NCBI GenBank assembly: GCA_030549795.1
Contig: JAUQQO010000031.1
Span: forward strand, 1 to 35,905
DNA length: 35,905 bases
Direction of reading: 5' to 3'
Source of the DNA: Pseudomonadota bacterium
GTDB taxonomy: Bacteria; Pseudomonadota; Alphaproteobacteria; Geminicoccales; Geminicoccaceae
In this document: one piece after another, positions 1 through 35,905 of the stretch
How positions within the stretch are numbered: the stretch's first letter is position 1
Layout of the letters: the number at the start of each line of letters is the position of its first letter
Notes under the pieces: model-generated
What the model was told of the DNA's origin: nothing
The model's input: only the letters and a program-made list of their open reading frames with translations
The model's database searches: none
Made by a program: the position numbers and the translations under genes

Positions 1-2
1 GC

Positions 3-965
3 GCAGGCTCGGAGCCGGCCAAGGGCCAGTCCCTTGTGGCCGCGGGCGAAGGCGCGAAGCCGACACCGGATACGGCGCAACCGATGCGGCCGAGCGCCGC
101 GCAGGACAAAGCGGTGGTGGGTCTGCCGCTTGGAGCGCAGCCGCCGGAAGCCGCTCGGGAGAACAGTAACGCTCCTTCGCCCGCTGCGAACCTCGCGGGC
201 GCGCTCGCGGCACCGCCGCTGCCGGGCACGCGGCCGCCGCCCAAGCCGGTGATCCTCGAGCGCGCGAATCGACCGGCGGTGAGCGGGCGGGCGGGTGAGG
301 GCGCGGCCTCGGCTGCGGCGCGGCTGCCCGTTGCGCCAGCGCCCGCGAGCACGAGCACAGGCACCGCGCAAGCCGCTCGAGCGCCCGCCAGCCGCGATGA
401 GAAGGTCGCCGCGGCTTCGCCGGCGCCCCCGAGTCCGGGTGCGGCTGCGCGAACCGCGCAAGCCCCATCCGCAGCGGCAACGGATGGGGCCGGTGCGGCG
501 CGCTCAGCTCCTGCAGCTTCGGCTGCGGCCGCAACGGATGGGGGCAAGCCGGTTGCGCCCGAGGAAACGGCTGCGGCCAAAGCGGGCGCGCGCGAGCCCC
601 CCCAACCGGAACGAGAGGTGCGACCGGCAGCAGGACCGGGGCCGATCGCCGCGCTCGAGATCCACTTCGAGGCCAACAGCAGCTTCTTTCCGAAGGGAAC
701 GGCGCAGCGTCTGCGGGATTTCTTGGCCGCGCTGCCGGCGAGCGGTACGATTGAACTCGAGCTCGAGGCGGCGATGGGCGAAGCGGAAGCGGAAGGTATG
801 GCCAAAAGCGAGGGCGCGCGGCGCTGGCTCGCCGAACAACGGGTGGCGCGGGTCATCCGCTGGCTCGAGGAGAACGCCGGTAAGCGCAGCTTGCGCTTTT
901 CGACCAGCTTCCGCGAAGACGAACCCGGACGACGGGTGGTCCTGCGGGTGAAATCCGGGGCTTAA
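3..965 (+). CDS. Ala/Pro-rich protein with degenerate OmpA-like C-terminal domain (3' part only)
   Basis: The frame is open to the first base of the window, so this is the 3' part of a longer gene; the GTG at 36 is probably internal. About 200 residues of low-complexity Ala/Pro/Gly/Arg sequence precede a folded-looking tail of about 105 residues. The tail begins IAALEIHFEANSSFFPKG and contains LAEQRVARVIRWLEE. Its beta-alpha-beta layout and 'RVARVIRWL' helix resemble the OmpA/MotB peptidoglycan-binding fold, but the usual GHTD and N-x-x-LS signature is missing, so diaminopimelate binding is doubtful. The Ala/Pro stretch could be a periplasm-spanning linker, with any signal peptide or membrane anchor lying upstream of the window. 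The gene ends in TAA, 51 nt before mak. The function is unknown and the OmpA-like assignment is inferred from pattern only. Confidence 0.6.
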   Translation, partial: AGSEPAKGQSLVAAGEGAKPTPDTAQPMRPSAAQDKAVVGLPLGAQPPEAARENSNAPSPAANLAGALAAPPLPGTRPPPKPVILERANRPAVSGRAGEGAASAAARLPVAPAPASTSTGTAQAARAPASRDEKVAAASPAPPSPGAAARTAQAPSAAATDGAGAARSAPAASAAAATDGGKPVAPEETAAAKAGAREPPQPEREVRPAAGPGPIAALEIHFEANSSFFPKGTAQRLRDFLAALPASGTIELELEAAMGEAEAEGMAKSEGARRWLAEQRVARVIRWLEENAGKRSLRFSTSFREDEPGRRVVLRVKSGA

Positions 966-1016
966 GGCGGTCGTCCCAAGGCCAAGCACGGGCGCCTCGC
1001 GCGCGGGGACAAAAGG

Positions 1017-1985
1017 GTGGAGCTCGCCTTCGGCATCGATCTCGGCGGCACCAAGATCGAGATCCTCGGGCTCGACCGCCACGGCAGGGAAGTCTGGCGA
1101 CGGCGCATCGCTACGCCGCGCGCGGACTATGAAGCTACGGTAGAGGCGATCGCCGGCCTCGTCGAGGAAGCGGAAAGGGCGCTTCAAGCGCGCGGCAGCG
1201 TCGGCGTCGGCCATCCCGGCGCGCTGTCTTGCGACACCGGACTGATCAAGAACGCCAACGCCACCTGGCTCAACCGCCGGCCGCTCAAACACGACCTCAG
1301 CCGAAGGCTCGCGCGCCCGGTGGCACTCGCCAATGACGCCAACTGCCTCGCCCTCTCGGAGGCGGTCGACGGTGCCGGCGCCGGTGCCCGGGTGGTGTTC
1401 GCGGTCATCTTGGGCACCGGTGTCGGCGGCGGGGTGGCGATCGACGGGCGGGTGCTTAAGGGCGCCAACGCAGTGGCCGGCGAATGGGGGCACAATCCCT
1501 TGCCCTGGCCCAACGTCACGGAGTTTCCCGGGCGCCAGTGCTGGTGCGGTCGTCGCGGCTGCCTCGAGACCTGGCTTTCCGGGCCCGGTCTTGCTGCCGA
1601 TCACGCCGAGGCGACGGGCGAAACCCTCGACGGGCCAGCGATCGTCGCCCGTGCGCAAGCCGGCGACGCGCGGGCCGCGGCGACCATCGACCGGTGGCTC
1701 GATCGCCTGGCGCGCGGGCTCGCTTCGGTGATCAACATCCTCGACCCCGAGGTGATCGTTTTCGGGGGCGGCCTCTCGCGCATCGCGCGGATCTACGACA
1801 CCGTGCCGGCGCTTTTGGGGCGATGGGTGTTTTCGGATCGGGTGAGGACGCGGCTCGCTGCGGCTGCTCACGGCGACAGCTCGGGAGTGCGCGGAGCCGC
1901 CTGGCTCGGCCGCAACGCTCATGGGCTCACGGACATTCGGGCGCCGGCAGGAGCTCCAAGCGATCGAGACGCCCCTCGATCGTAA
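1017..1985 (+). CDS. mak: ROK-family fructokinase (Mak type)
   Basis: Phosphorylates fructose with ATP to fructose-6-phosphate in the cytoplasm. The 322-residue protein follows the E. coli Mak pattern closely along its length. The N-terminal phosphate motif DLGGTK is at residues 8-13. The catalytic aspartate is D107 in LANDANCLA. The ROK signature follows: GEWGHNPLPW (E156, H159), then the zinc cluster CWCGRRGCLE (C175, C177, C182). The conserved NILDPEVIVFGGG and HGDSSGVRGAAWL blocks are near the end. The start is GTG, after an AAAAGG stretch. About 20 residues extend past the usual family end and lie over the 3' end of the convergent eipB gene; the two coding regions overlap by 59 nt. Substrate preference within ROK is inferred from similarity to Mak. 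Confidence 0.9.
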   Translation: MELAFGIDLGGTKIEILGLDRHGREVWRRRIATPRADYEATVEAIAGLVEEAERALQARGSVGVGHPGALSCDTGLIKNANATWLNRRPLKHDLSRRLARPVALANDANCLALSEAVDGAGAGARVVFAVILGTGVGGGVAIDGRVLKGANAVAGEWGHNPLPWPNVTEFPGRQCWCGRRGCLETWLSGPGLAADHAEATGETLDGPAIVARAQAGDARAAATIDRWLDRLARGLASVINILDPEVIVFGGGLSRIARIYDTVPALLGRWVFSDRVRTRLAAAAHGDSSGVRGAAWLGRNAHGLTDIRAPAGAPSDRDAPRS

Positions 1986-2703
1986 AGAGCCCATAGTCCA
2001 GCGTGACGCTGTGCAGAATACCCTGCTCATCGAGCTCGAAGGCGATCGTGAAATTGGGGACAGGCTCGCGCGAAAGTAAGCCGAAATAAGCGAGCTGCAT
2101 CGGCCAGCGTTGTCTTTGCGTACTCTCCTTGGCGGCTCCGATCACCGCGCTCACGTTGGAAAGCCCATCCGTGCCGGAACCGTCGAAGACGGTGTGGGTG
2201 ATAAAGCGCTCACCGCTCTGGGCGGCGCGGATCAACGCCTCGAGATGCCGAGTCGGGAAAAGCGTGCCGGCCGGAAGATCGAGTTCGAGTCCTTCCGGCA
2301 TCACGAACACCGCCCGACCGGGCCCGCCGGCCGCCTCGAGCCGGGCGTGACCGCGCACCTCCTCGCTCAGCCCCCCGTCCTCGAAGCTGGTGACGGAAAA
2401 GCGCAGCTCCGTGCCGTCGCGCGACTCCCAACTGGAGAAGCGAACATCATAGGAAAAGTTCGAACCGTCGTCCCGGATAGCGGCAAAGCCGAGCCGCTGG
2501 TTGGAGATCCAGCCCTCGCAGGTGGCGCGCAGCTCGAGCACGAGGCCGCCGCGCACCTCGCTTACCGGACCGCGGCTCGTCGGGGCGAGCCCGACGCGAT
2601 AGCCAGCCCGGTGCGGCACGAGCTCCGCTGCGGCAGCGAGCGGGGGCACGATGAGGAGACTTAAGACCACCCCTAAAGCCAAACGGCGGGTCGATCGGCT
2701 CAT
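1927..2703 (-). CDS. eipB: EipB family periplasmic cell envelope integrity protein (DUF1849)
   Basis: The 258-residue protein has a clear signal peptide: basic SRSTRR, a hydrophobic core to about residue 23, and likely cleavage after AAAA near residue 26. The mature part begins ELVPHRAGYRVGL and continues with beta-rich sequence including CEGWISNQR and FSYDVRFSSWESRDGTELRF, typical of DUF1849. EipB is known from Brucella as a periplasmic spiral-shaped beta protein needed for envelope integrity. The only two cysteines, C62 and C257, sit at the two ends of the mature protein, matching the conserved disulfide pair described for EipB. The ATG follows an AAGGAAAG ribosome site. It is transcribed divergently from the dehydrogenase gene across 98 bp, and its 3' end overlaps mak. 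Confidence 0.82.
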   Translation of the reverse strand: MSRSTRRLALGVVLSLLIVPPLAAAAELVPHRAGYRVGLAPTSRGPVSEVRGGLVLELRATCEGWISNQRLGFAAIRDDGSNFSYDVRFSSWESRDGTELRFSVTSFEDGGLSEEVRGHARLEAAGGPGRAVFVMPEGLELDLPAGTLFPTRHLEALIRAAQSGERFITHTVFDGSGTDGLSNVSAVIGAAKESTQRQRWPMQLAYFGLLSREPVPNFTIAFELDEQGILHSVTLDYGLFTIEGRLDRLELLPAPECP

Positions 2704-2801
2704 GGGCTTTCCTTAACGCGCCTTGGGGTCCACAACGGGGCCGCGGATCGCAAGCTGATCACCTGGTACGCTGTCGGCTGAGCGGCAAGGAGGAAAAGGC
2801 A

Positions 2802-3767
2802 ATGGGGGAACGGCCGATTATCCTCGTCACCCGTCGCTTGCCCGAGGCGGTCGAGGCGCGGCTTCTGCGCGACTTCGACGCCCGGCTCAATCCGGACGAC
2901 CGCTTGCTCAGCGAAGACGAGATCCTCGCCCTCGCCGAGGGCTGCGATGGGATCTTGACCTCGGCCATCGACCGGATGCCCGGCTCGCTCATCCGCCGAT
3001 TGCCGGAGCGGGTGAAGATCATCGCCACCTTCTCGGTCGGCGTCGACCACATCGACCTCGCCGCCGCCCGCGCCCGCGGGATTATCGTGACCAACACGCC
3101 TGATGTGCTCACCGATGCCACCGCGGATGTCGCAATCCTGCTCTTGCTCGCTGCTGCCCGCCGGCTCACCGAGGGTAGCCGGCTCGTCCGGGAGGGGAAA
3201 TGGATCGGCTGGCGCCCGACGCAGCTGTTGGGGCTCGGCTTGCAGGGCAAGAACCTCGGCATCGTCGGCATGGGGCGGATCGGGCTCGCGGTGGCGCGCC
3301 GCGCCCGCGCTTTCGGCCTGTCCATCCACTACCACAACCGCAACCGGCTGCCGCCCGAGAAGGAGGAGGGCGCGGTCTATCACGAGACGCTCGAAACGCT
3401 GTTGCCGCTGTGCCCCTTCGTCTCCCTGCACTGCCCGTTGACAGCCGAGACCCGGCACATGATCAACCGCAAAACGATCGAGCTCATGCCGCCCGAAGCC
3501 GTGCTCGTGAACACCGCCCGTGGCGGGCTGGTCGATGATGAGGCCTTGATCGCCGCGCTTAAAAGTGGGCGATTGTTCGCCGCCGGGCTGGATGTATTCG
3601 AGGGCGAGCCCAATCTGCATCCCGGCTATCTCGAGCTCGACAACGTGGTGCTGTTGCCGCATCTCGGTTCCGCCACCCGCGAGGCGCGCAACGCCATGGG
3701 CTTCCGTTGCCTGTACAATCTCGATTGCTTCTTCTCCGGTCGACCCGTACCCGATGCGCTCACCTGA
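2802..3767 (+). CDS. D-2-hydroxyacid dehydrogenase (glyoxylate/hydroxypyruvate reductase type)
   Basis: NAD(P)H-dependent reduction of a 2-keto acid such as glyoxylate or hydroxypyruvate to the D-hydroxy acid. The 321-residue protein has the full family layout: an N-terminal substrate domain with SVGVDHIDL, a Rossmann domain with NLGIVGMGRIG (glycines 156, 158, 161), and the catalytic trio R240 (VNTARGG), E269 (DVFEGEP) and H287 (LLPHLGS). The length and the VFEGEP-NLHPGYLELDNVVLLPHLGSAT block fit the GyaR/glycerate dehydrogenase branch, but exact substrate cannot be read from sequence. The start is well supported: AAGGAGG at 2787-2793 lies 8 nt before the ATG. The 3' end overlaps the htrA start by 14 nt, so the two are probably translationally coupled. 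Confidence 0.9.
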   Translation: MGERPIILVTRRLPEAVEARLLRDFDARLNPDDRLLSEDEILALAEGCDGILTSAIDRMPGSLIRRLPERVKIIATFSVGVDHIDLAAARARGIIVTNTPDVLTDATADVAILLLLAAARRLTEGSRLVREGKWIGWRPTQLLGLGLQGKNLGIVGMGRIGLAVARRARAFGLSIHYHNRNRLPPEKEEGAVYHETLETLLPLCPFVSLHCPLTAETRHMINRKTIELMPPEAVLVNTARGGLVDDEALIAALKSGRLFAAGLDVFEGEPNLHPGYLELDNVVLLPHLGSATREARNAMGFRCLYNLDCFFSGRPVPDALT

Positions 3768-4839
3768 GTCCTTGCTCCGCCGAGAGCGGCTGTGGCGCTT
3801 CATCGCCATCTGGTCGCTCGTCCTCGCCGGTCTGCTGTTGGGCGAGCGGTTCTGGCGCCATCTTCTTTTCGCCGCCGATCGTCCAAGGCCTGTTGAACCG
3901 CGTGGTCCCTTGTGGCCGGAAGAAGAGCGCACGATCGCGCTGTTCCGGGCCGTAGCTCCTTCGGTCGTAGCGATCGTCACCCGCACCGCCGGCGAGAGCG
4001 GCGGGACGGGCTCCGGCTTCGTGTGGGACCGCGCCGGGCATGTCGTCACCAACCACCATGTGATCGAAGGCGCACGCGAGATCGCGGTGATTCTCGACGA
4101 CGGCCGCGTCGTCCCGGCGCGCCTTGTGGGCTCCGCGCCGTTTATGGACCTCGCGGTGATCAAGCTCGATCTCCTCGACGGCTATCCCGCCCCCATCGCC
4201 ATCGGCAGCTCGAGCGATCTCGCCGTCGGCCAGACGGTGTTCGCGATCGGCAACCCCTTCGGCCTCTCGCGCACCCTCACCCAGGGCATCATCAGCGCGC
4301 TCGACCGCCGCTTGCCGACCGCCGGCGGCCGCGAGGTGGCGGGGGTCATCCAGACCGATGCGGCGATCAACCCGGGCAATTCCGGCGGACCGCTGATCGA
4401 TACCGCCGGACGGCTGATCGGGGTGAACACCGCCATCCTTTCCCCTGCCGGCGCCTACGCCGGCATCGGCTTTGCGGTGCCGGTCGACACCGTCAACAAG
4501 GTGGTCCCCGAGCTCATCCGGACAGGTCGGGTGCCGATTCCGGGCATCGGCATCTTGGTCCTGCCGGAAGAGATCACCGCGCGGGCTGGTATTCGCGGGG
4601 TGGCGATCCAGGCGGTGGTGCCGGGCAGCGCCGCCGCCCGCGCCGGACTGCGCGGAACCGATCTCGCGCGCGGCCGCATGGGCGATGTCATCCTCTCCGT
4701 TGACGGGCGGCCGGTGCACTCGCTCGCCGATCTCGCGCTCGAGTTCGAGCGCGTCGGCATCGGCAACCGTGCCCGACTCGAGATCCTGCGCGAGGGGCGC
4801 AGGTTCAGCGTCGAGGTCGAGATCCAAGACGTCGGCTAA
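3754..4839 (+). CDS. Membrane-anchored trypsin-like serine protease, HtrA/DegS type, with one PDZ domain
   Basis: The predicted protein has 361 residues. An uncleaved N-terminal membrane segment (about 14-32, FIAIWSLVLAGLLLGE) anchors it with the protease in the periplasm. The trypsin-like domain (about 60-250) carries the complete triad: H102 in VTNHHVI, D132 in MDLAVIKLD and S210 in NPGNSGGPL. One PDZ domain follows (about 260-361, with GDVILSVDGRPV). A single PDZ and an N-terminal anchor resemble DegS or DegQ-like proteases that sense or remove misfolded envelope proteins. I chose the ATG at 3754 because it begins just before the membrane segment and overlaps the dehydrogenase stop by 14 nt. 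An upstream in-frame extension to 3565 only reads through the dehydrogenase gene in another frame. The stop codon interlocks with that of the convergent gene. Confidence 0.9.
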   Translation: MRSPESLLRRERLWRFIAIWSLVLAGLLLGERFWRHLLFAADRPRPVEPRGPLWPEEERTIALFRAVAPSVVAIVTRTAGESGGTGSGFVWDRAGHVVTNHHVIEGAREIAVILDDGRVVPARLVGSAPFMDLAVIKLDLLDGYPAPIAIGSSSDLAVGQTVFAIGNPFGLSRTLTQGIISALDRRLPTAGGREVAGVIQTDAAINPGNSGGPLIDTAGRLIGVNTAILSPAGAYAGIGFAVPVDTVNKVVPELIRTGRVPIPGIGILVLPEEITARAGIRGVAIQAVVPGSAAARAGLRGTDLARGRMGDVILSVDGRPVHSLADLALEFERVGIGNRARLEILREGRRFSVEVEIQDVG

Positions 4840-5396
4840 GGCGGCAGGCGCGCGCCGGCCGCGAGCGCGAGTGCCGAGGCGGAGCGAGAGAGCGCGCCGC
4901 GTTCTCGCGGCGTGTTGGAAACCCGGGTGAGATCGACGAGCAATTCGTCGACCAGCCGGGCGAGCGGGGCGGCGTGCGCCGCGGGCGGGGCCGCACCCTT
5001 CTTCCGCGCGGCGCTCGCAGCTTCGCCGGCCGGTGCCGGTTCGGCCGCACACGAGCGGGCAGTCGGCGGTGCTGCGCCCCCGGCTGCTTTGCGCACCAGC
5101 CGTTCGGCGCGCAGCTTCAGCAGACGCGCCTCGGCGCGCTCGATGTCGGCGGCAACGCGCGCCGCATAGCGGCACAGCGTAGCGAGCGAGGGCAAGCCCG
5201 CCTCGGCTTTGCCGGCTTTGAGCGCGGCGAGCACCTGCGCTTCGATCACGTCCAACTCGGCCCGCCGTCGGTAGGCGGCGGCGAGCGCGTCGATGGCCGC
5301 GTCCTCAAGCGCATCGGCCGGCTCGTAGCGCGCCCGCAACGCGGCGCGCAGACGCGCGAGCTCGGGATCGGAAAGGGGAGGGGCGGCAGCGGTCAT
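4836..5396 (-). CDS. Unrecognised helical protein, Ala/Arg-rich
   Basis: I do not recognise this 186-residue protein. The first 110 residues look like a real helical domain: a run of amphipathic helices (DPELARLRAALRARY, DAAIDALAAAYRRRAELDVIEAQVLAALK, LATLCRYAARVAADIERAEARLLKLRAER). The middle is low-complexity Ala/Pro, and a short C-terminal helix (APLARLVDELLVDLTRV) follows. The helical part loosely resembles a widespread group of uncharacterised proteins with a Y/R-rich 'LxxLxRYxAR-xERA' helix; I cannot name a family. The ATG at 5396 is chosen because the domain starts soon after it. An ATG at 5432 would add 12 residues, and neither has a strong ribosome site. Its TAG interlocks with the htrA TAA. 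It lies 3' of the SUF operon on the same strand after a 198-nt gap. Confidence 0.55.
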   Translation of the reverse strand: MTAAAPPLSDPELARLRAALRARYEPADALEDAAIDALAAAYRRRAELDVIEAQVLAALKAGKAEAGLPSLATLCRYAARVAADIERAEARLLKLRAERLVRKAAGGAAPPTARSCAAEPAPAGEAASAARKKGAAPPAAHAAPLARLVDELLVDLTRVSNTPRERGALSRSASALALAAGARLPP

Positions 5397-5447
5397 GGCG
5401 CGGGCCTCTGAGGCGGGTCCGTGCCGGATCATTAGCTCAATTGGAGG

Positions 5448-5478
5448 ATTGTGTCCAGATAATTAGGTATTAAGTCAA
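5448..5478 (-). promoter_or_regulatory. Weak candidate promoter upstream of the 4836-5396 gene
   Basis: This is an AT-rich patch in an otherwise very GC-rich window. On the minus strand it reads TTGACT (5473-5478), 19 nt, then CACAAT (5448-5453). The -35 is good, the -10 matches 4 of 6 positions, and the spacing is longer than ideal. It would serve the unrecognised gene below it. Confidence 0.25.
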
Positions 5479-5545
5479 CAGTTAGCGCCGGGGCATAGGA
5501 CACAACGAGAGCCGAGCGGAATTGGTCCGCTGCGTTGGGGCGATC

Positions 5546-5567
5546 AGCCGAACCCCGAGGGGCGGCT
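5546..5567 (-). terminator. Possible hairpin terminator after sufT
   Basis: Inverted repeat AGCCG...CGGCT enclosing CCCC-GA-GGGG, starting 28 nt past the sufT stop. There is no U-run on the minus strand, so it would be a weak or factor-dependent end for the SUF transcript. A second small perfect repeat (AGCGGA/TCCGCT, 5515-5531) follows. Confidence 0.3.
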
Positions 5568-5594
5568 AGGCGCAGTGCGCGGTCGGCGCAGCGC

Positions 5595-6020
5595 TCACCA
5601 CAGCATGCCGAGCTCGAGCCGAGCTTCTTCCGACATCATGGCGGGGCTCCACGGCGGGTCCCAGACCACCTGCACCGTGCAGGCCTTGACCCCCTCGATC
5701 GCCTCCACCTTCTGCTTGACCTCGTTGGGCAGGCTCTCGGCCACCGGGCAGTGCGGCGAGGTCAAGGTCATCTCGATGGTGATCGAATTGTCGTCTTCCA
5801 CATCGATCTTGTAGATGAGACCGAGCTCGTAGATATCGACCGGGATCTCTGGGTCGTAGCAGGTCTTGAGCGCGGCGACGATCTTCTCGCCCAGTGCTTG
5901 CACTTCGGCCATGCGCTCGGGCGAGGGCTGCTCACCTTGGGGTTCGGCCAAGAAGGCAGCCGCGCGCGCAGCCGCGTCTTGAACGCTGTCGTTGCTGGCG
6001 GTGGGCGAGGCCTGGTCCAT
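5595..6020 (-). CDS. sufT: SUF system assembly protein, MIP18/DUF59 family (SufT)
   Basis: The 141-residue protein helps load or mature Fe-S clusters as an auxiliary of the SUF machinery in the cytoplasm. After a variable 45-residue leader it has the DUF59 core: YDPEIPVDIYELGLIYKIDV, then MTLTSPHCPVAESLP with the conserved cysteine, then VQVVWDPPWSPAMMSEEAR. These are the hallmark blocks of the PaaD-like/MIP18 group in SUF operons. The ATG at 6020 starts 8 nt after the sufS stop, and a GTGAGGA stretch spanning that stop can serve as ribosome site. It is the last recognisable gene of the operon; no sufA-type scaffold gene follows. Confidence 0.88.
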   Translation of the reverse strand: MDQASPTASNDSVQDAAARAAAFLAEPQGEQPSPERMAEVQALGEKIVAALKTCYDPEIPVDIYELGLIYKIDVEDDNSITIEMTLTSPHCPVAESLPNEVKQKVEAIEGVKACTVQVVWDPPWSPAMMSEEARLELGMLW

Positions 6021-6028
6021 CGCATTCC

Positions 6029-7282
6029 TCACCGATAGCGGGCGACGATGCGCGCAAGCGCTTCTGTAAGCGCGGTGACCTCGGCCGGTGTCGAGTAGAC
6101 GCCGAAGGAAGCGCGCACCGTAGCGGAAAGGCCCAAGCGCTCGTGCAAGGGCATGGCGCAGTGATGTCCGGTGCGCACGGCGATGCCCTCGAGGTCCAAG
6201 AGCGTGCCGATGTCCTGGGGGTGCATCCCATCGATGGTGAAGCTCACCACCGCGGCGCGCGCGCGCGGCGCACCGATGATGCGCAGACCCGGCACGCGCG
6301 GCAGGCTCTCGAGCGCACAGCCGACCAGTTCCTCCTCGTGCCGGCGTACCGTCTCGAGCCCGAGCCCCAACAGCCAGGAAAGCGCCACGCCGGTGGCGTG
6401 GATGCCGGCGATGTCGGGCGTGCCGGCTTCGAAGCGGTAGGGGATGCGGTTGAAGGTGGTCCGGGCGAAGGACACCCGCTCGATCATGTCGCCGCCCCCC
6501 TGCCAGGGTGGCATCGCCTCGAGCAGTTCGGCGCGCGCCCACAAGATCCCCACGCCGCTCGGCCCGTACACTTTGTGCGCGGAAAAGGCGAGGAAGTCGG
6601 CACCGAGCGCGCCCACGTCGATCGGCAGGTGCGGAGCCGCCTGCGCCGCATCGATCAGCACCGGCACGCCGCGGCGGCGGGCGAGGGCGGTGATCTCGTG
6701 GACCGGATTGACGGTGCCGAGCACGTTCGAGACCCAGGTCACCGCCAACATCTTGGTGCGCGGGCCGATGCGCTCGGCGATCGCCTCAAGTTCGAGCTCG
6801 CCCGCATCGGTGATCGGGACCGGGACCAGCCGGGCGCCGCGGCGCTCGGCCACGAGCTGCCAGGGGACGATGTTGGCGTGGTGCTCCATCTCGCTGAGCA
6901 GGATCTCGTCACCCGGCTCGAGGCGCGGCTCGAGGAAGGCGTAGGCGACGAGATTGATCGCTTCGGTCGCGTTGCGCACGAAGACGATCTCGCGCGCATC
7001 CGAAGCACCCACAAAGCGCGCCACGGTTGTGCGCGCCTGTTCGTGCAGGTCGGAAGCGCGCTGACTGAGCTCATAGACGCCGCGGTGGATATTGGCGTAA
7101 TCCCGCTCGTAAAATCGCGCGAGGGCGTCGATGACCGCGCGCGGCTTTTGGGCGGAGGCGGCGCTGTCGAGATAGATGAGCGGGCGCCCGCGCATCCGCG
7201 TCGCCAGGATGGGGAACTGGGCGCGGATCGCGGCGACATCGAGCGCGCGCGATGGGGCTTCGCGTACCGGTAAGGCGGTCAC
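6029..7282 (-). CDS. sufS: Cysteine desulfurase SufS
   Basis: A PLP enzyme that removes sulfur from cysteine as a persulfide and feeds it to the SufBCD scaffold. The 417-residue protein is a group II desulfurase. It has RGVYELSQRAS near the start, H-H in SEMEHHANIVPW, the PLP lysine K237 in SAHKVYGPSGVG, and the persulfide cysteine C375 in VRTGHHCAMPLH. The GTG start at 7282 overlaps the sufD stop (GTGA) and follows a GAGGAGG ribosome site within sufD. No sufE or sufU partner lies in the operon, so the sulfur acceptor must be encoded elsewhere or bypassed. Confidence 0.95.
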   Translation of the reverse strand: MTALPVREAPSRALDVAAIRAQFPILATRMRGRPLIYLDSAASAQKPRAVIDALARFYERDYANIHRGVYELSQRASDLHEQARTTVARFVGASDAREIVFVRNATEAINLVAYAFLEPRLEPGDEILLSEMEHHANIVPWQLVAERRGARLVPVPITDAGELELEAIAERIGPRTKMLAVTWVSNVLGTVNPVHEITALARRRGVPVLIDAAQAAPHLPIDVGALGADFLAFSAHKVYGPSGVGILWARAELLEAMPPWQGGGDMIERVSFARTTFNRIPYRFEAGTPDIAGIHATGVALSWLLGLGLETVRRHEEELVGCALESLPRVPGLRIIGAPRARAAVVSFTIDGMHPQDIGTLLDLEGIAVRTGHHCAMPLHERLGLSATVRASFGVYSTPAEVTALTEALARIVARYR

Positions 7283-8640
7283 GAGGCCTCCTCGAGCGGC
7301 TCGGCGCGCAAAAGCGGGGCACGCTCGCCCAAGCGCGCGGTGACCATGCGCTCGGCGAGCGCGCGCGCCGATTCGTCGCGCAGCCGATCGATCACCTCGC
7401 GCGCGAAGGCGTGCATCAGAAGTGCCCGACTGGTCTCGAGGTCGAGGCCACGCGCCCGCAGGTAGAAAAGAGCTGAAGCATCGAGATCGCTGCACGTCGC
7501 GCCGTGGCTACATTTGACATCGTCGGCATAGATCTCGAGCTCTGGTTTGGTGTCGACTTCCGCATTATCGCCGAGCAGGAGGTTGTCGTTCTTCTGATAA
7601 GCGTTGGTCTTCTGCGCACCCGGATGGACGATGATCTTGCCGGCGAACACGTGGTGCCCACGGTCGGCGACGATGCTCTTGAAATGTTGGTCGGAGTGGC
7701 TGCCGCCGGCGCGATGGTGCACCCGCACGAAGTTGTCGACCGTCTCGTGAGCGCGCGGCAGCGCCACCCCGGCGAGCAGGCACTCCGCTTCCGCCCCCTC
7801 GATCCGCAGCTCCTGCTCGGTGCGCACGAGCGCGCCGCCCACCACCACCGTCGTCTGGCAATAGCGGCTGCGCGCGTGGAGCTCTCCATCGAGTTTCGCG
7901 AGCAACGTCTGGTTCGCGCCGGCAAAGGCGAGGCGGTCGTGGGCGAGGAAGGCCCCCTCGGCGAGGGAGAGCTGGACCACGAGATTGGTGAGCGCCGCCG
8001 CTTCGCCCAGTCCCACATGCGTCTCGATGAGGGTGAGCGCACACGCCGGCCCGAGGCGCAGGATACAGCGCGGATGCGCCATCACCGCTTCCTCGCGGCC
8101 GCTCGTGATGAACAGAAGCTGCAGCGGCTCGGCGAGCTGGCTGCCGGCTGCGAGCTCGATCCACGCCCCGTCCTCGACCAAAGCGGCGTTGAGCGCAGTA
8201 AAGGAGCGGCCGTCGTCGAGCGCGTCCAGGCTATGGGCGAGGAGCTCGGGGCGCGTGCGGGCGAGCTCGGCGAGGCTCGTGACCGTGATGCGTCCGTCGA
8301 GCCGCGCGCAATCGGAGAGCTCGGGAGCGAAGCGGCCGTTGAGGAAGACCAACCGATGCGCTTGTTCGCCGCCGAGCCGGTACGGGGCGAGGAGCTCGAC
8401 CGCTACGGGCCGCGGCTCGGCGAGCCGCATGGGGCGGTTGACCGCCCGCGTCACATCGGTGAACTTCCATGCCTCGTCCCGTCGGGTGGGAATGCCGAGC
8501 TCGAAAAAGCGCGCGAAGGCGCGGGCGCGCGCCTGCGCGAGCGGCTGTGGCTCGCTGAGGCGCCGAGTGAGCTCCTCAAAGCGCGCGGCGAAGCTCGGAT
8601 CGGGCGCGATCTGGCGACGGCGGCCGATACGCTCAGCCAT
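7279..8640 (-). CDS. sufD: Fe-S cluster scaffold subunit SufD
   Basis: Partner of SufB in the SufBC2D scaffold on which Fe-S clusters are built. The 453-residue protein has the SufD/SufB beta-helix region and the characteristic C-terminal block: AGKIIVHPGAQKTNAYQKNDNLLL, then a stretch including KPELEIYADDVKCSHGATC. The N-terminal helical part (about 1-110) is specific to SufD and includes a PTRRDEAWKFTDV motif. The ATG at 8640 follows a clear AAAGGAGG ribosome site. It starts 12 nt after the sufC stop and overlaps the sufS start by 4 nt. Confidence 0.95.
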   Translation of the reverse strand: MAERIGRRRQIAPDPSFAARFEELTRRLSEPQPLAQARARAFARFFELGIPTRRDEAWKFTDVTRAVNRPMRLAEPRPVAVELLAPYRLGGEQAHRLVFLNGRFAPELSDCARLDGRITVTSLAELARTRPELLAHSLDALDDGRSFTALNAALVEDGAWIELAAGSQLAEPLQLLFITSGREEAVMAHPRCILRLGPACALTLIETHVGLGEAAALTNLVVQLSLAEGAFLAHDRLAFAGANQTLLAKLDGELHARSRYCQTTVVVGGALVRTEQELRIEGAEAECLLAGVALPRAHETVDNFVRVHHRAGGSHSDQHFKSIVADRGHHVFAGKIIVHPGAQKTNAYQKNDNLLLGDNAEVDTKPELEIYADDVKCSHGATCSDLDASALFYLRARGLDLETSRALLMHAFAREVIDRLRDESARALAERMVTARLGERAPLLRAEPLEEAS

Positions 8641-8652
8641 AAGACGCCTCCT

Positions 8653-9414
8653 TTAGGCGGCCAGTCGGCCCACGAAGGCCTCATAGCCGCGCGCTTCGAG
8701 TTCGCGCGCGAGCTCCGGGCCGCCGGTGCGGCGGATGCGGCCGTCGACCATGACGTGGACGACGTCGGGGACGATGTACTCGAGCAGCCGCTGGTAATGG
8801 GTGATGACCAAAAAGCCGCGCTCGGGGCTGCGCATGCGGTTCACGCCCTCGGCGACCACGCGCAACGCGTCGATATCGAGACCGCTGTCGGTCTCATCGA
8901 GCACGGCAAGGCGCGGCTCCAAAAGCGCCATCTGCAAGATCTCGTTGCGCTTTTTCTCACCACCCGAAAAGCCGACATTGAGATCGCGCTTTAAAAGCTC
9001 TTCCCCGATGCCCAGCCGGCGTGCCTCTTCGCGCGCCTTGCGCAGGAATTCAGCGGCCGAGATCTCCTCGAGGCCGCGCGCCTTGCGGACGGCGTTGAGC
9101 GCCTGGCGCAAGAAATAGAGATTGCCCACACCCGGAATTTCGACCGGATACTGCATGGCCAAGAACAGCCCGGCGTGCGCCCGCTCCTCCGGCTCCATCG
9201 CCAACAGGTCCTCATCACCGAAGCGGATGCTGCCGTCTGTCACCTCATAGGCCTCATGCCCGGCGAGCACGAAGGCGAGCGTGCTCTTGCCGGAGCCGTT
9301 GGGCCCCATGATCGCGTGCACCTCACCGGGCGCGATGGACAGCGACACGCCTTTGAGGATGGGCTTGCCATCCACGCGCGCGTGCAAATTCTCGATTTCC
9401 AGCAGGGCGGTCAC
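8653..9414 (-). CDS. sufC: SUF ATPase SufC
   Basis: ABC-type ATPase of the SufBC2D scaffold; it dimerises on SufB and SufD and drives the shape change needed for cluster assembly. The 253-residue protein has Walker [10 protein letters not shown] (37-45), the signature FSGGEKKR (149-156) and Walker [13 protein letters not shown] (169-180). The EKKR after the signature and the DETDSGLD form are typical of SufC rather than of transport ABC proteins. The start is GTG at 9414, with GAGGGG upstream as ribosome site. The gap from sufB is 31 nt. Confidence 0.96.
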
Positions 9415-9445
9415 GGTTTTCGACCCCTCGTGATCGGTTTTGTGG

Positions 9446-10891
9446 TCAGCCGACGCTGCCCTCGAGCGAAATACCGAGCAGCTTTTTGGCCTCGACCGCG
9501 AATTCCATCGGCAATTCGTTCATCACCTCGCGGCAGAAGCCGTTGACGATGAGGGCCACTGCGTCTTCTTCCGAAATACCGCGCTGGCGGCAATAGAAGA
9601 GCTGGTCCTCGCTGATCTTGCTCGTCGTCGCTTCGTGCTCGCAGCGCGCGCTGCGGTTGGCGACCTCGATATAGGGGATCGTGTGCGCCCCGCAGTGCTC
9701 GCCGATCAAGAGCGAATCGCACTGGGTGTGGTTGCGCGCCCCTTCCGCGGATTTGAGCACCCGCACGAGACCGCGATAGGTGTTGTCCGATCGGCCGGCG
9801 GCGATGCCCTTGGAGACGATGCGCGAGCGCGTGCGCTTGCCGATGTGGATCATCTTGGTGCCGGTGTCCGCCTGCTGGTGATGGTTGGTTACCGCCACCG
9901 AATAGAACTCACCGACCGAATCGTCTCCCTGCAGGATGCAAGAGGGATATTTCCAGGTGATCGCAGAACCGGTCTCCACTTGCGTCCAGGAGATCTTGGA
10001 GCGCCGGCCACGACAGAGGCCCCGCTTGGTCACGAAGTTGTAGATCCCACCACGGCCCTCCTTGTCGCCCGGATACCAGTTCTGCACCGTGGAATATTTG
10101 ATCTCGGCATCATCAAGCGCGATGAGCTCGACCACCGCGGCGTGCAGCTGGTGCTCATCCCGCATGGGCGCCGTGCAGCCCTCGAGATAGCTCACATAAG
10201 AACCCTCATCGGCGATGATGAGCGTGCGCTCGAACTGACCGGTGCCGGCCGCGTTGATCCGGAAGTAGGTCGAGAGCTCCATCGGGCAGCGCACGCCTTT
10301 GGGGACATAGACGAAGCTGCCATCCGAGAACACGGCGCTGTTGAGGGCCGCGAAGAAATTGTCGCCGGGCGGCACTACCGAGCCCAGATATTTGCGCACG
10401 AGCTCGGGATGCTCGCGTACGGCCTCGGAGATCGAACAGAAAATGATTCCGAGCTCTTCGAGCTTCTTCTTGAAGGTCGTGGCTACGGAAACGCTGTCGA
10501 ACACATAGTCGACCGCCACCCCGGCCAAAATCTCCTGCTCGCGGATCGGAATTCCGAGCTTATCGTAAGTGCGGCGGATCTCGGGGTCGATCTCATCAAG
10601 CGACTTCGGGCGCACTTTCTGCTTCGGCGCCGCAAAATAGGAGATGGCCTGAAAATCGATCGGCGGAAACTTGACTTTCTGCCAATCGGGCATCTCCATC
10701 TGCTGCCAACGCCGAAAGGCGGCCAGGCGCCATTCGGTGAGCCAAGCCGGCTCGCCCTTGCGCTCGGAAAGACGCCGCACGACGTCTTCGTTGAGCCCGG
10801 GCGGAAAGCGCTCCTCTTCGACCGGAGTGGTAAAGCCGTACTTGTACTCGCTTGCGGTGACTTCGCGAACGGTTTCGATCGCGGTCGCCAT
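9446..10891 (-). CDS. sufB: Fe-S cluster scaffold subunit SufB
   Basis: Main scaffold protein of the SUF system, on which sulfur and iron are assembled. The 481-residue protein carries the conserved SufB blocks: EYKYGF near the N-terminus, [70 protein letters not shown], and the C-terminal [10 protein letters not shown]...[21 protein letters not shown]. The ATG at 10891 shares one base with the regulator stop (TAATG), so the regulator and sufB are coupled. Upstream in-frame sequence only reads through the regulator gene and was excluded. Confidence 0.96.
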
Positions 10892-11394
10892 TATTTCGCT
10901 CCTAAAGAGGTTATGACGAGCCCGGCCGGGTCGCGCGCGGGCGCAGCTGCCCGCCGGGGCGAGGCCGAGGGCGCCGGGCCGAAGTTGCGGGGCGGGCTCG
11001 CCATCTCGGCGAGCGTCACGCCGGCGAGCGCATCGCGAATCGCCTGGTTGATCCGCTGCCAGTTGGTGCGCGCCGGACACACCGATTCGATGCCGCAGCC
11101 CTCAGCCGTCGGGCGAAGGCAACTCGTAAGCGCAATCGGCCCGTCCAAGGCCTCGATGATCTCGGCAATCGTGATCCGCTCGGGTGCGCGGGCCAGCGCA
11201 TAACCGCCGTGCACGCCCCGCTGCGACACCAACAGATCAGCGCGCGCCAAGAGCTTGAGAATCTTACCGGTCATCGCCGGAGAAAGGGCACTCTCCTGGG
11301 CGAGCACCGAGGCCGGCAGGGCGCGCGCGGGCTCGCGCGCAAGCCGCGTCATGAGCACGATGCCATAATCGGACAGACGGCTAAGCCGGATCAC
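10891..11394 (-). CDS. Rrf2-family regulator of the SUF operon (IscR-like)
   Basis: A DNA-binding repressor or activator that probably senses Fe-S status and controls its own operon. The 167-residue protein starts with [19 protein letters not shown], the typical Rrf2 opening. A winged helix follows, with [31 protein letters not shown]. Three cysteines, C92, C100 and C106 ([16 protein letters not shown]), can bind a cluster. I chose the GTG at 11394 because it gives the usual family N-terminus and has AGGGGG just upstream; a GTG at 11409 would add five residues. The C-terminal 35 residues are a low-complexity Ala/Pro tail. The palindrome at 11421-11447 in its promoter is the likely operator. 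Confidence 0.9.
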
Positions 11395-11420
11395 GGCGAT
11401 CCCCCTCACCCGCGAACAGC

Positions 11421-11447
11421 GAAATAGAACCGATATGGTTCCATTTC
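11421..11447. promoter_or_regulatory. 27-bp palindromic operator upstream of the iscR-like gene
   Basis: The left arm GAAATAGAACC (11421-11431) and right arm GGTTCCATTTC (11437-11447) are complementary at 10 of 11 positions, around the 5-nt centre GATAT. Its centre lies 40 nt upstream of the regulator start codon and it covers the promoter spacer and -10. The size and symmetry fit binding of an Rrf2-type dimer. Autoregulation is inferred from position. Confidence 0.75.
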
Positions 11448-11449
11448 AA
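11421..11449 (-). promoter_or_regulatory. Candidate sigma-70 promoter of the SUF operon
   Basis: On the minus strand: TTGAAA (11444-11449), exactly 17 nt, then TATTTC (11421-11426). The -35 matches 5 of 6 consensus positions and the -10 matches 3 of 6. The palindromic operator lies over this promoter, so a bound regulator would block RNA polymerase. The leader to the GTG would be about 20 nt. Confidence 0.55.
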
Positions 11450-11474
11450 GCGGCCGCCTTCCGCGCCGGCATCC

Positions 11475-11490
11475 TTAACCTCCCCTTAAC
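11475..11490. promoter_or_regulatory. CtrA-type binding box
   Basis: Reads TTAA, seven bases (CCTCCCC), then TTAAC, a perfect match to the full CtrA consensus TTAA-N7-TTAAC. It can also be seen as two direct CCTTAACC repeats 11 bp apart (11473-11480 and 11484-11491). It lies between the divergent iscR-like gene and the membrane protein gene. It is placed where a -35 box for the plus-strand gene could be, and upstream of the SUF promoter. Confidence 0.55.
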
Positions 11491-11535
11491 CCTGGTTTGG
11501 CACAACTGCCGCTGCAGCCAACCGGGAGGGCGGCT

Positions 11536-12369
11536 TTGAGCGGCACGGGTGGGGACCCAGGTAACGCCCAGGCGGTCGCAACCGCGATGCCTTCGCCTGG
11601 CGACACACCGGCGCCGGCTGCACGCGGGCCAAAGCCGAGGGCGGCTCTCGCGCGCGCACCGCTCGGTCTCGATCTTTTCCTTTGCTGGCCGCTTTTGGTC
11701 GCGCCCTTTGCGGGTTCGGCATCGCTTCGCCTCGCCGCCGGGCTTGCGAGCCTTGTCCTTCTCCACGAATCGGCGGTGCGGCTTGTGGAGAAACCGGCCG
11801 CTGCGCGCACCGTCTGGTTCCTCTTCGCTGCGCTTGCGCTCGCTTGCGGCCTTGCGCTCGCCCCCGGTTTCGGCGTCACGCTCTTACTCATTTCGGCCTG
11901 CGTCCCGCTTGCTGCGCGCGCACCGGGACCGGCCGCGCGGTCGGTCGCGTACGCTTTGGGCGCCGCACTGCGCGCTGAGGCGGGGGCACTGCTCGCCGGC
12001 TTTCCAACCGAGGCCTGGCACGCTCTCCTTGCGGGTCTGCTCTTGCTCTTGATGATCTCGGGACGCGCCGCGCGCGGCCCGGCACGACGCCTTTCTTTCG
12101 ACTGCGCGGGCCTCTCCGCCCTACTCGCGCTTGCCGCTTTCGCCTTCGCCAACGGCAGCTGGCTCGCTTTACTGGTTCGCGCCGATGCGCTCGGCACCGA
12201 ACCGGCGCCCTGGGCGGTGGCCAGTGCGGTCCTCTTCGTCGCTGCCTCTTGGTGGCTGGGCACCTTCCCTTGGGCCCGGCCGCCGCCCGGCTCGGGACGG
12301 CCGGCGCGGCGCGATCCCGCCGGATCGCCGCCGCTCGCCCCGGCGCTTTTCGGGCCGGTCGCGGCGTGA
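11536..12369 (+). CDS. Unrecognised multi-pass membrane protein
   Basis: I do not recognise this protein. From the TTG at 11536 it has 277 residues: a 30-residue polar, Pro-rich N-terminus and then about seven or eight hydrophobic segments. Examples are LGLDLFLCWPLLVAPFAG, TVWFLFAALALACGLALA, VTLLLISACVPLAA, ALLAGLLLLLMISG, ALLALAAFAFANGSWLALLV and PWAVASAVLFVAASWWLG. A Pro/Arg-rich tail follows. The layout loosely recalls UbiA-type prenyltransferases, but the Asp-rich metal motifs are missing, so I do not assign that function. The TTG at 11536 is preferred because GGGAGGG lies just upstream; ATG 11587 and TTG 11497 are alternatives. It is divergent from the iscR-like gene, and the CtrA-type box lies about 45 nt before its start. 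Confidence 0.6.
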   Translation: MSGTGGDPGNAQAVATAMPSPGDTPAPAARGPKPRAALARAPLGLDLFLCWPLLVAPFAGSASLRLAAGLASLVLLHESAVRLVEKPAAARTVWFLFAALALACGLALAPGFGVTLLLISACVPLAARAPGPAARSVAYALGAALRAEAGALLAGFPTEAWHALLAGLLLLLMISGRAARGPARRLSFDCAGLSALLALAAFAFANGSWLALLVRADALGTEPAPWAVASAVLFVAASWWLGTFPWARPPPGSGRPARRDPAGSPPLAPALFGPVAA

Positions 12370-12643
12370 GCGCGCGCTGGATCGCGCGCGCTTGCACAAG
12401 CGGCCGCACGAGCGCGGAGCACACCGGTTCTGCCCCAACCGGTCCAGACCAGACGACCGATGGCTGCGTAAGCGCCGCGCACCACCCCGGGCGAGACGGC
12501 AGGCGAGGCCGCAGGGCCGGGGGCGAGAGCCTGCGGCGCATCGCTTGCGATCGGGAGCCCACAGGCGGAGGGCAAGCGGACTTAAGCGCCGCCCGCCCGG
12601 GGGCGGCGAGCACGCAACGAGCACTCAAAAGGTGCACTCTTTC

Positions 12644-12706
12644 GGGAAGAAGGCGGCATCGCCGCCGCGAGGGACCTTCTGGGAAAAAGGCGGCATCGCC
12701 GCCGCG
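12644..12706. repeat. Tandem pair of 26-bp hairpin repeats
   Basis: Two copies, 12644-12669 and 12681-12706, differ at one base (GGGAAGAAGG... against GGGAAAAAGG...) and repeat with a 37-bp period. Each contains the perfect inverted repeat GGCGGC-ATC-GCCGCC. This is compatible with a REP-like element or duplicated terminators. I saw no further copy elsewhere in the window, by eye only. Confidence 0.75.
12681..12706 (-). terminator. Candidate minus-strand intrinsic terminator (copy 2 of the tandem pair)
   Basis: On the minus strand it reads GGCGGC-GAT-GCCGCC followed directly by TTTTT, the classic stem plus U-run. The second copy downstream (12644-12669) has TTCTT instead. Together they could stop transcripts running from the ligA operon or from an unrecognised RNA in the 12.7-13.7 kb region. 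Confidence 0.5.
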
Positions 12707-12866
12707 TAAGGGGTCGTTTTTGGCAGCATCGCGTCGGACTTCAGCGCATCGCGCGCTCGCGTCTTGCTCATTGTTGTCTTCGCGCACCGATGCACCGCAG
12801 GCCACCGCGCACGGGCGGCGCCGTCGAGGCGGTGCGCGCCACCTGGGGTGGTCGGCCGTGGCGGCG

Positions 12867-12889
12867 CGCGGGACGGCCGCCGTCCCGCG
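12867..12889. repeat. Perfect inverted repeat, 10-bp arms
   Basis: Arms CGCGGGACGG and CCGTCCCGCG around the centre CCG. There is no U-run on either side. The role is unknown; it would form a very stable RNA hairpin if transcribed. Confidence 0.6.
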
Positions 12890-13695
12890 GCACGGGAGAT
12901 GACAACCGGACGCTGTCTGCCCGCCCACCGGACGGCCGCTTCCTGTGGCAACCCTCAACCCTTTGCTGCGGCAGGATGAAGAAAGGCCGGGGGCGCGCAC
13001 GACCACCGCAAAGGTGCAGCGACGCGACCGCCGGCGGGCTCAAGCTCGCAAAAGATCGGCTTTTGCAGCACGCGGCGTGCCGAACCGGTGAGAAGCGAAG
13101 AGGACTTCGAGCGCGGCGCGAGAGCTTATGGCGGGCGAAACCGGGGGCGGATCGCCGCGCGCGAGCCCGAAAGGCACTTTTGGCCCCTGCCGCGCCGCGA
13201 AGCGAGCAAAACCGCGCGCAGTGCGCGTGGTGAGGCGCTTGACCGTACGCAGCCGCGGCTCGGCTGCCAAGCGCGCAGGCGAAACGAGGTAATGCGGCGC
13301 TGTTTTCGAAGCGTCGGACGGCGCCCGAGCAGGCGTGAAGCCGAGCGGGCGACACGCGCGCGCGAATGCGGGCCGCGCTTTTCTCCTCCGCCCGTCCGCA
13401 CCCGCGCCGCAGCCAGGGAGCAGTCGACGAGCTCCCGCTAAGTGAAGGCCCGCCATCCTCTTCTCCGCGATACCCGCCGCGCCCTGCCCGTCGCACCATC
13501 CCGCCCTTTCCCCCGGCTCGCGATGCGGCCAACCGCTGGATCTGCGACTGCGGTTCTCGACCGGCCGAGCGCAGCGCGCGCAGCTACGTGCGGCGATCGT
13601 CAGTGCCGGTTCGATCTGCCCGAAGTGTCCGGCTCGATGCGCGCGCTTTCGCCTTTGCGCGGTGCGGCGCTCGGGGTCGGGCGCAGGCGAGCGGG

Positions 13696-17728
<4,033 letters not shown>

Positions 17729-17732
17729 CGCC

Positions 17733-18608
17733 TTAGAACAAACCGAACAGCCAAGAGCCGGATTTGCGCGCCGGCTCGAGCTTTTGCCCTTGGAGGAGCG
17801 CATAAGCGCGTTCGTACCAGGGGCTACCGGGGAAATTGTGCCCGAGAATAGCAGCGGCGTTCTGCGCCTCTTCGCGCACGCCCAAGGCGAGATAGCATTC
17901 GGTGAGCCGATGCAGCGCTTCGGGCACGTGGCTCGTGGTCTGATAGCGCTCGACGACGGTACGAAAGCGGTTAATCGCTGCTAGATATTGTCCGCGCTTT
18001 TGATAATAGCGACCGATCTCCATCTCTTTCCCGGCGAGATGGTCGCGCACGAGATCGACTTTGAGCCTCGCGTCCTTGGCGTAGTCGGAATCGGGATAGC
18101 GACGGATCAGTTCCTCGAAGGCTTTGAGCGCCTCCTCGGTCATCTCCTGATCGCGCTGAACGTCCGAGATCCGCTCGTAATAGCTCATGCCGATGAGATA
18201 GTGGGCGTAAGGTGTGTCGGGATCGCCCGGGTGCAGCTCGATGAAGCGACGCGCGGCCGCGATCGCTTCCTCATAGTCGTTGGCCTCGTAATAGGCATAG
18301 GCCGCCATGATCTGGCTGCGCACCGCCAAGCGCGAGTAGGGATGCTGACGCTCGACCTCCTCGAAGGCGCGCCCCGCTTGGCGGTACTCGCCGCGCGCGA
18401 GCAAGTCCTGCGCGATCTGGTAGAGCTCTTCGGCGGGTCGCTCGACATAGGCCTCGCGCGGATCGCGCGCGCAGCCGTTCGCCCCCAAGACCACCGTCAC
18501 CAGCAGCAGGCGCACAAGGGCAGAGCCGATGCGCCCGGTCGCCCGCAGCACGCTTTTGGCCCTGCGAAGGCGACGTGGCAACCGGCACTGCACAACCATA
18601 CGGAACAT
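17733..18608 (-). CDS. bamD: Outer membrane assembly lipoprotein BamD
   Basis: Essential TPR lipoprotein of the BAM complex, which inserts beta-barrel proteins into the outer membrane. From the ATG at 18608 it has 291 residues: a long basic, then hydrophobic, N-terminus (LVRLLLVTVVLGANGC) with lipid-attachment cysteine C46, then TPR-like helices. Family blocks include YQIAQDLLARGEYRQAGRAFEEVERQHPYS, AHYLIGMSYYERI, RYPDSDYAKDARLKVDLVRDHLAGKEMEIGRYY and NFPGSPWYERAYALL. The signal region is longer than usual and an internal GTG start (18593 or about 18551) is possible. It heads bamD-recN-ligA, a conserved alphaproteobacterial order, but lacks lpxC and ftsZ directly before it. Confidence 0.93.
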   Translation of the reverse strand: MFRMVVQCRLPRRLRRAKSVLRATGRIGSALVRLLLVTVVLGANGCARDPREAYVERPAEELYQIAQDLLARGEYRQAGRAFEEVERQHPYSRLAVRSQIMAAYAYYEANDYEEAIAAARRFIELHPGDPDTPYAHYLIGMSYYERISDVQRDQEMTEEALKAFEELIRRYPDSDYAKDARLKVDLVRDHLAGKEMEIGRYYQKRGQYLAAINRFRTVVERYQTTSHVPEALHRLTECYLALGVREEAQNAAAILGHNFPGSPWYERAYALLQGQKLEPARKSGSWLFGLF

Positions 18609-18610
18609 GC

Positions 18611-18639
18611 TTGCTGCCTTACTCGCGATTAAGTAGATT
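18611..18639 (+). promoter_or_regulatory. Candidate promoter of the XRE regulator gene
   Basis: TTGCTG (18611-18616), 17 nt, TAGATT (18634-18639), in the only AT-rich patch of the bamD/XRE divergent region. On the other strand the same patch offers GATAAT as a -10-like hexamer for bamD. Both are weak calls. Confidence 0.25.
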
Positions 18640-18725
18640 ATCGTCGGCGACCGCGGCAAGACCATAGTGAAGACCGGCGCGGGTCGGAAGCCGGCTCGCA
18701 CTACCGCAGGAGAGAGCCCGAAGGG

Positions 18726-19094
18726 ATGCGCCCGTCCGCCGCCCAGCGCGCAGAGGGTGGTCTCGAGCGCCGGATCGGCGAGCGCATCCGGCTGCGGCGG
18801 CTCGAACTCGGGCTCACCCAAGAACAGCTCGCCGCGGCGTTGGGCGTCTCCTACCAACAGATCCAAAAATATGAGAACGGCACCAATCGGATCAGTGCGG
18901 CGCAACTGGCCGAGCTCGCCCGCAAGCTCGAGGTGCCGATCGGCTGGTTCATCGAAGAGGACGATCCCAAGACGGATGCCGCCAACCCCCGTGGGTTGGT
19001 CGAGCTCGTGCGCGGCTTCGGCACGCTCAAGACGCCCTCGGTGCGCCGCTCGCTGCTCGCGCTCATCAAGCTGCTCGCCGAGCGCCGCCTTTAA
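18726..19094 (+). CDS. XRE-family transcriptional regulator
   Basis: The 122-residue protein has a Cro/C1-type helix-turn-helix: IGERIRLRRLELGLTQEQLAAALGVSYQQIQKYENG, with the HTH at about residues 31-52, followed by RISAAQLAELARKLEVPIGWFI. The 'QQIQKYENGTNRIS' form is common in small alphaproteobacterial regulators. The C-terminal 45 residues are short helices without a ligand domain. It is divergent from bamD and convergent with the CHAD gene (44 nt apart). Targets are unknown; bamD and its own gene are the nearest candidates. The start ATG follows CGAAGGG, a reasonable ribosome site. Confidence 0.88.
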   Translation: MRPSAAQRAEGGLERRIGERIRLRRLELGLTQEQLAAALGVSYQQIQKYENGTNRISAAQLAELARKLEVPIGWFIEEDDPKTDAANPRGLVELVRGFGTLKTPSVRRSLLALIKLLAERRL

Positions 19095-19138
19095 GAGCCG
19101 GCCGCGGCCGCGCGCGGCACCTTCATTCGGCTGTGCGC

Positions 19139-20749
19139 TCAATCCGCCCAAAACGGCGTGCGCGCGCGCAGCGACTGCCAGAGATCACCGGCCCGCGCGA
19201 GATCTTTGGAAAGTGTGCGCGCGTGCCAGCCGAGCACCGCCCCGCTTGCGAGCGCCAGCTCTATCGAGCGCTCGGCTTTTCTCGTCTGGGCGAGCAGCGC
19301 GCGCAGTTGGTGTTCGGCTACTGCGAGATCGTTGAGCCGGCCGAGCAGGTCTTGCACCTTGGCGAGGCGTCGGGCGAATTGGCGCGGCTGCTCACCCGGC
19401 CACAGCGAAGCGAAGAACTCGACGCCATAGCGCAGCTTCTTGATCGCGATGCGCAGCGCATGCCGACCGGCGGCATCGAGTTCATCGAAGTTGCGGCCTT
19501 TTTTCTTCGCTTTGCGAAAGCGGTGCCTTAAGACCTCACGGGCAAAGGGTTGGATCGGCGCTTGTAAGAGCTCCCGCTCCGGCTCGCGCGCCTTCTTCCA
19601 CAAGCGGCCGAGCTCGAAGCCCAAGAAGACATCGAGAGCGAGATCGGCACAACGAGGCTCATCAAGAGCCGCGCGCACCCGCTCAAGGAGCGCTGCGCGT
19701 TGGTCCGCGAGCGCCTGGGCGAGGGCGCGCAGCTCGCGCGGCAACACCTCCGCTTCAAGCAAGGGGGCGAGGATCTCATCGACGAGCACATCGCGGTCGC
19801 GCAACGGAGCGACCGCGCTCAACAACCACCGGAGCTCGCCGCCAAGACGGATCCCTTCGGCTTCCGGCAGCACCGCACGGAAAAGCGAGAAGGCCGAGCG
19901 CAGCCGCCGCAAGCCGACGCGCAGCTGATGCACCGCCTCGATGTCGCCGAAAGCCCGCACGAGCGCCTCGTTGGCAAGCCAGTGGACGAGGCAAGCGCGG
20001 CCGATGGAGGCGAAGGCTTGCCCGACCGTGGCCTTGGGATCGAGGACCACCGCCGGCGCCTTGAGCGCAGCAGGCCCGCCGTCGCGCGCGCCACGCTGCA
20101 GGGGAAGCGGTGCAAAGGGAAACTCGAGGCCAAAAGCTAGGCTCGAACGCAAGGCCTGGGTGAGCTCGAGAAGCGCGCGATCGGCGCCGCGTCGGGCTTG
20201 GAGTTGCAGGCGCGCGATCGGCAGCTGTGCGCCTTGGAACGCGAGCACCCCCTGCTCGAACACCACCGTGAGCAGGGCTTGCGGGTGGTTCCGCTGCGGC
20301 CAGCCAAGCGTGAGCTCGCTGCGCGCGATCTGCCCTTCGCCGATCGCCACCAAGCGCTCGCTGCCAAGGCCATCGAGAAAAGCGCGCGCTTCGCTATCGG
20401 AGAAAGCCGCAAGATCGGGCGTTGGACGGGCAATCGGGACCCGCCATTCGCTGCGATCGGCGATCAGGCCTTCGCTTGCGCGCACGCTCTCGAGGATGGC
20501 AAGGGTATCGCCACCCTCGCCGGTGATCCACAGCGCGAGCCCACGCGCCGCTAGGGCACGATCCTCGGTGTCGAAGTACACCCGCCTTGTGCTCTCTTCG
20601 CGCTGCCGCGCGAGCGCCCGCTCGCTTAAAAGAGCGGGGATGCTCGCGCGCTGATTTCCGGGAAGGAGCGGGCGCAGCACGAGCGTGCGCGCCTGTTGCC
20701 GCGGCGCTGAGCGAGGGACGGCAAGGACCTTGGGTTCACCCCGGCTCAT
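19139..20749 (-). CDS. CYTH-like/CHAD domain protein
   Basis: The 536-residue protein has two parts. Residues about 20-200 resemble a CYTH (triphosphate tunnel) domain: RRVYFDTEDRALAARGLALWI, then SEWRVPIA and later strands. Residues about 250-525 are a CHAD domain, a helical module with conserved histidines and basic residues: IEAVHQLRVGLRRLRSAFSLF, APLRDRDVLVDEIL, RHALRIAIKKLRYGVEFF and LAKVQDLLGRLNDLAVAE. CHAD domains are linked to polyphosphate binding. The CYTH N-terminal catalytic signature E-x-E-x-K is not present; the equivalent strand reads TLVLRPL, so triphosphatase activity is unlikely. No ribosome site is evident at the ATG. It is divergent from the stress protein gene across 129 bp. 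Confidence 0.85.
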   Translation of the reverse strand: MSRGEPKVLAVPRSAPRQQARTLVLRPLLPGNQRASIPALLSERALARQREESTRRVYFDTEDRALAARGLALWITGEGGDTLAILESVRASEGLIADRSEWRVPIARPTPDLAAFSDSEARAFLDGLGSERLVAIGEGQIARSELTLGWPQRNHPQALLTVVFEQGVLAFQGAQLPIARLQLQARRGADRALLELTQALRSSLAFGLEFPFAPLPLQRGARDGGPAALKAPAVVLDPKATVGQAFASIGRACLVHWLANEALVRAFGDIEAVHQLRVGLRRLRSAFSLFRAVLPEAEGIRLGGELRWLLSAVAPLRDRDVLVDEILAPLLEAEVLPRELRALAQALADQRAALLERVRAALDEPRCADLALDVFLGFELGRLWKKAREPERELLQAPIQPFAREVLRHRFRKAKKKGRNFDELDAAGRHALRIAIKKLRYGVEFFASLWPGEQPRQFARRLAKVQDLLGRLNDLAVAEHQLRALLAQTRKAERSIELALASGAVLGWHARTLSKDLARAGDLWQSLRARTPFWAD

Positions 20750-20878
20750 TCAGCGAAGCTCGGCGCACGCATTGCATCCCAGGCGGTACCGGGACGCTCG
20801 TAGCGGCCGCGTGGCGCGTGCGCAACGCGACGCAGGCGCCGTTTCGTGGTAACGGATCGGGCGCAGCCCAGCGGGAGG

Positions 20879-21727
20879 ATGGCGGTGAGCCTTAAGGATC
20901 TGCTCGTTCACCTCGACGTAAGCGAGGCTTCCCATGCGCGGTTGGAGGCGGCGCTTGCGCTCGCGCGCGCCTTTGAGGCGCATCTGTCTGCACTGTGCCT
21001 CGTCGTCGAGCCCTATGTACCGGCGGTTGTGGGGGTCAATCTGCCGGCCGAGATCCTGGCGCAACAGCGTGAGCAGGCGGAAGCGGCCGCGGCGGACGTG
21101 CTCGCGCGCGCGGCCGAGCGCGCCCGCGTCGAAGGGATAAGCTTCGAGCAACGGCGGGAGACGGTGATGATCGACCGCCTTCCCGACGCCCTCGCGCGCC
21201 ACGCGCGCCATGCTGATCTCACCATCGTCGGCCAGCCCGATCCCGAGCGCAGCGGGGTCGACGACACGCTCATGGTAGAAGCGGCGTTCATGGCCTCTGG
21301 CCGGCCGGCGCTGGTCATCCCCTATATCGGCGCCCGCACGATGCCACCTGAGCGGGCGATCTGCGCCTGGGACGGCTCGCGCGAGGCGGCGCGCGCGCTC
21401 AACGATGCCATCCCCTTGTTGCAGCGCGCGAAAGAGGTGAGCCTCGTCGTCATCGACCCCGACAAGCTCGGCGATCGCGTCGGGGCGGTTCCCGGAGCGG
21501 ACATCGGCGCCCATCTCGCGCGCCACGGCATCAAGGTGACGGTGAAGACCCTGCAGTCGGGCGGCCTCGATCCCGGCGATGTTCTCCTCTCCACCGCCGC
21601 CGATGAGGGCGCAGATCTGTTGGTGATGGGCGGCTATGGCCATTCGCGCTTGCGCGAGCTGATCTTGGGAGGAACCACCAAGAATATTCTCGAACACATG
21701 ACCATCCCCGTGCTCTTCTCGCACTGA
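20879..21727 (+). CDS. Universal stress protein with two UspA domains
   Basis: The 282-residue cytoplasmic protein has tandem Usp folds. The first (about 5-145) opens LKDLLVHLDVSEASHARLEAALALA and contains HADLTIVGQPD. The second (about 150-282) contains RAICAWDGSREAARALNDAIPLL and the glycine-rich nucleotide loop MGGYGHSRLRELILGGTTKNIL (from M250). The loop in the second domain suggests ATP binding, while the first domain lacks a full loop. This tandem form is common in Alphaproteobacteria. ATG 20879 is chosen because GGGAGG sits right before it; an upstream in-frame GTG at 20846 has no such site. The ThuA-like pseudogene begins 5 nt after the stop on the same strand. Confidence 0.92.
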   Translation: MAVSLKDLLVHLDVSEASHARLEAALALARAFEAHLSALCLVVEPYVPAVVGVNLPAEILAQQREQAEAAAADVLARAAERARVEGISFEQRRETVMIDRLPDALARHARHADLTIVGQPDPERSGVDDTLMVEAAFMASGRPALVIPYIGARTMPPERAICAWDGSREAARALNDAIPLLQRAKEVSLVVIDPDKLGDRVGAVPGADIGAHLARHGIKVTVKTLQSGGLDPGDVLLSTAADEGADLLVMGGYGHSRLRELILGGTTKNILEHMTIPVLFSH

Positions 21728-21732
21728 GCGCG

Positions 21733-22450
21733 GTGGAAAGGCGCACTGCTCTTGCGCTTGCGCTTTTGCTCCCCGCTTCTCTTCCGGCGCGCGGGGAAGA
21801 GCTGCTGCCCGTGACCGCAACCGGCGGCTATCGGCAGGCGTCGATCCCGGCGGCGGTTGCGAGCTCGCGCGCGCTCGCCGAGCCGCTCGGCAGCTCGACG
21901 GGCCGATCCCGCTCGCCGCACGCGATCTTCAGAGCGTGCGGGTGGTCGCCCTCGTCCACACACAGGAGCGTTTTTGAGCGCCGACGCGCTCGCCCGGCTC
22001 GATGCCTTCGTGCGCGCAGGGGGTGGCCTGATCGCGATCCACGCCGCTGCCGATGCGCACTATGGATCGGCGCTCTATCGCGATCGCATCGGTGAGTGGT
22101 TTCTCTCTCACCCGCCGGGGCTGCAATCGACCGTCGTGCGCTTCGCCGACGACCTGCCGGGCTTTGCAGCCCTCGGCGGTGGGCGAGGCTGGATGGTCAC
22201 CGACGAGCTCTACGATTTTGAGGACAATCCGCGGGGGCGGGTGCGGGTGATCGCGACCCTCGACGAGACGACCTATGGGAGCGGTCGTATGGGGGACGAC
22301 CATCCGACCGCCTGGTGTCGCGAGCTCGGCCTGGGGCGCAGCTGGTACAGGGGGCTCGGCCACCGCCCCGAGCTCTTTGAGGATCCCGTGTTCCGCGAAC
22401 ATCTCGCGCGCGGCCTCGCCTGGGTCGCCGGGCGCGGCACCAGCTGTTGA
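21733..22450 (+). pseudogene. ThuA-like gene with two frameshifts
   Basis: The parts of a ThuA-like protein (class-I glutamine amidotransferase-like fold) lie in three frames in the correct order. Frame one from the GTG at 21733 has a signal-like start and LLPVTATGGYRQASIPAAV. The middle, LAARDLQSVRVVALVHTQERF, lies in another frame and ends in TGA at 21975. The third frame gives FLSADALARLDAFVRAGGG, IAIHAAADAHYGS, GRMGDDHPTAWC and SWYRGLGH. Each shift equals loss of one base. The second lies in the T-run 21971-21975, where a sixth T would restore the frame. The span is 718 nt, and two more bases would give 239 codons plus stop. It is either a real pseudogene or a pair of assembly errors. Confidence 0.8.
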
Positions 22451-22462
22451 GGGCAAAGTGAG

Positions 22463-22489
22463 GCCGCCCGAGCCGGTGGCTCGGGCGGC
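22463..22489. terminator. Strong bidirectional hairpin between ftsZ and the ThuA-like gene
   Basis: The 12-bp stem GCCGCCCGAGCC/GGCTCGGGCGGC is perfect, around the loop GGT. It lies between two convergent genes, 44 nt past the ftsZ stop. There is no clear U-run on either side (ACTTTG on the minus strand), so termination is probable but not textbook. Confidence 0.6.
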
Positions 22490-22533
22490 GGCTGCGGCTC
22501 TAGTTCGCGTTAAGGCAAAGCGCCGAGGGCTCT

Positions 22534-23913
22534 TCACTCGTCGCGGCGCTCGCGGCGCAGGAAGGCCGGGATGTCGCTCGCATCGACGAGTTCCGGGCGC
22601 TCCACCTTGGTCTCCGGCTCTCTCGGTTCGGGGGCCGGCTTGGTTGTGCTCGTGCGCTGGAAGGTGAAGTTGCGCATGCGCTCGATGAAGGAGGGCGCCC
22701 GGTTCTCGCCGCTGCTCGGGCGCGCCCCCGGGCGTACCGCGCGCAGCTCGCTCGTAAAGCTCCCACTCAAGCCGGAAGCCGCGGCTGCTTCGCCGCTGCT
22801 TTGCACTTTAAGTTGGGCTGCCGGGCTCGGCGGAGCCGACTTAGCGGAGCTGCGCGCCGGGAAGGGGGCGGGTTGCGGCCGATGCAACTGGGTGGGAAAG
22901 ACAAAAGCGCGGCTCGTGCTCTCGCTCTCCCGCGCCGGCCGTTCCTCGGGGCTCGCGATGCCGGTTGCGACCACCGAGATGCGCATCCGGCCTTCCATGG
23001 TGGGATCGAAGGTCGAGCCGAAGATGATGTTGGCATCGGGATCCACTTCCTCGCGGATCCGATTGGCGGCGGCATCCACTTCATAGAGCGTCATATCGTA
23101 GCCGCCGGTGATGTTGATGAGCACGGCGCGCGCACCGCGCATCGAGACATCGTCCAAAAGCGGATTGTTGATAGCCGCTTCGGCGGCTTCGATCGCGCGT
23201 CGTTCACCCGAAGCTTCACCCGTGCCCATCATCGCCTTGCCCATCTCGCTCATCACCGTGCGGATGTCGGCGAAATCGAGGTTGATGAGTCCGGGCATGA
23301 CCATGAGGTCGGTGACCCCGCGCACCCCCATGTGCAGCACCTGATCGGCCATGCGGAAGGCATCGGCGAAGGTGGTCTTCTCGTTGGCGAGGCGGAACAA
23401 GTTCTGGTTGGGGATGACGATCAAGGTGTCGACATATTGCTGCAGCTCGGCGAGGCCCTGCTCGGCGATGCGCATGCGGTGGGCACCCTCGAAATGGAAG
23501 GGTTTGGTCACCACCGCCACGGTCAAAATGCCCTGTTCGCGCACCGCGCGCGCGATCACGGGTGCCGCCCCGGTGCCGGTTCCACCACCCATGCCGGCGG
23601 TGATGAAGACCATGTGGCTGCCCTGGAGCTGATCGAGGATCTCATCGAGCGCCTCTTCCGCGGCGGCGCGCCCCACTTCCGGCCGTGCGCCGGCGCCGAG
23701 GCCGTGGGTGATCGAGACCCCAAGCTGGATCTTGCGATCCGTCAAGCAGTTGGCGAGCGCCTGGGCGTCTGTGTTGCAGACGACGAACTCCACCCCTTCG
23801 AGGTGGGAGGTGATCATATTGTTGACGGCGTTACCGCCGGCGCCACCTACGCCCACGACCGTGATCTTGGGCTTGAGCTCTTGGTGCAGCGGTATCGAGA
23901 GATTGATCGTCAT
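22534..23913 (-). CDS. ftsZ: Cell division GTPase FtsZ
   Basis: Tubulin-like GTPase that forms the division ring. The 459-residue protein has the GTP-binding core: [17 protein letters not shown] (17-33), the tubulin signature GGGTGTG (109-115), and the synergy loop with [16 protein letters not shown] long disordered linker rich in Ser, Pro, Arg and Ala (about 320-440) leads to the C-terminal peptide DIPAFLRRE that binds FtsA. The longer-than-E. coli linker is usual in Alphaproteobacteria. The ATG follows AGGAGGAG. It is the last gene of the dcw cluster, 90 nt after ftsA. The usual follower lpxC is not present. Confidence 0.98.
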
Positions 23914-24003
23914 CCTCGCTCTCCTCCTCGCTCGTTGCCGCCCCTTTGGGGGCGCCTTTGCGACCGCGGGGCAAACGCGGCCGCGTGGGGCTCGCGCCCC
24001 GGT

Positions 24004-25278
24004 TCAGAAGTTGCTTTTAAGCCAGGCACGCAACCGCCCGAGTCGTTCGCCCACGCCGCGCCGACCCTCGAGCGCAAGGGGGCTCTTGTCGCCTTCTCGG
24101 GTCTGCACCACAAGCGCACCCAAAGCCGAAGCCAAGGACGGATCGACATCACCGCGCGCGCTAAGCCGCGGCACGAGCGGCCGGCCGATGCGCGCCGGCA
24201 AGCCGAAGATCTCGCGGGCGAGCTCGTCCATCCCCTCGAGCTGAGCGCTTCCCCCGGTGAGCACGATCGAGCGCGGCGGCCGCGCGCGCAGGATCGCCCC
24301 GCGCTCGCGCAGCCGGCTCGCCACGGCTTCGAGGATCTCTTCCGCCCGCGCGCGCACGATCGTGGTCAAGCGGGTGCGCGGCACTTCGCCCACCGGCGGA
24401 TCGAAGCCGTCGCGCGGCTCGAGGCGGATGGGCACATGATCGTCGCAGGCGCGGAAGACCACGGCACCATAGAGGCTCTTGAGCCGTTCGGCGAGCTTGC
24501 GGTCGATCTCGAGGCCCCAGGCGATGTCGTGGGTGATGCGCTCGCCGCCGAGCGCGACACGGTCCGTCCAGGCGAGCTTGCCGCCGGTGAAATGCGCCAC
24601 ATGCGTCGCATCCGCCCCCATGTCGATGAGCAGACAGCCGCGCTCGCGCTCGTCCGGCAACAGACAACCGAGGCCGGCGGCGTATGGGGCGGCAATGAGC
24701 GCGCGCGCTTCCACATGGCAGCTCTCGAGCACCTTGAGCACGCGCTGCAGGGATTCGCTGCGGGCGACGACGAGATGGACGAGCACGCGCAACCGCTCGC
24801 CCACGAGCCCGCGCGGATCTTCGACCGGCGCACCATCGTCGAGGCGGGCTTCGAGAATCACCGAATGGAGTACGACCCGGCCCGCTTGCCGCACCTCCTG
24901 CCGGGCACGCTCGAGCACCGAGACCAGATCTTCGCTGTCCACCGGGCGTCCACCCAGCGGCCGATCGACCTCGAGGAGAACGGAGTGGGGACGGCCGGCA
25001 CTGACGCTCGCGCTCACCGTTTCCACCGTCGTTCCGGCCTCGTCTTCGGCTTCCTGGAGAACGGCGCGGATCGCCGCTTCCGCCGCCTCGAGATCGACGA
25101 TCTCGCCGCCTTCGATGCCATCCGCGGCTTGCAGGCCGCGACCGACGATCTCGAGCCCGCCGTCCGGGCGATAGGCGGCAATCAGACAGGCGATCTTGCT
25201 CGTGCCGATGTCGAGTGCCGCGATCAGGGCACGCGGCAGGTCCATAATCGGGCGCCGGACGGAGAGAGCGAGGCTCAT
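24004..25278 (-). CDS. ftsA: Cell division protein FtsA
   Basis: Actin-like ATPase that tethers FtsZ to the inner membrane. The 424-residue protein has the phosphate motif ALDIGTSKIACLIA (DIGTSK at 23-28), a 1C subdomain in the first half (about 95-175), CLLIDMGADATHVAHFTGGKL, and SIVLTGGSAQLEGM. The last helix (LGRLRAWLKSNF) is the amphipathic membrane anchor. The ATG at 25278 overlaps the ftsQ stop (ATGA); longer in-frame sequence upstream reads through ftsQ. It is co-transcribed with ftsQ and ftsZ. Confidence 0.97.
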   Translation of the reverse strand: MSLALSVRRPIMDLPRALIAALDIGTSKIACLIAAYRPDGGLEIVGRGLQAADGIEGGEIVDLEAAEAAIRAVLQEAEDEAGTTVETVSASVSAGRPHSVLLEVDRPLGGRPVDSEDLVSVLERARQEVRQAGRVVLHSVILEARLDDGAPVEDPRGLVGERLRVLVHLVVARSESLQRVLKVLESCHVEARALIAAPYAAGLGCLLPDERERGCLLIDMGADATHVAHFTGGKLAWTDRVALGGERITHDIAWGLEIDRKLAERLKSLYGAVVFRACDDHVPIRLEPRDGFDPPVGEVPRTRLTTIVRARAEEILEAVASRLRERGAILRARPPRSIVLTGGSAQLEGMDELAREIFGLPARIGRPLVPRLSARGDVDPSLASALGALVVQTREGDKSPLALEGRRGVGERLGRLRAWLKSNF

Positions 25279-26135
25279 GCGCCGCGCCCTCCTTGAGAGG
25301 AGGGCGCGCGCAGCGCGGCGGGATCCACGGTCCGCACCACGATCCACTGCGGGGTGCGCAGATCGATCGCCTCGACGGCGCGCGCGAGCAGGCCGTGGGC
25401 GCGCTCTTCGGCGGCGAGACGGGCGAGCGCGGCACCAGCGTCGGTCTCGGGCAAGCGAACCTCGATGCGCCCGTCGAGGTAGAGGTTCCACCGTCGCTCG
25501 CCCACGAAACTGGCGGCGGTGACGCGACGCGCGATCTCGGGCGTGCGGGAGAGCAGCGCGAAGAGCTCCTTGGCGGCCTTGGGCGCACCCTTTCCGGTAA
25601 GCAGCGGGAGCCCGGCGAACGCGCGCAAATCCTTCACCGGGATGATCTCGCCTTCTTCGTCGACGAGCTGCACGCGCGCGCCGTTGCGCTCGCGCCAGAG
25701 GGCGAGCGGGCGATGCTCCTCGAGGATGGCGTGGAGCGTGTCGGGAAGTTGGCGGCGGACGGCGGCCGTCCGGACCCACGGTAGGCCCTCGAGTTGTTTT
25801 CTGAGCTCATCGAGCTCAACCGAAAGTATAGGTGACCCCACGCGGCTTTCAAGCAACTTGATAAGCGCTTCCGGCTCGGTGCGGATCCGGCCTTCGGCGG
25901 TGACCTCGCGCACGACCAGACCGAGGGCGCGGCTGGAGCGCGCGAGCAGCTCTTGGGCGTGGGCTTTGAGGCTGTGCGGGAGGCCGGCTGCGCGCGCTGC
26001 GAGCCCGCCAATCAGCAAAGCGAGGAGGAGTACCGCGAGCGGAGCGAAGCGGGTGAGGCGTCTGCGCCAAGGGCGCTCGCGTTCGAGACGGGCGGCGGCG
26101 CGCAGACGCCGCGACAAGCGGCTTACGGGTCGCAT
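25275..26135 (-). CDS. ftsQ: Cell division protein FtsQ
   Basis: Bitopic inner-membrane divisome protein. The 286-residue protein has a strongly basic cytoplasmic tail (about 1-30), one membrane helix (31-50, APLAVLLLALLIGGLAARAA), a POTRA domain (about 72-143, including LGLVVREVTAEGRIRTEPEALIKLL) and the periplasmic beta domain with PLALWRERNGARVQLVDEEGEIIPV. The ATG at 26135 follows GAGGAGG and lies 13 nt inside the ddl gene. Its end overlaps ftsA by 4 nt. Confidence 0.95.
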   Translation of the reverse strand: MRPVSRLSRRLRAAARLERERPWRRRLTRFAPLAVLLLALLIGGLAARAAGLPHSLKAHAQELLARSSRALGLVVREVTAEGRIRTEPEALIKLLESRVGSPILSVELDELRKQLEGLPWVRTAAVRRQLPDTLHAILEEHRPLALWRERNGARVQLVDEEGEIIPVKDLRAFAGLPLLTGKGAPKAAKELFALLSRTPEIARRVTAASFVGERRWNLYLDGRIEVRLPETDAGAALARLAAEERAHGLLARAVEAIDLRTPQWIVVRTVDPAALRAPSSQGGRGA

Positions 26136-27037
26136 GTAGCCTCCTCGACCAAGCGCACGACGAGATCGGCAAAGGAGATCCCGCAGAAGATCGCCTGCTC
26201 GGGAACGAGCGAGAGGGGGGTCATCCCGGGCTGCGTGTTGACCTCGAGGATGAACAGGCCATCTTCGCCGAGACTCGGATCGAAGCGGAAATCGGATCGG
26301 CTGACCCCGCGACAACCCAAAAGCCGATGCGCGGTGAGCGCCCAATCCATGACCTTATCGTAGATGTTCTTGGGCAGCGGTGCTGGTAAAATATGTTGGG
26401 CTAGACCTTCAGTATATTTCGCACGATAGTCGTAAAAGCCGCCTTTCGGCACGATCTCCGTGACCGCGAGCGGACGATCGCCGAGCACCGCGCAGGTGAG
26501 TTCGCGCCCCGGCACGTAGCGCTCGATAAGAAGACGCGCATCGGGAGCGAGATCGTTGCGCGCGAGGACGGCCCCAAGATCACCGTCGAACGAGATGACC
26601 ACGCCGACGCTCGAGCCCTCAGCTGCCGGCTTGACCACAAACGGCGGCGGAATGGGGGCGCCCTCGCGGGCAAGGCGCGCCGGAGTCGTCTCCACTCCTT
26701 GCGGACAGCGCAAGCCGGCGCTCGAAAACAGCCGCTTGGCCATCGGCTTGTCCATGGCGAGCGCGGAAGCGAGCACCCCCGAATGGGTGTAGGGGATGCC
26801 CAAGAGATCCAACAGCCCCTGCACCCGCCCGTCCTCGCCCATGCGGCCGTGGAGGGCGTTGAAGCAGCAGTCCGGTTTGAGCTCCAACAGCCGCTGCGGC
26901 AGATCGCGGCCGACGTCGATCCGGCTCACCCGATATCCGCGCTCCTCGAGCGCACGCGCGCAGGCTTCACCGGACACGAGGCTCACCTCGCGCTCGGCCG
27001 AGAAGCCGCCCATGAGCACCGCAACATGACGGCTCAT
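26123..27037 (-). CDS. ddl: D-alanine--D-alanine ligase
   Basis: Makes the D-Ala-D-Ala dipeptide used by MurF. The 304-residue ATP-grasp enzyme opens HVAVLMGGFSAEREVSLVSG and has LHGRMGEDGRVQGLLDLLGIPYTHS, AEGSSVGVV, KGGFYDYRAKY and LEVNTQPGMTPLSLVPEQA. The tyrosine in FYDYRAKY marks true D-Ala specificity rather than D-lactate. The ATG at 27037 overlaps the murB stop (ATGA). A T/A-richer stretch around 26390-26420 lies within the gene and codes normally. Confidence 0.96.
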   Translation of the reverse strand: MSRHVAVLMGGFSAEREVSLVSGEACARALEERGYRVSRIDVGRDLPQRLLELKPDCCFNALHGRMGEDGRVQGLLDLLGIPYTHSGVLASALAMDKPMAKRLFSSAGLRCPQGVETTPARLAREGAPIPPPFVVKPAAEGSSVGVVISFDGDLGAVLARNDLAPDARLLIERYVPGRELTCAVLGDRPLAVTEIVPKGGFYDYRAKYTEGLAQHILPAPLPKNIYDKVMDWALTAHRLLGCRGVSRSDFRFDPSLGEDGLFILEVNTQPGMTPLSLVPEQAIFCGISFADLVVRLVEEATCDP

Positions 27038-27948
27038 GGCACCACCTCGGCGCACACGGCCGTGCCGGCGCGCACGATCTCCCACTCGAGTTCGATGCCG
27101 AAGCGGGCGCGCACCCGCGCGCGCACGAGTTCGCCCAAGCCCTCGAGTTCGGCCGCCGTAGCGCCGCCCGTGTTGATGAGAAAGTTGCAGTGCTTCTCGG
27201 AGACCATGGCGCCACCCAGCCGCAGCCCCCGGCATCCCGCCGCCTCGATGAGCCGCCACGCCTTTTGCCCCGGAGGGTTCTTGAAGGTCGAGCCGCCGGT
27301 TGCCACGCCGATCGGCTGGCTCGCCTCGCGCGCGCTTTGGATCGCCGCCATCTTCCGGCGGATCGCCTCGGGATCGCCGGGGACAAGCGCGAAGGCGGCC
27401 CGCACCACGATCGCATCCGCAGGCAACCGGCTCGAGCGGTAGCCGAAGCCGAGCTCGTCGCGGCTTAGGCGCAGGAGCTGCCCTTTGGAGTCGACCACCT
27501 CCGCCCACACAAGGCGATCGGCCGTCTCGCCGCCGAAGGCGCCGGCGTTCATCCGCACCGCGCCACCCACCGTGCCGGGGATGCCGATGAAGAACTCGAG
27601 CCCAGAAAGCCCCGCACGGCAGGCCTCGCGTGCCACGCGCACATCGCGCGCGCCGGCCCCGGCGACGAGTGTCGAGCCCTCAACCGCGATGTCGCGAAAC
27701 GGACCATGAAGGCGCACCACCACCGCATCGATCCCGCCGTCGCGCACGAGCAGATTGGACGCCGCGCCGATCGCAAAAAGCGGGACGGCACCGTCGAGCG
27801 CGCGGCGGAAGGCGCACAGATCCTCGAGATCAGCGGGCTCGAAGAGATAGCGCGCATCCCCGCCGACGCGCAGCCAGGTAATTGGTGCCAGGGGAACCCC
27901 AGCGCGCAACGACCCGCGCACGCGCGGCAGATGGCGATCGGCGCTCAT
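27034..27948 (-). CDS. murB: UDP-N-acetylenolpyruvoylglucosamine reductase MurB
   Basis: FAD-dependent enzyme that reduces UDP-GlcNAc-enolpyruvate to UDP-MurNAc. The 304-residue protein has the FAD-binding blocks [30 protein letters not shown] and [23 protein letters not shown], then the catalytic serine in [10 protein letters not shown] and the glutamate region [12 protein letters not shown]. The short FGYRSSRLP segment and the length fit the type II form. The ATG at 27948 overlaps the murC stop (ATGA). Longer in-frame sequence upstream is murC in another frame. Confidence 0.97.
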
Positions 27949-29363
27949 GCCGCCTCCACACGCCGGCGCGCGAGCTCGCCGGGAAGGGCCTGCGCCCAGT
28001 GGGTGATCGAGCCGGCGCCCAAGCACACCACCATATCGCCGGGGCGCGCGAGTTCGGCGATGCGCGCAAAGAGCGCCTCGGGGCCCTCGATCGCCTCCAC
28101 CGCCCGCTGCCCGTGCGCTTTGAGGCCCTCGACCAGGGCGTCGCGGTCGACGCCGGGAATGGGAGCCTCGCCGGCCGCATAGACGGGGGCGACGAGCACG
28201 ATGTCGGCGGCATGGCAGCAGGTGCAGAATTCTTCCATGAGGTCGCGCAGGCGCGAATAGCGGTGCGGCTGCACAACCGCGATCACCCGCCCGCGGCAGC
28301 GCTCGCGCGCCGTGGCCAACACCGCTTTGATCTCTTCGGGGTGATGACCATAGTCGTCGATGATGGTGATACCGTCGACGACGCCCGTGCGGGTAAAGCG
28401 TCGCTTGACGCCTTGCAGCCCGGCCAGCGCGTTCCTGATCGTCGCTTCCGGAACACCGAGTTCGACGCCGATGGCGATCGCGGCCATGGCGTTCTGCACA
28501 TTGTGCCGCCCGGGCAAAGCGACCTCGAAGTCTTTCCAGATCTGCTCGCGGACGTTGGGCCGGCCGCGCAACCGCACATCGACCAGTGAGCCGCGCTCCG
28601 TCAACCGCAGGGCGCTCGCGACCACATCGGCCTGCGGGTTGAAGCCGTAGGTGAGCACGCGCCGGTCGGTGATCTTGGGCAATAGTGCCTGCAGCTCGGG
28701 ATGGTCGAGGCAGAGCACGCCCACACCATAAAAGGGCAGCCGTTCGATGAAACTCGCAAAAGCCGCCCGCAAGGCGTCGAAATTGCCCCAATAGTCGAGA
28801 TGTTCGGGATCGATGTTGGTGACCACCCCGATGGTCGCCGGCAGGCGCAGAAAGCTGCCGTCACTCTCATCCGCCTCGACCACCATCCACTCGCCGTTTC
28901 CGAGCCGGGCGTTGCTGCCCCAGGCGTTGACGATCCCGCCATTGACCACGGTCGGATCGAGCCCGGCCGCGTCGAGTACAGCCGCCACCATGGCGGTCGT
29001 GGTAGTCTTGCCGTGCGTGCCGGCCACTGCGATCGCGCGCTTAAAGCGCATGAGCTCGGCCAGCATATCGGCCCGCCGAACCACCGGAAGCCGACGCCCG
29101 CGCGCCGCGACCAACTCCGGATTGTCGGCTTTGACCGCAGAAGAGAACACCACGACTTCGGCCGCGCCGAGGTTTTCGGCGCGATGGCCGATCGCAACCG
29201 GGACCCCGGCGGCGCGCAGACGCTGCACGTTGGGATTGTCGGCGATGTCCGAGCCCTGCACCGTAAAGCCGAGATTCTTCATGAGCAGGGCGATCCCGCT
29301 CATGCCGATGCCGCCGATGCCGATGAAGTGGATCGGACCAATGGCGCGCGGATCCAATCTCAT
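27945..29363 (-). CDS. murC: UDP-N-acetylmuramate--L-alanine ligase MurC
   Basis: Adds L-Ala to UDP-MurNAc, the first step of stem-peptide synthesis. The 472-residue protein has the UDP-binding loop [12 protein letters not shown] (12-23), the ATP P-loop GTHGKTTTT (115-123), [14 protein letters not shown], and [10 protein letters not shown] in the central domain. The C-terminal domain contains [16 protein letters not shown], a MurC hallmark. The ATG at 29363 overlaps the murG stop by ATGA, and its own stop overlaps the murB start. Confidence 0.98.
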
Positions 29364-30442
29364 CGGCTGTCTCCTTGGCGAGCGAGCTCTTCGAGGGCAT
29401 CGGCAATCGCCGCCGCCGCGCGCGGCCGCGCAAGGCGCGCTGCGGCCTCGGCGAGCGCTTGGCGCGCAGCCGCATCGCCGAGCAAGCGCGCGAGTTCGCG
29501 CGCCAAGGCGGCGGGGGTGGCGTCTTGTTGCGGGAGCAGCACGGCAGCGCCGGCACGGGCGAGCGCACGCGCGTTCGCGGTCTGATGGTCGTCGACCGCG
29601 AAGGGGAAGGGGACGAGGATCGCGGGGCGCGCAAGCGTCAACAGTTCGGCCACGGTCGACGCTCCCGCCCGCGCGATGACGAGATCAGCCGCTGCCATGC
29701 GCTCGGCGGCATCGGCGAAGAAGGTGGCGAGTTCGGCCGGCTGATCGATGGCGAGATAGGCAGCGCGCACGCGATCCAAATCTTCCGGGCGGCACTGCTG
29801 GGTGACCAAGAGCCGGCTTTTGAGCGCGCTCGGCAAAAGCGCCACCGCCGCCGGCACGAGATCGGCGAAGACCCGTGCACCTTGGCTGCCGCCGAGGACG
29901 ACGAGCCGCAGCCGATCGGACGGCGGCTTGGGCGCATGCTCGTGCGCGAAGTCGGGCCGCACCGGGTTGCCGGTGAGCAAGAGCTTGCCGGGCGGTGCCG
30001 GACAGGCGGCGGTGCTCTCGAAGGACAGCGCGACGCGGCTCGCCAGACGGGCGAGCAAACGGTTGGCGCGGCCCATCACCGCGTTCTGCTCGTGCACGAG
30101 AAGCGGCACGCGCGAAAGCCACGCCGCGAGGGCTGCCGGCACCGAAGCATAGCCGCCGAAGGCGGCGGCTGCCGCCGGCTTGAGGCGTCGAAAGGCCGCA
30201 AGGGCTTCGACAAGACCGCGGGCGAGCGTTGCCACCGCCAAAAGACGGCTCAAGGGTGCCCCCTGGGGGGCGGCGGCGGCGATCAGTTCGCGCGCGCTCT
30301 CACCGGCTGCGAAGCGCGCCCCGCGCACATCGGTCATCAGCGTGACCGCACGGCCGCGCCGGCGCAGCTCCGCGATCACCGCGAGCGCCGGGAACATGTG
30401 CCCGCCGGTGCCGCCGGCGGCGATCACGAGCGGCCGGCTCAC
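29360..30442 (-). CDS. murG: Lipid II synthase glycosyltransferase MurG
   Basis: Transfers GlcNAc to lipid I at the cytoplasmic face of the membrane, giving lipid II. The 360-residue GT-B protein has the N-terminal loop [34 protein letters not shown], and [12 protein letters not shown]. The C-terminal half has [17 protein letters not shown] and [35 protein letters not shown], which bind UDP-GlcNAc. The GTG start at 30442 overlaps the ftsW stop (GTGA). Confidence 0.97.
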
Positions 30443-31554
30443 GGTACCGTCTCCAAGCGCGCGCGGGTGCGGGTAAGGGCGAGAAGGCACCCCGTTGCGA
30501 TGGCAAGCGCGAGCATTGACGAGCCGCCATAGGAGATAAAGGGCAAGGTCATGCCCTTGGTCGGCATGAGATTGAGGTTGACGGCCATATTCACGAGCGC
30601 CTGCAGACCGAGCTGCCCGGCAAGGCCGGCCGCACCGATCTGACAAAAGCGATCGACGGCCGCCTGTGCCCGCCACAGCGCGCGCAAGAGCAGAAAGGCG
30701 AACAGCGCCACCACGCCCAAACAGGCCAGGATGCCGAATTCCTCGGCGGTGGCGGCGAAGACGAAATCGGTATGGGCGTCGGGAAGGGCGAACTTGACCA
30801 CACCCTCACCCGGGCCGCGACCGAACAGACCGCCCGAAGCCACGGCCTGCAGCGCCCGTTCGATCTGGCTATACTCGGCAGGAGGAGCGAGAAAGGCGTC
30901 GATGCGCGCGGCGACGTGGGGGAAGAGCGCGTAAGCCGCAACCGCACCGACGCTGCTGATGAGCGCAAGACCGACGACAACGAGCCACGGCAAGCCGGCC
31001 ACGAACAACTGCAGCCCGGCAGTCGCGAGCACGAGCGCCGCCATACCGAGGTCGGGCTGGAACGCAAGGAGCATCGCAAAGCCGCCGACGAGGGCGAAGA
31101 TCTCCGCTGTCGCGCGCGGCCAGGGCCGGCTCGTGGCGATGCGCGCAGCCAGCACCACGAGCGCCGGCTTCACGAATTCGCTCGGCTGGAGCTGAACGTC
31201 CGCAAGCCGCAACCACCGCCGCGCACCGTTGACCTCGGGCCCGAAGAAAAGCGTTGCGACGACCAAAAGCCCGCCCACCACGGCCAGCGCCACCGCCAGG
31301 CGCAGCACACCTAAGGGCGAAAGAAGCGAGCAGACGAACAGAAGTGCGAGCGCCGGAACGAGCATGACGAGGTGGCGGAAGACGAAATAGTTCGGGTCTT
31401 TAAACCGTAGGCTGCCCACCGGCGGGCTCGCCGCGAAGACGACGATCACGCCCGTGAGCAACAAGAGCAACAAGGCGGCCAACAGGGCATGGTCCACCGT
31501 CCACCACCAGTTGGCGAGCAGAGAACGATCGGTGCGGGCAAAGAGCCGGGTCAT
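30439..31554 (-). CDS. ftsW: Septal peptidoglycan glycosyltransferase FtsW (SEDS family)
   Basis: Polymerises lipid II at the septum with its partner class B PBP. The 371-residue protein has about ten membrane helices. SEDS hallmarks are PEVNGARRWLRLADVQLQPSEFVKPALV, AFQPDLGMAAL, GRGPGEGVVKFALPDAHTDFVFAATAEEFG and LNLMPTKGMTLPFISYGGSSMLA. The ATG at 31554 overlaps the murD stop (ATGA). Its place between murD and murG identifies it as FtsW rather than RodA. Confidence 0.97.
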   Translation of the reverse strand: MTRLFARTDRSLLANWWWTVDHALLAALLLLLLTGVIVVFAASPPVGSLRFKDPNYFVFRHLVMLVPALALLFVCSLLSPLGVLRLAVALAVVGGLLVVATLFFGPEVNGARRWLRLADVQLQPSEFVKPALVVLAARIATSRPWPRATAEIFALVGGFAMLLAFQPDLGMAALVLATAGLQLFVAGLPWLVVVGLALISSVGAVAAYALFPHVAARIDAFLAPPAEYSQIERALQAVASGGLFGRGPGEGVVKFALPDAHTDFVFAATAEEFGILACLGVVALFAFLLLRALWRAQAAVDRFCQIGAAGLAGQLGLQALVNMAVNLNLMPTKGMTLPFISYGGSSMLALAIATGCLLALTRTRARLETVP

Positions 31555-32948
31555 GCCGCCCGCGCTCCTTCAAGGGTATTTAAGCGGGCACGCACGAGAT
31601 TGCGGAAGACATCGCCACGCTCTTCGAAGTTCTTGAACTGGTCGAAGGATTTGCAGGCCGGGGCGAGGAGCACCACTCCCTCCTCGCCGCTCGCGAGCGC
31701 CGCCTCGAGCGCGGCTGCGAGCGCCGCATCGAGCGTGCCGCACAGCTCGACCGCGACGCGGCCGCGCAGCTCGGCGGCAATCACGGGGGCCGCTTCTCCG
31801 ATCAAAAAGGCCTTTTGGACCCGGTCCATGTAGGGGAGCAGGCTCGCGAAATTGTCCGAGCCTGCGCGACCGCCGGCAATCCAGAAGATGCGCTCGAAGC
31901 AGGCGAGGCTCTTGCTCGCCGCATCGGGGTTCGTGGCCTTGCTGTCGTTGACGATGATCACTTTGTCGATTCGACCCACCTCTTCCATGCGGTGGGGCAG
32001 GCCGGTGAAGGTCGCAAGCCCGACGATGGCTTCTTCCGGTGCCAGGCCGAGCGCCCGCACGGCCGCATAGGCGGCCGCTGCGTTCTGCTGATTGTGGCGG
32101 CCGCGCAGGGCTTTAAGGCCCTCCAGGCGCGCCACGCTGCGCGCCGAGCCCGCGATCGCGTCGATCAGCGCACCGTCGATCACCGCCACCCCCCCTTCCG
32201 GCACCTCGTTGAGGCTCACCCGAATGAGCGGGCGCGCGCTGCCCGAGAGCTCGGCGGCGACCGCGCGGCTATAGGGATCGTCGATGCACACGACCGCCCA
32301 GTCACCCGCCTTCTGGGCGCGGAAGATGCGCTTTTTGGCGGCGAGGTAGCCTTCGAGGCCGCCGTGGCGATCGAGATGGTCGGGGGTGAGGTTGAGCCAC
32401 ACCGCCACCCGACAGGCGAAGCGCTCGACCAGTTCGAGCTGGAAGGAGGAAAGCTCGAGCACGAGCGTTTCCCGCTCCTCGCCGAGCGCGATGTCGAAGA
32501 CCGGGCGACCGATGTTGCCGCCGAGCTGTGCCGGCTTTCCGGCAGCGCGCAAGAGGTGGTGAATGAGCGCGGTGGTGGTCGACTTGCCGTTGGTCCCGGT
32601 AACACCCACGATCGGGCGCGGGCCGACGACTTCGAAGAACAGTTCGATGTCGTTGGTGATCGGCACGCCGGCCGCGCGTGCCTGCGCCACCACGGGATGC
32701 GGGGCGGGATGGAGATGCGGCACGCCGGGGCTCACCACGAGCACGGCGAGCTCGGCGATGTCATCCGGCTCTCCCGGCCAGGCCCCGAGCTCCATGGCGC
32801 GCTGCAGGGCGGCGGGGTCGTCGTCCCAGGCGATCACCTCCGCACCGCCGGCGCGAAGCGCGCGCGCCACCGCAAGGCCACTTCGCGCGAGGCCAACTAC
32901 CCCCACACGGCGGTCGCGGAAGCGATGGAGCGCGGTTGCCATAGCCAT
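31551..32948 (-). CDS. murD: UDP-N-acetylmuramoylalanine--D-glutamate ligase MurD
   Basis: Adds D-Glu to UDP-MurNAc-L-Ala. The 465-residue protein has the nucleotide loop VGVVGLARSGLAVARAL, the P-loop GTNGKSTTT (118-126), LELSSFQLE and NLTPDHLDRHGGLEGYLAAKKRIF in the centre, and INDSKATNPDAA (read VNDSKATNPDAA) plus LLAPACKSFDQFKNFEERGDVF at the C-terminus. The ATG at 32948 starts 4 nt after mraY, with AGGTGA as ribosome site. A second ATG at 32942 and one at 32984 inside mraY are less likely. Confidence 0.97.
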   Translation of the reverse strand: MAMATALHRFRDRRVGVVGLARSGLAVARALRAGGAEVIAWDDDPAALQRAMELGAWPGEPDDIAELAVLVVSPGVPHLHPAPHPVVAQARAAGVPITNDIELFFEVVGPRPIVGVTGTNGKSTTTALIHHLLRAAGKPAQLGGNIGRPVFDIALGEERETLVLELSSFQLELVERFACRVAVWLNLTPDHLDRHGGLEGYLAAKKRIFRAQKAGDWAVVCIDDPYSRAVAAELSGSARPLIRVSLNEVPEGGVAVIDGALIDAIAGSARSVARLEGLKALRGRHNQQNAAAAYAAVRALGLAPEEAIVGLATFTGLPHRMEEVGRIDKVIIVNDSKATNPDAASKSLACFERIFWIAGGRAGSDNFASLLPYMDRVQKAFLIGEAAPVIAAELRGRVAVELCGTLDAALAAALEAALASGEEGVVLLAPACKSFDQFKNFEERGDVFRNLVRARLNTLEGARAA

Positions 32949-32952
32949 GGCG

Positions 32953-34041
32953 TCACCTGATCTTGAGGGTGGAAAGCCCGACAAGGGCGAGAATGACCGC
33001 GATGATCCAAAATCGGATGACGATCGTCGGCTCCTTCCAGCCTTTTTTCTCGAAGTGATGGTGCAAAGGAGCCATGGCGAACACGCGTTTGCCCGTAAGT
33101 TTGTACGAGAGCACTTGGGCGATCACCGAAACCGCTTCGAGTACGAAAAGCCCTCCTACGATGGCGAGCACGAGCTCGTGTTTGACGGCAACCGCCACCG
33201 CCCCGAGCGCGCCGCCCGTGGCAAGCGAACCGGTGTCGCCCATAAAGACCATCGCCGGCGGCGCGTTGAACCAGAGAAAGCCCAACGAGGCGCCGATCAT
33301 CGCGCCGCACACCACGGCGAGCTCGCCCGTGCCCGGCACATAGGGAATGCCGAGATAGTTGGCGAAGATGACGTTGCCGGCGAGATAGGCGATGAGCGCG
33401 AAGCAGGCGGCGGCGATCATCACCGGCACGATCGCAAGACCATCGAGCCCATCCGTGAGGTTCACGGCATTCGAGGCCCCCATCATGACGAAGGCGGCGA
33501 AGAGGGGGAAGAACATCCCAAGCGGGATCAAGACGTCTTTGAACACCGGCACCGCCACGCTGGTGGCCAGCCGCGGATCGGTGATCTTGACGAGCGCCCA
33601 AGCGGCGAGAAGGCCGATGAGCGCTTGGCCGGCGAGCTTGAGCCGACCGGGCAGCCCGCGGCTCGAGCGGCGCGTCACCTTAAGATAGTCGTCGAGAAAT
33701 CCGATGCCGCCGTAGCCCAAGGTGACGAACAGCACGATCCACACGTAGCCGTTCTTGGGGTCGGCCCAGAGCAGGGTGGAGACCACCATCGCGATCAAGA
33801 TGAGCACCCCGCCCATGGTGGGGGTGCCCTTTTTGCTCAAGAGATGGCTCTCGGGTCCATCGGCGCGGATCGGTTGACCGCCCTTTTGCTTGCGCTTGAG
33901 CCAGCGGATGAGCCCAGGGCCCAAAACGAAACTCACGAGAAGGGCGGTCATGACCGCACCGCCGGTGCGGAAGGTGATGTAGCGAAAGAGGTTGAACCCC
34001 GGCACGGTGGGCGCCAAGGGGTAGAGCAACTCTAAAAACAC
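32953..34041 (-). CDS. mraY: Phospho-N-acetylmuramoyl-pentapeptide transferase MraY
   Basis: Attaches phospho-MurNAc-pentapeptide to undecaprenyl phosphate, giving lipid I, in the inner membrane. The 362-residue protein has ten hydrophobic segments. It carries KKGTPTMGG (70-78), the aspartates D117 and D118 in [22 protein letters not shown] with the catalytic aspartate, and [13 protein letters not shown] near the C-terminus. The GTG start at 34041 lies 10 nt inside murF, with AGGAGA upstream. All active-site blocks are intact. Confidence 0.98.
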
Positions 34042-35435
34042 CCGCCTTGTTCTCCTGCGCGTTCGAGGGCTTCGACGATCCGGCGCATCCCACTGCCCAG
34101 AGATCCCTTCACGAGAACGACGTCCCCCGGCTGGAGAGCATCCACGACAAGCGGAGCGAGCGCAGCCGAATCGGCGGCGTGTGCGCCGCGCATGGCATCC
34201 GGCAAGGCCTCCGCCAAGGCCGCCATGAGCGCTCCGCAGGTGAAGACGCGGGCAACCCCGGCCGCTTCGAGCGGCGCGCGCAGGGCCCGGTGAAGCTGCG
34301 GGCCTTGCGCGCCGAGCTCGAGCATGTCGCCCAAAACGGCGATCCGCCGCCCCGGCTGCAGGCCCAAAAGCGCGATCGCCGCCGCCATGGAGGCCGGATT
34401 GGCGTTGTAGCTCTCATCGAGCAGGGTGACCGTTCCCCCTTTAAGCGCGATCTCGCGGCGTCGCCCGCGGCCTGCGGGAGCCACAAAGTCGGCGAGATCC
34501 CGAGCCGCCTGGTCGACATCGGCACCGAGCGCGGCGACCGCAGCGAGCACGGCGAGGGCGTTGATCGCCCAGTGACGCCCGGCGGCACCCAGGCGAAAGC
34601 GCAGCCTTCGGCCTTCGCCTTGCGCCTCGACACGAGAACCCTCACAGCCGAGCTCCAACGCCAAAAGCCGCCAGTCAGCTGCATCAGCGGTGCCGAAGGT
34701 GATGATCCGTTGCGCACCCGCGCGCTGTGCGGCTTTACGCAGGATCGGCAGCTGCGCGCTATCAGCCGGCAACACTGCAACGCCCCCCGGCTCGAGGCCC
34801 TCGAGGATCTCGGCTTTGGCGCGCGCGATCCCTTCAAGCCCGTCGGGAAAGTTGCCGATGTGCGCCGGTGCGATCGCGGTGATCACGGCAACGTGCGGCC
34901 GTGCGAGCGCAGCGAGGGCGCGGATCTCCCCCGCTCGGTTCATGCCGATCTCGACCACCGCGAAGGGGACATCCGGTGGTAAGCGGGCGAGCGTCAAGGG
35001 CACGCCCCAATGGTTGTTGTGGCTGGCGGCACTCGCATGGGCCCCGCCCTGGCGGCTCAAGACCAGCGCGAGCGCCTCTTTGGTGCCGGTCTTGCCGACC
35101 GAGCCGGTGACCGCCACCAGCTGGGCCCGCGCTCGCGCCCGCGCCGCGCGCGCAAGCCCCATAAGGCCCGCAAGCGTGTCGGCGACGAACAAAAGCGGCG
35201 CGTCGGCCGCAAGACCATGCGGGCGGTGGTCGACCATCGCCGCCGCCGCACCCTTGGCCAAGGCTTCGGCGACGAAGGTGTGGGCATCGTGGCGCGGTCC
35301 GCGCAGGGCGACGAAGAGATCGCCCGCGTTGAGCGTGCGGCTGTCGATCGAGACCCCCGAAGCGGACCACAGAGCGGTGGTTTCGCCTGCGCTCGCGCGC
35401 GCCGCTTCCGCGGCGGTCCACAGCACCGCACTCAT
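34032..35435 (-). CDS. murF: UDP-MurNAc-tripeptide--D-alanyl-D-alanine ligase MurF
   Basis: Adds D-Ala-D-Ala to the UDP-MurNAc-tripeptide. The 467-residue protein has an N-terminal domain with [18 protein letters not shown], the P-loop [10 protein letters not shown] (111-120), [16 protein letters not shown] and [10 protein letters not shown]. The C-terminal domain contains [17 protein letters not shown] and VLGDMLELG, both typical of MurF. The ATG at 35435 overlaps the murE stop (ATGA). It ends 10 nt inside mraY. In-frame codon use matches its neighbours. Confidence 0.97.
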
Positions 35436-35905
35436 GGGCCCGCCCCCAAGAGCTCGCGCACCACCGCCGCATCGTCGAAGGGCAGGGTACGCTCGCCCAC
35501 GATCTGGTAAGCCTCGTGGCCCTTGCCGGCGATCAACAGGACATCGCCCGCTTCGAGCGCATCGAGGGCAGCAGCGATCGCCGCGCGCCGATCCCCGATC
35601 TCGCGCGCCCGCGGACAGCCGGCGAGGATCTCGCGGCGGATCACGGCGGGGTCCTCGCGCCGCGGATTGTCGTCGGTGACGATCACCGTATCGGCGAGTT
35701 CCGCGGCGATCGCCCCCATAAGCGGGCGCTTGCCGCGATCGCGCTCGCCTCCGCAGCCGAAGACGAGGTGCAAGCGGCCGCGGCAGTGCGGCCGCAGCGC
35801 GGCGAGCGCCTGGCGCAGGGCCTCGGGCTTGTGCGCATAGTCGACGAACACGGCAGCACCCGAAGGATGATCGGCCACGTGCTGCATCCGCCCGGGCGCA
35901 CCGCG
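35432..35905 (-). CDS. murE: UDP-MurNAc-dipeptide--diaminopimelate ligase MurE (C-terminal part; start lies beyond the window)
   Basis: The 157 codons seen are the C-terminal third of MurE; the frame runs off the window end and the ATG at 35887 is internal. The segment begins RGAPGRMQ and continues VFVDYAHKPEALRQAL, HLVFGCGGERDRGKRPLMG and VIVTDDNPRREDP, followed by IAGKGHEAYQIVG. The DNPR motif is the recognised signature of meso-diaminopimelate-adding MurE, so the peptidoglycan should carry DAP at position three. The stop overlaps the murF start. Confidence 0.97.
   Translation of the reverse strand, partial: RGAPGRMQHVADHPSGAAVFVDYAHKPEALRQALAALRPHCRGRLHLVFGCGGERDRGKRPLMGAIAAELADTVIVTDDNPRREDPAVIRREILAGCPRAREIGDRRAAIAAALDALEAGDVLLIAGKGHEAYQIVGERTLPFDDAAVVRELLGAGP

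What the first reader, a model, noticed from the sequence alone, without database searches (positions are those of the whole stretch)
17733..22533. lpxC missing from the ftsZ-bamD interval and an unrelated block in its place
In many Alphaproteobacteria lpxC follows ftsZ and precedes bamD. Here the interval carries an XRE regulator, a CHAD protein, a UspA protein and a broken ThuA gene in mixed orientations. Either lpxC moved, or this lineage lacks canonical lipid A, as some Alphaproteobacteria do.
Basis: partly seen in the sequence, partly recalled or inferred. Interest (0 to 1): 0.6.

Follow-up and report, generated by a model that had tools for sequence, protein, structure and literature searches.

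The report
Lipid A lost, sphingolipid exporter kept
The missing gene marks a bacterial lineage that seems to have given up lipid A, the usual anchor of the Gram-negative surface, and to export sphingolipids through part of the old lipid A export machine instead, which makes an open question about how outer membranes are built testable.

Summary
In detail: between ftsZ and bamD there is no lpxC, but a frameshifted ThuA gene and Usp, CHAD/CYTH and XRE genes. The block did not replace lpxC: four relatives carry lpxC directly after ftsZ with block genes behind it, so lpxC was deleted later.

The loss is genome-wide. LpxC, LpxB and WaaA have no match, and the weak LpxD-profile hits are CysE, GlmU and a carbonic anhydrase, in a 99.96%-complete genome; a one-contig congener also lacks LpxC, LpxB and WaaA. 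Across 31 genomes of the order, LpxB, LpxD and WaaA occur in the same 8; LptD in 31; serine palmitoyltransferase (SPT) in 25, including all 23 without those lipid A genes. The 23 have only a second LptF/LptG pair, which groups with the sphingolipid-linked pair of Caulobacter; the first pair was not found in them.

Best reading: a sphingolipid synthesis-and-export module (SPT, ceramide genes, LptF2G2) was coupled to inherited LptD, then lipid A and LptF1G1 were lost, at least twice. That LptD carries sphingolipid is inferred. Six relatives keep a degenerate LpxC without the pathway; in the one close pair testable it is under purifying selection, unexplained.

The parts
22534..23913 (-). ftsZ, upstream border of the interval
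   Evidence: translation; 81-92% identical FtsZ in five congeners
22451..22533 (.). 83-bp gap between the ThuA and ftsZ stops: the place where lpxC lies in relatives
   Evidence: lpxC directly after ftsZ in 13 of 14 family members with an LpxC match; no remnant here
21730..22450 (+). ThuA gene broken by at least two frameshifts (5' limit approximate)
   Evidence: PF06283 positions 60-209 in one frame; N-terminal part in other frames
20846..21727 (+). universal stress protein (Usp)
   Evidence: PF00582, 71 bits; also found behind lpxC in G003 and G030
19139..20749 (-). CHAD protein, weak CYTH match
   Evidence: PF05235, 181 bits; also found behind lpxC in G003, G005, G015 and G030
18726..19094 (+). 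XRE-type regulator
   Evidence: PF01381, 64 bits; also found behind lpxC in G005 and G015
17733..18608 (-). bamD, downstream border (start inferred; the open frame runs to 19151)
   Evidence: PF13525, 200 bits; tblastn extent
16058..17803 (-). recN (longest open frame)
   Evidence: open frame; same order ftsZ..bamD-recN-ligA in relatives; name from sequence by eye

Best explanation
The lineage has lost lipid A. lpxC was deleted from between ftsZ and an older Usp-CHAD-XRE block. The outer leaflet is most likely built from an anionic phosphosphingolipid of the Caulobacter ceramide-phosphoglycerate kind, made by aasR, cerR, acpR, spt, a lipid kinase and a GNAT-like (CerS-like) protein, taken out of the inner membrane by LptF2/LptG2 encoded in the same cluster, and delivered by the old, vertically inherited LptD. 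Order of events: gain of the sphingolipid module with LptF2G2; coupling to LptD; loss of the lipid A genes together with LptF1G1; decay or deletion of lpxC. Shown by sequence: which genes are present or not found, the two LptFG types and their partition. Inferred: that sphingolipid is the cargo, that LptD delivers it, and the chemistry of the lipid.
For: LpxC not found in the own genome. LpxB 8/31, LpxD over cut-off 8/31, WaaA 8/31, the same eight genomes. LptD 31/31, full-length in ten examined. LptF/G 31/31. In a tree of 62 of the 68 LptF/G matches, all 23 genomes without LpxB/LpxD/WaaA have type-2 LptF and none has type 1; type 1 is in 7 of the 8 others, each time on the lptD contig close to lptD. 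SPT in 25/31 (22 over cut-off, 3 in pieces); the six without it all have the lipid A genes; no genome lacks both. Own cluster aasR-cerR-acpR-spt/302-aa gene-kinase-LptG2-LptF2-MPE-GNAT; the same gene order in two Caulobacter genomes whose second LptFG pair falls in the type-2 clades (LptF2 support 1.0, LptG2 0.90). G026, a separate loss, shows the same state. SPT of G019/G026 groups with Caulobacter while LptD follows the species tree.
Against: No lipid was measured. LptA, LptB, LptC and LptE were not searched. G013 has LpxB, LpxD, WaaA and LpxC but only type-2 LptFG was found in it (87% complete), so the partition is not perfect. G019 carries both systems. An orphan Lip_A_acyltrans gene lies near lptD in the own genome. 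LptG1 is only weakly supported as a clade once outgroups are added (0.20). In 10 of 25 SPT genomes SPT was not on the fetched LptF2G2 stretch.
Confidence: 0.75

Rival explanations
1. LptD and LptF2G2 are kept for some other cargo (an unknown glycolipid or polymer anchor), and sphingolipids reach the outer membrane by another route.
For: No cargo was measured; LptD lies apart from the sphingolipid cluster in the own genome (C45 against C50).
Against: LptF2G2 sits among ceramide and kinase genes in the own genome, its relatives and Caulobacter; all 25 SPT genomes have type-2 LptF, none of the 6 SPT-less ones does.
Confidence: 0.17
2. Lipid A is still made by enzymes too divergent to be recognised.
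For: Profile searches can miss extreme divergence; a Lip_A_acyltrans-family gene is present; LpxA was not searched directly.
Against: LpxC, LpxB, LpxD and WaaA are all unmatched at once in many near-complete genomes while the same profiles ring in lipid A-bearing family members and in E. coli and Caulobacter controls.
Confidence: 0.05
3. The block replaced lpxC in one insertion event.
For: In the window the block lies where lpxC would be.
Against: lpxC and block genes coexist in G003, G005, G015 and G030; G026 lost lpxC with no block.
Confidence: 0.02
4. Assembly gap or binning artefact.
For: The window is one contig of 57.
Against: 99.96% completeness; six of six congeners agree, one of them (G023) in a single contig.
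Confidence: 0.01

Closest known systems
Caulobacter sphingolipid gene cluster with second LptC/F/G (CC_1168, CC_1156, CC_1155; PMC11324152, passages and section 9 read)
   Same: SPT, ceramide genes, kinase, LptF2, LptG2 and a GNAT/CerS-like gene in matching order; LptF/G in the same clades
   Different: Caulobacter keeps lipid A-linked LptF1G1 beside lptD as well; the window's lineage does not. No LptC2 was looked for here. The paper proposes transport but did not study it
Sphingomonas-type envelope without lipid A, with sphingolipids (PMC10964400, whole text read; PMC11324152)
   Same: No lipid A genes found, SPT present; a Sphingomonadales MAG has one LptFG pair, type 2, next to SPT
   Different: A different order; losses seen inside one family with lipid A-bearing relatives. 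Lipid A genes of that MAG were not searched genome-wide
Laboratory loss of lipid A in Caulobacter with anionic sphingolipids (Zik et al. 2022; not held, known from PMC10964400)
   Same: Sphingolipid needed where lipid A is missing; here no genome lacks both
   Different: Here a natural, fixed and repeated loss with co-loss of LptF1G1
MurA-LpxC regulatory contact (PMC9995270: abstract, section 7 and passages read)
   Same: A possible non-catalytic role for LpxC; high predicted scores in a subset of Rhodospirillales
   Different: There LpxC is an active enzyme; MurA binding of the degenerate LpxC seen in relatives is untested

Membership tests
Alphaproteobacteria without lipid A (Sphingomonas type) | No lipid A pathway genes | tested here: met
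   LpxC, LpxB, WaaA no match; LpxD-profile hits are CysE, carbonic anhydrase, GlmU. LpxA only indirectly
Alphaproteobacteria without lipid A (Sphingomonas type) | Sphingolipid synthesis genes | tested here: met
   SPT NF047599 606 bits (cut-off 500), with AcpR-, CerR- and AasR-like neighbours
Alphaproteobacteria without lipid A (Sphingomonas type) | Sphingolipid in the outer leaflet, no lipid A in cells | not testable with these tools
   no lipid data
Caulobacter-type LptF2G2 | Falls in the LptF2 and LptG2 clades | tested here: met
   27 of 28 outgroup sequences plus 62 family sequences; support 1.0 (LptF2) and 0.90 (LptG2)
Caulobacter-type LptF2G2 | Encoded with SPT and ceramide genes | tested here: met
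   own genome and 15 of 25 SPT genomes on the same fetched stretch
Caulobacter-type LptF2G2 | Transports sphingolipid | not testable with these tools
   untested also in PMC11324152
LptD | LptD barrel domain PF04453 and N-terminal part | tested here: met
   own 169 bits, 801-aa frame; PF03968 N-domain not reported for the own protein at E<=0.05 though reported in 6 of 10 examined, one of them the congener G023
LpxC deacetylase (six orphan copies in relatives) | Catalytic and zinc residues (E. coli numbering recalled) | tested here: not met
   K239 changed in 6/6; D242 lost in 4/6; H79 and H238 lost in G015; G014 and G003 keep the three zinc ligands

The most novel reading that the evidence does not exclude
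In relatives that no longer have lpxB, lpxD and waaA, LpxC persists beside ftsZ as a catalytically dead protein under purifying selection, so LpxC has a second, non-enzymatic role, perhaps as a partner of the cell-wall enzyme MurA that couples wall growth to the envelope without lipid A. The MurA link is a guess from published work on active LpxC.
Probability: 0.3. Interest if true: 0.82.

Novelty: new variant of a known kind. Interest (0 to 1): 0.66.

Why it matters
Two papers consulted say that it is not known how bacterial sphingolipids reach the outer membrane (PMC11324152) or that no transporter has been identified (PMC11087976). This family is a natural experiment: the 23 genomes without lipid A genes all have SPT and LptD and only the sphingolipid-linked LptFG type. 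That predicts one shared LptD end-station fed by cargo-specific LptFG pairs, and suggests that a sphingolipid module comes before lipid A loss. It also offers relatives at different stages of the loss, including an unexplained dead LpxC.

Tried and rejected
Rejected: the block as replacement of lpxC; lpxC moved or hidden in a gap (single-contig congener G023); an lpxC remnant at the locus; the weak LpxD hits as lipid A enzymes (seven checked: CysE, carbonic anhydrase and GlmU in the own genome, GlmU in G001 and G015, a large oxidoreductase-hexapeptide fusion in G026, a NeuD-like acetyltransferase in G030; the weak hits of other genomes were not checked one by one). G013 as a contaminated bin was considered: G+C of its Lpx stretches is 0.62-0.64 against 0.64-0.66 for three other stretches and its LpxC groups with G014 of the same genus, so it was kept as a real counter-case.

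Led nowhere: the first Pfam scan around lptD took several wrong frames (repeated). In one search two of four LpxC query frames (from L001 and L011) were on the wrong strand, so 'LpxC-' labels for G002, G028 and G029 there are artefacts; positions were taken. Paper searches gave nothing on this lineage; two gave the Caulobacter papers. No tool names the order; Geminicoccales is only my recollection (one search shows that the name exists, nothing more). The only family member I could tie to a named record is MAG RBC091 (G002, same 43,572-base contig as L013). One search was an empty script.
Full report
Observation. The window is a whole contig (C24) of a 3.16 Mb, 57-contig genome, 99.96% complete. 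After ftsZ (22534-23913, -) come a ThuA gene broken by at least two frameshifts, Usp, CHAD/CYTH and XRE genes, and bamD-recN-ligA. 83 bp separate the ftsZ and ThuA stops. LpxC is not found here or in the genome. The premise is sound: of 80 named ftsZ loci, 10 too short, 61 of 70 have lpxC within 3.5 kb downstream.

When lpxC left. The order holds 31 searchable genomes, all of one family. LpxC matches occur in 14 of 31, in 13 beside ftsZ or a piece of it, in one (G013) at a contig end. G003 reads ftsZ-lpxC-Usp-CHAD; G005 and G015 ftsZ-lpxC-CHAD-XRE-bamD; G030 ftsZ-lpxC-Usp-CHAD-bamD; G002 and G019 ftsZ-lpxC-bamD. Without lpxC: G000, G023, G024, G017 and G025 read ftsZ, (ThuA), Usp, CHAD, XRE, bamD; G018 Usp-XRE-bamD; G001 CHAD-bamD; G026 ftsZ-bamD with neither. 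The stretches of G020, G021 and G022 ended before bamD, and in G007-G010 bamD was not on the fetched stretch. So block genes came in behind lpxC first and lpxC was deleted later. In G020, G021 and G023 an open frame of about 350 aa lies between ftsZ and ThuA, absent in G000 and G022.

The pathway. LpxB is in 8 of 31, LpxD over its cut-off in 8 of 31, WaaA in 8 of 31: the same eight, G002, G004, G005, G011, G012, G013, G019, G027 (one stop inside the LpxD match of G027). Among genomes at least 90% complete and at most 5% contaminated, LpxB and WaaA are in 6 of 22. All six genomes of the genus lack them, G023 in one contig included. The own genome's three weak LpxD-profile hits are CysE, a gamma carbonic anhydrase and GlmU. 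LpxA was not searched directly; in the eight positive genomes the LpxD profile also hits hexapeptide genes beside lpxD at 34-85 bits, presumably LpxA, while the own genome's best hit is 20.7 bits. In a class sample at 95% completeness or more, 340 of 389 have LpxC and 49 do not (29 of these 49 unlisted), so loss is a minority state and not unique to this family.

What was kept. LptD is in 31 of 31 and LptF/LptG in 31 of 31 (68 matches, 62 put in a tree, six fragments left out). The tree has four clades, LptF1, LptF2, LptG1, LptG2. All 23 genomes without LpxB/LpxD/WaaA have LptF2 and none shows type 1; LptG2 was in the tree for 21 of the 23 (G003 only a fragment, G029 none). Type 1 occurs in 7 of the 8 others, in all seven close to lptD on its contig. 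G019 has both types; G013 shows only type 2 (pieces). The own type-2 pair lies on contig C50 in aasR-cerR-acpR-spt / 302-aa gene-lipid kinase-LptG2-LptF2-metallophosphoesterase-GNAT. SPT (NF047599) is over its cut-off in 22 of 31 and present in pieces in G013, G020 and G030, so 25 of 31; G002, G004, G005, G011, G012 and G027 have only lower-scoring paralogues (at most 265 bits, cut-off 500), and all six have lipid A genes. Cross-table: lipid A genes without SPT 6, with SPT 2, SPT without lipid A genes 23, neither 0. SPT was on the same fetched stretch as LptF2G2 in 15 of 25 (three as fragments); in the other 10 it was not.

Outgroups. Of 12 named genomes two Caulobacter have two LptFG pairs and ten have one. 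Of 28 sequences 27 were placed (one of Inquilinus was not extracted): the second Caulobacter pair and the only pair of a Sphingomonadales MAG fall with type 2 (LptF2 support 1.0, LptG2 0.90), the rest with type 1 (LptF1 0.98; LptG1 weak, 0.20). Gene order SPT-302aa-kinase-MPE-LptF2-LptG2-GNAT is shared with Caulobacter; in the MAG SPT, LptF2, LptG2 and the GNAT gene adjoin, and its ftsZ locus has no lpxC in 9.4 kb (its genome was not searched for Lpx). PMC11324152 (passages, section 9) names second LptC/F/G in the Caulobacter cluster as probable transporters, not studied further; PMC11087976 (passages) says none had been identified.

History. A FastTree from seven proteins with unequal coverage (29 family genomes; G006 and G016 missing) puts G026 outside the clade of the other losses (0.976) and near G002 and G019 (0.73; 0.99 in the LptD tree of 18). 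In a tree of 17 SPTs, G026 and G019 group with Caulobacter (0.985), apart from 12 other family members (0.89). So the module was probably acquired twice and lipid A lost after each. G013, nested among genomes with only an LpxC-like gene, still has the pathway, which would imply more losses. Two losses are secure.

Orphan LpxC. G003, G014, G015, G028, G029 and G030 have an LpxC match but no LpxB, LpxD or WaaA (completeness 93, 86, 95, 82, 86, 96%). Frames are open. K239 is changed in 6 of 6; D242 lost in G015 and the three g16 genomes; H79 and H238 lost in G015; G003 and G014 keep the three zinc ligands (numbering recalled). The N-terminal third is 51-58% identical to active copies, the rest 28-44% (three active controls 60-62% and 52-55%). 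D242 is lost in all of g16, so the G028-G029 divergence came after: dN/dS 0.205 (N-terminal 0.089, rest 0.296), against 0.159 and 0.201 for two active pairs; G028-G030 and G029-G030 give 0.455 and 0.442. In a simple neutral simulation 6% of lineages showed no stop. This rests on one close pair. MurA binding (PMC9995270) is one possible reason, untested here.

Confidence. Shown: presences, missing matches and their partition. Inferred: that LptF2G2 and LptD form one path and carry sphingolipid. I put absence of lipid A at about 0.95 and the export path at about 0.75. It works like the path proposed for Caulobacter; clade and cluster membership were tested and met, biochemistry could not be. Ten paper searches in an open-licence library showed no report of lipid A loss in this family or of co-loss of LptF1G1.

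Noticed in passing
L176:2614-3573 (-) and 1424-2686 (-), own genome contig C45 near lptD: A Lip_A_acyltrans (PF03279, 165 bits) gene beside an ELM1-family gene in a genome without lipid A genes; not detected near lptD in the other stretches compared.
   Followed up: no
G013 (L139, L224, L241, L242): Lipid A genes present but only type-2 LptFG found, and none within 5.6 kb upstream of lptD; either an incomplete bin (87%) or one LptFG serving two cargoes.
   Followed up: partly
L157, L158, L160 between ftsZ and ThuA: An open frame of about 350 aa (by eye like a D-threonine aldolase/alanine racemase; no family search run) in G020, G021 and G023, missing in G000 and G022.
   Followed up: no
L211:2850-3731 (+) and 3828-6185 (+): A sulfotransferase-like and an ELM1-family gene beside the sphingolipid cluster; could modify the surface lipid.
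   Followed up: no
G011 contigs C123 and C354 (L240, L225): Two near-identical type-1 LptF sequences on different contigs in a genome with 5% contamination; perhaps mixed strains.
   Followed up: no
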